From the IMG/VR virus record IMGVR_UViG_3300037010_000704, positions 1-58,868 of that record: a stretch of 58,868 nucleotides of DNA; one strand, 5' to 3'. Numbering within the stretch: position 1 is the stretch's first letter; the number at the start of each line of letters is the position of its first letter. Positions 1-58,868 of the stretch are shown here, piece by piece. This DNA comes from a virus. The notes under the pieces are model-generated. The model did not search any database. It was not told where the DNA came from and saw only the letters and a program-made list of their open reading frames with translations. The translations under genes were made by a program, and so were the position numbers.

Positions 1-888
1 GGTTTCGTGCCCGTTGGGGATGGCCTTGATCTGGTTCTCGGGGTGGATGATGTCGGTGGTGTTGGGGTCGAAGATGAAGGTTCCGACGCCCCAGATTTCG
101 TGGCCCACGGGGGTGTAGTCGGTGAGGTCGATGCCCCCACCATCACGCCAGTAGTCGCTGCGCTCCCGGAGGATGTAACCATCCTGGTCTTCCAAGCCGG
201 TCAGGCTCAGGACTTCAGGTGGCAGAATGATGTGCTGCTTACCACCCAGGGTGTCCGCCAGCTTGCGCTTGTCCTCTCTCATGACGAACCAGTCCAGGCC
301 AGGGGTCAGGGTGTCATTGGTCTCGATGTCGTAGAAGCGAAGAGGGCCATCCTGGTAGGTCAGGAGGGCTATGCCGTTGGGGATGTGGTAGTAATCGGTG
401 CCGAGGATCAGCCCATCGATTCCGATGTTCTCTGCCTTCCATGGAGGCTTCACATAGAATAGGGTGCCGTGGGCAGGGTCCGGGGCCTTGTACTCGACCC
501 ACCGCATGAACTGGTAGTCCAGGACGATTTCACCCGTGGCCTCGTTCACGCTGGCAATGTTGAGGTAGTTCATCCCAGGGACCATGTTGGTCCCGTCCAT
601 GCTGACTTCCTTGGTCCACTCGATGAACGCACCCTCCTTGCCCTCCAGCTTGGCGGCACAGACCCGTCCGTACTGGGTGCAGAGGTAGTAGTCCATGCTG
701 AGCCGAGTGCCTGAACCGGAGACGTTGGTGACGACCACCCTGACGTCGCCCTGACTGAAGTGGATCGTGTTCCCAAAGGCGTGTTGCACTTCACCGAAGT
801 TCTTGCGGAACCTGGGATTCTTGGCAACGACAGCTTGGATCTCAGCTTTTAGGAAGGACACAAGGTTGCCGTGAGTCATGTCGATCAT
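1..888 (-). CDS. Virion-type hypothetical protein (C-terminus beyond window)
   Basis: The frame is open from an ATG at 888 to the left edge, giving 296 codons without a stop, so the C-terminus is missing. The start overlaps the stop of the upstream GIY-YIG gene as ATGA, and a GGGGAC ribosome-binding site precedes it. The protein begins MIDMTHGNLVSFLKAE and is a soluble, mixed alpha/beta sequence rich in Trp, Tyr and Asp with no membrane segment. No catalytic motif is visible and I do not recognise a family. Its place at the end of a run of virion-type genes suggests a structural or neck/tail protein, which is inference only. The long plus-strand frame lying over it is a codon-bias shadow. Confidence 0.8.
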   Translation of the reverse strand, partial: MIDMTHGNLVSFLKAEIQAVVAKNPRFRKNFGEVQHAFGNTIHFSQGDVRVVVTNVSGSGTRLSMDYYLCTQYGRVCAAKLEGKEGAFIEWTKEVSMDGTNMVPGMNYLNIASVNEATGEIVLDYQFMRWVEYKAPDPAHGTLFYVKPPWKAENIGIDGLILGTDYYHIPNGIALLTYQDGPLRFYDIETNDTLTPGLDWFVMREDKRKLADTLGGKQHIILPPEVLSLTGLEDQDGYILRERSDYWRDGGGIDLTDYTPVGHEIWGVGTFIFDPNTTDIIHPENQIKAIPNGHET

Positions 889-1280
889 GGTGTGTCCCCA
901 TTGCTTAGGGTCTTACCGCCCCAGCGTGAGGCATACCAATTATTGTTAGGCTCTTCGGACTTCACCCTGCCCTTCTCGTCCGAGTGCTGCACGGACTTTA
1001 CCCCACCTTCTTGGAGGTTGTATCCCACGGAAGCCAGGAAGGCGTGTTTCTTGATCGCACTGGCCTCCAGATTGTTGAGTCCCACTTCTGAACTTGCTGT
1101 AGCGAGCATTTCCACCGTAAAAGCACCAGGACCATACTTCCTGATGGCGCGGTGAGGTAAGAGAGGGATCCCCTTCCGGGCCGCAGGCAGGTGCCATCCC
1201 CATCGTGTCTCCACGGAGTAGGAAGTCTTCCCGATGTAAACCTTCCCGTTCAGGGAATTGGTGCAACGGTAGACCAACAC
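885..1280 (-). CDS. GIY-YIG endonuclease, free-standing (homing type)
   Basis: This 131-residue protein starts with GTG at 1280, eight bases after a strong AAGGAG site. The N-terminal nuclease domain shows a degenerate GIY half (LVYRCTN, Tyr4), the YIG half (VYIGKT, Tyr15-Gly17), the Arg26/His30 pair, the metal-binding Glu72 in NNLEASAIKKH, and the closing YNLQEGG (Asn88). All catalytic positions of the family are therefore present. Members cut DNA, and free-standing phage copies usually act as homing endonucleases. The roughly 40 residues after the domain may bind DNA but match no module I know. It sits between virion-type genes and its TGA overlaps the next ATG, so it is embedded in their transcript. 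Confidence 0.85.
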   Translation of the reverse strand: MLVYRCTNSLNGKVYIGKTSYSVETRWGWHLPAARKGIPLLPHRAIRKYGPGAFTVEMLATASSEVGLNNLEASAIKKHAFLASVGYNLQEGGVKSVQHSDEKGRVKSEEPNNNWYASRWGGKTLSNGDTP

Positions 1281-1292
1281 CGCTTGGACTCC

Positions 1293-1661
1293 TTACTTCT
1301 TCTTCTCGCTGGGGAAGGGAGTGTCGGGGAGGGGAGCGACGGCCTGCTGAACAGGGGAGATCCAGCAGTCGATGGAGGCCCGGATGGCGGCGGGGGCCAG
1401 CGTGGCTTCCTCACGGGGGTACCAAGTGTTGCGGATGCGGGCGAGACCGTTAGCTTCCATGGCCTCAATCATCCACGTCGAGCCGTCACGGGCCTGGAAG
1501 ACCGCACCGGGCACGAAGTAGGTGTAGAAGCTGTGGTCGCCACCGATGGGGCTGTCCGAAGCGAGTGAAGCGTCACTGGCGGTCGGACCCAGGGTGAGTT
1601 CCTCAGCGTCGATACCGGCTGCGGCTACTAGGGTGGCGACTAGGGATCTCGAAGCCGTCAT
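1293..1661 (-). CDS. Hypothetical protein, 122 aa
   Basis: I chose the ATG at 1661 because AGAGG lies just upstream; the longer in-frame version to 1778 would run into the neighbouring gene. The protein begins MTASRSLVATLVAAAGIDAE, has a central aromatic section (HSFYTYFVPGAVF, STWMIEAME) and ends in three lysines. No signal peptide, membrane segment or catalytic motif is clear. The N-terminal alanine-rich helix is too polar for a confident signal sequence. It lies between the GIY-YIG gene and a 411-residue virion-type gene on the same strand. Function unknown; a small structural or assembly protein is a guess from context. Confidence 0.7.
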   Translation of the reverse strand: MTASRSLVATLVAAAGIDAEELTLGPTASDASLASDSPIGGDHSFYTYFVPGAVFQARDGSTWMIEAMEANGLARIRNTWYPREEATLAPAAIRASIDCWISPVQQAVAPLPDTPFPSEKKK

Positions 1662-1717
1662 GGCATACCTCTTCTCTGCATGGGGGGTTGGAAGTTCATA
1701 CTTGGGTACTAAGAAGG

Positions 1718-2953
1718 TCACGTCATTATATTTCCGAAGGTGACCGTCCGCCCCCTGGGGACGGTCGGGTTTTCCCACACCTTGGTCGGGTCCGTACGGG
1801 GGTCCGATAGAGGCTCCTTGTCGTGCTGGGGGGCATCGAAGGCTGGGTGGAAGACTCCACCCGTCTGGTTGGTGAGGGGGATCTTGTAGCGGACGTCGTT
1901 GTGCATCATAACTGCGGCGGAGTAGTCCTGTTGGAGAAGGACTCCCCTTTCGGTCTTGTAGGTCACAGGGCCAATGATCCAGCGTTCCCCATTGCGTCGG
2001 ACAATCATGTCCCCCGATTGAATCAAGGGGGCAGGCACGGTGAATGCCTGGGACTCACGGGTGACCTTCTTGCCACCCTCTTCGGTCTCGATGGTGGCGG
2101 CGGAGTCCGGGTCCACAAAGAGAAAGTCGATGGGGCCGTAGTAGCCACCAACGATTCCTGTCTGGTAGCAGGCGTCACATCCGGTCCTGGGTTCACCACT
2201 GGCCTGTGTGCAGAAGCAGGTCTCGCCTTTGGTCCGCCTGACCATGAGCCACACGGGCTCGGCCCGCTGCTCCAACAGCCACTTCTGGCGGCGGATCATC
2301 TCAGCGTGGATGTAGGTCATCCGGTCCACCTGGAAGGTGTCCTGGATCTCTGTGCCGGGGGCACCTGGGGCGTGGACCTCGACGTTCCCATGAAGGACGG
2401 GAACCACGGTGTAGAAGGTGCGGACCCCTTCGATGGCGATGCTCACCGAGTTCAGGAGCTTGGCATATTCGACCTCAATGACCGTGTCGTCGTCGATCAG
2501 AGTGCTGGGTTGCTCACGACGGTCGCCGGTCGCATGGAGGATCACGGTCTGCTGGAGCCACACAGTGCGGTCCAGGCCATCCACACGACCACAGCGGGTC
2601 AGAACACCATTCACGTAGAGGCGGATGTCCTCAGGCTGACTGGCCACACTAGGCCTGCCCTGAACGATCTCAGCGTAGGGGATGTCGGGGAGCTTGAAGA
2701 TGTAGCGGCCCTGCTCACCCTTTTCCACCCAATCCGTGGGCTGAACCGTGTAGACCACGTTCTCCAGGTGGGACTGATCCCGGAAGGTGTGGCCGGGAAC
2801 GGGGCCGAAGATATTGATCCTCTCCCAGTCTATGGGGGCATCAAAGGCCCGGTAGACGTGGTAGCCGATGACCTTGGGGTTCGGGTCGTCCACCCAGTAG
2901 AGATCCCGGATGCCGGGCTCCATGGAGGACAGAACTGTGAGGTCTTGGATCAT
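1718..2953 (-). CDS. Virion-type protein with a four-cysteine zinc knuckle
   Basis: The protein has 411 residues and its ATG overlaps the TGA of a 35-residue gene, so it is probably translated by coupling. The N-terminal part (YWVDDPNPKVIGYHVYRAF) reads like a fibronectin-type or Ig-like beta domain, as in virion proteins that bring two chains together. Around residues 245-265 there is a CxC...CxxC cluster (CFCTQ, then CDACYQTG) followed by a GGYYGP turn, a typical small zinc-binding knuckle. No enzyme motif is seen. Its neighbours are other virion-type genes. A neck, connector or tail-completion role is possible but cannot be shown from the sequence. Confidence 0.8.
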   Translation of the reverse strand: MIQDLTVLSSMEPGIRDLYWVDDPNPKVIGYHVYRAFDAPIDWERINIFGPVPGHTFRDQSHLENVVYTVQPTDWVEKGEQGRYIFKLPDIPYAEIVQGRPSVASQPEDIRLYVNGVLTRCGRVDGLDRTVWLQQTVILHATGDRREQPSTLIDDDTVIEVEYAKLLNSVSIAIEGVRTFYTVVPVLHGNVEVHAPGAPGTEIQDTFQVDRMTYIHAEMIRRQKWLLEQRAEPVWLMVRRTKGETCFCTQASGEPRTGCDACYQTGIVGGYYGPIDFLFVDPDSAATIETEEGGKKVTRESQAFTVPAPLIQSGDMIVRRNGERWIIGPVTYKTERGVLLQQDYSAAVMMHNDVRYKIPLTNQTGGVFHPAFDAPQHDKEPLSDPRTDPTKVWENPTVPRGRTVTFGNIMT

Positions 2954-3057
2954 GCGACGGCCCGCCCTTCGCGTAGAGCAAGGATGTCCTCAAAGGAGTA
3001 AGTTGCGATCAGATTCAAATCTCGGTCCCTCAATTCAACTATGGGTATCCACCCCAT
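2950..3057 (-). CDS. Small coupled ORF, 35 aa
   Basis: This short frame starts with ATG at 3057, with TAGGG about seven bases upstream. It reads MGWIPIVELRDRDLNLIATY, then SFEDILALREGRAVA, and its TGA overlaps the ATG of the 411-residue gene as ATGA. The composition is protein-like and the coupling to both neighbours is typical of this genome. It may be a tiny protein, a leader that opens the next ribosome-binding site, or both. Function unknown. Confidence 0.55.
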   Translation of the reverse strand: MGWIPIVELRDRDLNLIATYSFEDILALREGRAVA

Positions 3058-3187
3058 TCAGTGCCCTACGGCGTTCGGCTAGGGGTTGTGGTAAGGCGTC
3101 GGCGATCTTCAAGTGTGAGCATGGTCTATCCTCGCCTACTTGAAGTTGAAAGTGTCCGTTTTGAGTCAGATTAGGGTAATACATCAT
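3035..3187 (-). CDS. Small coupled ORF, 50 aa
   Basis: The ATG at 3187 overlaps the stop of the 285-residue gene (ATGA); a second ATG follows at once at 3184. A good AGGTGG site lies in the end of the upstream gene. The product begins MMYYPNLTQNGHFQLQVGED and ends LAERRRALNGVDTHS, overlapping the 35-residue frame by 23 bases. It has one Cys and one His close together (PCSH), too few for a clear metal site. Neighbouring starts and stops form an unbroken coupled chain from 4041 down to 1718, which supports translation. Function unknown. Confidence 0.55.
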   Translation of the reverse strand: MMYYPNLTQNGHFQLQVGEDRPCSHLKIADALPQPLAERRRALNGVDTHS

Positions 3188-4041
3188 CCGAGAAGCCACC
3201 TGCTCTGCCTCAAACCCACAGATACGGGGCGGTTGGCGGTGAGGTTGGGCAGCCACTCGTTGAGTTCCGCCCGGTATTGCTCGGCGAGGCCCTGGTAGCC
3301 AGCGGCTTTCTGGAGGTCCAGGCTGACCCCGTTGAGGCTGTAGCCGAACTCGTCAGCGGTCCAGCGGGCGGCTTCAGCCGACAGGCAGAAGGCGGCAGCA
3401 CCCAGGGCAGCCGCATTGGCCCAATCATCGTGGATGTTCTCCAGGGTGTAGCCGTGGTCGGCCATGGGGTTCGCGGTGTTGAGCTTGGAGATAGCCAGCT
3501 TGAGCATTCGGATGATCGTGGTGTCCGTCCAAATGAAGCCCACCCTGGTGGAGTAGCCTGCGACGACCTTACCCGGCGTGGGGGGCCGGAAGTGATAGTT
3601 CCTGTCAGGGTTGGTGTCGCTCAGGAGTTCACGGACCATGGTGACCATGTCAGCCGTCTTCTGATTGATGACCGGGGTACTCGCCATGAGGACCGAGGGG
3701 GCCTCCATGGAACTCGTCATGGGGTTGGCCGACACGACCCTGAAGTCGTCGATTACGTTCACAACCTCAGAGTCGGGGTATTGCTGGAGGGACCAGACGA
3801 CCTGATAGTCCCCGGATCCCCAATTGGAGGGTAGGGTCATCCCGACGAAGAAGAGGCCGACCTCGGCCCCCCTGGACGGCTGGGCCTGTGGTCCGGCCAC
3901 CAGGATTTTCCTGCCATCCTCACCAATAAGGTAGATGGTGTAGGAGATGAGGGCCGGTTCAACCGGGCGACCGGACTCATCCCTCACCATCAGGGAAAGG
4001 TCTCCAGGGCCTAGTGTCTTACCAGAAAAGAATGTGGACAC
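3184..4041 (-). CDS. Virion-type hypothetical protein, 285 aa
   Basis: The gene starts with GTG at 4041 after a GAGG site and heads the minus-strand group that runs to the left edge. Residues 1-110 (GPGDLSLMVRDESGRPVEPA, then YTIYLIGEDGRK) resemble an immunoglobulin-like or carboxypeptidase-regulatory-like beta sandwich. The C-terminal half is helical and aromatic, with an alanine-rich stretch near residues 200-225 (NAAALGAAAFCLSAEAARW). No signal peptide or catalytic motif is seen. It diverges from the UvrD-type helicase gene, so 4042-4142 must hold promoters for both directions. A head-tail connector or neck role is plausible but unproven. Confidence 0.75.
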   Translation of the reverse strand: MSTFFSGKTLGPGDLSLMVRDESGRPVEPALISYTIYLIGEDGRKILVAGPQAQPSRGAEVGLFFVGMTLPSNWGSGDYQVVWSLQQYPDSEVVNVIDDFRVVSANPMTSSMEAPSVLMASTPVINQKTADMVTMVRELLSDTNPDRNYHFRPPTPGKVVAGYSTRVGFIWTDTTIIRMLKLAISKLNTANPMADHGYTLENIHDDWANAAALGAAAFCLSAEAARWTADEFGYSLNGVSLDLQKAAGYQGLAEQYRAELNEWLPNLTANRPVSVGLRQSRWLLG

Positions 4042-4142
4042 GGTTACCTCGCACGTTCATTGAAGGAATTGGAAGCTGATTCGTGGAACTCAGGTATCCT
4101 AGAGGCACGGTGGGAGTTGAAGCCACGCCTACTGGGGTAATA
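4042..4142. promoter_or_regulatory. Divergent intergenic region
   Basis: This 101-bp gap lies between two genes that point away from each other and must contain start signals for both. I see no convincing -35/-10 pair. The plus-strand stretch ACTC...ATCCTAG near 4089-4103 partly resembles the motif upstream of 6623 (ACTC...ATCCTAG), but the GTGTA core is missing. GGGG upstream of ATG 4143 serves as ribosome-binding site for the helicase. Confidence 0.4.
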
Positions 4143-6122
4143 ATGACATCCAAAAAATCATCTCTGAATGAAGAGCAAAACAGCGCCGTCATCCACCCAC
4201 AGGGATCTCCTGCTTGTATCATAGCCGGTGCTGGGTCTGGAAAGACCAAGGTTCTCGCCTCTCGAATCGTCTGGCTCATCACTGAGGGTGTCAACCCCCG
4301 CCGCATCCTTGCCATCACATTCACCAACAAGGCTGCCGATGAACTCCGGGAGCGGGTAGCCAGGGAGTTGGGGATCGAGCAGGATGAAAAGACCGGCCCA
4401 CGGATCGGGACCATTCACAGTTTCGCTCTGAACGCTATCCGCAAGGATGCTAAGGGCTTCGGGTTAGACCACCGGGTCTCCCCCCTGGATGACTACGGCC
4501 AAAAGGAGATGATCGACCGCATCATCTTCCGGGGCAAGTTCACGGACACCGGCAAGCCCGACGGATCCCTGCTGAATCCCTGGGGCGTCAAAGACAAGAT
4601 CCAGTATCACCGAGCCAGGGGCCTCGGCTTCTACACCGACTACACCCCAGAGGTCCACAAGGAGGTGCTCAAGCGACACTCCGGCCTCCACGCCCTCTCC
4701 GATGGGGAGCTTGAAATCTGGCGACTCTACCAGGACGAGAAGCGGATGAACTCCGTTGTGGACTTCGACGACATGCTGCACCTTGTGGTGGAGCGGGCCG
4801 GTCGGGACGAGGTCTGGCGGGCACGACTCCAGTCCCAGTTCGACCACATCCTCATGGATGAGACTCAGGACACCAACGTCGTCCAGTGGCAGTTCTTCGA
4901 CTTCCTCTTCCGCCCCGACAACTTCAATGCCTACATCGTCGGGGACATGAGCCAGTCCATCTACGCCTTCAACGGAGCAGCCCCCAGCCTCCTCCTGGAA
5001 TACTCCCAAGGCTGGCGTGGGGTTGTCCCGACCCCCTATACCCTGGCCTGGAACTACCGAAGCTGCCCCGAGATCGTCAAGCTCGCCAACATCATCCAGA
5101 AGAAGATGACCGAAACGATCCCCCTCCACATGAAGTCCTTCCGGGGTGAGCGGGGGGAAACCGGCGTGGTCCGGTCCCTGCGGGCCACGACCCCCAGGGA
5201 GATCGCTTGCACGGCTGCCCACGAGATCAAACAGGGCAACGCCCGCATCAAGAACAAGGTGGCCTTCCGAGACCATGCCTTCCTGGTCCGGTCTGCCAGC
5301 CAAATCCGAGACATTGAATCCGAACTCGTCATTCAACGGATCCCCTACGTGATCCGGGGTGGCAGGGGCCTGCTCCAAACCGAAGAAGCCCGGGACATCC
5401 TTGCCTACCTTCGCTTCGCCGTGAACGTCCGGGACTGTGAATCCTTCGCCCGGGCTATTGCAGCCCCCCGTCGTGGGGTCGGGGACGTCGCCATAGAGAA
5501 GATCCGGGCTGTCGCCAGGAAGGAGTTCGACGGGGACATCCTCCGGGGCAGCGAGAAGGTGAGCCATGCCAAGCTGTCTGCCTTCAACGACGGCATCCGA
5601 GGCATCCAGCGTCAGGGCAGTCCTGTGGACGCCTTCAACTACGCCATCCACATGTCCGGCTACCTCAACTTCATCAAGGACAAATATGGCAAGAAGGAAC
5701 CTGACAAGGTCGAGACGAAGATCGAGAACCTTGGTCGCCTCAAGGACATGATCGCTGGGATCGTCGAGTTCAAGCCTGAGACCACCCTGGAGGATCTCGT
5801 CTTCCAGCTCACCTTGCATGAGAAGGAAGAGCGCAAGAATGAGGGGGAGGATGACGACGGTGCCGTGGTCATCTCCACCATCCACTCGGCCAAGGGCCTG
5901 GAGTGGCGACACGTCTATGTCTGGAATTGCTATGAGGGCACCCTGCCCCACATGTATTGCAAGACGGACGCTGAGATTGAAGAGGAACGCCGTCTGTTCT
6001 ACGTGGCCGTCACCCGTGCGAGGGACAACGTGGCCCTCTGCCTGCCTGGGGTCGTCCAGCGTGGTCCCAACTTCCAGTCCGTCATGCCTTCTCGCTTCCT
6101 CACTGAACTTGGCCTCGTATGA
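4143..6122 (+). CDS. UvrD/Rep/PcrA-type SF1A DNA helicase
   Basis: The protein has 659 residues when started at ATG 4143, which follows GGGG and places NEEQN (the Q motif) near the N-terminus. A 20-codon upstream extension has no clear ribosome-binding site. All superfamily 1A motifs are visible: Q motif NEEQNSAV, Walker A GAGSGKT (29-35), Ia ITFTNKAADELRERV, II DETQD (239-243), III GDMSQSIYAFNGA, IV NYRSCPEI, V STIHSAKGLEW and VI RRLFYVAVTRAR. Such enzymes unwind DNA 3' to 5' using ATP in replication and repair. The length is close to PcrA/UvrD without the C-terminal Tudor-like tail. It leads a plus-strand group, and the next gene overlaps its stop (ATGA). A phage replication or recombination role is inferred. 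Confidence 0.95.
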   Translation: MTSKKSSLNEEQNSAVIHPQGSPACIIAGAGSGKTKVLASRIVWLITEGVNPRRILAITFTNKAADELRERVARELGIEQDEKTGPRIGTIHSFALNAIRKDAKGFGLDHRVSPLDDYGQKEMIDRIIFRGKFTDTGKPDGSLLNPWGVKDKIQYHRARGLGFYTDYTPEVHKEVLKRHSGLHALSDGELEIWRLYQDEKRMNSVVDFDDMLHLVVERAGRDEVWRARLQSQFDHILMDETQDTNVVQWQFFDFLFRPDNFNAYIVGDMSQSIYAFNGAAPSLLLEYSQGWRGVVPTPYTLAWNYRSCPEIVKLANIIQKKMTETIPLHMKSFRGERGETGVVRSLRATTPREIACTAAHEIKQGNARIKNKVAFRDHAFLVRSASQIRDIESELVIQRIPYVIRGGRGLLQTEEARDILAYLRFAVNVRDCESFARAIAAPRRGVGDVAIEKIRAVARKEFDGDILRGSEKVSHAKLSAFNDGIRGIQRQGSPVDAFNYAIHMSGYLNFIKDKYGKKEPDKVETKIENLGRLKDMIAGIVEFKPETTLEDLVFQLTLHEKEERKNEGEDDDGAVVISTIHSAKGLEWRHVYVWNCYEGTLPHMYCKTDAEIEEERRLFYVAVTRARDNVALCLPGVVQRGPNFQSVMPSRFLTELGLV

Positions 6123-6529
6123 TCCGGGTCAAGACCAACTTCGACCCCGAGAGTCTCTGGCATCCCACGGAGATCCGGCAGGTTTCAGCCCTACGCCCTC
6201 TCAGGGGTAGCGAGGATGCCTTCCTCCTGACGTTTCCCCTCAGGAGAACCCGGAGCGGGGTTGTCTACTATGCCGCAGCCCAGGGCGTCCGCATGGAGGA
6301 TGGGGAGATCCTGATCGACATCCGCTCCTGTGTCATCCACAAGAAGCCCCATGAGTTTCTGTGGCTGGCTACCAACCCTGCCGAGTTTGGGACAGCCGTG
6401 CTCTTTCTCCGTAAGGGGTTGAACCACAATCGTTTGGGCTTCCCATATGTCCGGGGCACTCGTGGAGACGTCGTGCTACCCAATGGGGAGTTCACCACAT
6501 ATTTCTTACATTCAGGGGAGATATACTAG
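6119..6529 (+). CDS. Hypothetical protein, 136 aa, coupled to helicase
   Basis: The ATG overlaps the helicase TGA (ATGA), so the two proteins are probably made together and may work together. The sequence is basic and beta-rich (FLLTFPLRRTRSGVVYYAAA, ILIDIRSCVIHKK) and ends FTTYFLHSGEIY. There is no Cys cluster, nucleotide-binding loop or membrane segment. A small DNA-binding or helicase-accessory protein would fit the context, but nothing in the sequence proves it. A gap of about 90 bp with a promoter-like motif follows. Confidence 0.75.
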   Translation: MIRVKTNFDPESLWHPTEIRQVSALRPLRGSEDAFLLTFPLRRTRSGVVYYAAAQGVRMEDGEILIDIRSCVIHKKPHEFLWLATNPAEFGTAVLFLRKGLNHNRLGFPYVRGTRGDVVLPNGEFTTYFLHSGEIY

Positions 6530-6573
6530 GGGCTATTCAGGCACCAGTAATTTTATCTGATAACAAATATCGT

Positions 6574-6600
6574 TAGACTCTACGCTAATCCTAGTGTATG
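6574..6600 (+). promoter_or_regulatory. Putative phage promoter, copy 1 (TA-N3-TCTA-N11-GTGTA)
   Basis: The 27-bp block has TA at its left edge, TCTA at 6579-6582 and GTGTA at 6594-6598. The same arrangement with identical spacing occurs at 12363-12389 and 15333-15359 on the minus strand, each time 20-40 bp upstream of a gene start in a gap. Here it lies 23 bp before the GTG of the 86-residue gene. The repeated spacing and position argue for a promoter, perhaps read by a phage-modified or phage-encoded RNA polymerase. Confidence 0.55.
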
Positions 6601-6622
6601 TAGATGGGAATGGAGACATACT

Positions 6623-6883
6623 GTGAACACCTTGGCAGGAATCCAGGGGGACGCGCTGCTCGATGCCTACGCAGGCGGCAAATGGGACAACTACATGGCG
6701 GATGAGGACGAGTTCTACGCCACCCGCCTCTACACGGAGGGAGCCAAATCCGTCCTGAAGATCGGCGTCCCTATGACCCCGAACTTCCTCACGGGCTATG
6801 GCCCTGACGCCGACGACATCCATCCGGCCCACACGGGCCTCCCCAACGCCTTCTTCAAGAACCCCTACGAGGTGGCGAAATGA
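6623..6883 (+). CDS. Hypothetical acidic protein, 86 aa
   Basis: The gene starts with GTG at 6623 after GGAGAC and is the first gene behind the putative promoter at 6574-6600. The product is acidic and aromatic (AYAGGKWDNYMADEDEFYAT), with a second half containing PMTPNFLTGYGPDADDIHPA. It has no recognisable domain, no Cys and no hydrophobic segment. Its TGA overlaps the ATG of the next small gene. Small acidic proteins right after an early-type promoter are often host-takeover factors, but that is only a contextual guess. Confidence 0.75.
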   Translation: MNTLAGIQGDALLDAYAGGKWDNYMADEDEFYATRLYTEGAKSVLKIGVPMTPNFLTGYGPDADDIHPAHTGLPNAFFKNPYEVAK

Positions 6884-7131
6884 TGACCACGGTGGGAGAA
6901 CTCATCGAACTCCTGAAGAATGAGGATCCCAAGCGGGTCGTAGTCCTGCGTTACGGGGATGAATACACCCCCCTCTTCTTCATGTGGACGGGTGCCTACC
7001 GGGCTGAGTCCACCTGGGCCGGGAAAATGGGCCTGGAGACCCTCACCGACAAAGATCGCAAGATCGGCTACACCGAGAAGGACGTATTCAAAGACGGCGT
7101 CCCAGCCCTGGCCCTCAACGGAGTCCACTGA
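6880..7131 (+). CDS. Hypothetical protein, 83 aa
   Basis: The start codons ATG 6880 and ATG 6883 are adjacent; the first overlaps the TGA of the upstream gene. The N-terminus MTTVGELIELLKNEDPKRVV followed by a short strand (VVLRYGDEYTPLF) resembles small phage proteins in which a helix precedes a beta hairpin, often annotated as hypothetical. I see no catalytic residues or metal site. It belongs to the same small transcript as the 86-residue gene. Confidence 0.75.
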   Translation: MMTTVGELIELLKNEDPKRVVVLRYGDEYTPLFFMWTGAYRAESTWAGKMGLETLTDKDRKIGYTEKDVFKDGVPALALNGVH

Positions 7132-7157
7132 TACTGGCCCACAACGCTCCGCAGTTC

Positions 7158-7262
7158 ATGGCACCCTACGACCGGCCCCGCCGCTGGGCTTCTGTTGTCC
7201 GCTCTGACAGGATGCACTCCTGGTATTGGCACAACCACAAGGCCCATGTTCACGATTCATGA
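7158..7262 (+). CDS. Possible small ORF, 34 aa
   Basis: An ATG at 7158 opens a 34-residue frame rich in Arg, His and Trp (MAPYDRPRRWASVVRSDRMH, then SWYWHNHKAHVHDS). It lies 26 bases after the 83-residue gene and ends just before a strong terminator, so it is within the transcript. There is no good ribosome-binding site, and the frame is open further upstream without an ATG or GTG. It could be real or just open sequence. Confidence 0.35.
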   Translation: MAPYDRPRRWASVVRSDRMHSWYWHNHKAHVHDS

Positions 7263-7280
7263 ACCATGGATAGGGGTGTA

Positions 7281-7314
7281 ATGAAAAGGACCGGATGGCT
7301 CCGGTCCTTTTCAT
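7281..7314. terminator. Bidirectional intrinsic terminator
   Basis: A perfect 15-bp stem (ATGAAAAGGACCGGA at 7281-7295 with its complement at 7300-7314) closes a TGGC loop. The stem has A-runs on one side and T-runs on the other, so each strand reads as a GC-rich hairpin ending in U residues. It sits between the plus-strand block ending near 7262 and the minus-strand peptidase ending at 7332, exactly where two converging transcripts need to stop. Confidence 0.92.
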
Positions 7315-7331
7315 ATCTGCGCTCTGCTGGC

Positions 7332-8102
7332 TTACATAGTGGCGCGAATCGTCCAGAAATCGTCAGACAGGTCGGGGCTGGTGACGTATTCGTAGGGCAT
7401 CCAAAAGTAGCCGTTCTGGCCCCAGTCCGATCCCCAGGAGTTGCGGACGAGGAACTGTTCGGTCGCGTCGTTGTAGCCGCAGAGGACCACACAGTGGCCA
7501 CCCAGGAGCTTCTCACTCTTGGCAGGCATGTGCAGGACACCCGTGCGGGCCACGTCTGGGCCTTCGAATGCCTCGTAGACGGAGAAGCCGAAGACGATGG
7601 GGAAGCCAGCGGCAAGGCAGGTCTTCACTTCGTCGAGCTTGGACCAGTCCACCCGGTAGTAGGTCATGGCCTTGTGCTTGATGGCCTCGTTGTAGGCTGC
7701 CTTGGTGGGCTTGGTGGCGAACTTGGCGACGTTGTAGGCCCACTTGGACTCGGGAGGGGCTCCCAGGGTGGCGACTACCTTGATGCCGTCGCGGATCTCG
7801 GCCCCGGCGTCGGAGTTGACGGTGTTCTCGATCACCCGCTCTCCGTAGTAGATGAAGAGGCGGCTGGGATTCCAGTCAGGCAGAGCACTGTCCTGGATGC
7901 GAAGATAGGCGAGGCAGGCGGCGATGCCGTTGCCTGTGCAAGCGCCTAGCTGGCCCTGGTCGTAAACAGCGGGCATGTAATTGCGGATATCCACTGCGGT
8001 TGGCAGGGATCCCTGGAGCACGTCCGGCTTGTAGACGCCATACTTGAAGTCACGGTGATCTGGCATATCGGGACGCCAGCCATAGATACGGGGCCTTGAC
8101 AT
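7332..8102 (-). CDS. Papain-like C1A cysteine peptidase
   Basis: I chose ATG 8102 because AAAGGAGGG lies just upstream; this gives 256 residues. All papain landmarks are present: the oxyanion Gln49 and nucleophile Cys55 in YDQGQLGACTGNG, with the Gln-Cys spacing of papain; His203 in GGHCVVLCGY; and Asn221 in VRNSWGSDWGQNGYF. The whole sequence follows bacterial C1A peptidases (PSRLFIYYGERV, DGIKVVATLGAPPESKWAY). There is no signal peptide and no clear propeptide, so the enzyme is probably active in the cytoplasm or carried in the virion. It could process virion proteins or attack a host protein. An intact C1A peptidase is unusual in a tailed phage. Confidence 0.93.
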   Translation of the reverse strand: MSRPRIYGWRPDMPDHRDFKYGVYKPDVLQGSLPTAVDIRNYMPAVYDQGQLGACTGNGIAACLAYLRIQDSALPDWNPSRLFIYYGERVIENTVNSDAGAEIRDGIKVVATLGAPPESKWAYNVAKFATKPTKAAYNEAIKHKAMTYYRVDWSKLDEVKTCLAAGFPIVFGFSVYEAFEGPDVARTGVLHMPAKSEKLLGGHCVVLCGYNDATEQFLVRNSWGSDWGQNGYFWMPYEYVTSPDLSDDFWTIRATM

Positions 8103-8149
8103 GGTGATGCCCTCCTTTGAGATGGCATTGAAAAGTTGGTTTCTGGGTG

Positions 8150-8296
8150 TTAAGACTTCTTCGGTAACTTCACCAGGGCTCCACACCCCATGCAGGTGAC
8201 AGTAGAGTCGTTGAGTTCCTCCCGATCCCAGTAGACGGAGCCACTGGGGGCATGGAGATCCCTTGCAGGAGGGACAGGGATGCAGTCAGCCTTCAT
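8150..8296 (-). CDS. Small zinc-knuckle-type protein, 48 aa
   Basis: Starting at ATG 8296, the product runs MKADCIPVPPARDLH to TVTCMGCGALVKLPKKS. The C-terminal CxxC (CMGC) with the earlier Cys5 and His15 could bind one zinc ion. A longer form from TTG 8341 adds 15 basic residues. The ribosome-binding site before 8296 is weak (GAG). It precedes the C1A peptidase gene with a 47-base gap, so the two may share a transcript. Function unknown; small zinc knuckles often bind nucleic acid. Confidence 0.55.
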   Translation of the reverse strand: MKADCIPVPPARDLHAPSGSVYWDREELNDSTVTCMGCGALVKLPKKS

Positions 8297-8341
8297 GGGG
8301 CTTGCTCGTATGCCAGTGTTTTTCCTAGTTCGCCGACCCAA

Positions 8342-8463
8342 ACATTTCCATGCTTTGTCGAAATACTATTGTGCGATTGAACAGTAATTTCTATATCACC
8401 AATTTTATCGGAATATCATATCAATAGATGAGTCCCGCCAAAAATATCCAACCATAACCTCCC
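8342..8463. other. AT-rich spacer next to the methylase gene
   Basis: This 122-bp gap is far richer in A and T than the genome around it and continues the composition of the methylase gene. It therefore probably arrived with that gene. It may hold the promoter for the minus-strand zinc-knuckle and peptidase genes, but no clean -35/-10 pair with normal spacing is visible. I see no hairpin with a T-run. Confidence 0.4.
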
Positions 8464-9537
8464 CTATTCTGCGATTAGCAAGATTTCTTTTGATTTAGCA
8501 TTTTTAGATAAAACGTATTTATACTCTCCATAGTGTAAAACAGTAACTTTCTTTTTGACATCCTTTAGCAATTTAACCAAGTCGTCTTCACTCGGGATTC
8601 CATCGCTTCTATATGAAATTACAATCATTGAATCTCTATGATTATGAATCAACTCCTTGAAGGCATATAAAATAGTCTTCTTATCGTTCCATAGGGATGA
8701 TGGGCCTACGTATGGTTTGTGTTTTTTCTTGTGGTTTATTTTTTTATCCCAAGTTTCATAATTGGATATGCCCTCTAAAAAACAATAAAAATCAGCGTAA
8801 TCAACCCCGGTGCCCTTTGAGTTTAGATATGGGGGATCCAGATATACAAGATCATAACCACCGACTAACTCCAGAGCTTCCTTATTTGTGGCTTTGCAAT
8901 TGATGCCTATATCGAAAATAGAAGTATTGATTTCTTCTATAAAATTAAGAAAATGCTCTGAAAATGGTCTGTCCCAGGTCGTCTTGTTGCCGAAGCCTCT
9001 TTCTACTTCGGCTGTCCGCATGTATAAATTAGCACGATGAAATAGGTTATAGGGTCGTTTGATAATGCAGGCTTGAAATAACGCATCATAGGCGATGCAC
9101 TTTTCAAACTCATCTTCCATTGATTGGATATTCTGTGCAATCACATCTAACAATATGTTCTCTTCGTCTAAGAAAAATATACCACTATAATTATCACGAA
9201 TCGTGTTGAGGTAAGTTCTGTTAGCATTGCGGACCAAGGCCATTTTGGCTTTCGACTGATCTAGCGTGACTTTATTGTTTTCAATAATCGCTTTTGCACA
9301 TAAGTAATTACATTTTAAGTAATCGTTGTAAGTAACTTCTTTATGTTTTGATTTTAGCATGTGTGATACGACACCAGTTCCACCGAAAACATCTAGGCAC
9401 GTCCGAAACGAACGGTCCTTAATTTGACTCCAAATCCAAGCCAATAACTTGTACTTGCTCCCTTGATACCTTGTAGATGGGGGTATTGGTGAAGTGTATT
9501 CTGCTGTAAGTAGAGGCTGTGAGACGATTTTATCCAT
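8464..9537 (-). CDS. D12-class DNA N6-adenine methyltransferase
   Basis: The 357-residue protein carries the signatures of the D12 (Dam/MboIIA-like) family. These are YQGSK at 24-28, the SAM-binding DVFGGTG at 49-55, YNDYLKCN as motif II, and the catalytic DPPY near residue 235. It should transfer a methyl group from SAM to adenine in a short DNA site; the site cannot be read from sequence. No restriction enzyme lies next to it, so it is an orphan. A phage would use it to escape host restriction or to mark its own DNA. The gene is strikingly AT-rich with AT-ending codons (many AAA, AAT, ATT), unlike every neighbour, which points to recent transfer from a low-GC source. Confidence 0.95.
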   Translation of the reverse strand: MDKIVSQPLLTAEYTSPIPPSTRYQGSKYKLLAWIWSQIKDRSFRTCLDVFGGTGVVSHMLKSKHKEVTYNDYLKCNYLCAKAIIENNKVTLDQSKAKMALVRNANRTYLNTIRDNYSGIFFLDEENILLDVIAQNIQSMEDEFEKCIAYDALFQACIIKRPYNLFHRANLYMRTAEVERGFGNKTTWDRPFSEHFLNFIEEINTSIFDIGINCKATNKEALELVGGYDLVYLDPPYLNSKGTGVDYADFYCFLEGISNYETWDKKINHKKKHKPYVGPSSLWNDKKTILYAFKELIHNHRDSMIVISYRSDGIPSEDDLVKLLKDVKKKVTVLHYGEYKYVLSKNAKSKEILLIAE

Positions 9538-9606
9538 TTAATTCTCTATGACTAAGTGGATCAATAGCTGGATGGACCACTCTTGATGTCGTCTTTCGAT
9601 ATCCAT
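9538..9606 (-). CDS. Possible leader ORF before the methylase, 22 aa
   Basis: A frame from ATG 9606 encodes a short peptide beginning MDIERRHQEWSIQLLIH, and its TAA directly abuts the methylase ATG at 9537. The arrangement would couple translation of the methylase to it. No ribosome-binding site is evident for the leader, and the frame is short enough to be chance. Confidence 0.25.
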   Translation of the reverse strand: MDIERRHQEWSIQLLIHLVIEN

Positions 9607-9784
9607 GAACCAACTATGCCACTAATCCAGGAGCGATACCACTCCAGTCTGGCTGTCTCGATAACCCGTTAGAGGGCGGCCACCCTGACAACCCTGGTGG
9701 ACAACCAGCAGATACCATCGGTGAGTTCGGCTATTCCGACAGGTCTGACTTGGAGGGGCGGCCCTGGGGACCGGAGAAGCCAGC
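9607..9784. other. Non-coding gap between SNF2 helicase and methylase
   Basis: I find no convincing gene here on either strand. The longest minus frame with an ATG encodes 34 residues and has no ribosome-binding site. A short imperfect inverted repeat at 9776-9797 (GAAG-CAGCC facing GGCTG-CTTC) overlaps the helicase stop codon and could be a weak transcript end, but it has no T-run. No tRNA-like fold was seen. The composition returns to genome average from the AT-rich methylase. Confidence 0.4.
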
Positions 9785-12343
9785 CTAGGCTGACTTCTTC
9801 CGATTAGAGATGTAGGTGAAGAGGGCAGCCTTGATATTGGCGGGTTCGGCCTGGGCCTGCTCGGAACCGTCAATGGCAGCCTGCTCCCAGCCGGAGATCA
9901 GGGTGGACTTACCGGACAGGGCGGAGACGAGTTCCTCGTCGAAGGTGCCCTCAGCGGTCATGTGGTAGATGTTGACCATCTCGGTCTGGCCGATGCGATA
10001 TGCACGGTCCTCAGCCTGGAAGATCATGGCGGGGGTCCAGTCACGGTCGTTGAAGATCACATGGGAGGCAGCGGTCAGGGTGATGGCCACACCGGCAGCC
10101 TTCACGTTGCCGACGAAGACCCGGATCTCAGGGTTGTTCTGGAAGGCATCGACAGCGGCCATGCGCTTGGGGCCGGTGACGGAACCGTCAACCACGACAG
10201 CCTTGGAACCGAAGTGAGCAGCGATCTGCTCCAGGGTGTCGGTGTAGCAGGTGAAGATGATGACCTTCTCACCGGCCTGGACGATGCACTCGGCCTGCTC
10301 GATGGTGGCGGCGACCTTCACACGAGCAGTCTCGTGCTTCAGGATGCCGATGAGGCGCAGGATCTCGCCAGTGGGCTCGTCGTTGTCGTCGGTGGCGGAG
10401 GCATTCTCCAAGTCGGTGAACAGCCTGTCAAACATCTTGCGGTCGGCCTTGCTGATCTCAACGGGGATACTTGTGCGGACCTTGGGGGGCAGGTTCAGGA
10501 CATCGGCCTTGAACACCTTGCGGAAGAAGGGGGCCACTTTGGAGGCCAGTTCGCTGCTGTTAGATGAGCCGGTGTTGCTCCAGACCTGACGGCCAGTGCG
10601 GTCCACGGTGATGAACTTGCCGTCGCAGTAACGCTCTTCAAACTTCGACTTCGACTTGCCCATCGGGGATCCCAGGGCGCGGAGGATGCTGAAGAGTTCG
10701 TTGGGGCGGTTCAGCATGGGGGTGCCGGACATGGGGAGCACGTTGGGGATGCTGTCCACGATGCCAGGGACCATGACGCGAGCCTTGGCATCCCAGTAGG
10801 ACACGAGGGCCTGAGTGCGCTGGGCCTTGAGGTTTTTGAGTGTGTGTGCCTCGTCCATGATGACGAAGGCGAAACCGGCGTCGATGAGGGCCTGCTTGTA
10901 GTAGCTGATGATGTCGTAGTTGATGATGACCCAGGTGGCATCGCTGATGGTGTCAGTGCGACCGGAGACGATCTGGACGGTCTGGTCGGCACCGATGAAC
11001 TTGTGGATTTCGCGCTTCCAGTTCTCCTTGGCGACGGAGGGGGCGACCACCAACTTGCGGCCATTGGGGGACTTCAAGTAAGCAGCATACATGCTGGACA
11101 GGGTTTTCCCCAGGCCCATGTCGTTGGCCAGCAGGCCACCCTTGGTGCCCAACAGGGAGAAGTCCTGGAGCAGGAAGGCGATGTCGTCTATCTGGTGGGG
11201 GAACAGGGGCAGGCCGGTGGGGGTGTGAGTCAGACCTTCGCGCTTCACGGGGGCAGGAGCAGCGATGGTGTCCAGGATGAAGGGGTCCAACAGGCTGACG
11301 TCGAAGCGGGGAAAGGCAAGCAGGGTGGCGACGATGCGGGGCAGGCTGGTGAGGTTGACGGTCCAGGACTTCGTGGGCTCACCGTTGTAACGACCCTGGG
11401 CAGCCTTGCAGGCTTCCACGAACACGGAGTCATACTTGCGGATCGCGAGGGTGATGGTCTTGTCGTCGGACTTGATGATCTTGACCTTGATGGAGCCGCT
11501 GCGGATCTCATCGCGAAGGTCGAGGAGCTTGGGGTCGGTGCAGACGGCGTGGGCAACGACGGCGGATACGTCCACGCCTTCGATGTCGGCTTCCACTAGG
11601 GAGATCGAAGCCATCACCAATTGGTCGGGGGTCAGGAGCCAGCCTAGGCCGGTCTTGAAGCCGCTGGACAGGGGCTTGACGATTTCCTTGATGGCTTCGA
11701 AGGTCGCGTTGTTGCTGGCATATTCCCAGTTCATGTAGAAGGTGGGGGCAGCACCGGAAACCTTCACAGTGAAGGGGAACTTCTTGGGGGCGACGGGGTC
11801 CACGAAGGTGGACTGCTCGACACCGGCAGCGATCTTGTCCAGGCTGGCGACGTTCAGGATGTTCTCGGCACCGACCAGACCCTTTAGGGCATTGATCTTG
11901 TTGGTCTTCAGGACGTAGCCGGTAGTCGTATGGACGGCACCGAGCTTCTTCATGAACTTCGTGGTATCGCTGGAGAGGCGGACACCGTTGAAGAGCACTT
12001 CGTTGTCGCTGATCTTGGAGAAGGCGAGCTTGCCAGCCACGTTGTTGCGGGCGTCTGAGAGGATCAGACGGGCCTCAGAGCGGCCCTTCTCGCTGATGGT
12101 CTCGGGGAGGAAGGCAGCCAGGGCCTCGCGGGTGATGCCGAACTCGGCAGCCTGACGGGGGTAGCAGAACAGCAGGGCAGCGGAGCCCAGGACGTCGCCG
12201 GAGGCGGCGAGGGTCAACCCAGCGGGGAAGTCAGCGTTGCTGAAGCCACAGCCATCCTCGGAGGTTGGGTCAGCAGCCTGGGTCGCGGCCAGTATGGCGG
12301 TCGCATTCAGGATGTCGGAGGCGGTGATTTGGGTGGTCGTCAT
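9785..12343 (-). CDS. SNF2-family (SMARCAL1-like) DNA helicase/translocase
   Basis: This 852-residue SF2 enzyme has Walker A NDMGLGKT (407-414), DEAH (497-500), motif III SGTP (539-542) and motif VI QAEDRAYRIGQ (776-786), the hallmark of SNF2 proteins. Residues 303-333 (KYDSVFVEACKAAQGRYNGE, then SWTV) resemble the HARP element before the motor in SMARCAL1-type annealing helicases. The first 300 residues match nothing I know. Such proteins translocate on duplex DNA and remodel forks or strip proteins. ATG 12343 follows GGGGATC, and a putative promoter lies at 12363-12389, so this gene probably heads its own transcript. A role in phage replication or recombination is inferred. Confidence 0.93.
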   Translation of the reverse strand: MTTTQITASDILNATAILAATQAADPTSEDGCGFSNADFPAGLTLAASGDVLGSAALLFCYPRQAAEFGITREALAAFLPETISEKGRSEARLILSDARNNVAGKLAFSKISDNEVLFNGVRLSSDTTKFMKKLGAVHTTTGYVLKTNKINALKGLVGAENILNVASLDKIAAGVEQSTFVDPVAPKKFPFTVKVSGAAPTFYMNWEYASNNATFEAIKEIVKPLSSGFKTGLGWLLTPDQLVMASISLVEADIEGVDVSAVVAHAVCTDPKLLDLRDEIRSGSIKVKIIKSDDKTITLAIRKYDSVFVEACKAAQGRYNGEPTKSWTVNLTSLPRIVATLLAFPRFDVSLLDPFILDTIAAPAPVKREGLTHTPTGLPLFPHQIDDIAFLLQDFSLLGTKGGLLANDMGLGKTLSSMYAAYLKSPNGRKLVVAPSVAKENWKREIHKFIGADQTVQIVSGRTDTISDATWVIINYDIISYYKQALIDAGFAFVIMDEAHTLKNLKAQRTQALVSYWDAKARVMVPGIVDSIPNVLPMSGTPMLNRPNELFSILRALGSPMGKSKSKFEERYCDGKFITVDRTGRQVWSNTGSSNSSELASKVAPFFRKVFKADVLNLPPKVRTSIPVEISKADRKMFDRLFTDLENASATDDNDEPTGEILRLIGILKHETARVKVAATIEQAECIVQAGEKVIIFTCYTDTLEQIAAHFGSKAVVVDGSVTGPKRMAAVDAFQNNPEIRVFVGNVKAAGVAITLTAASHVIFNDRDWTPAMIFQAEDRAYRIGQTEMVNIYHMTAEGTFDEELVSALSGKSTLISGWEQAAIDGSEQAQAEPANIKAALFTYISNRKKSA

Positions 12344-12362
12344 GATGGGATCCCCACCACTA

Positions 12363-12389
12363 CATACACCCTAGTTGGCCTAGAACTTA
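12363..12389 (-). promoter_or_regulatory. Putative phage promoter, copy 2
   Basis: On the minus strand the block reads TA-N3-TCTA-N11-GTGTA, with GTGTA at 12369-12365, 22-26 bases before the SNF2 helicase ATG. Its first nine bases (TAAGTTCTA) are identical to copy 3 at 15359-15351, and the stretch GTGTATGTAG is shared with copy 1. The spacing is the same in all three. Confidence 0.6.
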
Positions 12390-12465
12390 ACCAATTCCTG
12401 AAGAAAATTGGGGGCCTGTCATTCTCGTCCCCGTTTAAGGTTTCGCTGGCCCTTGGGCGGGCTAG

Positions 12466-13299
12466 TCAGCCCTCACGAATGGCTTCGAGATCCTCGGGAC
12501 TGATCCTATCACGGCTGATAGAGACGAAACTGGCGTCGAACTGGACGTCCGGGATCTTCTGCCAGTTGTAACCACCGCCAGTTTCGTAGAGGTAGGGGTT
12601 GATGTCCACATGGTAGATGTCAATCCACCGGGGTTCATCCGGGTCATCGTCCTCCTGGGTCTCCTCGGTTGCTTCATCCCAGGCGACCACGCTGACGTGG
12701 ACCATGGAGTCGTGGGACAGGGTCGTTGTAGCAGCCCCGGGGATGCTCTCCTCGATGACCTCGGCCATGGCGTCTGCAATCAGGTGGCAGATGCCGCCGA
12801 AGCCCACGTTGAAGTCGCCATCCACCTCGTCGCTGGCGTCCCATTTGTCATAGACCTGCTGGGCCGCCTGGGCCAGCTTGGGCTTCAGGGCGTTCAACTG
12901 GGCTTTGAAGTCCGGGGCAGCCGTGATGCGGGTGCCGTTGGGGTCGTAGGCCCAGGAGTTGTCCATGGCGGACTTGATAGCGGAGTGCAGGTCACCCTTC
13001 TTGCTCCGGGAGTCCAGGAGTTCATCAACCACGAGGACGAGCTTCTTGTCGGGGACGTTGCCCTTCTGGGCCAGGACCAGGAAGTCCCCGCCCTTCTGGT
13101 TGCGACCCACCTTGACATCGAGCTTGCCGTTGGCCGAGCGGGTGATGACGATCTGGCCGCCGCCGAAGAGGGTCATGCGGAGGCCAATTTTCAGGTCAGT
13201 CTCGTACTTCACGCCCCAGGCGCTCTTGGCGAATGCGTCGAGGTCGTCGATCAGGTCACTGATCTGCTGGCAGACTGCTGATGTCGCTTCCTTCTCCAT
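12466..13299 (-). CDS. Uncharacterised protein with possible papain-like C-terminal domain
   Basis: ATG 13299 follows GTGAGGG and gives 277 residues. The N-terminal half (to about residue 150) is helical and basic, with GGGQIVITRSANGKLDVKVG near residues 50-70. The last 115 residues hold a possible Cys/His/Asp set: FGGICHLIADAMAEVIEE, then MVHVSVVAWDE, then IDIYHVDINPYLYETGGGYN followed by WQK. From memory this pattern (GGIC...HV...VDI.P..YETGGGY.W) resembles a conserved bacterial domain of unknown function, and the order Cys-His-Asp suits a papain-like fold. This is inference and activity is not established. A strongly acidic patch (EETQEDDDPDE) separates His from Asp. It lies between the zinc-ribbon/CCA genes and the SNF2 helicase. 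Confidence 0.75.
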   Translation of the reverse strand: MEKEATSAVCQQISDLIDDLDAFAKSAWGVKYETDLKIGLRMTLFGGGQIVITRSANGKLDVKVGRNQKGGDFLVLAQKGNVPDKKLVLVVDELLDSRSKKGDLHSAIKSAMDNSWAYDPNGTRITAAPDFKAQLNALKPKLAQAAQQVYDKWDASDEVDGDFNVGFGGICHLIADAMAEVIEESIPGAATTTLSHDSMVHVSVVAWDEATEETQEDDDPDEPRWIDIYHVDINPYLYETGGGYNWQKIPDVQFDASFVSISRDRISPEDLEAIREG

Positions 13300-13311
13300 G
13301 GATGCCCTCAC

Positions 13312-13511
13312 CTGGGGTTGAAAAGTTGCCGGGACGGAGGGCGTAGCACTTCAGGTAGAGTTTTTCCACGTCCTGGGCGATTCCGTTTCAGGCATCCATC
13401 CACCCATGTTCATAGGGGACGTAGGCCAGGGCAGCCCCCTGGGCGATCACAGTGCGACCGGGTGCCCCCGTCCATGAGGGTGCCCTTCTTGATCAGGTGC
13501 CGGGTGACCAT
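13312..13511 (-). pseudogene. Candidate broken small gene (one frameshift, one stop)
   Basis: From ATG 13511 the minus strand reads MVTRHLIKKGTLMDGG and then runs off into a nonsense frame. Dropping one G from the GGGGG run (13465-13469) joins it to APGRTVIAQGAALAYVPYEH, then GWMDA. After a single TGA the same frame continues NGIAQDVEKLYLKCYALRPG. Three consecutive protein-like segments, broken only by a homopolymer shift and one stop, suggest a decayed gene or assembly errors. No strong ribosome-binding site is visible and no domain is recognised. Confidence 0.35.
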
Positions 13512-13527
13512 GATGACGGGGTTGCAT

Positions 13528-13938
13528 CTAATGGGCGGCTGTCCCGCAGATTGGGCAGAAGTGCTCGTTCACTTCCAGCCGGTGGCCACACTTGCAGGGA
13601 GCCTTCCGGCGGTCCTGGTTGGGGCGGGAGACCCCGGCGACATAGACGTCACATGGGTCGTCCTCAATAGGGCCGGGTTCGACGGTGATGGGGGTCTTGG
13701 GTTCGTCAGGGTTGAACTTCCCCGGACAGCCCCGGCTCATCGAAGGTGGGAGGTCATTCATCTGCCAAAGGTCCAACCAAAGGGTCTTTCCGCAGACGGA
13801 GCAGCGGAACCCCTCGAAGGTAGCCTTGCCCATCGTCACCTTCAGGGGGTTCTCCAGATCAAACTTGTGGCTTCGGAACTTGCGTCGAAGGTTCTCAAAC
13901 TTGTGGCTTCGGAACTTGCGTCGAAGGTTCTCAAACAT
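13528..13938 (-). CDS. Zinc-ribbon protein with duplicated N-terminal motif
   Basis: The 136-residue protein starts at ATG 13938 behind a strong GAGGGG, ten bases after the CCA-enzyme stop. The N-terminus is a perfect 12-residue tandem duplication (FENLRRKFRSHK twice), very basic and probably nucleic-acid binding. Two metal sites follow: FRCSVCGKTLW in the middle, and CKCGHRLEVNEHFCPICG as a four-Cys zinc ribbon at the end. The arrangement suggests a small RNA- or DNA-binding protein. Its position directly after the tRNA-end enzyme gene and on the same transcript may hint at a shared task, but no partner can be named. Confidence 0.85.
   Translation of the reverse strand: MFENLRRKFRSHKFENLRRKFRSHKFDLENPLKVTMGKATFEGFRCSVCGKTLWLDLWQMNDLPPSMSRGCPGKFNPDEPKTPITVEPGPIEDDPCDVYVAGVSRPNQDRRKAPCKCGHRLEVNEHFCPICGTAAH
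13861..13936. repeat. 36-bp tandem repeat, 2.1 copies
   Basis: Two identical 36-bp units (13861-13896 and 13897-13932) and the first four bases of a third lie in the 5' end of the zinc-ribbon gene. They encode the exact duplication FENLRRKFRSHK. Perfect identity at the DNA level, including third bases, means the duplication is recent, probably by slippage or unequal recombination. The unit length is a multiple of three, so the frame is kept. Confidence 0.97.
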
Positions 13939-13947
13939 GGTGTCCCC

Positions 13948-15291
13948 TCAGTAATGGGTGGCAGAAGCTAATTCCTGAGCATCCATGAACTCCTTGCGGG
14001 CACGACCGAGTGCAGATGCCTGCTCCTGCTCGATCTTGGAGATGCTCCATCCGGGGGTGATCTCAACCTTGCTCAGTGCCTCACCGAGATGCAGGAGGAT
14101 CTGAGCCTGGGGGTAGGCGGCGTCCATGAAGGTGGGGCCACGTCCCTGGGCATCCGCCATGCAGGCGATCCCGGCTCCAGACAGACCGATGGTGTTTCGC
14201 CGGAGGATCTTGACAACCTTCAGGAGGGTCGAGGGGCGGAGCTTGGTGATGTTGTGGACGTTGGTGTGCTGGAAGGCCACAGACTTCATGGTCTTCTCCA
14301 GCTTCTCACCCAGATCGAACCGGGCGGAGAAGGTCTCAATGGGGACACCACCGGCCATCTCGTGTCCGTGGTGCTTGGGCTGAAGTTCCTTGGGGGTCAA
14401 GGTCTTCCCGAAATCGTGGGCCAGGGCAGCGAACATGGTGTGCAGGTTGGCCCCATGGAATCGGGCACGGTCGAGCACCTGCATGGTATGGTTGAAGACG
14501 TCCCCCTCGGGGTGCCACTGCTCGGGCTGAGTCACCCCAATCATGGCCTCGATCTCAGGGAACCAGAAGGTCAGGGCGTCGGCGTCACGGAGCACCCTGA
14601 AGAACCGGGAGGGCTCGGGGGACATCAGGGCCTTCTCCATCTCGACACGGACCCGCTCCTTGGTGAGGTGCGGGAGTTCGGCCTTGAGGGACTTCATGAG
14701 GTCGATGGTCTCGGGGGCGACATCCCAGCCGAAGCGGGCACTGAATTGGGCTACTCGGAATACCCGCAGGGGATCCTCAGCAAAGGCGGGGCCAACAGCC
14801 CGGAGGGTGTTGGTCCTGATGTCCGTGAGGGGTGTAGGGGCCAGCCGTTGGGCCACCCACTCAGGGAGCAGGAGGTCGGCGACCTTGCCCCAGAAGGACC
14901 GGACAAAGATCAGGCCCTCATCGGGGCTCCAGGCCAGGGCATTGATGGTTAAATCCCGGCGCTTCAGGTCTTCCTTGAGGTCGGAGGTGACCTCGACGGT
15001 GAAGCCGTTGTAGCCGGGGGCCACCTTGGTCTCACGACGGGCTGCGGCGATCTCGACGACATGCTCACTGACACGGGTCTGCCAGACAGGGAAGGCCGCT
15101 CCAACCTTGGGAAAGCCCATGGCCTCCACGAGATCAGGCGTGGTCGTCACCATGTCGTAGTCCTTGGGCTTGCGACCCAGGCAGAGGTCACGGACACAGC
15201 CGCCAACGAGGAACGTCCGGCACCCACCATGGTTCAGGGACTTCAGGAGATCCAGGACGTCTTCGGGGACTTCAGTGGGGCGGATAACCAC
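13948..15291 (-). CDS. cca: tRNA nucleotidyltransferase (CCA-adding type) with HD domain
   Basis: The 447-residue protein has the class II nucleotidyltransferase head. LVGGCVRD (28-35) and DYD (44-46) supply the GG and DxD that bind metal and triphosphate. RRDLTINALAW and RTNTLRAVGPAFAEDPLRVF RVAQF provide the flexible-loop and NTP-selecting motifs. The C-terminal half carries an HD-type phosphohydrolase signature (DVFNHTMQVL, ALAHDFGK), as in E. coli-type enzymes. It should build or repair the 3' CCA end of tRNA. Phage copies would help keep tRNAs charged when the host cuts them in defence. A putative promoter (15333-15359) and a 5' hairpin (15308-15324) lie just upstream, so it likely starts a transcript. 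Confidence 0.93.
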   Translation of the reverse strand: MVIRPTEVPEDVLDLLKSLNHGGCRTFLVGGCVRDLCLGRKPKDYDMVTTTPDLVEAMGFPKVGAAFPVWQTRVSEHVVEIAAARRETKVAPGYNGFTVEVTSDLKEDLKRRDLTINALAWSPDEGLIFVRSFWGKVADLLLPEWVAQRLAPTPLTDIRTNTLRAVGPAFAEDPLRVFRVAQFSARFGWDVAPETIDLMKSLKAELPHLTKERVRVEMEKALMSPEPSRFFRVLRDADALTFWFPEIEAMIGVTQPEQWHPEGDVFNHTMQVLDRARFHGANLHTMFAALAHDFGKTLTPKELQPKHHGHEMAGGVPIETFSARFDLGEKLEKTMKSVAFQHTNVHNITKLRPSTLLKVVKILRRNTIGLSGAGIACMADAQGRGPTFMDAAYPQAQILLHLGEALSKVEITPGWSISKIEQEQASALGRARKEFMDAQELASATHY

Positions 15292-15307
15292 GATGGAACC
15301 TTTCTAC

Positions 15308-15324
15308 GGGGGCAGAGTGCCCCC
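15308..15324 (-). promoter_or_regulatory. Stem-loop in the 5' leader of the CCA-enzyme transcript
   Basis: GGGGGCA (15308-15314) pairs perfectly with TGCCCCC (15318-15324) around a three-base loop. There is no T-run on either strand, so it is not a normal terminator. It lies 9-15 bases downstream of the GTGTA element, where transcription would begin, and 17 bases upstream of the ATG. The mRNA would start with a hairpin, which could protect its 5' end or control ribosome access. Confidence 0.6.
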
Positions 15325-15332
15325 ACACCAAG

Positions 15333-15359
15333 ATTACACCGTCTAGGCCGTAGAACTTA
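15333..15359 (-). promoter_or_regulatory. Putative phage promoter, copy 3
   Basis: On the minus strand the block has TAAGTTCTA at 15359-15351 and GTGTA at 15339-15335, with the same 11-base spacing as the other two copies. It precedes the CCA-enzyme gene by about 42 bases and follows the stop of the 64-residue gene at once. Confidence 0.6.
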
Positions 15360-15362
15360 GAG

Positions 15363-15557
15363 CTAAAACCCAACCCTGATAGCAGTGCAGTCGTAGACGA
15401 CTTTCCCATTGAAGGCCCGTTCCACGAGCACTAGAACTACTTCCTCTTCCCCGGCCTTCCTGACAGCCTTCCTGAGGGCGGCCTGGGGATTCCTGGCACC
15501 CACGGTGATCACCCTGGGTTGATTTCGTCGAGAGTTGAGCCGTGCGTCGTAGAGCAT
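15363..15557 (-). CDS. Hypothetical basic protein, 64 aa
   Basis: ATG 15557 follows GGAGAC. The protein has a short beta-alpha-beta pattern: RVITVGARNPQAALRKAVRK, then EEEVVLVLVERAFNGKVVYD. The layout resembles small phage and bacterial proteins in which a strand-helix-strand unit begins with a VxARNPxAA-like turn, but I cannot name a family. It has no membrane segment. It lies between a 124-residue gene and the promoter of the CCA-enzyme gene, so it is probably the last gene of its transcript. Confidence 0.75.
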   Translation of the reverse strand: MLYDARLNSRRNQPRVITVGARNPQAALRKAVRKAGEEEVVLVLVERAFNGKVVYDCTAIRVGF

Positions 15558-15592
15558 GTTGTCTCCGTTTCGTGGGGCACCGTTGTCGAGGG

Positions 15593-15967
15593 TCAGACGA
15601 CCCGAGTTAGTCTGTTTCGGCGGGCTGAAGGGCCGATGTGGTCCCTGGTGTAACGAGCGACCTCTTTGGGGTCACACCAGTCCACATCTATCCCCGGCTC
15701 GAAGAAGTCATCGGCATCAGGGGGTGGGGTCCGCTGCTTCACCTTGAGTTTGGGAGCCCGCATCTCGGCGACGACGGCGTCCACAAGGTGGCGGATGCTG
15801 AGACCCATCTTCTCGTGTGGGTTGCGTCCTTCCCAGGAAGCCATCGTCCTCAGCCTCGTCGCGACTTCAACCACAATGTAAGGTGTCGGGGAGAGGAGGC
15901 CATCCCGCTTTGCGATGGCTTCAACCTCACGCCGGACCATTTTCATGGCGTCTTCCAGCTTATTCAT
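15593..15967 (-). CDS. Hypothetical protein, 124 aa
   Basis: The gene starts at ATG 15967 after GAGG, eight bases upstream. The N-terminal two thirds are helical and charged (MNKLEDAMKMVRREVEAIAK); the C-terminal third has an acidic strip (PDADDFFEPGIDVDWCD) followed by basic residues. No domain, metal site or membrane segment is seen. It lies downstream of the PD-(D/E)XK nuclease gene and upstream of the 64-residue gene, same strand. Function unknown. Confidence 0.75.
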   Translation of the reverse strand: MNKLEDAMKMVRREVEAIAKRDGLLSPTPYIVVEVATRLRTMASWEGRNPHEKMGLSIRHLVDAVVAEMRAPKLKVKQRTPPPDADDFFEPGIDVDWCDPKEVARYTRDHIGPSARRNRLTRVV

Positions 15968-15991
15968 TCACAGCCTCGTTGAAGTCCTAGA

Positions 15992-16072
15992 TCAGATTTC
16001 CTCGGTGCTTCCGGGGTGGGTCTGAGGCTTCAAACGGGTAGACGAATACTGAGCCAATACTAGGCGTCCCAT
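15992..16072 (-). CDS. Possible small ORF, 26 aa
   Basis: An AAGGAG sequence with eight-base spacing precedes ATG 16072, one of the better ribosome-binding sites in the region. The frame gives MGRLVLAQYSSTRLKPQTHP, then GSTEEI and stops. The product is small and basic and matches nothing known. The strong start signal in a gap of 190 bases is the main support; it could also belong to a leader that aids the 124-residue gene 25 bases downstream. Confidence 0.4.
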   Translation of the reverse strand: MGRLVLAQYSSTRLKPQTHPGSTEEI

Positions 16073-16157
16073 GCGTTACGCTCCTTCGTGGAGAGGCCCT
16101 CTGTGGTTTCGTCGGGGCCGTCATCTAGGGTTTGGGAAAGCTAGATCAGCGAGTTCA

Positions 16158-17315
16158 CTACACCTGGGCAGTGAGGTCAGGGAGGAGTTCATCCACGATG
16201 CGTGTCATCTTCAGATCCCGTGAGTCTTTGATGTGAAACTGGTAACGATAGCCTGCGGCGAGACAGGCGAGTTGCTTCCTCCGGTTGAGGTCGTAGTTCT
16301 CCATCAGGGTCCACTCGGACTTCACCTCGATAATGAGGTTCTCCCCTGGAATGAAGATGTCGGGGTGGTAGGTGCGCTCTCGGCCTTGAGCATCCACATA
16401 CTCCACGGTAGGGATGTTGGTGAACTCGAAGTCCTCTTCCTTGTAGTGCCTCAGAAGTTCAGAGAGCACCAAGCCCTCGTAACCCTGGAGGTGGAGGATG
16501 CGGCCCGAAGGGAGTGTGTAGGGCTTGAAACCGAACATGCCCTTACGTATCTTGCGGAAGAATGCGCCGTTCTTCCTGGCGTGGGCAGCCCCGAACCGCG
16601 CACGGCATGTTGTGGCGTAAGCCTCCCGTCCGTGTGCCCCTTGCATAGCGAACTCCACTCCGTAGCGTTCCTTCATGGTGGCCTTGCGGCGGGGTGCCAC
16701 CTCGTCTGCCACCGCCGACATCCGCTCCCGGTAGTCGGCCCGCTGCATATGGTGACTGACGCCATAGGTAGCCTGCATGGTCTCCTTGATTCTCTCCTTT
16801 ACGGGGGGAGCTTGAGCGACGTTGGTGACCCCATAACGATCCTGGACAGTCTGTTCACGTCGCTTCAAGATGTCCGGGGACATGGCCCCTGCGTTCCCGT
16901 AGAGTGCCAAGTTGGTGGCTGCCCGCTTGGCCCGCACAGAGGCACTTGCCATGGGACTTGCCCCTCCAAACTTCTTGGTGTTTGTAATGCTTCGCTTCTC
17001 CTTCACCGCATCGGACTGGATGGGGACTTCCACCCCATACCTATCCAAGTTGGTCTTTCTGAACTTCTGATCCGCCGCTTTCGCTTGGTTAGGGCACTTC
17101 TTGTAGTGCTCCGAACAGCACCACACCCAGACTTTCTTCTCACCCGTCTCAGTTTTCACATGGCGCTGAAGACGGTATCGAGCGGGCTGGCCACACTCAT
17201 TCTCGCATAGCTGACCGAGAGGGACGGGGATGTTCCGTTCCCTCTCGGCACGTTCACGATTCTTACGAACCTTGGCTTGGTTCGGGGTTTCTACACGGTC
17301 GTCACTTGGGCACAT
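16158..17315 (-). CDS. PD-(D/E)XK nuclease with RYGV repeats (homing-type)
   Basis: The 385-residue protein has three parts. Residues 30-80 form a zinc-binding head (CENECGQ, then WCCSEHYKKCP). Residues 85-260 hold about seven degenerate repeats of roughly 25 residues, each starting with a TN..RYGV-like core (TNLDRYGV, TVQDRYGV, TMQATYGV, TMKERYGV, TCRARFGA), a module often found in phage-borne endonucleases and likely to contact DNA. The C-terminus has the nuclease signature HPDIFIPGENLIIEVKS, i.e. PD...ExK. This composition suggests a free-standing homing-like endonuclease. ATG 17315 lies within the end of the upstream gene (25-base overlap). Natural target unknown. Confidence 0.8.
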   Translation of the reverse strand: MCPSDDRVETPNQAKVRKNRERAERERNIPVPLGQLCENECGQPARYRLQRHVKTETGEKKVWVWCCSEHYKKCPNQAKAADQKFRKTNLDRYGVEVPIQSDAVKEKRSITNTKKFGGASPMASASVRAKRAATNLALYGNAGAMSPDILKRREQTVQDRYGVTNVAQAPPVKERIKETMQATYGVSHHMQRADYRERMSAVADEVAPRRKATMKERYGVEFAMQGAHGREAYATTCRARFGAAHARKNGAFFRKIRKGMFGFKPYTLPSGRILHLQGYEGLVLSELLRHYKEEDFEFTNIPTVEYVDAQGRERTYHPDIFIPGENLIIEVKSEWTLMENYDLNRRKQLACLAAGYRYQFHIKDSRDLKMTRIVDELLPDLTAQV

Positions 17316-18151
17316 GAGGGGCCTCCGCCCTCAGTGTGGCCCTTGACATTCCCATTGTCAATGCCTGCATTCCCAATGTTGACCGCCATAAGGAAAACGA
17401 ATGATAAAATCCAACTGAAAATGAAAGGAATCCCATCGGGCAGGATTAGTGACGGCAGGGTCTTGTAGTTGATGAGGGTGACGGTGTCAGAGTGGTTCCG
17501 GCCTGTGGAGATGAAGCCCGGGGATGTTGCGAGGTCACTATCGGGGTTCCAGGGGTTGGCCGTCTCCATCTGGGTGTTGTCCACCGTGGAGCCACCGCCA
17601 AGTAGGCCCATCTCCCGGATGGGGAGAGTCTCACCGTTGGTTCCAGAGATCAGGCCGTCCTCGTTGGACTTCACGATGGTCTGGAAGTCCACCTTCTCGC
17701 TGAAGCCCTTGACGGGGTTCAAGTCATCATCGACGAACTTGACAAAGCTGATCTTCTTGCGGAGGACGGGGCGGTAGAGGGCCGTGGGCTGGGGCTGGAT
17801 CGTATCTTCCTTGGGGGGAATCGTGGAGGTCCAGGCGTCGCTGCCGGAACCGAGGCCGAGACCCCAGACACCGTAGGCGGGTTCCTTGCTGTTGGCCATC
17901 AGGCGGGCGAACAACGACCTCACACAATCTACGATCAGGTTGGACTCTTCATAGATGATGTTACTAGGGTTCCCAAACTCGAAGATGCGAACGTGCCCCT
18001 TGAGGGACATGGTTGGAACGACGTCGTGAAGGTGGCTCATTCGGGGCTCTCCTGCGTAGGTGTGCGAAGTGCAGCGGTTTTCAAAATCATTGGTGACTAG
18101 GTGGGCGCGACCCCCTGGGGTAGATGTTCTGAGTTCATCGGCGTCTGACAT
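17291..18151 (-). CDS. Virion-type protein with C-terminal hydrophobic segment
   Basis: From ATG 18151 (after GGAGAG, nine bases behind the previous stop) the protein has 286 residues. A second start at the Met of MSHLHDVV, also with GGAGAG, would remove 37 residues and is possible. The central part (FEFGNPSNIIYEESNLIVDC, GVWGLGLGSG) looks like a tail or baseplate surface protein. Near residues 240-260 there is a strongly hydrophobic run (IPFIFSWILSFVFLMAVNIG), followed by a glycine-rich polar tail. Such a segment is odd for a baseplate protein and could insert into a membrane. The 3' end overlaps the RYGV nuclease gene by 25 bases, so its last residues may have been altered by insertion of that gene. 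Confidence 0.78.
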   Translation of the reverse strand: MSDADELRTSTPGGRAHLVTNDFENRCTSHTYAGEPRMSHLHDVVPTMSLKGHVRIFEFGNPSNIIYEESNLIVDCVRSLFARLMANSKEPAYGVWGLGLGSGSDAWTSTIPPKEDTIQPQPTALYRPVLRKKISFVKFVDDDLNPVKGFSEKVDFQTIVKSNEDGLISGTNGETLPIREMGLLGGGSTVDNTQMETANPWNPDSDLATSPGFISTGRNHSDTVTLINYKTLPSLILPDGIPFIFSWILSFVFLMAVNIGNAGIDNGNVKGHTEGGGPSCAQVTTV

Positions 18152-18160
18152 CCATCTCTC

Positions 18161-18832
18161 CTATTTCACTTTCCAGATTTTACCCTGGTTCACCTTGGGA
18201 GCCTGCTGAACTCCAACAGGCTTGCCATTCGAATTGTAGACCATCACAAATAGGGGTCCGCTCTGACGCTGGAGGGTTTGGTTCCTGTATTTCCTGATGG
18301 CATCGAGTGCCTGGGTGTAGTCGGACTTCAACTTCACTTCGCGGACCCTGCCACCCGGCTGGTGGATGGGGATGAGGTTCTTCGGGGCATACTTGCTGTC
18401 GTCCAGGGTGAGCCTCCAATGCACGGCAGCCGTGACGACCTTGCTCTGCATCTCCCTGGCGAACTCAATGGGTAGGTCGAACTCGCTCTCCCACAGCTTG
18501 ACGGGCTCCTCGGTGAGGAACTCGGTGACGAAGGTCTCCGGGCTGAGGTTCTGGAAGGCTCCCAGGGCGGAGGCGTAGAGGGCCACGATGACCTCACGGG
18601 TGACCTTACGCTCCAGCATGAAGGCTGTGAGTTCGTCCAGGAGGGCCAAGACCCCCTTGTAGGCAATCTCTCGGGCTTCCTCGTCCACGTTCCCCTGGTA
18701 GGGGATCGTGAGGGTGAAGATGGGCACCTTGGTGCTGCCCAGGTCGAGGCTGATCTGAACGCACTGGGGCACGGCTGTGGAGACCATGACGGTCGCCGTT
18801 GCGGTAGTGGGTGTGACTGCGCTGGTCTTCAT
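18161..18832 (-). CDS. Hypothetical tail-region protein, 223 aa
   Basis: ATG 18832 follows GAGGG, nine bases after the 444-residue gene. The protein opens with a Thr/Val/Ala-rich stretch (TPTTATATVMVSTAVPQC), then a soluble alpha/beta body. Its helical middle section includes EEAREIAYKGVLALLDELTA. The C-terminus is basic (KVNQGKIWKVK). No known domain is recognised. It is part of the baseplate group 24-18 kb on the same strand and probably makes a tail or baseplate component. Confidence 0.75.
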   Translation of the reverse strand: MKTSAVTPTTATATVMVSTAVPQCVQISLDLGSTKVPIFTLTIPYQGNVDEEAREIAYKGVLALLDELTAFMLERKVTREVIVALYASALGAFQNLSPETFVTEFLTEEPVKLWESEFDLPIEFAREMQSKVVTAAVHWRLTLDDSKYAPKNLIPIHQPGGRVREVKLKSDYTQALDAIRKYRNQTLQRQSGPLFVMVYNSNGKPVGVQQAPKVNQGKIWKVK

Positions 18833-18841
18833 GCGGCCCTC

Positions 18842-20176
18842 TTATTCGAGATCGGAACCCACGAACTCGTCGCTCTTGATCTCCCAGACGCGATTGAGAC
18901 GGGGTGAGAGGATACCAGGACTGGGGAGTTTGTGTTCTGCGATCACCTGGAGGGTGACGCCGTAGGTGGTTACGCCATTGGGGTCTGGCTGCTGAGCGAG
19001 CACACTGGAGGGTGGGTATTGAATCCAGAGGTAGGGGCTCACCTTGTTGGCCGGGGCAGGGGTGGCTGGATCAGGCACCACATTGTCAAGGGAGCCGTAG
19101 GGCCTCACGCGAAGCTGGGCGGCTGCGGTCTGGGTGCTGATTGGAACGCCATCGTGGGTCATGGTGGTTCCTGTGGCGTCCTTCAAGGTGGCCACGCAGT
19201 AGTAGCGAGCACCGTCCAGGGACAGGTTGAAGTCCTGGGGGGTCACCAGAGTCTCCGTGTAGTTCAGGTGGAGGGTGGGGTCCACGCTGCCGAAAAGCTC
19301 CGTCACCACTCCAGCAAAACTCCTGAACCACTGGTAGTAGATCTTGAAGGGGGTCTTGTAGATGGATTGTAGGCCGGTATCAGGTGTCAGGGGGTTACGC
19401 CTGAGGAGGTTGAGCATGGGATCCCCTGGCTCAACCTCCTCCATGAGAACAAAGATGCGAAGCTCATCGAGGATCCCCCTGCCTGCGGAGTCCTTCGGGC
19501 CGACGAAGGCCCCAATGTTCTCGTCCAGGCCGAAGATGGTCGTCAGGTTGATGCCGACGTGGGCAGGCTTGGCCAAGTCGATGGCGTGGTAGAGGTCGTC
19601 GGTGAGGGCCTTGAGCCGGTAGGTCTCGGTGATGAGTTGGCCCTTGTTCTGCTCGGTGTAGGCCAGGGATTCACCACCAGCGTGAACGCTGATCTTCAGG
19701 GAGTTCCTGTCGGTCTCGTCGATACTCGGGGTGCCAATGAGCTTGAAGAGTTCCTCGATGTAGAAGGTCTCGCCCGTGTAGGCACTGATGACATCCGCGA
19801 TGGACTTGACCGTCGAGCCCTGGCGATAGGCATCCCGGAGGGCCAGGATCATCTTCTTGTAGTCGGTGTCCCACTGGGAGGTGCCGGGGTAGTTCTTGTT
19901 GATGTAGAGCAGATCAGCCATGCGCCGATGGGCATCCGCAGGTGTCAGGGCGGCAGGGTTCCGGGAGAGTAGGTCGTAGTGGAACCAGAACTCCAGGCGG
20001 GCCTGCTCACCTGCGACACCGCGAAGGGCTGTGCCGTAGAACGTGGAGTCCCACCCACCCCCATAGTAGTAGTTGGGCACGTTGGAGGTGAGGTTGGCGT
20101 AGACGGCGTCGCTATAGCGGAGCATCTCTAGGGGATGCCGCTCATAGTGAATGTCGGGGTGGATGTGGTTCGCCAT
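18842..20176 (-). CDS. Baseplate-associated protein, 444 aa
   Basis: I chose ATG 20176 (two bases after the stop of the J-like gene, with CAGG just before it); a longer start lies inside that gene. The protein begins MANHIHPDIHYERHPLEMLR. It contains a helical section about repeated motion of subunits (residues 90-150, RDAYRQGSTVKSIADVISAY) and a beta-rich C-terminus (residues 300-400). The YRQGSTVKSIADVISAYTGE motif recalls tail proteins next to baseplate J genes, where a helical domain contacts the wedge. It follows the J/gp6-like gene directly, the usual place of the gpI or gp7 functional equivalent, but no clear homology is visible. Confidence 0.78.
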   Translation of the reverse strand: MANHIHPDIHYERHPLEMLRYSDAVYANLTSNVPNYYYGGGWDSTFYGTALRGVAGEQARLEFWFHYDLLSRNPAALTPADAHRRMADLLYINKNYPGTSQWDTDYKKMILALRDAYRQGSTVKSIADVISAYTGETFYIEELFKLIGTPSIDETDRNSLKISVHAGGESLAYTEQNKGQLITETYRLKALTDDLYHAIDLAKPAHVGINLTTIFGLDENIGAFVGPKDSAGRGILDELRIFVLMEEVEPGDPMLNLLRRNPLTPDTGLQSIYKTPFKIYYQWFRSFAGVVTELFGSVDPTLHLNYTETLVTPQDFNLSLDGARYYCVATLKDATGTTMTHDGVPISTQTAAAQLRVRPYGSLDNVVPDPATPAPANKVSPYLWIQYPPSSVLAQQPDPNGVTTYGVTLQVIAEHKLPSPGILSPRLNRVWEIKSDEFVGSDLE

Positions 20177-20177
20177 C

Positions 20178-23100
20178 TTACCTGACCGTATTTCCGTATA
20201 CGTATTCAATCAGGATCTTTCCGGGCTTCACATACTCAGTCGGGCTCAGAGTGAGATCCTGTGCTCCGCCCTCGCCGAAAATCTGGTAGGTGACCCGGAA
20301 GGGGTAGCCGGTGGGGTTGGTGATCGTGGCCTTGGGGGCGATAATCACTTTCCTGTAGTGCTTGTATTCAATGGGGTTGCTCGGGGATCCGAAGTAGTCG
20401 TTGGTCCCGATGATGTAGAAGGTCGGGGAGTCGTAGGCGGCCATGTCTCGCATACTCCTGGCCCGCTTGAGCATCTCCCCTTCGTAGGTCAGCGAGATAC
20501 TGGCGTCGGGCAGGCCCCCTGATGGTAGCGTCGGGAACTGCAAGACCGGGTTGGTCGTGACGAAGACGTGGTCACTGAACCCAAAGGTGCTCCAGTTCGG
20601 GACCGTGCTGGCAAGCTGCCATGGCGTCCCCGCAGGGATCAGGGAGCCGACTTCATAAGCCCCATCCGCCTTGGCGAAGCGGGTCAGGGGAACCACGATG
20701 GAGCGGACGCCCCGGATAGCCTTGATCTGCCGGATCACCTCAGCTTGAGATAGCCTGCCGCTGGCCTGATCCAGGACCATCCCGATGACGGTGCGAACCT
20801 TGGGGTCCACGATCTCCGGGGAGGCCGCAGCATCGAGCTCGATGGTCATCGTGATGTCCACGGCGTTGCCCATCATGGTCTTCACCAGAATATCGGCTGC
20901 GGCGTGACGCACGTCCTGGATTCGCTGGCTGACCGTGGCGACGTAGCTGGGGTATTGAGTGGTGAAAGTGAAGCTCTCCAGGCGGTAATAGGAGACCAAG
21001 ACGGTGTCCCCATCCCCGATGATCGAGCCGGTGGTGGAGGTGCTACCGGACCCCGAGGAGGTGACGGAGGCCCTAGCGAGGGAGACCCGACCGGAGGCGG
21101 CGTCATTGGTGAGGATGTAATCGCGGCCCTCGACGGCGAGGCGCTTGGTCACACCATCGGAGACAAGAACCCGGATGTAGCGGCCACCCCATGGCACAAT
21201 CGGACGTGCCCCAGGGATGGGCTCAAAATACTGATCGGAACCGTCAGAGAGCAGGGTGTGGCCGTGGGACCAGGGAGTCCACACGTCGAGCAGGATGCCA
21301 CTGTCGGGGAGGACGGTGGGAGCCGTGCCAACCAGGGTCACCTCGGCGTCGATGACGGGGACGATCCGCTCGTAGAGCTTGTAGCGATTGTAGGTGACGA
21401 CGACCTCACGGTCCAGGGGGATTGTGCTGGTGGCTGTCCGCTTGATGGAGAAGACACCGTAGCGGCCCGTCTTGATAACCACGTAGTCCACCCCGGCCAC
21501 GTAGAGGGTCAGGCCGATGACATCAGAGGTTCCAGTCTGGGGCTGACCGACAACCGTCAGGAGGCCCACGGGCTTCCCGTCGCTGCCGATGCTGACATCC
21601 ATGCCCTCGTCGAGCACGATGGTGTCCGGGCCATCTGTGATGAATGTGATGGTCTTCTGGATGAGTTCCAGCGAGTTGTCGAGCACGACGGTGTCACCAG
21701 CCCGTTGGGAGAACCCCTCCAACAGGGGGCTGCTGGACTGCACGATGCGGTAGGATGCTGAGGGGAGCAGGCCCGTGAAGGCAACCGGAGAGGGATCTGT
21801 AGCGGTCCCATTTTCGTAGGTGCCGGATTCCCCTGTGATAGAGAACACACGGGTGACAGGCTGGGCGGAGGGCACCAGGGAGATTCCCGATGCGAGGCGG
21901 AGGAAGCCGAGGGCCGGGGTGGGGTTTGTCGACAGGGCACCGAAGGCCACGGAGTTCGGGATGCTCTGGCCATTCGCACCCACGTTATCAATGGGGCGAC
22001 CATCGAGGGTCCGCAGCTTGTAGGAAGGCTCTGAGGGGTCCAGGGTGATGATGTAGTTCCCGTTGGCAGCCTGGAATGCCGTGGCGTTCTTGGTGCCTAG
22101 GTAGAACTGACGACCGCTACCCTGATCCACGTAGATTTCACCCACACCAATGATGGGGGCGGTGATCCGGGCTAGGTCGGCTGTGTCAACCGTGAGTTGC
22201 AGGGCGGATGCGTTATAGACCCGGAGCTTGACGTAGGTAGCCGAGAAGCCCTGTGTGCCTGTTCCCTCGTAGGTGTAGGGTTTGACTTCACTGTTCTGGG
22301 AGAACGACCGGCCACGGACATAGACATCGGCACATCCGTAGACATGCTTACCGGGATAGGGGATCCAATCGCGGAGCATCTCGTCATCACCGCTGGCGAC
22401 CACACGAGCCTCGACGACGCCAGGGGTGCTCCGGGCAATACCCAGCAGGCCCTTGCGGGTTCCCGTGTCCACACCGACGATGGTGCGGTCCTGGATGCGG
22501 GCGGCGTAGCGAATGTTGGTCTCAATGTCCTGGCCGTAGTCGGCACTGAAGTTGTTGACCACCTGCCAAGGGGTGGGGATACCCGAGATGGCCCTGCGAA
22601 TCGACCCCGCACCCGCAGAGTTTCCGATGGAGCCAGCGATGTCGCACTCGGCAGGGAGGGTGACTTCCCAGCGGTTCAACTGGGGGTTGTAGTAGGCGTC
22701 GATGTTGGCGGGGTCCACAACGGCGGATCCCAGCAGGGTGAAGGTTAGGGCGGGGGTCGCGTCATCCGTGGCAGTCCCGACCTGGGCACCTTTCAGGAAC
22801 TCCTGACGGGTTGTGGGTCGGATGGTGGTGTAGATGGTCTCTTCCACGATGGCGGCCTCAGCTCCACCACGGGGAATACCTGCCTGCTCACCCAGGACAT
22901 CGAACTGCCGGTCAATCAATGTCTGAAGCGCGGATTCATCCAGGCCAAAGGCCCGCTGGAGGATCTGCTTGGTGACGGAGTCGGCCACGGGATCGCTTAT
23001 GCCATCCCCGTCTGCATCATCGAGTTGGGACAGGGCGGAAATGGATGAGGACACACGGGCGAACCACTCACGCACACTGGAATTGGCGAGTTCGATGGCC

Positions 23101-24089
23101 ACGGGGTCCACGAAGAGGTCGCGGAGTTCCGTCCGTGGGGAAAGGTCCAGGTCAGGGTAGAGATTCGTTATGTTCGAGATCAGGCGACCCGCGATGTCAC
23201 TCTGCTGCTGCATCGCCAGGAAGTCTGAAGGGTTCACCTTGCGGAGATCGACGTAGCCGCACTGGATAGGGCCAATCTGCTCAGACTCATAGACATGGTT
23301 GGTGGCTGCGTCAAGTATGACCGTGGAGAGGGCGACATAGAAGACATCACTTCCCACGTAGCTCCGGGGAATGTCGATTGACGAGATGTTGATCTTGTCC
23401 TGGGTCTCCGTAATCGTCGTTGTTTTCGTGTAGGCGGAAAGGGTAGTCTCCGTGGCGGTCTCGATGACCTCCGTAGCCACCCGGTTGACGACCTTCACTA
23501 GGCCCCCGTATTGCACGTATGGGTCGTTGACTCCCGAGGGATCCGTTGAGATGACGACACGAACGCCCATGAGGCCCTCGTCGTCCGGGGTATTCCATTC
23601 CACACGACACACATCCCGCTGTCGGAGCACATTGATGCCCGCAGGGGGGATGGCCCGGTAACCCTGGATGGGGTCTGCGGCGATCAGGGTTACCGTGGTG
23701 GCCGGGGAGGTCAGAATGACGTCCGGCACGGGGCCGACGAAGACCCCACCGGGGCGGGTCAGGGAGTCCTGGCCGGAGAAGGACACGCGATGAGCACCAC
23801 GTAGAGCCGGGATAGGCACGAAGCCTGTAACGGTGCAGTAGCCGGGATTACCGGGGGTGGGAGCCACCGTCGTGGCATTCACACCCTCCTCGACAGCAAA
23901 GGTGTATTGCTCCCCGGTATCAGGGAAGTCCACGTTAAATGACTTCATCGTCTTGATGGACCCATCCACGGCAACGAAGGGCATCAGGTTCAACGTGAAC
24001 GAGAACGTCTCGGCATCAGTTGAGAAGGTGTCTGCCGTGATGGCGGGGTCAACCAGGATCGGGCGGGGGAATGAGATGATGGTAGTCAT
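20178..24089 (-). CDS. Baseplate wedge protein, baseplate J/gp6-like
   Basis: The 1,303-residue protein contains the J-like core around residues 420-590. The motifs are RPTTRQEFLKGAQVGT, ECDIAGSIGNSAGAGSIRRA, a GYG-like turn VNNFSADYGQDIETNIRYAA, and GTRKGLLGIARSTPGVVEAR followed by VVASGD. These match the baseplate J family that includes T4 gp6 and P2 gpJ, which forms the ring joining baseplate wedges. It is about twice the usual size, with long beta-rich sections before and after the core that may be wedge arms. The ATG shares one base with the previous stop (TAATG), so it is coupled to the possible gp25-like gene, as expected of a wedge operon. Confidence 0.9.
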   Translation of the reverse strand: MTTIISFPRPILVDPAITADTFSTDAETFSFTLNLMPFVAVDGSIKTMKSFNVDFPDTGEQYTFAVEEGVNATTVAPTPGNPGYCTVTGFVPIPALRGAHRVSFSGQDSLTRPGGVFVGPVPDVILTSPATTVTLIAADPIQGYRAIPPAGINVLRQRDVCRVEWNTPDDEGLMGVRVVISTDPSGVNDPYVQYGGLVKVVNRVATEVIETATETTLSAYTKTTTITETQDKINISSIDIPRSYVGSDVFYVALSTVILDAATNHVYESEQIGPIQCGYVDLRKVNPSDFLAMQQQSDIAGRLISNITNLYPDLDLSPRTELRDLFVDPVAIELANSSVREWFARVSSSISALSQLDDADGDGISDPVADSVTKQILQRAFGLDESALQTLIDRQFDVLGEQAGIPRGGAEAAIVEETIYTTIRPTTRQEFLKGAQVGTATDDATPALTFTLLGSAVVDPANIDAYYNPQLNRWEVTLPAECDIAGSIGNSAGAGSIRRAISGIPTPWQVVNNFSADYGQDIETNIRYAARIQDRTIVGVDTGTRKGLLGIARSTPGVVEARVVASGDDEMLRDWIPYPGKHVYGCADVYVRGRSFSQNSEVKPYTYEGTGTQGFSATYVKLRVYNASALQLTVDTADLARITAPIIGVGEIYVDQGSGRQFYLGTKNATAFQAANGNYIITLDPSEPSYKLRTLDGRPIDNVGANGQSIPNSVAFGALSTNPTPALGFLRLASGISLVPSAQPVTRVFSITGESGTYENGTATDPSPVAFTGLLPSASYRIVQSSSPLLEGFSQRAGDTVVLDNSLELIQKTITFITDGPDTIVLDEGMDVSIGSDGKPVGLLTVVGQPQTGTSDVIGLTLYVAGVDYVVIKTGRYGVFSIKRTATSTIPLDREVVVTYNRYKLYERIVPVIDAEVTLVGTAPTVLPDSGILLDVWTPWSHGHTLLSDGSDQYFEPIPGARPIVPWGGRYIRVLVSDGVTKRLAVEGRDYILTNDAASGRVSLARASVTSSGSGSTSTTGSIIGDGDTVLVSYYRLESFTFTTQYPSYVATVSQRIQDVRHAAADILVKTMMGNAVDITMTIELDAAASPEIVDPKVRTVIGMVLDQASGRLSQAEVIRQIKAIRGVRSIVVPLTRFAKADGAYEVGSLIPAGTPWQLASTVPNWSTFGFSDHVFVTTNPVLQFPTLPSGGLPDASISLTYEGEMLKRARSMRDMAAYDSPTFYIIGTNDYFGSPSNPIEYKHYRKVIIAPKATITNPTGYPFRVTYQIFGEGGAQDLTLSPTEYVKPGKILIEYVYGNTVR

Positions 24090-24844
24090 TAGGTTCGAAT
24101 CCTCATGCCAAATGCAAGCTCAGTGCTGGTTCCCTTGTAGCCCGAGATATTCAATGCGACGTAAACCATGGTGGGGTCATTCTGGTCCAGGTTCACTTCC
24201 ACACCATCAATGGAGCGAAGGGTTTCCTCGGGGTCCAATTTCTGGACCTGGGCCTGATACTGCTGAACGGCCCGCAGGCGGTCTAGGGCACTCCCGGCTT
24301 CCACGGCGATGTCATCCTCAGTGAGGCTCAGGCCGAACTTGGCCCCAACGAAATCCCGTAGACGGCAGGTGAGGTTGGGGTAGAAGTTGCACTGGGATGT
24401 TAGGAGGAACTTGAGGCCCCGCTGGGCCAGTTTCTTCTTGCGAATCACCCGACGTAGGGTGTTCAGTGGGGTGATCTGGAAGTCGTTCAGAACACCCTTC
24501 CCACCACACTTGAAGCAGTAAGAGGGGGTCGACTGGTATTCGACTTCAATGAGGTGGGACAGACGGCGGACTGGACGGGTGAAAACCACCTTCATCTTCT
24601 TCTCCGGTGGGACGGAGAGTTCATCGTCCATGAGTTCCCAGCCGTAGATAGGGTGGTCCTTGGGGACGAGGATACCGTCAACCCTCAGCCGGGTGAGGCT
24701 CTTGGCATTGATGGGGCCACGGAGGCGCATGGAGGGGTCGGCGACGGAGTGGAGGGTGCGACCATCTTGGGCGTGGACAAAGAGCCTCTCCCGAACCAAG
24801 TAGTGGTCACAGGCGAATCCGAGGGTGTCGAAGTCGTAGCTCAT
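24089..24844 (-). CDS. Baseplate wedge protein, possibly gp25-like, with CxxC
   Basis: ATG 24844 overlaps the stop of the 198-residue gene (ATGA), and its own TAA shares a base with the J-like start. The last third (ALDRLRAVQQYQAQ, then a DxxETLRSIDGVEVNLDQNDP stretch and VYVALNISGY) resembles the end of gp25/gpW-type wedge proteins. The 251 residues exceed the usual 130, with an added N-terminal beta-rich domain and a CFKCGG metal-type knuckle near residue 112. gp25 homologues sit next to gp6/J genes in contractile-tail phages, which is the main support. The assignment to gp25 is inference. Confidence 0.7.
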   Translation of the reverse strand: MSYDFDTLGFACDHYLVRERLFVHAQDGRTLHSVADPSMRLRGPINAKSLTRLRVDGILVPKDHPIYGWELMDDELSVPPEKKMKVVFTRPVRRLSHLIEVEYQSTPSYCFKCGGKGVLNDFQITPLNTLRRVIRKKKLAQRGLKFLLTSQCNFYPNLTCRLRDFVGAKFGLSLTEDDIAVEAGSALDRLRAVQQYQAQVQKLDPEETLRSIDGVEVNLDQNDPTMVYVALNISGYKGTSTELAFGMRIRT

Positions 24845-25437
24845 GTGTAGGTATCGTGGCTAAAGAGTTTGAGTTCCCAGTCGGTCGGGTCTTCCAGGGG
24901 GTTTACCCGGACTTCATGCTCTGGGTCAGAGATGTCCCTGACTAGGGTGTTGGCGTATTTGTCCTCGGTGAACATGCGGTCGAGGTCTGACTTACGCTTG
25001 CCGACCCGATCAGTGGCTTCCCTAGCGTATTGGGCATTGTCTTCGCTGGTCTCCACAATGGTCCGTAGGAGATCCATGAAGAACACACCCTCATCGTCCA
25101 ACTGGAGTTGATGCAGGAAGACACCCTTGATGTCCTCGACGGCCTCACTGGGCTCCAGGTCAGGGTGGTTCAGGGGGGTGAAATGACCATCAGGTCCAGG
25201 CTTCCAGACATCCTTCTGGAAGAAGGGCTTTAGGCCTTCACGCTTCTCCTTGTAGAACTCCTCCAGGATGCCCCCAGTCTTGCGGAGCACCTGAGCGCGA
25301 ATCCTCCAGAACTCCTCGATCTTGGGGAAGCGATCCGTGCGGGCGTCGATCCACTTGTAGAAAGTCTCCTTCTGCTTCTCCCCGAAATTACCCAGGAAGT
25401 TGAAGGGACGACGTTCCTTGAAATCGAGCTTTGGCAC
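24841..25437 (-). CDS. Baseplate-region protein, 198 aa
   Basis: The start is GTG 25437, seven bases after AGGAG; no ATG lies near. The product is highly charged and helical (FGEKQKETFYKWIDARTDRF, EEFYKEKREGLKPFF) with a conserved-looking acidic middle (QLQLDDEGVFFMDLLRTIVE). No cysteine, membrane segment or enzyme motif is seen. Its stop overlaps the start of the possible gp25-like gene, so it is the first gene of the wedge group and is probably a baseplate or tail completion protein. No family name can be given. Confidence 0.75.
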   Translation of the reverse strand: MPKLDFKERRPFNFLGNFGEKQKETFYKWIDARTDRFPKIEEFWRIRAQVLRKTGGILEEFYKEKREGLKPFFQKDVWKPGPDGHFTPLNHPDLEPSEAVEDIKGVFLHQLQLDDEGVFFMDLLRTIVETSEDNAQYAREATDRVGKRKSDLDRMFTEDKYANTLVRDISDPEHEVRVNPLEDPTDWELKLFSHDTYT

Positions 25438-25487
25438 CTAATGACTCCTCACAGAAGGAGTTCAGAACCACTCCCCGTCTTTCTACT

Positions 25488-26213
25488 CTACCGCAGATGA
25501 GGGCTGTACAGCATCCACAGATCAAGCACATGCTGAGGTGGATCTAACAACTGGATCATCCGGTTGAGGGTTGGGCGGTCGGGAATGTGGTAGCCGTAGT
25601 TCAGAATATAGCGGGTCACTCGATTGATCTTCTCTCGGCGGAAGCACTGCATATCAGTCATCCACGTCAGAGTGCGGGCAGCGACATCCTCCTCGAAGCC
25701 TGGGGGGATGTGGGTGTTCAGCACTTCCGTGCGGCCATCCCTGGTGACCCGAAAATCCATGGCGGCACGGCATACCCGGAAGTCGATGTAATTCACGACC
25801 GTGGGGACGAAGCGAGGGTAGAACACGTTGCCCCGGTAGTCTGTGGAGAAGAATCCAACCAGACTTACGGGGATGCCGTTGGCCCGCCCGATAGGGCCGG
25901 GTTTACGGAACAGGAAGACGTCCTTCCCATAGACGCTCCCCAAGTAGCTCCAACATGCGTCCATGGCATCTTGGATGCAGGTCAGCTTGCGGATCTCGGC
26001 GGATGATGGAGCCCCGAAGTGGATGGCATTGGGGGAGGGATCTGGGGTGTCGGTCCCCTGTATAGCGACGTCATAGTCAGCGGGGATTCTACCCTCTAAG
26101 AAGGCCCTGAAGGCCCCCCCGTAGATGACATATTCCCCCTCTGGGAGCATTGGGGTGATTGCGGAGACCCCCGCAATCACCTTCTCAATGCTGTGGTCCA
26201 GTTGAATCGACAT
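25488..26213 (-). CDS. Nucleotidyltransferase-like protein (GG...DxD)
   Basis: The 241-residue protein starts EKVIAGVSAITPMLPEGE, followed by YVIYGGAFRAFLEGRIPADY with DVAI. This contains the GG-x2-R and DxD (DYD) that mark the catalytic head of Pol-beta-type nucleotidyltransferases such as CCA-adding enzyme and poly(A) polymerase. The rest (FYPRFVPTVVNYIDFRVCRA, then a helical ALTWM...RVTRYILNYGY section) shows a Tyr/Phe-rich core with no HD domain. It may therefore be a small nucleotidyltransferase of RNA or protein, or a degenerate relative. It lies between tail genes, away from the cca-like gene at 13948. Confidence 0.75.
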   Translation of the reverse strand: MSIQLDHSIEKVIAGVSAITPMLPEGEYVIYGGAFRAFLEGRIPADYDVAIQGTDTPDPSPNAIHFGAPSSAEIRKLTCIQDAMDACWSYLGSVYGKDVFLFRKPGPIGRANGIPVSLVGFFSTDYRGNVFYPRFVPTVVNYIDFRVCRAAMDFRVTRDGRTEVLNTHIPPGFEEDVAARTLTWMTDMQCFRREKINRVTRYILNYGYHIPDRPTLNRMIQLLDPPQHVLDLWMLYSPHLR

Positions 26214-26221
26214 CTGGCCTA

Positions 26222-27859
26222 CTATCCGTTACTGGCGCATCTATCGTAACCACAACTACCGTCATAACCACATCCCACAGCCGGTTCGGTCCAGGTAAGC
26301 TGGTGAAGCATGAAACCTGCTTTTGTGTTGTCGTCGAGAGAATGTCCCTGTGGCACCATACCCAGAACAAGCGTGTGGGCTCCGGGATCGATGGGTGGCA
26401 GAACCCAACTGAAGTTGCTTGACCGTGCCAAGGCTACCCCGTCCAGGGCCAGCATGAGTTCCATGTTGGCTACGGGCTCGTAGAGTCCGTAGCCCGCGGT
26501 CTCGATGGTCAGGGTGGCCCCGAATAGGACGGTCCCTACGGCCATAGAGAGTTTTGAGCTACTCATGAACCAGGTGTTAATGACGGGCGTGGCTCCAGCG
26601 GCTCCGAAGTTCCAACGCACCAGTGTGGGCATCCAAAGTTCATTCGTGATCGAGCCGGAGGTGGAGTTGCCAGCGGCGTCCGTGACAGTGCCAGCAATGG
26701 TGATGCTGCCCTTGGCTCCAGCCGCTAGGCTGAACACGCCGGAGGGGAAACCCACCAAGTCCAGAAGGAGGGGCCAGGACGAGGAGGTTCCCCCGACCCA
26801 CCCACTCTGATCGGTGTTGGGGACAGGGGTTAGGTTGACCGTAAAGTTTGAAACGTTGGTTTTGCCAGCGAGGTTACAGGTGACGGTGAAGTAGCCCTTG
26901 GCTACCCCGGACTGCACATCCAGGGCGCTGAAGCCGATGGGTACTTTCGTACCCATCCAGTACGATACACTTCCACTCCATGTAAGACCCATCCAGATCT
27001 TTAGGTTGACGGGGCCAGTGGTGTCCGCCGCAGGACTGACTTTGATGGGAACTACCCCATCGGTGGAGAACCGATCACTGTGCAAGACTTCGCCATCCAT
27101 GTAGGAAGCCGTCGCTGACAGCGTGGTGCTCAGCGTGTAGGAGCCTGCCGCAGCGGGTGAAGTCCCTGACACCTGCCAGCCAATGAGGTTTCCGTTCTGG
27201 ATGATCTGGGTCACCGTGGGAAGCTGGGACATACCAGATACGTCGAAGCTGAAGCTGATGCTATCACCAATGAGATCTGAGGAAAACACGGGGTTGATGT
27301 AGACGGAGAAGGTGTAGGGTGTCGAGGGGGGCAACGACGCAGGCGTGATAGCCGAGATGTTGATGGTGGGCATCTTGAAGGGCCGCACGGCGAACAGGAG
27401 CGGCGTGGTGTCCTGGCAGGTGTCCATCTCCGAGCCGAACATGACCCCACCGTTGGTGTTGACCACAGGGAGGCAGGATAGGGACATCCCGAACTCAGAG
27501 AAAATGGAGTTCCCGTTGGTATCAGTGCCACTGCTGAGTGACCCACCATTGTAGTTGACGGCAATGCGCCATTCAGAGTTGGCGACCTTGGCGGCAGAGG
27601 CGCTCAGACTTGCGGCTGCTGAGGGGCTCTCCTTGATGTAGGCAGATCCGGTGAGCACAAGATGGGCAGAAGTCAGGGAGACCTGCGGACCTTGGGTTGG
27701 CCCAAACGTCCCCGGCCACTGGGTTGAGTTGTCACCCATGGGCATGGCGGCTGCCCGCCATGTCGCCCCCGCGAAGGGGGTAGGCAGGGTCATGTATGCT
27801 ACTCCGGGCTTACCCTCCATAAGGGGGAGGATGAAGGGATGATTGGCACCAGTTGGCAT
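26222..27859 (-). CDS. Virion adhesin with Ig-like domains, 545 aa
   Basis: ATG 27859 follows AAGGACTAGAT. The protein is Ser/Thr/Gly-rich and beta-sheet throughout, with Ig-like strands (PYTFSVYINPVFSSD, GSYTLSTTLSATASY) and a HYR/big-type end (IAGTVTDAAGNSTSG). The C-terminus carries a short Cys-rich tip (GCGYDGSCGYDRCASNG) that could bind metal or form disulfides. No enzyme motif is present. It follows two larger adhesin-type genes on the same strand, so it is probably a decoration or fibre protein exposed on the virion, used to attach to host-surface sugars. Natural ligand unknown. Confidence 0.75.
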   Translation of the reverse strand: MPTGANHPFILPLMEGKPGVAYMTLPTPFAGATWRAAAMPMGDNSTQWPGTFGPTQGPQVSLTSAHLVLTGSAYIKESPSAAASLSASAAKVANSEWRIAVNYNGGSLSSGTDTNGNSIFSEFGMSLSCLPVVNTNGGVMFGSEMDTCQDTTPLLFAVRPFKMPTINISAITPASLPPSTPYTFSVYINPVFSSDLIGDSISFSFDVSGMSQLPTVTQIIQNGNLIGWQVSGTSPAAAGSYTLSTTLSATASYMDGEVLHSDRFSTDGVVPIKVSPAADTTGPVNLKIWMGLTWSGSVSYWMGTKVPIGFSALDVQSGVAKGYFTVTCNLAGKTNVSNFTVNLTPVPNTDQSGWVGGTSSSWPLLLDLVGFPSGVFSLAAGAKGSITIAGTVTDAAGNSTSGSITNELWMPTLVRWNFGAAGATPVINTWFMSSSKLSMAVGTVLFGATLTIETAGYGLYEPVANMELMLALDGVALARSSNFSWVLPPIDPGAHTLVLGMVPQGHSLDDNTKAGFMLHQLTWTEPAVGCGYDGSCGYDRCASNG

Positions 27860-27876
27860 ATCTAGTCCTTACACGA

Positions 27877-30800
27877 TTAGATCAGCGGGAGGGCAATGGC
27901 GGTTCCAGACTCATTCAGGACTGTCAACTGGAAGGGGGCCCAGTAGATGTTGTTGTCGTTGACTGCCATGAAGGAGAGACTCTTGGTCTTGGAACCGCCA
28001 GTCCCGGAGAGGGTTAGACCGATCTGGTTGGTAGATGGCGAGCCAGTCTGGGGCATACTAGAGGGGGTTGACCGAACTTCAAAGGTGGGGTTGACACCTG
28101 ATGTCAGCTTTACCACAGAGAATGTACCCATGTAGGCGGGGGGTGCGGACGAGACTGACATCACAGCGTCCGCAGGGGTGTTCGTCGTGGTGATCTTCCA
28201 GGCATTACCCTGGTTGACGTAGTAGCCGGGTCCGAGGCCCGTCGTGTTGGATACGGAGCCGTAGAGCACTCCCAGGTAATTGGAGTCGGGCTGCAAGGCA
28301 GAGAAGAAGTCCAGGAGGGGGGCGGCGACCGTGATGACGCAGTCCTCGGAGTGGCCCACGTTCCCTGATGCGTCGGTTGCCTGCACCTTGCAGTAGTAGG
28401 TTCCAGGGGTGCTTGGGGCCTTGCAGGACAGGTCGATGCTCTTCACCCCTGATGCCACAGGGCTCGGCACGAAGGCAGGCCAAGTGTGATCGGCCTGGGA
28501 GGAGATGGCCCAGGTGAAGTTGCCACCGTCGCCACCCGAAGCGTCGGCATGGATGGTGAAGTTATCCCCTGTAGTCACGGTGATGGCTGTGGACGTCCAT
28601 GATACGTTGACAGGTTTAGCGGTGATGACGAGGGTGGTGGTGCCGCTGAATCCGGGGCAAGTGCCGGTGACCGTGAAAGTGACGGCTTGGTTCAGAGATC
28701 CCAGATTTGCCGTGAGGATACCCGCTGTCGTCAAGGTCACCCCTGTAATCGCAGGAGACATACCCCACACGATGGAGCCGTTCTTGTTACTGAGGTATCG
28801 GTTCAGATCGAAGGCCACGCCATTCGTCAGGTTGATCGTGCCAGGGAGAGACAGGGAGGTCTGGCAGGTGGTGGCAAGGGTATAGGTCTTCTGTGGGTCC
28901 GTGTTGGTCGCGCTGTTATCCGTGAGCTTGACCGTGATGGCTAGGCTGGTGGGGCATGTCGCGTTGGGGGTTCCCGAGAGAGTGCCGTTGACATCGAAAG
29001 ATAGGCCATAGCCCGTGAGCACACTGGCGCTCGGGGAGACAAGCTGCCAGGAGAGGGGGGCCACACCTGAACTGCCGGAAAGGGTGGTGCTGTAGAACAC
29101 CCCGTATTGGGCGGCGGGGATGCTCAGGGTGTTGATGATGGGGTCGGGATCGGGAGGGACATTCACGGTGACCGAGACGTCGGAGTGATTCAGGGCCTCA
29201 TTCCCGGCATCGTAGACCTCCAGGCGATAGGAGGTCGTCGGGGTGTGCAGGGGGGTGTCAGTCTTGGTGCCGGAGGCGGCAAGACCTGTGGCGAGATCCA
29301 CCCATGTGCCCCCGTCGAGCCGGAGAATCTTGGCGGAGGATCCACCTGACCACGAGAAGGTCAGAGTGGTGGTAGAGGGAGAGCCACCCTTGATGACCGT
29401 GGTGGGGTTGGCGGTGAGGCTCACGGAGGCGGCGGACACCGTGGCGGTAGCAGTGGCGGTCTGGGGAGTAGTTCCAGGGCCGTTGCTCGTGACGGTGAGG
29501 GTTAGGTTGATGACCCCAGCCTGGGGCACACCCGAGGAAGGAATGGAAACGCCAGTCCCACTCGTGACTGCGGCATCGTAGAGGGTGGTCCCGCCATAGA
29601 CAGCCTTTAGCCTGCCGAGACCACCAGAGAAGCTGGGGGTTGCGGTGAAGGAGGATCCTGCGGTGATGGCCTGGGAAGTTGGGCTGATCGACCCCGTCGT
29701 GGGGGCATAGGCCACCGTTACGGTACAGGACGCCGTGGCCACCTTGACGTTGTTGGCGTCGTAGATGTAGATGGCGTAGTTGGTCGTGGAGTGGGGTGTC
29801 TGGGTGATCGGGGTGTTGCGGACGAGGTTGGTCGCAAGGGGAACGGTGTCGTTGGCGAGATCAACCAGGGTGGCCGTGAAGTTGCCAGCGTCCCAGTTGG
29901 GGGTGAGGGTGGTGGAACTGAAGGTCACACCGTTGTTGTTGATCGTCGCGGGGCTCGCCGAAAGCGAAGCGGATAGGGAACTAATGGTGGCCTCAGCCGT
30001 CTTGGTGACCGTCATGCCCGAGGCATTGGTGAGGGTCAGGGTAGCAACCACGACCGTCCCGGGAGGGATAATAGCGGTGTTGAGATCGGTACGACTGAAG
30101 GGGAGTGGGGTCGAAGAGGACGTGGGTGGCAGAGAAGTCTCAGCGTAGACGATAGCGCCGGTATCCTTGCGGACCACCTTGAACTTGGCCGTCACGGTAT
30201 CCGTCCCACCCCCGATGGCGTAGGAACCAGAGATGGTCAGAACGGCACCCTGCTTGACCGCAGATGGGAAGCAGGCGATGTCGCCCTGAGGGGCATAGCG
30301 GTCCACGTAGAGGCTGTAGATCGCAGAGGCGGCTTGGTAGGGCCGAGTGGCCGGGGGTTCCACGGAGTGAACATCGTCCACCACGATGAACATGGAGCCG
30401 CTGTAGGCCACGCTGGGGGTAGTGCCAGCCTTGCTGCGGATGAGGTAGCGGTCAACCGTTCCGGGCTTGGGGACGATCTCCAGATTCACTGAGGTGGGGA
30501 ACGGTGTCTCAGTGCCCGACGTGGTGTAGGCACTGAGGATGCGGGGGTTGGTGTAGGGCTGAGTTCCACCCTTGACGTAGACCTCGATGGGGCCGTAAGC
30601 CACACCCACGAAGGCATCGGGGAGAGCGTTGGCCACACCGGGCTTCAGAGGGGCAACGCTTTCAATGTGGAAGGCGTCGATAGGGACGATGTTGAGGGGG
30701 ATGACCTTGAAGGACTGGTTCTTCGGGTTGGCGCTATCCTTCACGGAGAAGCGAAGGCTCCCGTTGAAGGGGGCACCAGGGGTGCCCGAGAGCAGGCCCG

Positions 30801-33800
30801 TGGTGGCGTCCAGGGTCATGCCGGTAGGCAGAGCACCGGGAGTCGTGCCGTCAGGGATGACAGCCCACTCAGTGGCCGGGGGGAGACCACCCGTAGCCGC
30901 AAGGTAGACGTTGTCGGCGTAGGGAGAGAGGGCCACACCCGAAGGGAGAGAGGTGGTGGTGATGACCAGGGGAGGTAGTGGAGTGATGGCCATCGGCATA
31001 GTCGCCGTCTTGGTGGAGTCAGAGGCGTCTGTGACCTGCACTTGGATGACCCCGGACCAGTTGGAGGGGGTGCTGGGCGTAGAGGTGCCCGTGATGAGGC
31101 CATCTTCGCTGAGGGTATAGGGGGTGGGTAGCTGGGTAGTGCCGATGACGGCCCACTTGTAGGCAGAACCCGTGGTGAAGGGGATTCCGCCCGTGGCCTG
31201 AAGCTGGTAGCTGTAGGCTTGGCCTAGGGTAATGCTGGGAGGGGTCGTAGTGAGAATCTGAAGGGGCTCATTGAATCGCACTTCGAGACGCCGGTAGGCG
31301 AGTCCGACGCGATTGGCGTTGGACCCATCCGTGAGGCGGATCCAGATGTCGAAGTAACCACCCTCAGTGGGCCGACCAGATAAAGTCAGGACGTCCCCGG
31401 TCACGGACATGCCGAGGCCATCAGGGAAGGCACCCTTGACTACGAAGGCGGCGGGGTTCGGGGAACCACCGATGGTCATGGGGACGAGATACTTGCCCTG
31501 CATGACCAATGGGGCCAGAGTGTCGGACAGCGAGAGGTCCGTGGTGTAGAAGTCAAAGGTGACTTCTGAAGTGGCCACGAGATTGACCTGGGCGTCATAG
31601 AACTCGATGGCGGTGGAGGTGACGTCCTTGGCCCGCAGGGTGCCGTAGAGCAGGCCGTTCCTGGCGTCGAGGCTGACCCCCAAGGGGAGGCTGAAGCCCT
31701 GCTTGACCTTCGCTGTGAGATTCCCACGAGTCGTGGCCGTCGCATTGAAGTAGGACCGCATGGGGTCCATGTAGAATGGGGAGCCAACTACAGAGGGTAG
31801 GGAGGTGACCTGGAAGTCTGCGGGGTCCGCAGGAGTCATGGCCCCCTTCTGAGCGATGATGGAGTAGGTCCGGGAATACATCCCCATGTCGGCCCCCGCC
31901 TTTAGCAGGGTCGCCGAGGCGGAGACTTCAAGGGTCTGGGGGGACGTGGCCAGCCCGGAGACGGTGAATCCGCCCTGAGAACCGGCGACGGGGTGCATGT
32001 AACCCGTGAGACCATTGATGTAGGTTGGGAGAGGCCCGTTATCCTTGATCGTGTAGGTGCCCGCTTCAAGGTTGAAGGGGATCGTCTGAGACTGGACGGT
32101 CTGGCCAACGGGAAGCGCGGACTGGAAGTTCGAGGGGAACCCAGCAAGGGAGAGGCCCGTGAATGGGGCCAGAGCGGGGCGAACCGTGAAGACGTAGTCC
32201 TTCGCGACCGTGGTCTTCCCATCAGTGACGGTGATGTGGCACACGGCATTAGGGGTGGGAGCGGTAGAAGGATTGAAGCTCAGTTCGATGAAGCCGTTGA
32301 TGACGGGGCTGCCAGAGTCAAACAGGGAGCCTGCTGCCACCACGACGACGTGGCTGGACACCCCATCGGGGCCTACCGTGAAGTCCCCACCGCTGACGGG
32401 GATTCGGACGATGAAGCGTTCGCCCGCGAACAGCACGGTCTGGTCAGGGTCACCGACCGTCAGAGCTTGGGGGGTGAGGCGGACGGTGTAGGACTTGGAA
32501 CTCTTGGCCCCGAGGGAATCCGTAACCTGGACGACCACGACGAAATCTGTGGAGAAGTCGGTCGTGGAGTTCATCGTGGTGGGGTAGCCTGAGACCTTGC
32601 CCAGGGCGTCGATGGTGAGGCCATTTGGCAGGTTGCCGCTGACCTGCTTCCAGGAGTAGGTCTTAACACCACCCGTGGCTTCCAACTGGCCTTCGTAGTA
32701 GACGCCCACCTGGAGCAAGGGGATATCGGTTCCGGGGGCCGTGGGGCCAGGAAGACGTGGGGTCGTGATCTCCAGGTCAGACCGGGCGACAAGCGACAGC
32801 GTCTTCATGTCGATGTAAGGGGGCGTGGAAGCATCCGCCACCGAGATGTCGATAGGGTAGGTGCCAGGGGCCAACACGGTTCCCGAGAGGGTGCCATCTG
32901 CGGTGAAGCGGACACCAGGGGGTAGGTTCTCAGCGGCCCAGGTGTAGGGGGGTTTCCCACCGACAGCCTGGATCTTGATCTCACCTGTTCCTGGATTGCC
33001 TTGCTCGCCCGGGTTGAGGGGCTTGGTCCAGGTGAGGCTGTGGCCCACGGTGACAGGGGGTAGGCCATCCGTGGTGATCTTGATTGCGGAGGCGTTCTGA
33101 CCGTCGTCTACGAGGTAGCCGAGGGTGGGCTTGATGAGATCCTTGGCGTAGGGGCGACCCGGCAGGGGGAAGACGTCGATGGCCATCGTGCCGAGGACGG
33201 AGCTACCGTCACGACCACGGGCCACGCCTAGCATCAGCTTGAGTTCCTGGGTGGCCTCATCCTTGACGACAGCCTTGGTGAAGGCGGCGTAGTTCGCAGG
33301 GGCATAGGCGACATTGGTGCCGTCCGTGACTTCGAAGCCTGCGTCACCACCCACACCAATGTCGCCCAGGATGGGATCGGTACTCTCAACCGGGATGAAG
33401 TCCTCGTCCACGATGAAGATGGAGGTCGTCAGGGAGCGCCGGAGCTTGACGGGGGGCAGGGCGGTGCTGTAATCCTTCTCGACCTCGATGGTGATGACCT
33501 GGGTGTCGCCACCAACCATGAAGGACTTCAGGATGGATGAGGAGGAGAGGGGCAGCCAGTCCGTGGTGGACTGGTCGCCGAACACGGCCCGCCACCGATC
33601 CGCCACAATGGTCGGCTTGATGGAGATCGTGACGGTCTCACCCTTCAGGGCCGGGGCGGCCTGGACCTCATTGTTGATGAGGACGGAACCAGCCGGAAGG
33701 GTCGGGAACGCTTTGTTGGTGTCCCAGGGGTCGGAATCCTGGATGGTAGTGGTGTCCGTGGAGAATGCCTGCATGGACATCTTGAGGTCACCCGTCGGAA

Positions 33801-36120
33801 CCCCAGCGAGCCGGAAGCGACGAAGGTCGGGGACAGTGGGATCACCGTTCTCAAAGCCGGTGATGGGGGTGCCATCCGCCTTGACGACGGGAATGGCGTT
33901 GTTCATCGCATCAAACAAGGTTATGTCCCAGGACTTGTAGGCTGTGTAGACTCCACCGATGGCCGGGGGCGTCCATGTGACTTCCAGGTTGTTCTGGGCG
34001 TCGATGATGGCGACGGTGGGGCTGCTGGGGAGCTTGGAGACCACGCCTGTCCCACTGAAGCGGACTAGCACGGGGGTAGCCCATGAGGTGCCCATGGCGT
34101 TCACCCCGGACAGGGTGAAGATGGCGTTGGCAGACAGTCCCGTGAAGGTGGCCGAGAGTTCCCCCGGATTTACCTTGCGTCGGGCTTCGTTGTCCTTCTG
34201 GATGTAGATGTCACCAGATCCCGAGTAGCCCCAGGACAGGGGAAACACCGTGGAGCTTGTGACGACGGTGTAGTTCGATGAGAACGAGGAGAACACCATG
34301 GGGGCAACCCCAGGGAGAACTCGTATGGGGATGGGGATGGACCGCTGGGGGGACATCCCACCACACTTGGCCAGAAGGTGGAGGTAGAAGTCCCCCGCTA
34401 TGTGGAAGGGGCCTTCAAGCTGGCCCTGCACATTGGGGTAGATGCCCACGGGGTATCCAGTGGTATCAGTCCCCTGGACATCCACAAAGAGCATGAAGTC
34501 CCCATTTTCGATGGGAACCAGGGTGGAGTTCGCCTGATTGACCTCGGAGAGGAAAAATTCAGCCGTAGGGTTGGGGGGCAGATCTACCTGGACGGCGGCG
34601 TAGACCCCGATGGTGACGGGGCTTACAGCAGAGCCGACGCTGCCACTCAAACGGTTGACGTCGGAGTAGGACTGGGAAGCCGTATCTACCCGGAAGATAC
34701 TGGGAAGACCCGTGCTCGTCACCACGCAGGAGGAGGCCCCCGTGCGTGAGTTCGTACTGGAGGAGGCCGAGATGGTCACGATCCAGGAAGAGAAGATCGG
34801 GGCATCCACGGGGATCTGGAAGTAGAGGTAGCGGACCCTAGACTGGGAACCCGTGACCGTCACGACATCCGTGATGGGGACAGTGACGGACCCATCGGAC
34901 ACGCGAGCATCGGTGATGGCCGGTGCGGCTCCAATGGGTTTGATGTTCACCGTGATGGTGGCGGTCTCGGTGGAGAGAATGTCGGGGAGCTCGAAACGAA
35001 TGTAGGACTTGTTCCCGATGGGCTGCCGGGATTGAAGATTCTGAGGCAGGATGTTAATGGGAATGGCAGCAGAGGTGGACCAGTTCTGTGCAGCCGGGGC
35101 GGTGGGGTTCTTGGCGGAGACATGGATGGGGTCCACGGTGACCGTCTTGAGGACGGTCGAGCCAGCCTTGATATCCACGGAGAAACCCACGGTGCCGTCG
35201 CCCTGGACCTCCCAGGTGGCCTCGGAGGTCGTCGAGGTGCCACCCGTAAGGAACCTACCAGTGGCCGTCCCCTGGGTCTGCCACTCGTAAGTGACAGCCT
35301 GAGCCTTGCCGCCGACAAAGAAGGTTGGGCATTCAACTACGACTGCCCCATAACCCGTGGTGGGGTTGAGATCGGGGGAGGTGTTGAAGGCACAGACCAG
35401 ATTAGCAGAGAGTTCACCCTGCTTTTCCCCAGTGAAGTTCAGAGTGAAGTCCAGGACGGCGGCGTTGTCGATGGAGTCGTAGATCGACTCGGCCCTGTAG
35501 GCGCGAATCTGAATCACCTCGGTCCCCACACCCCGCTTCACACCACCACAGGGGTCATCCATGGTGCGAGGCAAGACTTCCAGGTAGGCGGCGTCATCCC
35601 CATCGATAAGGAAGCGGAGCCCAGGGAGAGTGGTTAGGGTGGGAGGAAGGTAGCGGACGTTGGTGGCCGGGGTATCCCCGGTGTAGCACTTGAACTTGAT
35701 GGGAGGGACGGTGTCGTCGTAGCCGAGGAGATTGACGGACGTCGCAGAGGTCAGGACTTCCCTGATGACCAAGGGCTCCTTGACTATCATGGACACGACC
35801 CGCATGTCGTCGCTGGTGCCGTCTGCGGCTGTCACAGAAAGTATGAAGTTGAAGGGATCCGACTGGGAGAGAGTCACATCCGTCAGGTCGTAGGACACCG
35901 TCGCTGTGGCGACTTTGGTGGCGGCATCGTAGCCATTACTTATGGACACCCATGAGGGGGCCTGGACAATACTCCAGTTGGGGGCCGAGTCCGCAGATGC
36001 CTGGGCAACCACCAACGTCCCAGATGACCCGAGGGCTAGCTTGACGGTGTTGGTGTTTACCACCACGACCTTGTTGACCTGGGCAGAGATTACGAATGAG
36101 GTGATTGCGATCTTAGCCAT
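27877..36120 (-). CDS. Giant multi-Ig-domain virion protein, 2,747 aa
   Basis: The largest gene of the window. ATG 36120 has AGAGGA ten bases upstream. The N-terminus (residues 1-130) reads like a BACON-type beta domain. Clear putative-Ig (He_PIG) domains follow at about 1035-1110, 1115-1210, 1618-1715, 1718-1810 and 2328-2420, each with GGxPPYTW-like and LSGTP motifs (VGGKPPYTWAAENLPPGV, ATGGLPPATEW, LLSGTPGAPF, TLSGTPNAT). The remainder is Ser/Thr/Pro-rich beta repeats. No enzyme motif or signal peptide is visible. Proteins of this layout form long fibres or sheath decorations that bind polysaccharide. Position between the beta-helix fibre and a smaller adhesin supports a virion location. 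Confidence 0.85.
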   Translation of the reverse strand: MAKIAITSFVISAQVNKVVVVNTNTVKLALGSSGTLVVAQASADSAPNWSIVQAPSWVSISNGYDAATKVATATVSYDLTDVTLSQSDPFNFILSVTAADGTSDDMRVVSMIVKEPLVIREVLTSATSVNLLGYDDTVPPIKFKCYTGDTPATNVRYLPPTLTTLPGLRFLIDGDDAAYLEVLPRTMDDPCGGVKRGVGTEVIQIRAYRAESIYDSIDNAAVLDFTLNFTGEKQGELSANLVCAFNTSPDLNPTTGYGAVVVECPTFFVGGKAQAVTYEWQTQGTATGRFLTGGTSTTSEATWEVQGDGTVGFSVDIKAGSTVLKTVTVDPIHVSAKNPTAPAAQNWSTSAAIPINILPQNLQSRQPIGNKSYIRFELPDILSTETATITVNIKPIGAAPAITDARVSDGSVTVPITDVVTVTGSQSRVRYLYFQIPVDAPIFSSWIVTISASSSTNSRTGASSCVVTSTGLPSIFRVDTASQSYSDVNRLSGSVGSAVSPVTIGVYAAVQVDLPPNPTAEFFLSEVNQANSTLVPIENGDFMLFVDVQGTDTTGYPVGIYPNVQGQLEGPFHIAGDFYLHLLAKCGGMSPQRSIPIPIRVLPGVAPMVFSSFSSNYTVVTSSTVFPLSWGYSGSGDIYIQKDNEARRKVNPGELSATFTGLSANAIFTLSGVNAMGTSWATPVLVRFSGTGVVSKLPSSPTVAIIDAQNNLEVTWTPPAIGGVYTAYKSWDITLFDAMNNAIPVVKADGTPITGFENGDPTVPDLRRFRLAGVPTGDLKMSMQAFSTDTTTIQDSDPWDTNKAFPTLPAGSVLINNEVQAAPALKGETVTISIKPTIVADRWRAVFGDQSTTDWLPLSSSSILKSFMVGGDTQVITIEVEKDYSTALPPVKLRRSLTTSIFIVDEDFIPVESTDPILGDIGVGGDAGFEVTDGTNVAYAPANYAAFTKAVVKDEATQELKLMLGVARGRDGSSVLGTMAIDVFPLPGRPYAKDLIKPTLGYLVDDGQNASAIKITTDGLPPVTVGHSLTWTKPLNPGEQGNPGTGEIKIQAVGGKPPYTWAAENLPPGVRFTADGTLSGTVLAPGTYPIDISVADASTPPYIDMKTLSLVARSDLEITTPRLPGPTAPGTDIPLLQVGVYYEGQLEATGGVKTYSWKQVSGNLPNGLTIDALGKVSGYPTTMNSTTDFSTDFVVVVQVTDSLGAKSSKSYTVRLTPQALTVGDPDQTVLFAGERFIVRIPVSGGDFTVGPDGVSSHVVVVAAGSLFDSGSPVINGFIELSFNPSTAPTPNAVCHITVTDGKTTVAKDYVFTVRPALAPFTGLSLAGFPSNFQSALPVGQTVQSQTIPFNLEAGTYTIKDNGPLPTYINGLTGYMHPVAGSQGGFTVSGLATSPQTLEVSASATLLKAGADMGMYSRTYSIIAQKGAMTPADPADFQVTSLPSVVGSPFYMDPMRSYFNATATTRGNLTAKVKQGFSLPLGVSLDARNGLLYGTLRAKDVTSTAIEFYDAQVNLVATSEVTFDFYTTDLSLSDTLAPLVMQGKYLVPMTIGGSPNPAAFVVKGAFPDGLGMSVTGDVLTLSGRPTEGGYFDIWIRLTDGSNANRVGLAYRRLEVRFNEPLQILTTTPPSITLGQAYSYQLQATGGIPFTTGSAYKWAVIGTTQLPTPYTLSEDGLITGTSTPSTPSNWSGVIQVQVTDASDSTKTATMPMAITPLPPLVITTTSLPSGVALSPYADNVYLAATGGLPPATEWAVIPDGTTPGALPTGMTLDATTGLLSGTPGAPFNGSLRFSVKDSANPKNQSFKVIPLNIVPIDAFHIESVAPLKPGVANALPDAFVGVAYGPIEVYVKGGTQPYTNPRILSAYTTSGTETPFPTSVNLEIVPKPGTVDRYLIRSKAGTTPSVAYSGSMFIVVDDVHSVEPPATRPYQAASAIYSLYVDRYAPQGDIACFPSAVKQGAVLTISGSYAIGGGTDTVTAKFKVVRKDTGAIVYAETSLPPTSSSTPLPFSRTDLNTAIIPPGTVVVATLTLTNASGMTVTKTAEATISSLSASLSASPATINNNGVTFSSTTLTPNWDAGNFTATLVDLANDTVPLATNLVRNTPITQTPHSTTNYAIYIYDANNVKVATASCTVTVAYAPTTGSISPTSQAITAGSSFTATPSFSGGLGRLKAVYGGTTLYDAAVTSGTGVSIPSSGVPQAGVINLTLTVTSNGPGTTPQTATATATVSAASVSLTANPTTVIKGGSPSTTTLTFSWSGGSSAKILRLDGGTWVDLATGLAASGTKTDTPLHTPTTSYRLEVYDAGNEALNHSDVSVTVNVPPDPDPIINTLSIPAAQYGVFYSTTLSGSSGVAPLSWQLVSPSASVLTGYGLSFDVNGTLSGTPNATCPTSLAITVKLTDNSATNTDPQKTYTLATTCQTSLSLPGTINLTNGVAFDLNRYLSNKNGSIVWGMSPAITGVTLTTAGILTANLGSLNQAVTFTVTGTCPGFSGTTTLVITAKPVNVSWTSTAITVTTGDNFTIHADASGGDGGNFTWAISSQADHTWPAFVPSPVASGVKSIDLSCKAPSTPGTYYCKVQATDASGNVGHSEDCVITVAAPLLDFFSALQPDSNYLGVLYGSVSNTTGLGPGYYVNQGNAWKITTTNTPADAVMSVSSAPPAYMGTFSVVKLTSGVNPTFEVRSTPSSMPQTGSPSTNQIGLTLSGTGGSKTKSLSFMAVNDNNIYWAPFQLTVLNESGTAIALPLI

Positions 36121-36181
36121 ACCTGACGGTTCCTCTACCTTGGGGGCGAAAGCACCTTACCTGTGTTTTAGCGTAGCAGTA
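36121..36181 (-). promoter_or_regulatory. Gap between the 1,265- and 2,747-residue genes
   Basis: The 61-bp gap holds the ribosome-binding site of the giant gene (AGAGGA, ten bases upstream). The minus strand also contains CTACGCTAA, nine bases identical to part of promoter-like copy 1, but not the GTGTA element, so I do not call a promoter. No terminator-like hairpin is present. Transcription probably reads through from the upstream gene. Confidence 0.3.
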
Positions 36182-39100
36182 TCAGAGGGTCGAAACCACG
36201 CTGGATGAACTATCGGCGTCGATGTTACCTGCGAAGGCAGCCTTGGCGGCTCCCACGGAGCGGAACATCACGGAGTTGGCGGTGAGCTTGGCCTTACCTG
36301 TGGAGTTCCAGGAGGGTTCACAGACAATGGAGGAACCAGCGGACGCCTTCACGATCAAGGACGTAGTCAGGATATTGTACTCCTGGGTGTAGCTGTCGTG
36401 CTTGGTCAGGGTCACGCTGGATGACATCTCTGCGAGAATGAAGCAATCGGCGGGCTTGCCTGGGGTGGCGACCAAGGTGGTGTTGGTGAAGCGGGCCGAA
36501 CTGGAATCCAGGGCCACACCGACCGCAAGGTCTTGGACATCCAGGATCCCTTTGTTGAAGGTGATCATAGATCCCTGGTCAGCCGCGACGGCCTGCCGGT
36601 TGTTGATAAACTCACAGTCCATGAACTCCACATCAGAGTCGGTGACCTTGACGGCAAAGTCCCGGAAGCCGTTGAACCGGATACCGTTGAAGATCACTCG
36701 GGACTCGGCGACGTAGAAGGCCGTGGCGGCACCGTCCCCGAAGCCCAGGAAGTCCGAGGGGCAGAGGATCTCGACGCGGTTCTGGGAAGAGGTCTCCCGA
36801 CCGATGGTGAGACGGGCGCTGTCCTGCATGGTGAAAGCGATATTGCCCAGGCAGTAGTAGCGGACGCTCCGGGGCTCCCCGTCGCCCACAAGGGCCTGGG
36901 AGAGGGACGACTTCGGCAGAGTCTTGATGTTGTAGGGATCACCCGTGTCCACCAAAATGATCGACACGGGGTGACGAAGCACAGGAGGCAGCAGACTCAG
37001 GCAGCCCTGGATGGTCATGCGGGCCGTTGCCTTCGAAAAACCATCGTTGAGGTCGCTACCACTACGGTTGTTGACGTAGAGGACGACCGGGGCGATGGTG
37101 GTCTGGAGGTTGTCGCCGAGGATTTGCTTGGGCTTGAGATTCTTGATGGCGAACCCGACATGGGGAAGGGCACGGGAGAATCCGCGACCACCTGACTTCG
37201 TCGTGAACTTCACCTTCTTCCGCTTGTAGCCGTGGAGGGGCTCGATGAAGTCGTTGGTGTGAAGCCTGACCTCGAAGGTGTGCTCGGTGTTGGTGTATCG
37301 CTTGGCATAGTAATTCCCGTCGAACTCACCGGCCATGGGGGTGTTAGTGAGGGTGCCATCCGACCACATTTCCAGGCTGGGCAGGATGGTGGCCAGGGGG
37401 AGGCAGCGATTGAATGGGTAGGTGTCCTTAATGCCGACGACGGGGGCCTGCCCGGTGCCGTTGGTGGTCACCGTGGCAGTCGGAGCGGAGTAGAGGACGG
37501 AGTATTCCCGACCCTCAACACCCTCACCCTGGTAGGGGATGTAGGTGAAGCCTAGCTTCAGGGAGGATGTGCTGTCCAAAGCGGGGAGGAGGGAGGCCAT
37601 CAGGAAGAACTTTTGGGCGAGCAGGTTCACCTGGACCCCAGCGATCTTAACCGTGGTGATGCCCCCGAAGATGTCCACCGTGCAGTCGTAGGCCACGAAC
37701 TGAGCTTGGGGCACATCGTAGATCCAGATCTTGCGGATACCGTCGTCAGTGCTGATGACCCCTTTCAGGGTAGCGTCCACGGCAGCCATATAGATGTAGG
37801 TGTTGGAGAGGTCCGTATTGATCCCTAGGATCTTGACACGGGGGTCCAGGGGGAACTCAACGGTGGGGTTGTTGCCCACCAGGACGACCTCCTCGATCTG
37901 GGTCAGGCCCTTCACGGCGGGGACGAAAGAGGTCTGGACTGTATCCATGCAGGTGATCGTGAAGTTGAGGACGGCATCCTTGGCGATCTGACTGGCCAGG
38001 ACCACCACGATGGCGTCAACGGTGGTGTCCTTCTTCACCATCTGGCTGCGAATGGTTACGGGGGCGTTGGCCTTGGTGTCGAACACTGAGTTCACTATGA
38101 GGCCCGTGAACTTACCTGCGAGGTTGCAGCGGTTGATGACGAAGGTGGTCGTCACTCCGTTGGCTTGGTCAGAGAGTTCCTTACCCACGGCGGCGAGCAC
38201 TGGGATGGTCACCCGTGTGCCGAAGGTCGAGGTTGAGTAGTTAGGGTTCAGGGCCTCCAGGGTCACGCCAGGGGTGACCGAGGGCAGTGGGGTGCTGATT
38301 TCGTATTCGCTAACCCCAAACACAGGGAGGGCTTTGGTGGTGGCGGTATCGAACAACTCGCCGCCGTCCACGGACTCCGGGACTTTCTTGAGGTCAAAGC
38401 GGCTGCCTGCGGCGTAACAGACGCCCACGGTGACGTAGATGTCTTCGCTCTTGAGGTCCACACCAGCCGATAGGGGATCCACAACGGTGTGTAGGAGGAT
38501 CTCATTCGTGTTCAGGCCCTCGACACGCATCACGGACCCGTAGAGCACCACGGGCTCTCGGACAGGAGGGTTGACGGTTAGGTTAGTGGCGACAGCCTGG
38601 ATCAGGCAAAAGGTGAACTGGGCATTGGCGGGGGAACTCGACCCCAGGCGGATGCGGACGATGTCATCCTTAGCCCAAGGGGCTCCCTTGGTGCCAACAA
38701 CCTTGTCGGCCACGGTGAGTTTCTTCGTGCAGTAGAAGGTCCGGGTGTCCGAGGAGAACCCATTGGAGAATCCATCGAACTCACCGTCCAGCGTGTCAGC
38801 GTTGGGGATGAGGTGGTCGGCGACGGCCACGAAGTAACTGAGTTTGGACCCCAGGGCTTTCCTCAGCATGGGGCTGGAAGGTGATTCACCCCGAGCCACC
38901 TTGCTATTGGTGGTGCCCATGTAGAGGTCTACCAAGCCCTGCTCCAACATGGGAGCAAGGTCGTAGCCTGTCAGGCTGACGGACATGCGGGTATCCACTA
39001 TGTCTTCAGGGTAGACGACATCAGCAAACTTGTTGTCCCAGCGACCACTGAGGCGTGAGGCGCGGGTGCCGGAGGCGGAGGATCCCGACTTGGAGCATCC

Positions 39101-39979
39101 GAAGGGGTTTTCTTCGATGCTGAAGTTTCCGGTGTTCCGCTGGAAGATGAGGGCGATGGGGGCGGCGTAGGTGTAGCCGTCCATGCTTCCCAGGCCGTTG
39201 TAGGGGTTACCGTCCCCGGCCCGCCAGAGACCGAAGTCTCCATTGATCTTGCCCATAGATTCAAAGCGATACTGGATGTTCATGTCCTCAATGGACCCCT
39301 TCCAGGCCCCCGCACCATAGACCACCTCATCGGAGGTGATGCCCGGGTCCAGGCCCGCCCGGAACTGGGTGAAGTCGTAGCTGAGGGGGATGGAGGCAAC
39401 CCGGATGGCCCACTGAAGCTGGGCTCGACCCGTGGTGTAGATGTTCTGGAAGGGGTCGATGAGGTCGGATTCGATGGTGGCGTAGGGCAGGCAGTTCACG
39501 CACCCATTCAGATAGAACTTGCGGGTGGAGTCGGGATCCGTGGGATCGATGTAGAAGCCCTCTCCCGTCTCGGGGTTCAAGTTGCAATACCAGAGTTCCA
39601 GATAGACCACGTAGATAGATGCCTCGGGCGTGGTGCTGACCTTTGACCAAGCCTTGGGGGCCGGAATGGTTACGAGGTTGGTGTTGACGTTGTCCGTTCC
39701 GTTACCCCCGACCTTCAGGACTTCCCCGGCGAAAAGGAAGTTGTAGGCCGGAACCTCGAACATCAAGGGGAGGGTCGGGGTGGGGAGGATGGGCGTCCGG
39801 GTCAGGCAGCCCGAGAACGTCGTGTTCTCTGAGATACGCTGCCGCTTGAGATCCTGGAGATCTTGGACGAGGTTGAGGTCGGCGTCACTGAGGCGATAGT
39901 CGTGTCGACCGACAACAGTCACGAGACCTCGGCCATCTGCGGGAAGGGTTCGACTGACGGCTGAGGGGTAGGTCTTCAT
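36182..39979 (-). CDS. Tail fibre/baseplate protein with C-terminal beta-helix
   Basis: The protein has 1,265 residues. The N-terminus (GRHDYRLSDADLNLVQDLQD, then KRQRISENTTFSG) is the type that anchors fibres to a baseplate, as in DUF4815 proteins. A long beta-rich middle follows. From about residue 965 a right-handed beta-helix begins (VLYVNNRSGSDLNDGFSKAT), the usual opening of pectate-lyase-like folds, with turns rich in Asn, Asp and Ser (GIRFNGFRDFAVKVTDSDVE). Such a domain commonly binds or cuts surface polysaccharide. No catalytic residues can be assigned by eye. It diverges from the plus-strand adhesin gene. Confidence 0.82.
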   Translation of the reverse strand: MKTYPSAVSRTLPADGRGLVTVVGRHDYRLSDADLNLVQDLQDLKRQRISENTTFSGCLTRTPILPTPTLPLMFEVPAYNFLFAGEVLKVGGNGTDNVNTNLVTIPAPKAWSKVSTTPEASIYVVYLELWYCNLNPETGEGFYIDPTDPDSTRKFYLNGCVNCLPYATIESDLIDPFQNIYTTGRAQLQWAIRVASIPLSYDFTQFRAGLDPGITSDEVVYGAGAWKGSIEDMNIQYRFESMGKINGDFGLWRAGDGNPYNGLGSMDGYTYAAPIALIFQRNTGNFSIEENPFGCSKSGSSASGTRASRLSGRWDNKFADVVYPEDIVDTRMSVSLTGYDLAPMLEQGLVDLYMGTTNSKVARGESPSSPMLRKALGSKLSYFVAVADHLIPNADTLDGEFDGFSNGFSSDTRTFYCTKKLTVADKVVGTKGAPWAKDDIVRIRLGSSSPANAQFTFCLIQAVATNLTVNPPVREPVVLYGSVMRVEGLNTNEILLHTVVDPLSAGVDLKSEDIYVTVGVCYAAGSRFDLKKVPESVDGGELFDTATTKALPVFGVSEYEISTPLPSVTPGVTLEALNPNYSTSTFGTRVTIPVLAAVGKELSDQANGVTTTFVINRCNLAGKFTGLIVNSVFDTKANAPVTIRSQMVKKDTTVDAIVVVLASQIAKDAVLNFTITCMDTVQTSFVPAVKGLTQIEEVVLVGNNPTVEFPLDPRVKILGINTDLSNTYIYMAAVDATLKGVISTDDGIRKIWIYDVPQAQFVAYDCTVDIFGGITTVKIAGVQVNLLAQKFFLMASLLPALDSTSSLKLGFTYIPYQGEGVEGREYSVLYSAPTATVTTNGTGQAPVVGIKDTYPFNRCLPLATILPSLEMWSDGTLTNTPMAGEFDGNYYAKRYTNTEHTFEVRLHTNDFIEPLHGYKRKKVKFTTKSGGRGFSRALPHVGFAIKNLKPKQILGDNLQTTIAPVVLYVNNRSGSDLNDGFSKATARMTIQGCLSLLPPVLRHPVSIILVDTGDPYNIKTLPKSSLSQALVGDGEPRSVRYYCLGNIAFTMQDSARLTIGRETSSQNRVEILCPSDFLGFGDGAATAFYVAESRVIFNGIRFNGFRDFAVKVTDSDVEFMDCEFINNRQAVAADQGSMITFNKGILDVQDLAVGVALDSSSARFTNTTLVATPGKPADCFILAEMSSSVTLTKHDSYTQEYNILTTSLIVKASAGSSIVCEPSWNSTGKAKLTANSVMFRSVGAAKAAFAGNIDADSSSSVVSTL

Positions 39980-40045
39980 ATCCTGGGTCCACCTTAGAGG
40001 GAATCCTGAGCTTCAAGTTCCTCTAGTGAGGAAGTGAAAATCACG
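39980..40045. promoter_or_regulatory. Divergent gap upstream of the PKD adhesin and the beta-helix fibre
   Basis: This 66-bp gap lies between genes in opposite directions and must contain start signals for both. On the plus strand AAGTTCCTCTAG (40014-40025) partly resembles the TAAGTTCTA of the repeated promoter motif, but GTGTA is absent. No other motif is convincing. Confidence 0.3.
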
Positions 40046-41971
40046 ATGGCTGCTACCAACAACACCTTCCCGCCCCTTATCAGTGGGGCGTCCTCTGACC
40101 TCATCGGCCATAAGCAACTCTATGGTCAAGCGGTCCTAGCGTCCTGCCTGATTCAAACTTCACAGTCCGATCAGTTCTTCAACCCTGAGGCTGGTCAACT
40201 TACTGGGTATGCCTCGAATGGATCTTACTACCAGCAAGGAGTGCTCGTCCCCCTCCGCGCCTCCTGGTTCTCGGAGGCCCCTGGCCCCTGGCGGTCGGGA
40301 TCACCTGAGTTCCCCACCAGGGCTGTCGTCCTCGTCACCGATGCGGGCCTGTCCATCCTCGACCGGGACAACGGGCTGGAGATGTGGATGATGTTCATGC
40401 GGGGTGACATGCTGGCATACACCAACAACTTCCTCGCCGGTCAGCAGACACCCGCTGGGTTCACCCCCAGGGAGGTCACCTACCAGAATGGCATCATCAG
40501 CGTCACCCAGTATCCCGACCCCGGCAGCACCTTCACGGGGATCTTCACCCTTCACCTCGACTTCCTGCATGACAACATCTATGCCGACTGCTCCATCAAT
40601 GAAGGTGGGGGCGTGATCGTGCCTCCTACGCCTATCACCACGGTCACCATCGTCAGCCCGACTGTTGATTACCCCGTGGGTGCCCCAGTCACCTACGTCG
40701 CCGCCCCGGTCACCCAGGGCTATCCGCCTGCCGACCACGTCGTTGAATGGACGTTTGACGACGGCTCCTCGGCATTAGGCATCTCGGTCACAAAGACCTG
40801 GGCAACCGCTGGCCCCCATATGGCCTCCGCCAAGGCGACCAACGTCACCACGGGCGGGGTCGGTGAGGCTTCCAAGACCATCAACATTTCCTCAGTGTCC
40901 ACTTCCCTGAATGCCCGACCCTGGGTGTCAACGGGATCAAAAATGTTCGCCTCTGTGGCCAGCACAGCCAACACGAGCTTCCCCGTCGAGTTTGAGCTAC
41001 TCGTCGCCGGGGACTTCCTGGTGAACCTCTACGACGTCAACCACCCCCAGACCATCGTCACTTACAACACGGTCACGGGTGAGCGTCGGGAGTATGGAGA
41101 CCAGTTGACCACCATCGGCACCCCCGCAGGTGCCTGGGCACTCCACAGCGGCCCCAACGCAGGAAAGATCCTGATTGTGGGTTGCCAGGGTGGTCATTAC
41201 GGCATCTTCGACCCTCACACGGGCATCGTTACTATGTCCCAAACCCTCATCTCATCCTCGGGTGGAGCACAGGGGTACGACTTTCAAAAGGGCTACAAAT
41301 TTCCCAACACACTCATGCTCGATGGCAGGGTGTTCTTCGCCGGGGGCCTGGGTCTTGCCTTCAGGGGCAAGATCTACGACCCTGTTGCGGATACCTGGGA
41401 GAACGACGACGGTGTGGGCATCAGCGGCGTCATCGCCTCGGTATTCACCATGCCCTCGGGCAACCTGTTAGCCATCACCCTTGGGCCGAACCCCCAGAGC
41501 TACATCAAAGACAGTATGACGGGCCTGTGGAGCCCGGGGCCTACCCCGCCCGTCAGCATGACGGACAACCACAGCTATTGCCAGATGCCTGATGGGGCCA
41601 TTTTCACGACCACGCTGGGCACTACAGCGGTGGCGTCGATCATGCGTGAGGGTGGGGTCTTCAGATCCATGACAGCCCCTTACCCCTACCTTGAGCAGGA
41701 CAGCACTACGGTGGATGGTGTTGTCGCCGAATACGTCATCACTGCCCCGGACGGCATCGTGGTGAACCTCGGGGGCTACGGCGTCAACCACTATGCCATG
41801 AAGAACTACGAGAACCCCAAGGTGGCCTACTACACACCAGCCCAGGGGGATGTGTGGGTCGTCGGGGCTCCCTTCAACGCCCTCAATCGCACCCACCGTG
41901 GCGGCTTCTGCAACGGCAAGTTGTGGCGTGTCGGGGCGACGGGGATCCTGGAGTATCTCGTCTGGGCCTAA
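40046..41971 (+). CDS. PKD- and propeller-containing virion adhesin
   Basis: I chose ATG 40046 (GAGG upstream with long spacing); a GTG at 40034 is possible. The 641-residue protein has an N-terminal fibre-like domain, a PKD domain at about 215-285 (PTVDYPVGAPVTYVAAPV, WTFDDGSSALGISVTKTWAT) and a C-terminal propeller-like section (about 290-641). The latter has kelch-type blades (GKILIVGCQGGHYGIFDP, GRVFFAGGLGLAFRGKIYDP, NLLAITLGPNP). It is the only plus-strand gene between 7.3 and 58.9 kb, and its stop overlaps that of the hydrolase gene. A receptor-binding or head-decoration role is inferred. Its orientation suggests a separate promoter and perhaps separate acquisition. Confidence 0.8.
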   Translation: MAATNNTFPPLISGASSDLIGHKQLYGQAVLASCLIQTSQSDQFFNPEAGQLTGYASNGSYYQQGVLVPLRASWFSEAPGPWRSGSPEFPTRAVVLVTDAGLSILDRDNGLEMWMMFMRGDMLAYTNNFLAGQQTPAGFTPREVTYQNGIISVTQYPDPGSTFTGIFTLHLDFLHDNIYADCSINEGGGVIVPPTPITTVTIVSPTVDYPVGAPVTYVAAPVTQGYPPADHVVEWTFDDGSSALGISVTKTWATAGPHMASAKATNVTTGGVGEASKTINISSVSTSLNARPWVSTGSKMFASVASTANTSFPVEFELLVAGDFLVNLYDVNHPQTIVTYNTVTGERREYGDQLTTIGTPAGAWALHSGPNAGKILIVGCQGGHYGIFDPHTGIVTMSQTLISSSGGAQGYDFQKGYKFPNTLMLDGRVFFAGGLGLAFRGKIYDPVADTWENDDGVGISGVIASVFTMPSGNLLAITLGPNPQSYIKDSMTGLWSPGPTPPVSMTDNHSYCQMPDGAIFTTTLGTTAVASIMREGGVFRSMTAPYPYLEQDSTTVDGVVAEYVITAPDGIVVNLGGYGVNHYAMKNYENPKVAYYTPAQGDVWVVGAPFNALNRTHRGGFCNGKLWRVGATGILEYLVWA

Positions 41972-42768
41972 GGCATCACCGAAGTGAAGTCCACCCACTG
42001 GCCGTTCACGTAACCCACGCGGGTGGCGATAGTGCCCCGGCGGGCACAGGCGTTCCACACCCACCGGGGCAGGGACAGGGCTGCCCGGGAATAGGCATAC
42101 CACAGGAGGGCCTGGGTGGTGACTCCCTCTGCTTGGGCGATCTTGGTCCAGGCGTTGGATACCTTGGCGGCCTTGGAGGCCATCGCAAGGTCAGCGGCCT
42201 TCTTCCAGGCTATGGGTTGAGAGGGGTCGATGGGGGCGACGCTGCCCCTCTTGTTCGACATGCCCCCACTCTGGTTCAGGAGGTCAAAGAAGAAGACGAT
42301 CACCCTGGGGTTGTCAGCATCCCACTGGACATACTCGTCCGCCAGATCAAGAGCACGGTCAAGGGTATGCTCGGCAAGCTCCTTCTGGGCCTCCTTAGAT
42401 GCGTCGGTCTCCAGGAAGGCTTCCCACTCGGCCTTCGCCTCAGGGATGACCGGGTTGTTCCTCCCGTTGACCTGGATGAAGTTCGCCGTGATGAACTGGT
42501 AGGCTTGCGGGCCTTTCAGGGAGGCCAGGGTGGAGACCGTGGCGGGCACCGTGAAGAACGCATCAGCGTCAGCCGGTTCCATGCGTTCCAAAATCTCCCG
42601 CATGAGGAGGCTGAGGCTTCCGGCCTTGCCTGCCCACTGAAGGCAGCCCACGCTCATGCCCTGACCGTCGAAGTCTCCTGCGACGTTGGAGTAGCGGGGA
42701 GTGAACTCACCACCCTCGAAGAAACCAGTGACACTCAAGCAGGTGTCGAGAATCTCGGCCCTTTCCAT
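41968..42768 (-). CDS. Lysozyme-like peptidoglycan hydrolase (probable endolysin)
   Basis: The 266-residue protein opens LDTCLSVTGFFEGGEFTPRY followed by SNVAGDFDGQGMSVGCLQWA. This recalls a phage lysozyme family with an FEGG catalytic glutamate (Glu18) and a DFDGQGMS...QW signature. The rest is helical with no added binding domain. There is no signal peptide or membrane anchor, so it needs a holin or is a virion-borne enzyme; no holin-like small membrane protein lies next to it. It converges with the PKD adhesin gene, the two stop codons overlapping by a few bases. The next upstream genes are two small proteins. Confidence 0.72.
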   Translation of the reverse strand: MERAEILDTCLSVTGFFEGGEFTPRYSNVAGDFDGQGMSVGCLQWAGKAGSLSLLMREILERMEPADADAFFTVPATVSTLASLKGPQAYQFITANFIQVNGRNNPVIPEAKAEWEAFLETDASKEAQKELAEHTLDRALDLADEYVQWDADNPRVIVFFFDLLNQSGGMSNKRGSVAPIDPSQPIAWKKAADLAMASKAAKVSNAWTKIAQAEGVTTQALLWYAYSRAALSLPRWVWNACARRGTIATRVGYVNGQWVDFTSVMP

Positions 42769-42784
42769 GGCAGGCCCCTCATGA

Positions 42785-43000
42785 TTAGGTTGCGGTTGCG
42801 TCCTCTGCGGGTTTGGCCTGAACCTCTGCCCGCTGCTTCATGGCCTCTGGGTCCACCTCGGTTACCTTCGTGTTTAGAAGTTCCCAGGTGTGGGCCGCGA
42901 GCCCGAGTTCTTGCATACCAATGAGCCCCTGACTTTGGCACCGCTCAAACAAAGATAGGGTGAAGTCGTAGGCGTCGTTGGAAAGAAGTAGTGCTTTCAT
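42785..43000 (-). CDS. Hypothetical protein, 71 aa
   Basis: ATG 43000 follows AAGGGGG. The product is helical (LLSNDAYDFTLSLFERCQSQ) with an acidic and alanine-rich end. No membrane segment is present, so it is not an obvious holin. It lies between the proline-rich protein and the hydrolase on the same transcript. Its length and helical profile would suit a small tail or lysis accessory protein, but the function is unknown. Confidence 0.7.
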   Translation of the reverse strand: MKALLLSNDAYDFTLSLFERCQSQGLIGMQELGLAAHTWELLNTKVTEVDPEAMKQRAEVQAKPAEDATAT

Positions 43001-43013
43001 ACGAAAAGCCCCC

Positions 43014-43598
43014 TTAGATAGTAGGCATGTGGTGAGGCTGGTTCTTCTTCCCTGCGGCCTTCTTGGGTGGAGGCTGTGGGGGGTCCGGCAGGGTTACCGG
43101 GGGGTTGGCCTGGACCTGGGCTTGAAGAGGCACTTGGGGAGGCGGCATGGGAGCGGGGGTGACCACGGAGGGCGGTGGGCTGCTGGGAGGGGCCGGGTCG
43201 GCGTAGTCCTCCTCGGGGTGGGTGTCCTCCCAGGCGGCTTCATCCCCATCGGCGATGATGTCGGAATCAAGGGGGACGACCTCAACCGGATGGGCGGGGG
43301 GGTCAATGAGGGTGGAACCCTCGGCCTCCATGCGGGCGCGAGCCTGGGCTTCGATGGCCCACCCGATGTCCGTGTAGTGGATGTTGCCATCAGCGTCGAT
43401 ACCATCATTGGGCTTGAGGTTGTAGATGGTCGTCAGGTGGTCAATCCACCCCTGAAGGGCCTGATTGGCAGCTTGGCCAGCCTGGATAGCAGTGAAGGCG
43501 GCTGCCCGAGCCCGGACCTCCGCCTCCTGTGCATTCTTCAGATCATCAACCAGCTTCTTGTGGTAGCTCAGATGTTCGGGGTTAAGAACAGTTGGCAT
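43014..43598 (-). CDS. Protein with proline-rich C-terminus, 194 aa
   Basis: I chose ATG 43598 (MPTVLNPEHLSYH, after GGAA); a longer frame to 43652 overlaps the end of tnpB and has no ribosome-binding site. Residues 10-60 form a charged helix (KKLVDDLKNAQEAEVRARAA). The last 75 residues are a proline-rich linker (DPAPPSSPPPSVVTPAP) ending in a basic tail (KKAAGKKNQPHHM). Such helix plus proline-rich proteins often link tail parts or bridge subunits. It lies immediately downstream of the TnpB insertion, so its start region may have been changed by it. Confidence 0.75.
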   Translation of the reverse strand: MPTVLNPEHLSYHKKLVDDLKNAQEAEVRARAAAFTAIQAGQAANQALQGWIDHLTTIYNLKPNDGIDADGNIHYTDIGWAIEAQARARMEAEGSTLIDPPAHPVEVVPLDSDIIADGDEAAWEDTHPEEDYADPAPPSSPPPSVVTPAPMPPPQVPLQAQVQANPPVTLPDPPQPPPKKAAGKKNQPHHMPTI

Positions 43599-43617
43599 AT
43601 TTTCCATAAAAGGTCTG

Positions 43618-44850
43618 CTACTTTCTAAGTGAACACAAGTGTTCACTCTCAAATTCCTGCTTCAACGACCGCAGTTTCGACAGGGCTTCCGCCCCGCCCA
43701 GAGCCGCAATCTCCACAGGCGTAACTTCGGGACTAGCCGTCCCTAGTTTGTTGGTTACGAACAAGCCATAATCACGAAGATTTAGGCTTGCATTAAAGTC
43801 CCTATCCTCAACAACACCACAGCTTTCGCAGATGTATTCCCGCTCATCCAAACCCATTTGGGCCTTTACTGATCCACAAGCGTTGCAACGCTTTGTGGAA
43901 GGGAAAAAACGATCTGCAATAATCAGGTTTCTACGATAAAGTGGTGCCTTGTATTCAAGCTGCCTTCGGGTTTCGGCGAAGCCGACATCCGATACTGCAC
44001 GACCCCAGAGGGCCAACATACCACTTACACTTAAGTCCTCTATTACCACCGTTTGGTTTTCACGGAGTATAGTAGACGTAAATTTATGAATGAAATCTTT
44101 CCTGATGTTAGTAATGTGTTGATGAAGCCTTGCAAGGCGTCCTGCGGACTTCTTGCGATTGTTGGACCCTTTTACTTTCCGGGAGTGCTGCTTAGAAAGA
44201 CGCCGTAGGCGTTTTAACTTAGCTTTTAACGGCTTTGGCGCTGAAAGCGCCAAACCGTCAGAGGTAACTGCGAAGGTTTTCAAACCTAGGTCAACGCCAA
44301 TAATGGTGGTTGAGGGTGCCGCCTCGCGGCGGTAGTCATCAGGAAGCCGGACTTGAACTGAAATAAACCAGTCATTGGCAGTCCTGGACACCGTTCCTGA
44401 CATGATCTTGCCAGTAAAACGGAGTTCCTCCGTCATTTTTATTTTACCTATGACGGGGAGACAGGCTACCAGCCCGTCAAGGTCAAACTTATCGTTAGAC
44501 AAATAAAAGCTATCGTGTTCCCCCTTTTTCTTAAACTTAGGAAAGCCCACCCGGCGCTTCGCGCCCTTGGACTCATAACAGCGTTTCAGGGCTTTTTTAA
44601 GATTAGCAAAGGGCTGCTGGTTTGCATCCTTCGGACTTTCATATATCCACGGAAAGGACTCGCCCTTGAGGGCATTGAACTGTTTCTTAAGATCATTCAT
44701 TGAGACTTTAGCCACACCCTGACTCTTTAGCTCGGTGTATTGGGCCAAGGCCCAATTCCAAGCAAAGCGTGAACATCCTGCTGCCTTCGCCAACGCCTGA
44801 CGCTGTTCCAGCGTCGGCGTCAGGCGGATTTTGTGGGCTAGGGTGAACAT
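43618..44850 (-). CDS. tnpB: TnpB RNA-guided nuclease
   Basis: The 410-residue protein has the helix-turn-helix start (KIRLTPTLEQRQALAKAAG), the WED/REC-like middle and a complete RuvC nuclease. Asp187 lies in GVDLGLKTFAVTSDG, Glu271 in VVIEDLSVSGM and Asp349/351 in DRDFNASLN. The four-Cys zinc finger (C322-C325 and C341-C344) is intact. The length fits ISDra2-type TnpB. These enzymes use an RNA made from the element's right end to cut DNA next to a short target motif. ATG 44850 follows AGAGGA. With no TnpA nearby, it may persist as a homing device or have been adopted by the phage, for example to cut competing phages. The last codons probably double as guide-RNA scaffold. Confidence 0.95.
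   Translation of the reverse strand: MFTLAHKIRLTPTLEQRQALAKAAGCSRFAWNWALAQYTELKSQGVAKVSMNDLKKQFNALKGESFPWIYESPKDANQQPFANLKKALKRCYESKGAKRRVGFPKFKKKGEHDSFYLSNDKFDLDGLVACLPVIGKIKMTEELRFTGKIMSGTVSRTANDWFISVQVRLPDDYRREAAPSTTIIGVDLGLKTFAVTSDGLALSAPKPLKAKLKRLRRLSKQHSRKVKGSNNRKKSAGRLARLHQHITNIRKDFIHKFTSTILRENQTVVIEDLSVSGMLALWGRAVSDVGFAETRRQLEYKAPLYRRNLIIADRFFPSTKRCNACGSVKAQMGLDEREYICESCGVVEDRDFNASLNLRDYGLFVTNKLGTASPEVTPVEIAALGGAEALSKLRSLKQEFESEHLCSLRK
43628..43647. repeat. Inverted repeat at the tnpB 3' end (right-end hairpin)
   Basis: AGTGAACAC and GTGTTCACT form a perfect 9-bp stem with a two-base loop, inside the last ten codons of tnpB. IS200/IS605-type right ends carry such a hairpin, and the guide RNA of TnpB ends near it. 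The bases just beyond (lower coordinates, minus strand) would serve as guide. Confidence 0.7.
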
Positions 44851-44947
44851 GCTTTCCTCTAATCAACACTTCTGAGTAGACTACTGGTTGCTGAGTCGGA
44901 CTCCTGGCGATCAGGATACCACACCCCTTGTGGGCTAGGCATCAACT

Positions 44948-45256
44948 TCAATTTTTACTCTGGGCAAGCTCGGCCAGACGCTCGGCCTCGATGTCCTCGG
45001 TCTCCCAGTCATCCATGAGGCCCGCGAACTTTAGGATGGTCTGGCGAGGGCCGTCATTGAGTTCCGCCAGGGAGCGTGTCGTCACCCGGTCCTTCTTCAC
45101 AGAGAGCACCTCACCCGTGTCGGCGTCGTATTCCACGAGTTCCCTATGAGCCTTGATGAGAGGGTCGTCGCCGAACTCGGAGAACACCTCGATACGCCAG
45201 GAGTGCCGGACAACCACGGACCCACGCTTCTCATTTTTGCTAACGAATACAGACAT
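44948..45256 (-). CDS. Hypothetical protein, 102 aa
   Basis: ATG 45256 follows AGGAG. The product is basic at its start and acidic at its end (WETEDIEAERLAELAQSKN), with a strand-rich middle (SVVVRHSWRIEVFSEFGDD, then LVEYDADTGEVLSVKK). The last helix is rich in Glu and Ala. It is the last gene of the appendage cluster before the TnpB insertion, and its stop is three bases from the candidate TTGAT. No family is recognised; a small virion or chaperone-like protein is possible. Confidence 0.75.
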   Translation of the reverse strand: MSVFVSKNEKRGSVVVRHSWRIEVFSEFGDDPLIKAHRELVEYDADTGEVLSVKKDRVTTRSLAELNDGPRQTILKFAGLMDDWETEDIEAERLAELAQSKN

Positions 45257-45264
45257 AGGGGCTC

Positions 45265-46023
45265 CTAAAAGGTCAAAAACATCCTGGTAGCATCATACGC
45301 CACCTGGAAGGCATTGTTCTGAAATGCGTTGGCCTGGAAGGCTCCAGGGCCACCTGTCGTCATGCCGCGAAAGGCCGCGATGACGTGGGCGTAGTAACTG
45401 GCGGGGGAGCACGTCATCCTATCGAAATAGGTGCCCGTCTCCGAGACAACCTTGTCGAGAGAGGCTGAAGGCCCGCCCGTGTAATAGTCGGTGTTGGACT
45501 GACGTTTGGTAAAGCCGGTGTCCCCCTCGGTGACCACCACGCTGTTGGTCACATCCTCTGTCCAGAAGCAGAATAGATAGGCGTTGGGGAAGTTTGTGAC
45601 GATGGCGTTGGAGGTGTGATTGAGGGCTGCGGCCCCCTCGGCGGACCCAAAGGAGTAGGAGTCCAATACTGTATTGATGTTCTGGTCCATGTTTGCCACC
45701 ACATGCACGGTGACAACCGTGTAGCCCGACTCACCTGTGGTGATGGTGATGAGGCCGATAGTCTCCGTGGCTTTGGCGATGGCGTAGAACAGGTGAATGG
45801 TGCTCGTGGCGTTGGAGATGTAGACGCCTGACCCTACCTCCCTATAGGTGTTGCTCCCCCCTGCTGCGTTGTCCGAACACGTCGTCGTCTGCAAGGAGGT
45901 TCCATCCGAGCGGAAGGCGACAATGATGAGATCCCCGGCAGTCACATCTACGTTCGCCTGAGTCGTGGTAGAGTCACTCGGCGTGGTGTATGAGTTCCTG
46001 AGGAATGGGGGCGAAACTGCCAT
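45265..46023 (-). CDS. Tail appendage/virion decoration protein, 252 aa
   Basis: The body (residues 1-220) is a beta-sandwich-like sequence of the kind found in phage and bacterial surface proteins (TTQANVDVTAGDLIIVAF, TIHLFYAIAKATETIG). The end has a short near-repeat of Ala-Phe-Gln-x-Asn (GAFQANAFQNNAFQVAYD), which looks like a C-terminal attachment tag. ATG 46023 lies three bases after the previous stop. No enzyme motif is seen. It belongs to the run of fibre genes from 50.9 to 44.9 kb and is probably a small fibre or decoration protein. Confidence 0.75.
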   Translation of the reverse strand: MAVSPPFLRNSYTTPSDSTTTQANVDVTAGDLIIVAFRSDGTSLQTTTCSDNAAGGSNTYREVGSGVYISNATSTIHLFYAIAKATETIGLITITTGESGYTVVTVHVVANMDQNINTVLDSYSFGSAEGAAALNHTSNAIVTNFPNAYLFCFWTEDVTNSVVVTEGDTGFTKRQSNTDYYTGGPSASLDKVVSETGTYFDRMTCSPASYYAHVIAAFRGMTTGGPGAFQANAFQNNAFQVAYDATRMFLTF

Positions 46024-46026
46024 GGG

Positions 46027-46452
46027 CTACACCCAGGTCATCGGTGGGAGCAGATCTACCATTTCTTCCACAGTGATGATGGGCTTCTCACCAGCCTGAA
46101 CACCATTCAGGTAGGCTGTCGCAGTGTCCCACACGGCGTCCCTCCACTTCACCCCGGCCTTGCCCTCAGTGGCAAACCGAGGGTTCTCCGAGGTTGCGTA
46201 GGAACACAGGGACAAGATGCCGTCGTAGTTGCGACTCGCGGCCACGGAGTCCATGTGATCCTGGATCGCCTGGATGTAGCCAGCGATGAGGGCCTCCAGG
46301 TTGAAGGGGGTGACCTGTTCAGGCTGATTTCCGGCTTCCACCCAGGCGATGTAGGCCAGGAAATCTGGATCTTGGTCGGATTGACACGGGGCTACCACAA
46401 CCCCATCGGAGTTGCGAGTCACGGTGCCGGAGCTAGGATCAAGTGAATACAT
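46027..46452 (-). CDS. Tail fibre accessory protein, 141 aa
   Basis: ATG 46452 comes two bases after the preceding TAA; a longer frame begins within that gene and is less likely. After an N-terminal beta part (SLDPSSGTVTRNSDGVVV), the product has a helical domain. Its signature, IQDHMDSVAASRNYDGIL and PRFATEGKAGVKWRDAVWDT, is of the type shared by many phage tail fibre assembly and DUF4376-like proteins. These usually help fold or attach the fibre encoded next to them. Its place inside the fibre gene run supports this role. Confidence 0.75.
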   Translation of the reverse strand: MYSLDPSSGTVTRNSDGVVVAPCQSDQDPDFLAYIAWVEAGNQPEQVTPFNLEALIAGYIQAIQDHMDSVAASRNYDGILSLCSYATSENPRFATEGKAGVKWRDAVWDTATAYLNGVQAGEKPIITVEEMVDLLPPMTWV

Positions 46453-46454
46453 GG

Positions 46455-47435
46455 TTACTGGTCCGTAGAGATCCAAGCCGAGATGAAGTCGAGGCCAACT
46501 GCACTAGCCGTGGCATTGTTGGTCCGCCAGAGCAGTGGGGCCGTTAGTAGGGTGGTGTTCGAGGGTAGCTGGGTGCCTGGAGTGGCAGCAGTCAGGGTTC
46601 CCTCAGCTACATGCCCGGTGTTCAACCTGGTCACCTTGTAGCCAACAGCGTTATTCGCCTTCGGGGAAGCGAACAGGATGAGTTCGTAAACATCCACGCT
46701 CAGAGTGTTCGCGGGAAAGTTAGCCCCAAGGTCGATAGGTGTCTGGGCCGCACTTCCACCATAGAAGATTTTGAGGTTGGTGTCGGAGGCACCATGCCCG
46801 ACTCCGATAGAGTTGGTGAGGGTTGAGGGCTCAACATTGGTGGGAGCGCCTGTGGCTGACGAGATTCCCACAAACTGACGGGCACCTGATACCGTCGCCG
46901 CATCAGAAGTCATGAAGCGAATGCAGAGGAAGAATCCCCCCATGTCTGGCACACCTGATCCAGGAACCCCGAGGGTGTATTGAGCCACGGGGACACGCAG
47001 TGATACCAGTGACCCTGCGGTAGTGGATGATACATAGCCGAGGCGCTTGATTCGGGTTGCGAAGTTCGTGGTTGCCACGTTCCTGGCGGTGGCAGTGCCC
47101 ACCGTAGTGAACGCGGTGGCACCCCCCGTGAGGGTCGAAACTGTGGTGGCGTTGCCAGGAGGGCTCCACATGGAGACTTTATCCTGGCCAAGGAAGTTCT
47201 GGAGGATGGTACTGGTTCCTGATGGGCCGATCACCTTAGGAACAGCACGGCCCGCGACGAGCCTGGAGTAGAAGGTGAGCTTACCAGCGGCGGGTGGTAA
47301 TGGGTCCGTTGAACCCGCCGTCATGAGGATGCCCCCGGAGTCCACCACATGGTCGGAGTTCCAGTCGGAGGGAAGGACTACGGAGGTGTCCCCTCCGTCA
47401 GCCTGGGTTAGAGCCTTTGCATGTTTGAGGGCCAT
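46455..47435 (-). CDS. Tail fibre protein, 326 aa
   Basis: The N-terminus MALKHAKALTQADGGDTSVV followed by LPSDWNSDHVV is the type found in phage tail fibres that begin with a short trimer-forming part (DWN.DH). The body is a beta sandwich rich in Gly, Ser and Thr (RLGYVSSTTAGSLVSLRVPV), and GFFLCIRFMTSDAATV gives strands of a lectin-like fold. There is no enzyme motif. It is separated by two bases from its neighbours, so it is made with the other fibre proteins. Likely a receptor-contacting fibre. Confidence 0.8.
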   Translation of the reverse strand: MALKHAKALTQADGGDTSVVLPSDWNSDHVVDSGGILMTAGSTDPLPPAAGKLTFYSRLVAGRAVPKVIGPSGTSTILQNFLGQDKVSMWSPPGNATTVSTLTGGATAFTTVGTATARNVATTNFATRIKRLGYVSSTTAGSLVSLRVPVAQYTLGVPGSGVPDMGGFFLCIRFMTSDAATVSGARQFVGISSATGAPTNVEPSTLTNSIGVGHGASDTNLKIFYGGSAAQTPIDLGANFPANTLSVDVYELILFASPKANNAVGYKVTRLNTGHVAEGTLTAATPGTQLPSNTTLLTAPLLWRTNNATASAVGLDFISAWISTDQ

Positions 47436-47437
47436 CG

Positions 47438-48385
47438 TTAATACCCCTTGGCGACAGCGACGAGCCTTGCCTTTGAAGTTCCTGAGAAATACTGGAAGCC
47501 AAGGATATCAGTCTTGGAGGCCCCGGTGTTGCCCGAGTAGCTTGCGATGTCGGAACCGTAGGCCACTCCGGTCCCCAGTGTCACCACACGGCCCCCAGTG
47601 GCGTCCTGGGCGAGTTCCAGCGTGAGCTTCTGGCCATCCGTGCCCCCGGTGAAGTTGATCGTCGCAGGCCCCGTCAGGGCGATGCGGGCGACAGGGGTGG
47701 TAATGGTGGTCATGTCGATATTGATGGTGGCTGCGTAGGCAATGGTGGTCACGCCAGCCGTGGACATGGCGGCGAGCACGTCGGCGTTCAGATTGGACCA
47801 GAGGGGTGCGGCTGCGGCGGAGCCGTTGCCCGTAGAGGTCAGATGTTGCTTGACCGTGCTTGTGTTACCCGCTAGGCGAGTAGGGGCACCACCAGAGGCA
47901 CCGTAGATCATGTCTCCCAAGGTGGTCATGGGGTTGGTCATACCGGAGCCACCGGGGGGGACGGCCCAGGTTGCGTCCTCCCGAAGGAACTTCGTGGTGC
48001 CAGCGGTGGCTCCAGGATCAGGGACAGCCCCGGCTGCATGGGAGGCCCCGGAGGCTACGAAGACGGGAACATCAGAACCCTGGATGGCCCGGAATGTCGG
48101 TGACCCTGCTGAACCGTTAGGCGCAGCGAAGAAGGTCTTGGCGGTCTGAGAAGGGAGGTTGGGGACGGCCCCAACAGACAGGGTTCCACAGCCGACACCA
48201 CCCGGAGTGACGATAGCGCCATTCAGGGCGGTGGTCGAAGCCGTGGAATTGGTGACGTTGAGGATTCCCCCAATAAGCGACTGCTTGGCAACATAGAGCC
48301 CGCCCTTGGTTTGGATGGACCCTGTGTTGGTTGCCGTGCAGTCCGTTGTGTCCTGGACTAGGACTGGGGTGATGAACCTCGCCAT
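47438..48385 (-). CDS. Tail fibre protein, 315 aa
   Basis: This Gly/Thr/Ala-rich protein has segments shared with phage side-tail fibres. TTALNGAIVTPGGVGCGTLS is the common motif of fibre shafts in which repeated data-like blocks are trimerised. GATAGTTKFLREDATWAVPP and MTTLGDMIYGASGGAPTRLA are standard fibre repeat motifs. The C-terminus (FSGTSKARLVAVAKGY) ends in a compact tip. The start has no strong ribosome-binding site (ATGG only), so it may be coupled to the upstream fibre. Receptor unknown. Confidence 0.85.
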   Translation of the reverse strand: MARFITPVLVQDTTDCTATNTGSIQTKGGLYVAKQSLIGGILNVTNSTASTTALNGAIVTPGGVGCGTLSVGAVPNLPSQTAKTFFAAPNGSAGSPTFRAIQGSDVPVFVASGASHAAGAVPDPGATAGTTKFLREDATWAVPPGGSGMTNPMTTLGDMIYGASGGAPTRLAGNTSTVKQHLTSTGNGSAAAAPLWSNLNADVLAAMSTAGVTTIAYAATINIDMTTITTPVARIALTGPATINFTGGTDGQKLTLELAQDATGGRVVTLGTGVAYGSDIASYSGNTGASKTDILGFQYFSGTSKARLVAVAKGY

Positions 48386-48394
48386 TTATCCATC

Positions 48395-50470
48395 TTATCC
48401 GATTACATTCACGGTGTAGTTAGTTCCACTCGGCGGAGCCACCGAAAACACGATGGTCGTCTGGTTCACCGTGTTGTAGAGAATGTTCGGATAGACCTCT
48501 TCGTTGCTCGCCGTGGGGTCAGTGACAACTGCCTTGCAGGTGGCGCTGTTGAGGTTGTGGTTGATGGCGAAGCTCGTGGTCGTTCCGTCACCAGTGATGG
48601 TTCCAGTCGCCCTACCAGCGGCGTTTAGGTTGGTGCGAGCGCCCGCCGCCGTGGAAGACCCGGTGCCGCCGTTGAGGACGGGAAGCTGACCGGCGATGCC
48701 CGTGCCCACGTTCAGGTTGATCTGGGTGAAGGTCACGCTGGTGGTGTCGATGGTGATCGCACCGACCGTGGAGATATACCAGGAAGTCCCGTAGCCAGTG
48801 GTGCCCTGAGCGACCTTTACGATCATACCGTTGTAGGCCAGGGTGGTGCTGCCAGAGGCATAGTCGGAGGGACGGGTCAAGGCAGATCCCGCAGCGTTCC
48901 AGATCCACAGGCCGTTCTGGCTGGCGGTGGTCTGGCCGGTAAGGAGCACACGCTGACCAGCGGACATGGTGAGGCCGTCGAGGGTCGCGCCGGGAGAGGA
49001 GATGTTCACGTTGGTCGTCACGACCACAGCAGCGGTGCGCTGCTGACTGGGGAGGTGGGCATAGCCGGTGGCGTTGACGCCGGAACCACCCTGAGACAGA
49101 GGCACGATGCCCGTAGTGATCTTGGCGAAGTCGAGATTCGGGATGTCGCTAGCGGCGAGGTTGGAACCCGAGGTGACGATACCGCGATCGTTGACAGTAA
49201 CCTTGGTCCAAGTCTGGGCGACCACACCGGATACCGGCAAGTCGGCATTCACCAGGGCACGGAGGCTGAGGCCACCCGTGGAGCCGTTGGGAGATCCCCA
49301 GAACTGGTTCTGCGCCTGCCCGGTGGAGATGTCAACACCGAAGCCGCCGTTAGCCTTGCTGAGAACGCCCGTGACAGCCGAGGCGTTGCCGAGGGGCAGG
49401 GCACCGTAGGTGGGCTCCACGCCGGTTCCACCGGAGAGGAGCACCTGATTGGCAGTGGCAGAGGACTTGACACGAAGGGCAGTGCCGTTGAACTCCAGGG
49501 TATTTGTGCCCGTGAGGTTCACGGAGAACACATTGCCTGCGAGGTTCAGGCCGTTGCCGTTGGTGTAGCTGTTGGATGCACCGAACTGTGTGAAGGTCAG
49601 GGCAGAGGTGCCTATGGTGATTGTGCCCGTGGTCGTCATGATCCACTGGGTGACGGCGTTGGCACCGGATTCCACGAACATGAAGGCACCGGGGGTAACA
49701 GCGCCGGGGCCAGCGGTGGTGGTGTTGAAGTCGGTGGCGCGGGTTAGAACCCACTTGGAGTTAGCGGAACCCAGGTCGGTCACGACGTAGATACCGTTGT
49801 TGGCCGGGGTGGCTTCGTTCTTGACGAGCACTCGGGCACCCACCACGAGGGTGTAGGCGGAGGTTCCGTCGATGAGGGTGGTCGTCAGGGCACCGTTGGA
49901 GGAAGCCGTGAGGGTTGCACCCACACCAGCCGCGCCGTTGGAATAGACGTTGGAGGGTAGAGCACCCGTGGTGGCCAGGGCGACGGATCCCTTGGGGTCG
50001 AACCCTGCGGCGAGGGCGTCGGCGTAGTTCTTGTTTACGGCGTCCGTGCCAGCCGAGGGGGTGTTGGTGATGGACACGGAGGTGAAGGCGGCTCCACCCG
50101 AGCCATCGCGCTGCACCAGGGTATTGTTTGTGGCCAGGGCGGTTGAACTGGACAGCTTGGTGTAGTCTGCGGCAGACATCGTGCCGGGAACGGAATCCGA
50201 GGCAGCCTGCACGTTGAGGATGGGAGCCAGGGCGGTGCCAGAGTTGGTGAGGGCGGTGCCGACACCCACACTGACCACATACTGGTCATCCAGGGTGATT
50301 GTGCGGGTGGCCAGCTTAACCTTCAGACGGCCCTGACCATCGCTGCCAGCCCCGGTGTTGAACCAGACCTGACCAACTAGGGGTGAACTGGGATCGGAAC
50401 CCAGGGGATCAATGACAGCGTTCTGGAGCTTGTTTCCCAGAAGATTGACATTATTAAGAAAACGCGGCAT
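48395..50470 (-). CDS. Major tail fibre protein, 691 aa
   Basis: The N-terminus (PRFLNNVNLLGNKLQNAVID) and the block PSSPLVGQVWFNT are typical starts of fibre shafts. The middle has repeated segments (GARVLVKNEATPANNGIYVV, GQRVLLTGQTTASQNGLWIW) with the same fold, i.e. an internal duplication of a strand-rich domain. The end (ATGTITGDGTTTSFAINHNL) leads into a small C-terminal module (KAVVTDPTASNEEVYPNILY) like that of the 126-residue protein upstream. It probably forms the long fibre of the appendage cluster. It is in line with four shorter fibre or appendage genes downstream. Confidence 0.85.
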   Translation of the reverse strand: MPRFLNNVNLLGNKLQNAVIDPLGSDPSSPLVGQVWFNTGAGSDGQGRLKVKLATRTITLDDQYVVSVGVGTALTNSGTALAPILNVQAASDSVPGTMSAADYTKLSSSTALATNNTLVQRDGSGGAAFTSVSITNTPSAGTDAVNKNYADALAAGFDPKGSVALATTGALPSNVYSNGAAGVGATLTASSNGALTTTLIDGTSAYTLVVGARVLVKNEATPANNGIYVVTDLGSANSKWVLTRATDFNTTTAGPGAVTPGAFMFVESGANAVTQWIMTTTGTITIGTSALTFTQFGASNSYTNGNGLNLAGNVFSVNLTGTNTLEFNGTALRVKSSATANQVLLSGGTGVEPTYGALPLGNASAVTGVLSKANGGFGVDISTGQAQNQFWGSPNGSTGGLSLRALVNADLPVSGVVAQTWTKVTVNDRGIVTSGSNLAASDIPNLDFAKITTGIVPLSQGGSGVNATGYAHLPSQQRTAAVVVTTNVNISSPGATLDGLTMSAGQRVLLTGQTTASQNGLWIWNAAGSALTRPSDYASGSTTLAYNGMIVKVAQGTTGYGTSWYISTVGAITIDTTSVTFTQINLNVGTGIAGQLPVLNGGTGSSTAAGARTNLNAAGRATGTITGDGTTTSFAINHNLNSATCKAVVTDPTASNEEVYPNILYNTVNQTTIVFSVAPPSGTNYTVNVIG

Positions 50471-50502
50471 TGGTCTCCTCCGTCATGGGTCAGGTTGCAG
50501 GG

Positions 50503-50883
50503 TTAGCTCAGGATGGCTATACCTGCCATGGGGTTTGAAAGTCGAACTGTGAGGGTTAAGGAGGCCAGGGCGGCGTCGTCGAGGTGGTAATCAACATCAG
50601 GGACACCCTCGGCCCCGTCACTGCCAATCACGGTTACTGAGGGGAACCGCTTCATGTTGTGTGTGATAACCCAGGTGTCAGAGGGCGTGGTTTGGGTGTA
50701 GACGAAGTAACCCATGGAGGAATTTGTTCCCCCACCACCCACAATGGAGGCCCAATCCACGGGGTTCCCCTGAGTGTCCACTACCACCACCGCCATGACC
50801 CGATCAGACTTATCCGGGTTGGGGGCAGCGGGGAGGCTCAGTAGGGATCGTCCCTGGGAATCGAATAGATTTGCACCAGCCAT
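50503..50883 (-). CDS. Small fibre-tip-like protein, 126 aa
   Basis: The C-terminal half (SDTWVITHNMKRFPSVTVIG, then DYHLDDAALASLTLTVRLSN) belongs to the compact domain found at the end of many phage fibres (WxxxHN...V...G....V.Y). The related end of the 691-residue fibre lies just downstream. The N-terminal half carries a glycine-rich linker (VGGGGTNSS). It may be a stand-alone tip that joins the fibre, or a small baseplate decoration. ATG 50883 is followed at once by a normal coding pattern. Confidence 0.75.
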   Translation of the reverse strand: MAGANLFDSQGRSLLSLPAAPNPDKSDRVMAVVVVDTQGNPVDWASIVGGGGTNSSMGYFVYTQTTPSDTWVITHNMKRFPSVTVIGSDGAEGVPDVDYHLDDAALASLTLTVRLSNPMAGIAILS

Positions 50884-50911
50884 CTGGCTCAGTCACTCCT
50901 TCTCATAGGGA

Positions 50912-53900
50912 TCACAAAGTTGATGTAGGGGTGGCTACATCCCTCTTGGCGATCGCCTTGGGGAGAACCTGGAGCGGGATGACCTTGGTGGACACCTTGC
51001 CGCACGTATCCTTGACCCGGAAGAGGATGGGTCGGAGTTCGGCTTCCGTGGGGGTACCGCTGATCTCGCCGGTCTGGGAGTTCAGCGTCAGGCCAGCGTG
51101 GAGGAGGGGCTTGGGGATGTAGTCCCATGTGTAGGGCGGCAAGCCGCCCGTGGCCGAGAGGACATCGGAATACTCCTCCCCGATCTTCCCCTTGGCGAGC
51201 ACCTTCGTCGTCAGGAAGAGGGGTGGGGTGTCCCGGATCTCGATGGTGAGTTCCTTGGTGCCCTTGGTCCCATTGGCCTCGGTGACCTCGGCGGTGACCG
51301 TGAAGAGGCCAGGGGCCGTTGGGATCCCCTTGAGTTGGGCCGTGGATCCGAAGGGGGTGACGGAGATGCCAGGAGGCACCCCGTCGACTGTCCAGACGTA
51401 GGGAGCGGAGCCACCCTGGCAGGTGATGGAGTCGTCGTAGGGCTCGCAGACCGCCCCCCTACTGAGTTTATGGGTCATGATTCGCACGGGCATGTTCCAG
51501 GCGTCCTGGGCTGAGGATGGAATCTGAGCGGCGGCAGGTGGGCTGCTCACTGTCCGCGAGGTGGGGCTGACCGTGGGTGGAATCGTGACGGATATCGTCG
51601 GATCCGAAGTCACGAAGGTGCCACCGGGAATCACGATGGGCACCTCGGCCACCGGGTAGGAGGCGATGAGGGCGTTGGCAGCGGCCATCTGGGCATCGAC
51701 GATGCCCTTGAAGGCTTCCAAGGTGGCCAAGCCAGCGACGATCTCACCTTCGATTCCGGCTATGGTGGCTTCCATCTCGGCCTGCTGCTCCGCCTGGATA
51801 TCCATGACGCTCTGGGCAGCCTCATGGCACTCCATCATCCTCATCTGGACGTTGGGGGAGAGGCTCTGGACGTCGGGGCGACTCAGGAACTCGTAGGGCA
51901 CGAAGCGGCCCGTGGACCAGCCGTTGCCGTAGACCTCATCCGAAGGGTTGCCCTTGGCGTCCACTCGGCGAAGGAAGTAGTCCACAGGGTTCCCGTCCTG
52001 ATCAGTAAAGGGGCTGCCGTCCGGCTTGGTTGCGACCTCGACGACGGCTGGCTCCACATGGATAATCTGGAGGACAGGGGCGGGGAGGCTGGGCTGACCC
52101 GGCTTCCACATGAACACGTTCCTCCGGTGATCCCAGGCGCGAAGCATGGTGTCCCGCTTGATGCGTAGGAAGAACTCACCCTTGTCGTTGCTGTCGGTCT
52201 TGTCGGAGGCCAGGGGGTTGCAGTAGGAGTTGATGACGGCGGTGTAGCCGAAGACCATCGAGCGGAGGGGCTCGTCGAGCCTAATCATGTCCTCAAAGTT
52301 GGAGGCCCACTCCCGCCAGAACTGGGAGTAGCGGTCAATGGTGCGGGTCTCACCGTAGGCCGTGTAGCCATGGGAGAACTGGGTCAGGTTGGTCCGCCAG
52401 TCTTTGTTGGCTGCGATGTTCCGCTGGCCGGTGAGGATGGCGTCCCGGACCTTACCTTCCAGAGCTACGGGCACGTCGATGGAGGACGGATACTCGGCGA
52501 GGCCGTTCTGGTCCAGGACAATCCTGATGGTTGGGGTCAGGTCGACACTGAAGGGGGTGTAGTCGAGGTCCAGCTTGGAGAAGCCCGTATTGAGTAGGTC
52601 CACCAGGGCATCGACGGTGGCGTCGATCCCCTTCTTGCTGGCGCAGGCATCCCAACGAGTCGTCCTGGTGTTCCCCAGCAGGGAGGCTTCTAGGTAAGAG
52701 AGTAGCCACATGCACTGACAATAGACGTCAGGTTGGTTCACCCGGAGGTCCATCATCTTGATGGCAAACTTGGAGTCCGAGCCCTGGTAAACTTCCCCCG
52801 TGCGGAGATCCTTGTTCCACCTCACCGGCTTGGCTAGGTCGGGGATGCTCGGGGCGATCAGGGTGTCCCACACTGCTTGGTGAGCTTCGACCCAGATGCC
52901 CTGCCGCCCGATCCTGGCCCGGTTCATGTAGCGGAGCCAAGCAGAGGTGGTGTGGGGGAGGAAGTTGATGTCGTCGAGGACGGCGAGGTTCACGTTGGTG
53001 CGTGTGTAATCCTTGGCCACCCGGTAGAGGGTGATGAGGGCGTCCAGGGTGAAGCCCAGGCCCCCGAGCCCCAAAGGAGCGGTCGTGCCGTCACCCCAAC
53101 CGGAGCCTGCCCCCGTGCCCGTCCCAGAACCCGTAGAGGGCTGAGTCCAACCACCAATGGCGTCCAGGTTGCCCAGGTCGTCCATGATGGCGTCCTGCTC
53201 GGCCTGCGGCAAGGTGTTGAAGGGTGGCAGGGTCTCCCCTGCGGGTAGGAACATCGAGGCGTCGTTGGTGACGTTCAGATTGGTGAACAGCGGGGCCGTG
53301 CCGATCTCGCCGCCCACCAGGGAGAGCACGTTGTTCTCATACTTGGTGGCGGGCATGTAGAAGTCGTTGAGGATAAATTCCGGGTTGGGCAGGCTGCCGG
53401 AGAGATCCGAGAGGGGGTCGTAATCCGGGGCGAATACCGGGATGTCTTCAGGGTATTTGTTAGTGTCCCGGAGAGCATCGAGCCCCCCCATGTTGCCGGG
53501 GGTCGAAGGGTCTGTGGGGGCCAGGAGAGAGGGGTCGGTGATGAGACCCGTAGGCCCCACTCCGGGGAGGGGACTATCCGCCACACCCATGGGGCCAGCG
53601 GCGTCGGATACACGGGAGATGATGAGGCCGTTGCCGACCTCGATCTGCTGTGGGAGGCCCAGGGTATTCGTGGACCCCGGCTTCCTGATCTTGCAGGCCC
53701 CAAAGGCGAAGTTGGCGTCGAACTTCAGGCTGAAGGAGAAGCCAGCACCCAACTTCGAGAAGGTGAAGCCCCCGAACTTGAACTTCCCGAACAGGTTGGG
53801 GAAGCTCGGGAGATCCGGCAGCCTGAGATTGCAGATCATGTTCATCAGGGAGGCGATCTGGTTCAGGATGTTCTGGAGGAAGGCCCTCAACTGGGCCGTG

Positions 53901-54295
53901 AGAGTCATCAACAGGCCGATGCACCCCAGCAAGGCGTTGATGATGTCCATGATCTCGTTGATGTAGTCCTGGATCTTCTTGATGTACTTGATGATGGTGA
54001 TGGCGATCTTAATCGCACGGGGGGTGGTGGGGAGGTAGCAGTCAGTCCCGAGCCAGTTCAGGCCGATGAAGTGGGAGATCTTCTCTTCCAAGTCCTTCTT
54101 GGCCTGCATGAGGTTGAAGATGGCATCGCCTATGGCAGCCTCGGCCTTGCGGCCTTGCTCCATGGCCTTGTGCATCTTCCCTTCAATCTTCGGCGTTCCA
54201 GGCGTCTTCTCTTGGGGTCGTCCCGGCAGCTTATCCGTCACCCACGTAGGGATGATTGATTCTGGGGGTTCCCTGTCATACCATGCTTCAGCCAT
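50912..54295 (-). CDS. Large baseplate protein with helical N-terminus and two Ig-like domains
   Basis: The 1,127-residue protein has three parts. Residues 1-165 are helical, with a long hydrophobic or amphipathic run (about 94-155, IKIAITIIKYIKKIQDYINE, then IMDIINALLGCIGLLMTLTA). Residues 165-900 are a large mixed body. Residues 955-1110 hold two putative-Ig (He_PIG) domains (GGSAPYVWTVDGVPPGISV and TGGLPPYTWDYIPKPL, with GEISGTPTEAEL). It lies directly after the spike gene, where tail-tip or baseplate proteins that contact the cell are found. The hydrophobic run could interact with a membrane during DNA entry, but that is inference. Confidence 0.78.
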   Translation of the reverse strand: MAEAWYDREPPESIIPTWVTDKLPGRPQEKTPGTPKIEGKMHKAMEQGRKAEAAIGDAIFNLMQAKKDLEEKISHFIGLNWLGTDCYLPTTPRAIKIAITIIKYIKKIQDYINEIMDIINALLGCIGLLMTLTAQLRAFLQNILNQIASLMNMICNLRLPDLPSFPNLFGKFKFGGFTFSKLGAGFSFSLKFDANFAFGACKIRKPGSTNTLGLPQQIEVGNGLIISRVSDAAGPMGVADSPLPGVGPTGLITDPSLLAPTDPSTPGNMGGLDALRDTNKYPEDIPVFAPDYDPLSDLSGSLPNPEFILNDFYMPATKYENNVLSLVGGEIGTAPLFTNLNVTNDASMFLPAGETLPPFNTLPQAEQDAIMDDLGNLDAIGGWTQPSTGSGTGTGAGSGWGDGTTAPLGLGGLGFTLDALITLYRVAKDYTRTNVNLAVLDDINFLPHTTSAWLRYMNRARIGRQGIWVEAHQAVWDTLIAPSIPDLAKPVRWNKDLRTGEVYQGSDSKFAIKMMDLRVNQPDVYCQCMWLLSYLEASLLGNTRTTRWDACASKKGIDATVDALVDLLNTGFSKLDLDYTPFSVDLTPTIRIVLDQNGLAEYPSSIDVPVALEGKVRDAILTGQRNIAANKDWRTNLTQFSHGYTAYGETRTIDRYSQFWREWASNFEDMIRLDEPLRSMVFGYTAVINSYCNPLASDKTDSNDKGEFFLRIKRDTMLRAWDHRRNVFMWKPGQPSLPAPVLQIIHVEPAVVEVATKPDGSPFTDQDGNPVDYFLRRVDAKGNPSDEVYGNGWSTGRFVPYEFLSRPDVQSLSPNVQMRMMECHEAAQSVMDIQAEQQAEMEATIAGIEGEIVAGLATLEAFKGIVDAQMAAANALIASYPVAEVPIVIPGGTFVTSDPTISVTIPPTVSPTSRTVSSPPAAAQIPSSAQDAWNMPVRIMTHKLSRGAVCEPYDDSITCQGGSAPYVWTVDGVPPGISVTPFGSTAQLKGIPTAPGLFTVTAEVTEANGTKGTKELTIEIRDTPPLFLTTKVLAKGKIGEEYSDVLSATGGLPPYTWDYIPKPLLHAGLTLNSQTGEISGTPTEAELRPILFRVKDTCGKVSTKVIPLQVLPKAIAKRDVATPTSTL

Positions 54296-54303
54296 CGGAT
54301 TCC

Positions 54304-56595
54304 CTAACGCTGCTTGGAGTAGGCACCTTCGTTGTTGACGCGATCCGCACCCTCAACGACATTGGCGGTCAGGGCAGTGGAGAGAACCTTCATGCCCTTG
54401 ATGATGTGGTCGAACTTGGCGTGGGTGATGATGTCCCCGTTGGCGTCCAGGACAATGTCGCCGGTTGCGTGAACGGTGTAATTGCCGACCACACTGATGT
54501 CTACATCGCCCATGATCTCCAACTGGAGGCCACGCTTTTGATCGTTGGAGCCGATGGTGATTTCAGCCCCTCCATCAAGGGATGCAGTAATCGAACGGCC
54601 CTGTTTGTCTTTACCAATCCAGGCGACGAGGCCACCCCCGAGGTCCAGCATGAGGCTCTGGCCGGTGTCCGTGTTCTGTCCGATACGTAGCAGGATGTCG
54701 GAGACGGCGTGGAGGTCCAGGCTGAGGCCCGTGCAGTCCATGTTAGGGATGGGGGAACCGGAATAGTAGTAGGGGGCTTCCCTTGTCTGTGGCGTACCGG
54801 CCTTGGTGAGGTCGTGGATCTTGTAGGGGCCGTCACCGGAACCATAGGTGGGCCGACCCTTGGTGCGGCTGTAGTCCGTACCGCCCTGGGTCTTACCGGG
54901 GCCGTCCTGGTAGCCATTCTTGAGGTGCCGACGCTTGGATTTGTTGCTACGAGCGCCTAAACGGAGAATGGTCCCACCGTCGAAGGCACCCCGGAAGCTA
55001 ACCCGCTCGGCGGCTGCCTTGTCGGTGAGATCCCCGGCGTCCCCGATGGCGTTGAGCTTCTTCTTCTTCCAGTACTGAAGTTCCCGCTTCACGACGGCGT
55101 CGGACTTCTCCCTGTTCTGGGACATGACATTGCGGTCGTCGTCGGGCAGGGTGGTGTCATCACAACCAAGGCGCATGACGACCTGCCCCAAGGTGGTTAG
55201 GTCCAGGGACTCCTCCTCATCCCGGTTCTTGCCCAAGACGATGCGGGCGGACCCAACGAAGTGGGCCTCCATGGACCGGCCAGCGCCATAGGGGTGCTCG
55301 TATTCGGAATTGTCCCAAGGGATGTTCTCCTTGGGGATCGTGCATCCCACTTCAAGCAGGATGAGGCCTTCTTTGGTGATGTCCCAGCGGGTTGTGTTGT
55401 AGTCGTGAGGGAACCGGACGGCGTAGGCTGAGGCAGCCATGCGGGCTTCCACATGATCGTCGCTCTTCTTGCACTCGGTGTGGCCCGTGGCTGTATCGGT
55501 GCCGAAGCGGCCTTCCTTCTTCATGGGGAAGATATTGGTCTTCAGGATCTTCCCGTAGGTGGACTTGTCGAAGCGGTTGTAGCCCACGAGGGTGCCCTGG
55601 GTCTTCTCGATGATCCAGCCGCGACGGCGGGGCGTCGGGCCTTCACCCTTGGTCGGACCCACGGGAGTCTTCTTGACGTCATCAGGGTGGTCGATCTCCT
55701 GCCCGATGATGAAGTCCTGATCGTCATGGTTGACGCCCTGGCCACCGGCCACCGGGGAGGTCCGCTCCCAGATGTTCCGCTTGAGGCCGAGCATATTGTC
55801 GAGGTAGTCAGTCTCCAGGACTTCCTGAGGAACGGGGAAGTCCAAGGCGAACTCCTGAATACGCTCCAGCACCTCGGAGACAGGGAGCATATCCTTCTGG
55901 CCATCAAAGTAACGGGTCTTGGTGTCCTTGTCGTGCTGGAGGAACACAGGCCACTGCTCGGTGCCGTCAGGCAGCATGAACTTCTTGAGGGGCTCGGCAT
56001 CAGGGCGATAGACCCGGCCCCGGAAGGTCAGACCGGAGTCGGTGTATTCCACACGACGGCTGGTGATCTGGGTCCACTCACGGCGGAGGGGGTCCAGGTT
56101 GTCTCGGCTGAAGTCAGAGGCCAGTTGGTCCCACCCACCGTCGATCTTGGCAGTGTAGCCCATGGTATTCGTGACCGTCCGCTGACCTGGGTAGGCTTTG
56201 CGGTAGGTGCTGCGGATACGCTTCCGCTTCCGTTCCACGTCCTCGTTGATGCGGCGGGCGACCGCATACTTCCCTGCCAGGGCATCGGACCCCACCCAGG
56301 AGACAACGGCGATGGTACGGTTGCCGTCACTCTCAGGTGAGATGTTGCAGCACAGGCACTTTGCGCCCCGCTCGGGCATGGTGATGTCTGTAGCGGTGAA
56401 GCTGGAGTAGTTTGCGGGGATCACCATCACTGACTCGTGGACGATGCCAGTGCCGGGATCCTTGATGTCTACGATGCCTTTTTCCCAGTCCACACGAACG
56501 ACCTCCCCGATGAACAGGGCATAGCGAAGGTCGTCACGGCGGTGACCCATCATGGATTGGTGCTGTGAGGGGGTTTTATAGGTCATGTAGGTCAT
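54304..56595 (-). CDS. Baseplate central spike (gp5/VgrG-like)
   Basis: The 763-residue protein starts at ATG 56595, which overlaps the stop of the hub gene (ATGA). Residues 28-105 form an OB-fold (GEVVRVDWEKGIVDIKDPGT, then MVIPANYSSFTATDITMPER and RTIAVVSWVG) as in gp5 and VgrG. Residues about 640-750 (ITASLDGGAEITIGSND, QLEIMGDVDISVVGNYTVHA, GDIVLDANGDIITHAKF) are the short repeats of the trimeric beta-helix needle. The middle (residues 110-600) is unusually long and has no lysozyme motif that I can see. It would pierce the outer membrane at the centre of the baseplate together with the hub. Confidence 0.85.
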   Translation of the reverse strand: MTYMTYKTPSQHQSMMGHRRDDLRYALFIGEVVRVDWEKGIVDIKDPGTGIVHESVMVIPANYSSFTATDITMPERGAKCLCCNISPESDGNRTIAVVSWVGSDALAGKYAVARRINEDVERKRKRIRSTYRKAYPGQRTVTNTMGYTAKIDGGWDQLASDFSRDNLDPLRREWTQITSRRVEYTDSGLTFRGRVYRPDAEPLKKFMLPDGTEQWPVFLQHDKDTKTRYFDGQKDMLPVSEVLERIQEFALDFPVPQEVLETDYLDNMLGLKRNIWERTSPVAGGQGVNHDDQDFIIGQEIDHPDDVKKTPVGPTKGEGPTPRRRGWIIEKTQGTLVGYNRFDKSTYGKILKTNIFPMKKEGRFGTDTATGHTECKKSDDHVEARMAASAYAVRFPHDYNTTRWDITKEGLILLEVGCTIPKENIPWDNSEYEHPYGAGRSMEAHFVGSARIVLGKNRDEEESLDLTTLGQVVMRLGCDDTTLPDDDRNVMSQNREKSDAVVKRELQYWKKKKLNAIGDAGDLTDKAAAERVSFRGAFDGGTILRLGARSNKSKRRHLKNGYQDGPGKTQGGTDYSRTKGRPTYGSGDGPYKIHDLTKAGTPQTREAPYYYSGSPIPNMDCTGLSLDLHAVSDILLRIGQNTDTGQSLMLDLGGGLVAWIGKDKQGRSITASLDGGAEITIGSNDQKRGLQLEIMGDVDISVVGNYTVHATGDIVLDANGDIITHAKFDHIIKGMKVLSTALTANVVEGADRVNNEGAYSKQR

Positions 56596-58868
56596 GGCTT
56601 ACCCCCTGCGATACCCTTCGGGGCGTCCACCAGGGCAAACTGATTAGCCTTGGCTTTCTCATCTTGAGTGGAGCTACCCGCCGCAGCCCCATCCCTGGTT
56701 CGCTGGTCAGCGGCTTCTTTGGCGGCGGGGGAGGCCATGTTGGCGACGGTGAGATCCTTACCCTGGGCGTCGAACTCCATAACAAACCACGTCTGGTCAT
56801 CGTCGGCCTTACTGTTGTCCTGGTCATCCCCGAGAACAGCGATCTGCACTCCGGCGAGACCATTGTAGATGGCTTCCCACGCCTTCCCGCCCTGCTTGTC
56901 GAAGCTGGGGGTGCCGAGGGCGGTGAAGAGGAAGGCGTTGAGCTTCTCCTGCTTCTTTCCCTCGTTGGAGTCGGTGTCGGTGGTCTTTGCGTCGGCCTGC
57001 TTCTTCCGTAGTGCCCTCTGGGCTTCACGCTCCGTGCTGCTCATGGAGAAGAGTTCGAGGGCTTCGCGGAGACCCATGTAACGGCCCCAGGGGAAGGGGG
57101 CCATGACGACGTAGCCCTTACCGTCCGTGTAGGGAATCGTGGTCCGTAGGGTGTAGTAGTAGTCACCATCCACGGGGTTTTGTTTGGAGAAGTCCACGTA
57201 GGAGCGACTCTTACTGGAACCCCCCTTGGTAGTGGCCTGCTTGTCGGAGATCCCACCATTCTGGATACGCCATGCCTTGTTGAGTGTCGTCGGGTTGGGG
57301 AGCATGGACTTCTTGAAGCCCGCAGCGCCCAGGCGCTCGATCTCAGACTTGACCTCAGCCGGGAGCTTCTCAGAGGGCCTGATGTTATGGGCCACAGCCG
57401 AGTCATTCTCCCCCGTTGAGGTCGAGGTGTCCTTCTTGGGCTCGGAGGTTCCGGTCTTGGCGGTGGTGAACTCAAATACCAGATTGGGGACAGACTTGTA
57501 GACCAGGGCGTTCTTGGTGGTCTCCTTACCGTCCTCACCCATGACCTTGATGGCTTCAACGTCCTGCTTCAACACCCGCTCACGGATGCAGTCCAGATGG
57601 AGACGCATGGTGGCCGTGCCGCCCACGTTGTAGCTCCACGAGATGTTACGCAGGTAGCCATACATGTCCATGTGGGGGAGAAAGATGGGGTAGCCCAGCT
57701 TCAACTCAGGCCGCATGGGGATGGTGCATTGGTAGGAGCGGTAGCCACGGTTCGACTTGGTCATCTCATTGACGGCCCAGGCGAAATTGGTCTCAGGATC
57801 CTCACCCAGGAAGGAGTAGGACTTGGGCTCTTCGGCCCGTAGGCCAAACTTACGCAGCAGGTTGAGATCGATCCATGAACTCGTGGCCAGTAACTCCTCC
57901 CCGACCCCCTGCATTAAGGGGTTCTGGCCCATGGTGCCCTTCACGGACGTGCGGGTGAAGCGTATGGCGCTCTCGTCCTCCTGCTCGCTCTCCTGTTCAA
58001 TCTCAGCGAGGTTCACGATGAAGGGGTTGACGGGGGCCTCAGCCTTGTCGTCGCCGCTCACCCACTGGGTGACGTCCAGATTGTAGAGGGGCGGCTTAAT
58101 TATGATCCGGCCATCGAGATCCTGGAAGCCTTCGTAGCCAATGAGGTCCACCATCTGGCGGAGGCGCTCCAGCCGAGAGATGATCTCGCTGTTGAAGAGA
58201 GTGATGTTCCCAATGGCGTAATCAGGAGCCCAGTTCACGAGTTCCTTGAACTCCGCGAAGGTGTCCTCCAAGAACTTTGAGTCCTTGACACTAACGTGGA
58301 CACTCGTAGTGTAGTTGTCCGCCCTCATGTTTTCGTGGTTCTTGGCCAACTCCGTCCACTTCTGGAAGACGTCCTTCTTGTGCTCATCCCGGAAAGGGTA
58401 GAAGCGTAGGCCCTTCAACAGGCGGCGGAGGTAGATGGACCACTTTGGGGCGTAGCCTAGGTAGAAGGCGTTCCGCTCGTCTGTGGTGTCCCCACCGAAG
58501 CCGGATGAGCCACCAATCTCCTTCACGGATGTCGTCTTCAGAGCAGACATCTGAATGGGCTCAACGAACATGTAGAAGGCCGACATGAACGCATTTGAAC
58601 TGATGAACTTGGTCCGCATCGGTGACACGTCTTCAGGGTCACCATATTGGATGAGGCCGGGGGCCGTGTTGATCTGCATCAACTCCATAAGGCGCATGAC
58701 CCCTTTGCAGGAGATGGAGATTTCCAGGGTGGTACCCATGTCGTCGTAGGTGATCGCGGAGACCACGCCCCAGAAGATCCGGTGGTAGACCGTCTTGCCC
58801 TCGGGGTTGGGGTAGTAGCCCTTGGCAAAGATGCGGACGTCCATCATTGTCGAGATGATGCGATTGCC
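56592..58868 (-). CDS. Baseplate hub (gpD/gp27-like), N-terminus cut by window edge
   Basis: The frame is open from the right edge (58868), 21 bases upstream of the first Met at 58847. That Met lacks a ribosome-binding site, and the residues before it (GNRIISTMMDVRIFAKGYYP) read as one continuous strand. The gene is therefore truncated by the window and the real N-terminus lies outside. The visible 759 codons contain a gp27/gpD-like core (YHRIFWGVVSAITYDDMGTT, then LEISISCKG). The domain (YLRNISWSYNVGGTATMRLH) near residue 420 is typical of hub ends. The last 300 residues are charged and helical. The hub carries the spike and joins tail tube and baseplate. Confidence 0.82.
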   Translation of the reverse strand, partial: GNRIISTMMDVRIFAKGYYPNPEGKTVYHRIFWGVVSAITYDDMGTTLEISISCKGVMRLMELMQINTAPGLIQYGDPEDVSPMRTKFISSNAFMSAFYMFVEPIQMSALKTTSVKEIGGSSGFGGDTTDERNAFYLGYAPKWSIYLRRLLKGLRFYPFRDEHKKDVFQKWTELAKNHENMRADNYTTSVHVSVKDSKFLEDTFAEFKELVNWAPDYAIGNITLFNSEIISRLERLRQMVDLIGYEGFQDLDGRIIIKPPLYNLDVTQWVSGDDKAEAPVNPFIVNLAEIEQESEQEDESAIRFTRTSVKGTMGQNPLMQGVGEELLATSSWIDLNLLRKFGLRAEEPKSYSFLGEDPETNFAWAVNEMTKSNRGYRSYQCTIPMRPELKLGYPIFLPHMDMYGYLRNISWSYNVGGTATMRLHLDCIRERVLKQDVEAIKVMGEDGKETTKNALVYKSVPNLVFEFTTAKTGTSEPKKDTSTSTGENDSAVAHNIRPSEKLPAEVKSEIERLGAAGFKKSMLPNPTTLNKAWRIQNGGISDKQATTKGGSSKSRSYVDFSKQNPVDGDYYYTLRTTIPYTDGKGYVVMAPFPWGRYMGLREALELFSMSSTEREAQRALRKKQADAKTTDTDSNEGKKQEKLNAFLFTALGTPSFDKQGGKAWEAIYNGLAGVQIAVLGDDQDNSKADDDQTWFVMEFDAQGKDLTVANMASPAAKEAADQRTRDGAAAGSSTQDEKAKANQFALVDAPKGIAGGKP

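What the first reader, a model, noticed from the sequence alone, without database searches (positions are those of the whole stretch)
43618..44945. Lone TnpB with intact catalytic residues and candidate ends
The RuvC residues (Asp187, Glu271, Asp349/351) and the zinc finger are complete, but no TnpA is present. A TTGAT before a left hairpin and a 9-bp hairpin in the last codons give plausible ends. The unit sits between genes and leaves a fully open downstream gene, so it may be a homing or adopted nuclease. The guide would begin in the leader of the proline-rich protein gene.
Basis: partly seen in the sequence, partly recalled or inferred. Interest (0 to 1): 0.68.

Follow-up and report, generated by a model that had tools for sequence, protein, structure and literature searches.

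The report
Phage lone IS607-type TnpB guided nuclease

Summary
In detail: an intact 410-aa TnpB lies at 43618-44850(-), with complete RuvC and zinc-finger residues and no TnpA in the 58.9-kb viral record. The interpretation needs changing. The 3' end of tnpB folds strongly (z about -4) and matches RAGATH-18, the guide-RNA family of IS607 TnpBs, full length but below Rfam's cut-off. In a tree of 68 TnpBs the window falls in the IS607 clade, sister to a lone TnpB on a Betaproteobacterial plasmid and next to Campylobacter/Helicobacter IS607 TnpBs. A loop-tail pseudoknot that covaries across relatives (GTTC/GAAC, GCTC/GAGC, GCTA/TAGC) fixes the right end at 43615, so the guide would be 43614-43595, ACCTTTTATGGAAAATATGC, spanning the start codon of the Pro-rich gene. 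TTGAT is the ISDra2 (IS605) motif, occurs twice in the leader and is probably irrelevant. A better left-end candidate is AGGAG (44905-44901), the published motif of most tested RAGATH-18 TnpBs. Joining it to the right flank restores an ideal ribosome-binding site. The left end remains unproven because no empty site was found. [quoted passage not shown] New member of a known kind.

The parts
43618..44850 (-). tnpB, 410 aa, intact RuvC (D187, E271, D349/D351) and zinc finger
43615..43750 (-). predicted reRNA (guide RNA) scaffold inside the 3' part of tnpB; MFE -56.4 kcal/mol, z = -4.06
   Evidence: longer stretch z = -4.17
43654..43719 (-). RAGATH-18 (RF03064) core, model positions 1-71 of 71, 25.1 bits (below gathering score 44.9)
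43734..43737 (-). GCTA in the loop of a 5-bp hairpin (43743-43729); pairs with TAGC of the tail (pseudoknot)
43628..43647 (-). terminal hairpin AGTGAACAC-TT-GTGTTCACT, between the GAAGCAGGAA box and the tail
43615..43621 (-). right-end tail GTAGCAG (contains the tnpB stop codon); last two bases AG = inferred recombination core; right end at 43615
43595..43614 (-). predicted 20-nt guide, ACCTTTTATGGAAAATATGC, spanning the Pro-rich gene's start codon (ATG 43607-43605)
44901..44905 (-). AGGAG: preferred candidate left flank / target-adjacent motif; element would then be 44900-43615 (1286 bp). Unproven
   Evidence: published motif in PMC11061315
44857..44861 (-). TAGAG: alternative left flank, directly upstream of the tnpB start, as seen in lone phage TnpBs without a left end
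44941..44945 (-).
   Evidence: second copy at 44866-44862
43014..43607 (-). downstream Pro-rich gene, 197 aa, intact, no good Shine-Dalgarno of its own now
44948..45256 (-). upstream neighbour, 102-aa ORF, intact

Best explanation
A lone IS607-clade TnpB module (transposase gone) sits in the tail-gene region of a phage related to Acidobacteriota jumbo phage Tunturi_5. Its RAGATH-18-type guide RNA is encoded within the last ~135 nt of tnpB and ends at 43615; the following ~20 nt are read as guide. TnpB loaded with this RNA would cut any DNA holding the uninterrupted site, that is a motif ending in AG (most likely AGGAG) followed by ACCTTTTATGGAAAATATGC, and so any co-infecting relative without the insert. 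Repair from the insert-bearing copy would spread it (homing, or gene drive). Its own copy is spared because the guide is preceded by GTAGCAG instead of the motif. Shown here: protein, phylogeny, RNA fold, right end. Inferred: left end, motif, transcription, cleavage, homing.
For: Intact catalytic residues. Window in the IS607-type clade of 40 rows (96/96 support), sister to a plasmid lone TnpB with the same kind of tail, L007 (99/90), and these two grouped with Campylobacter/Helicobacter IS607 TnpBs (95/94). RAGATH-18 match at exactly the 3' end of tnpB, E = 5e-4 for this family in this record. Fold z = -4.06. Tail/loop covariation, 24 of 33 perfect against a shuffle mean of 13.2 and maximum of 22 in 20,000 shuffles. 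Distant multi-copy IS607 elements whose shared DNA stops exactly at the same AGTAGCAG. A single AGGAG in the leader, and AGGAG is the motif of 18 of 22 strains tested with RAGATH-18 TnpBs. The AGGAG|ACCTTTT-ATG junction gives a textbook ribosome-binding site. TnpB acting as a gene drive has been shown for IS200/605 in plasmids (PMC11870625).
Against: No empty site, no second copy, no RNA data. The left end is a choice between candidates. RAGATH-18 is below Rfam's gathering score. The published AGGAG motif was measured on other, distant TnpBs. No viral contig was found that carries the guide as a target with a motif (44 exact 16-mer hits, none extended or flanked by AGGAG).
Confidence: 0.7

Rival explanations
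1. IS605/ISDra2-type lone TnpB with TTGAT as left motif.
For: TTGAT lies just after the 102-aa ORF's stop codon, before a 5-bp hairpin; hairpin at the right end; NCBIfam's IS200_TnpB model scores slightly above its IS607 model, both far below cut-off.
Against: The IS607 clade holds the window and none of the IS605-tailed TnpBs. The tail GTAGCAG is unlike the TTCAA/TTCAC/GTCAA tails of IS605-type relatives. TTGAT occurs twice in the leader.
Confidence: 0.08
2. Decaying passenger: the remnant of an IS607 insertion with no present function, kept only because it is recent or neutral.
For: No transposase and no recognisable full left end; close relatives often carry broken TnpA. PMC11061315 reports 30% of IS607 TnpAs as pseudogenes.
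Against: tnpB, the guide RNA fold and the tail pseudoknot are all intact after a long branch (0.85 changes per site), in a genome where idle DNA is usually lost.
Confidence: 0.17
3. Adopted regulator or defence nuclease of the phage: TnpB-RNA controls the Pro-rich gene or excludes rival phages without being copied by homing.
For: The guide spans the start codon of the neighbouring gene; nuclease-dead TnpB relatives (TldR) are phage regulators (PMC13418256, listed).
Against: The catalytic site is intact, unlike TldR. At its own locus the guide is preceded by the tail, so self-binding is not expected. Only one match to the guide in the record. Rival exclusion and homing are hard to separate from sequence.
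Confidence: 0.15

Closest known systems
IS607 TnpB with RAGATH-18-derived reRNA (ISFba1 and relatives, PMC11061315)
   Same: TnpB of the IS607 branch; RAGATH-18-type guide RNA at the 3' end; AG-ending motif plausible; intact RuvC triad
   Different: No TnpA; the RNA lies inside the tnpB reading frame, whereas ISFba1's lies downstream of it; RAGATH-18 score below Rfam's cut-off
IS607 TnpBs of Campylobacter/Helicobacter plasmids (L017, L009), about 41% identical
   Same: Same RNA core and a loop-tail pseudoknot; nearest transposase-bearing relatives in the tree
   Different: They carry a serine recombinase TnpA and end in GGAACGG (GG core)
Lone TnpB of Sulfuricystis multivorans plasmid pSTJ2 (L007), 44% identical
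   Same: Sister in the tree; lone; tail ends TAGCAG; inserted between genes
   Different: No left end at all: tnpB starts 3 nt after the previous stop codon
ISDra2 TnpB (IS200/IS605; PDB 8h1j, 8bf8, 8exa)
   Same: Same fold family and catalytic residues, RNA-guided nuclease
   Different: Other branch; an IS605-type tail is not found at the right end here
TldR (nuclease-dead phage TnpB-like regulators)
   Same: Phage-borne TnpB relative
   Different: Catalytic residues are intact here

Membership tests
IS607-clade TnpB | Groups with TnpBs of IS607 (serine-recombinase) elements in a tree | tested here: met
   clade of 40 rows, 96/96, no IS605-tailed rows inside; sister L007 99/90
IS607-clade TnpB | RAGATH-18 guide RNA at the 3' end | tested here: inconclusive
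   full-length model match at the expected place, 25.1 bits against gathering score 44.9; undoubted IS607 relatives (L002, L011) also score only about 29 bits
IS607-clade TnpB | Right-end tail pairing with the loop of the 5' hairpin | tested here: met
Complete IS607 transposon | Serine recombinase TnpA upstream of tnpB | tested here: not met
Complete IS607 transposon | GG core at the right end | tested here: not met
   tail is GTAGCAG, AG core; AG also occurs in TnpA-bearing L086
IS200/IS605 TnpB element | Tail of TTCAA/TTCAC/GTCAA type and position in the IS605 part of the tree | tested here: not met
IS200/IS605 TnpB element | Y1 HUH transposase | tested here: not met
RNA-guided nuclease (TnpB/OMEGA) | Complete RuvC D-E-D and zinc finger | tested here: met
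RNA-guided homing nuclease | Cuts the uninterrupted site and is copied into it | not testable with these tools
   needs experiment; no target-bearing relative found
TldR | Loss of RuvC catalytic residues | tested here: not met

The most novel reading that the evidence does not exclude
Lone IS607-clade TnpBs of phages repeatedly drop the transposase, change the right-end core from GG to AG, and settle between a gene's Shine-Dalgarno sequence and its start codon, so that the ribosome-binding site itself (AGGAG) serves as target motif and the guide always reads a start codon. This would be a recurrent class of RNA-guided elements that home to ribosome-binding sites. Evidence: a start codon 2-12 nt past the right end in 10 of 21 AG-tailed against 3 of 27 GG-tailed elements, background 7% (p = 0.006); TnpA absent in 8 of 9 AG against 7 of 21 GG (p = 0.014, or 0.07 for viral records only); at least 4 label changes on the tree. 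The pattern was noticed before it was tested, and some tail calls are noisy.
Probability: 0.3. Interest if true: 0.62.

Novelty: new member of a known kind. Interest (0 to 1): 0.38.

Why it matters
It corrects the class, the right end and the likely target motif of a phage-borne RNA-guided nuclease, so that a guide, a motif and an empty site can be tested directly. If the wider pattern holds, it explains how transposase-less TnpBs persist in phages and what chooses their insertion sites.

Tried and rejected
(1) Right end at TTTTATGGAA (43611-43602), by likeness to the GGAACGG tails of relatives: first favoured, then rejected because multi-copy elements end exactly at AGTAGCAG and the tail-loop pairing fits only GTAGCAG. 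(2) TTGAT as left motif: occurs twice, IS605-type, rejected. (3) Empty site by synteny: Tunturi_5 (L003) and L004/L005 keep the surrounding order but lack both flanking genes, so no base-level junction could be read. (4) Direct searches with tnpB, the 102-aa ORF, the 266-aa ORF or the 1265-aa protein in viral contigs found no close kin. (5) Guide 16-mer in viral contigs: 44 hits, all consistent with chance, none with motif or extension. (6) Idea that the insert split one gene (102-aa ORF + Pro-rich): one in-frame join exists, but both look like complete small phage proteins; not pursued. (7) A nested pairing GUUAC/GUAGC in the minimum-energy fold: by eye not conserved in relatives, unlike the pseudoknot.

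Full report
Observation. The window is a 58,868-base IMG/VR viral record. tnpB (43618-44850, minus strand, 410 aa) is intact and single-copy, with all three Pfam domains of the family. Neither a Y1 transposase nor a serine recombinase is encoded in the record, which is only a fragment of a larger genome.

Setting. The surrounding genes match the tail region of Tunturiibacter jumbo phage Tunturi_5 (e.g. 52% and 42% identical proteins) and two IMG/VR contigs, L004/L005. All three lack tnpB, but they also lack the genes on either side of it, so they show that the region is variable without showing the junction.

Which TnpB. The closest relatives by tblastn (40-45%) are mostly from IS607 elements with a serine recombinase, not IS605. 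A maximum-likelihood tree of 68 TnpBs puts the window in a clade of 40 that excludes every IS605-tailed protein (96/96), sister to a lone TnpB on a Sulfuricystis plasmid (L007, 99/90), and these two with Campylobacter and Helicobacter IS607 TnpBs (95/94).

Guide RNA. The last ~135 nt of the element fold far better than shuffles (z = -4.06). cmscan finds RAGATH-18 there, full length, 25.1 bits (gathering 44.9; E = 0.059 over all of Rfam in 1.5 kb; E = 5e-4 for this family alone in the whole record). Undoubted IS607 relatives score only about 29 bits. RAGATH-18 RNAs are the guide RNAs of IS607 TnpBs (PMC11061315). One difference: that paper describes the RNA as independent of the coding sequence, whereas here it lies within the tnpB frame, as in several relatives.

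Right end. IS607-type members end in a 7-nt tail, NNNNC[A/G]G, after a terminal stem. Four bases of the tail pair with the loop of a hairpin upstream of the core: GTTC/GAAC in most, GCTC/GAGC in some, GCTA/TAGC in the window and L125. Over 33 sequences 24 pairings are perfect, against 13.2 on average and 22 at most in 20,000 shuffles (related sequences are not independent, so this is not a probability). Independently, multi-copy elements L029, L086, L101 and L125 share DNA that stops exactly at AGTAGCAG, and L086 carries an IS607 recombinase. The window has GAAGCAGGAA-N31-AGTAGCAG once, with none in shuffles. The right end is therefore 43615, and the guide starts at 43614, seven bases before the ATG of the Pro-rich gene (43607).

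Left end and motif. TTGAT occurs twice in the 97-nt leader and is the motif of the other branch. The AG tail suggests a target motif ending in AG. Of RAGATH-18 TnpBs tested by others, 18 of 22 strains use AGGAG and 4 use GAGGG (PMC11061315). That AG tails go with AGGAG and GG tails with GAGGG is my inference. The leader has one AGGAG, at 44905-44901. Joined to the right flank it gives AGGAG-ACCTTTT-ATG, an ideal ribosome-binding site for a gene that now has none. Comparable left junctions can be read by eye as GGAG in L086, GGGAG in L125 and AAGGAG in L093. However, several lone phage TnpBs have no left end at all, similarity beginning at their start codon, so TAGAG just upstream of tnpB is an alternative. 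I put about 50% on AGGAG.

Function. The intact nuclease, the RNA and a guide that copies the flank are the parts of a site-specific homing device or gene drive, as shown for IS200/605 TnpB in plasmids (PMC11870625). Cleavage, transcription and homing are inferred. No target with a motif was found among viral contigs, which is uninformative since no close kin are in the collection.

A wider pattern, to be treated as a lead. Among IS607-clade elements in hand, AG tails go with a start codon 2-12 nt downstream (10 of 21 against 3 of 27 with GG; background 7%; p = 0.006) and with absence of TnpA (8 of 9 against 7 of 21; p = 0.014, or 0.07 in viral records only), and the AG label changes at least four times on the tree. 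The idea came from the same data; some automatic tail calls are noisy, and the window itself was dropped by the IS605 filter. If confirmed, these lone TnpBs use ribosome-binding sites as landing sites. A search of the paper library found no report of this.

Verdict. Real, intact and ordinary in kind: a transposase-less IS607-clade TnpB in a phage, a new member of a known kind.

Noticed in passing
L029 1601-1764; L101 about 1035-1196 (also L129): Stand-alone copies of a ~165-nt reRNA with no tnpB next to them, nearly identical to the 3' end of the L086 element: tnpB-less guide-RNA elements in phage contigs.
   Followed up: partly
window 44948-50470: A block of small tail-fibre-like genes (691, 315, 326, 149, 252 and 102 aa) lies where Tunturi_5 and L004/L005 have almost nothing: an accessory cassette in the tail region, next to which tnpB sits.
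   Followed up: partly
window 1-58868: The record is a distant relative of Tunturiibacter jumbo phage Tunturi_5 (PP885688.1), suggesting an Acidobacteriota host and a much larger genome.
   Followed up: partly
window 40034-41971 (+): A 645-aa ORF on the opposite strand whose N-terminal ~160 residues match a 164-165-aa protein in the relatives; the rest (about 450 aa) is an extension absent there.
   Followed up: no
L025 against L071/L087/L131: Very close IS607-clade TnpBs in which only one has AG instead of GG at the right end: a natural pair for testing whether core and target motif change together.
   Followed up: partly
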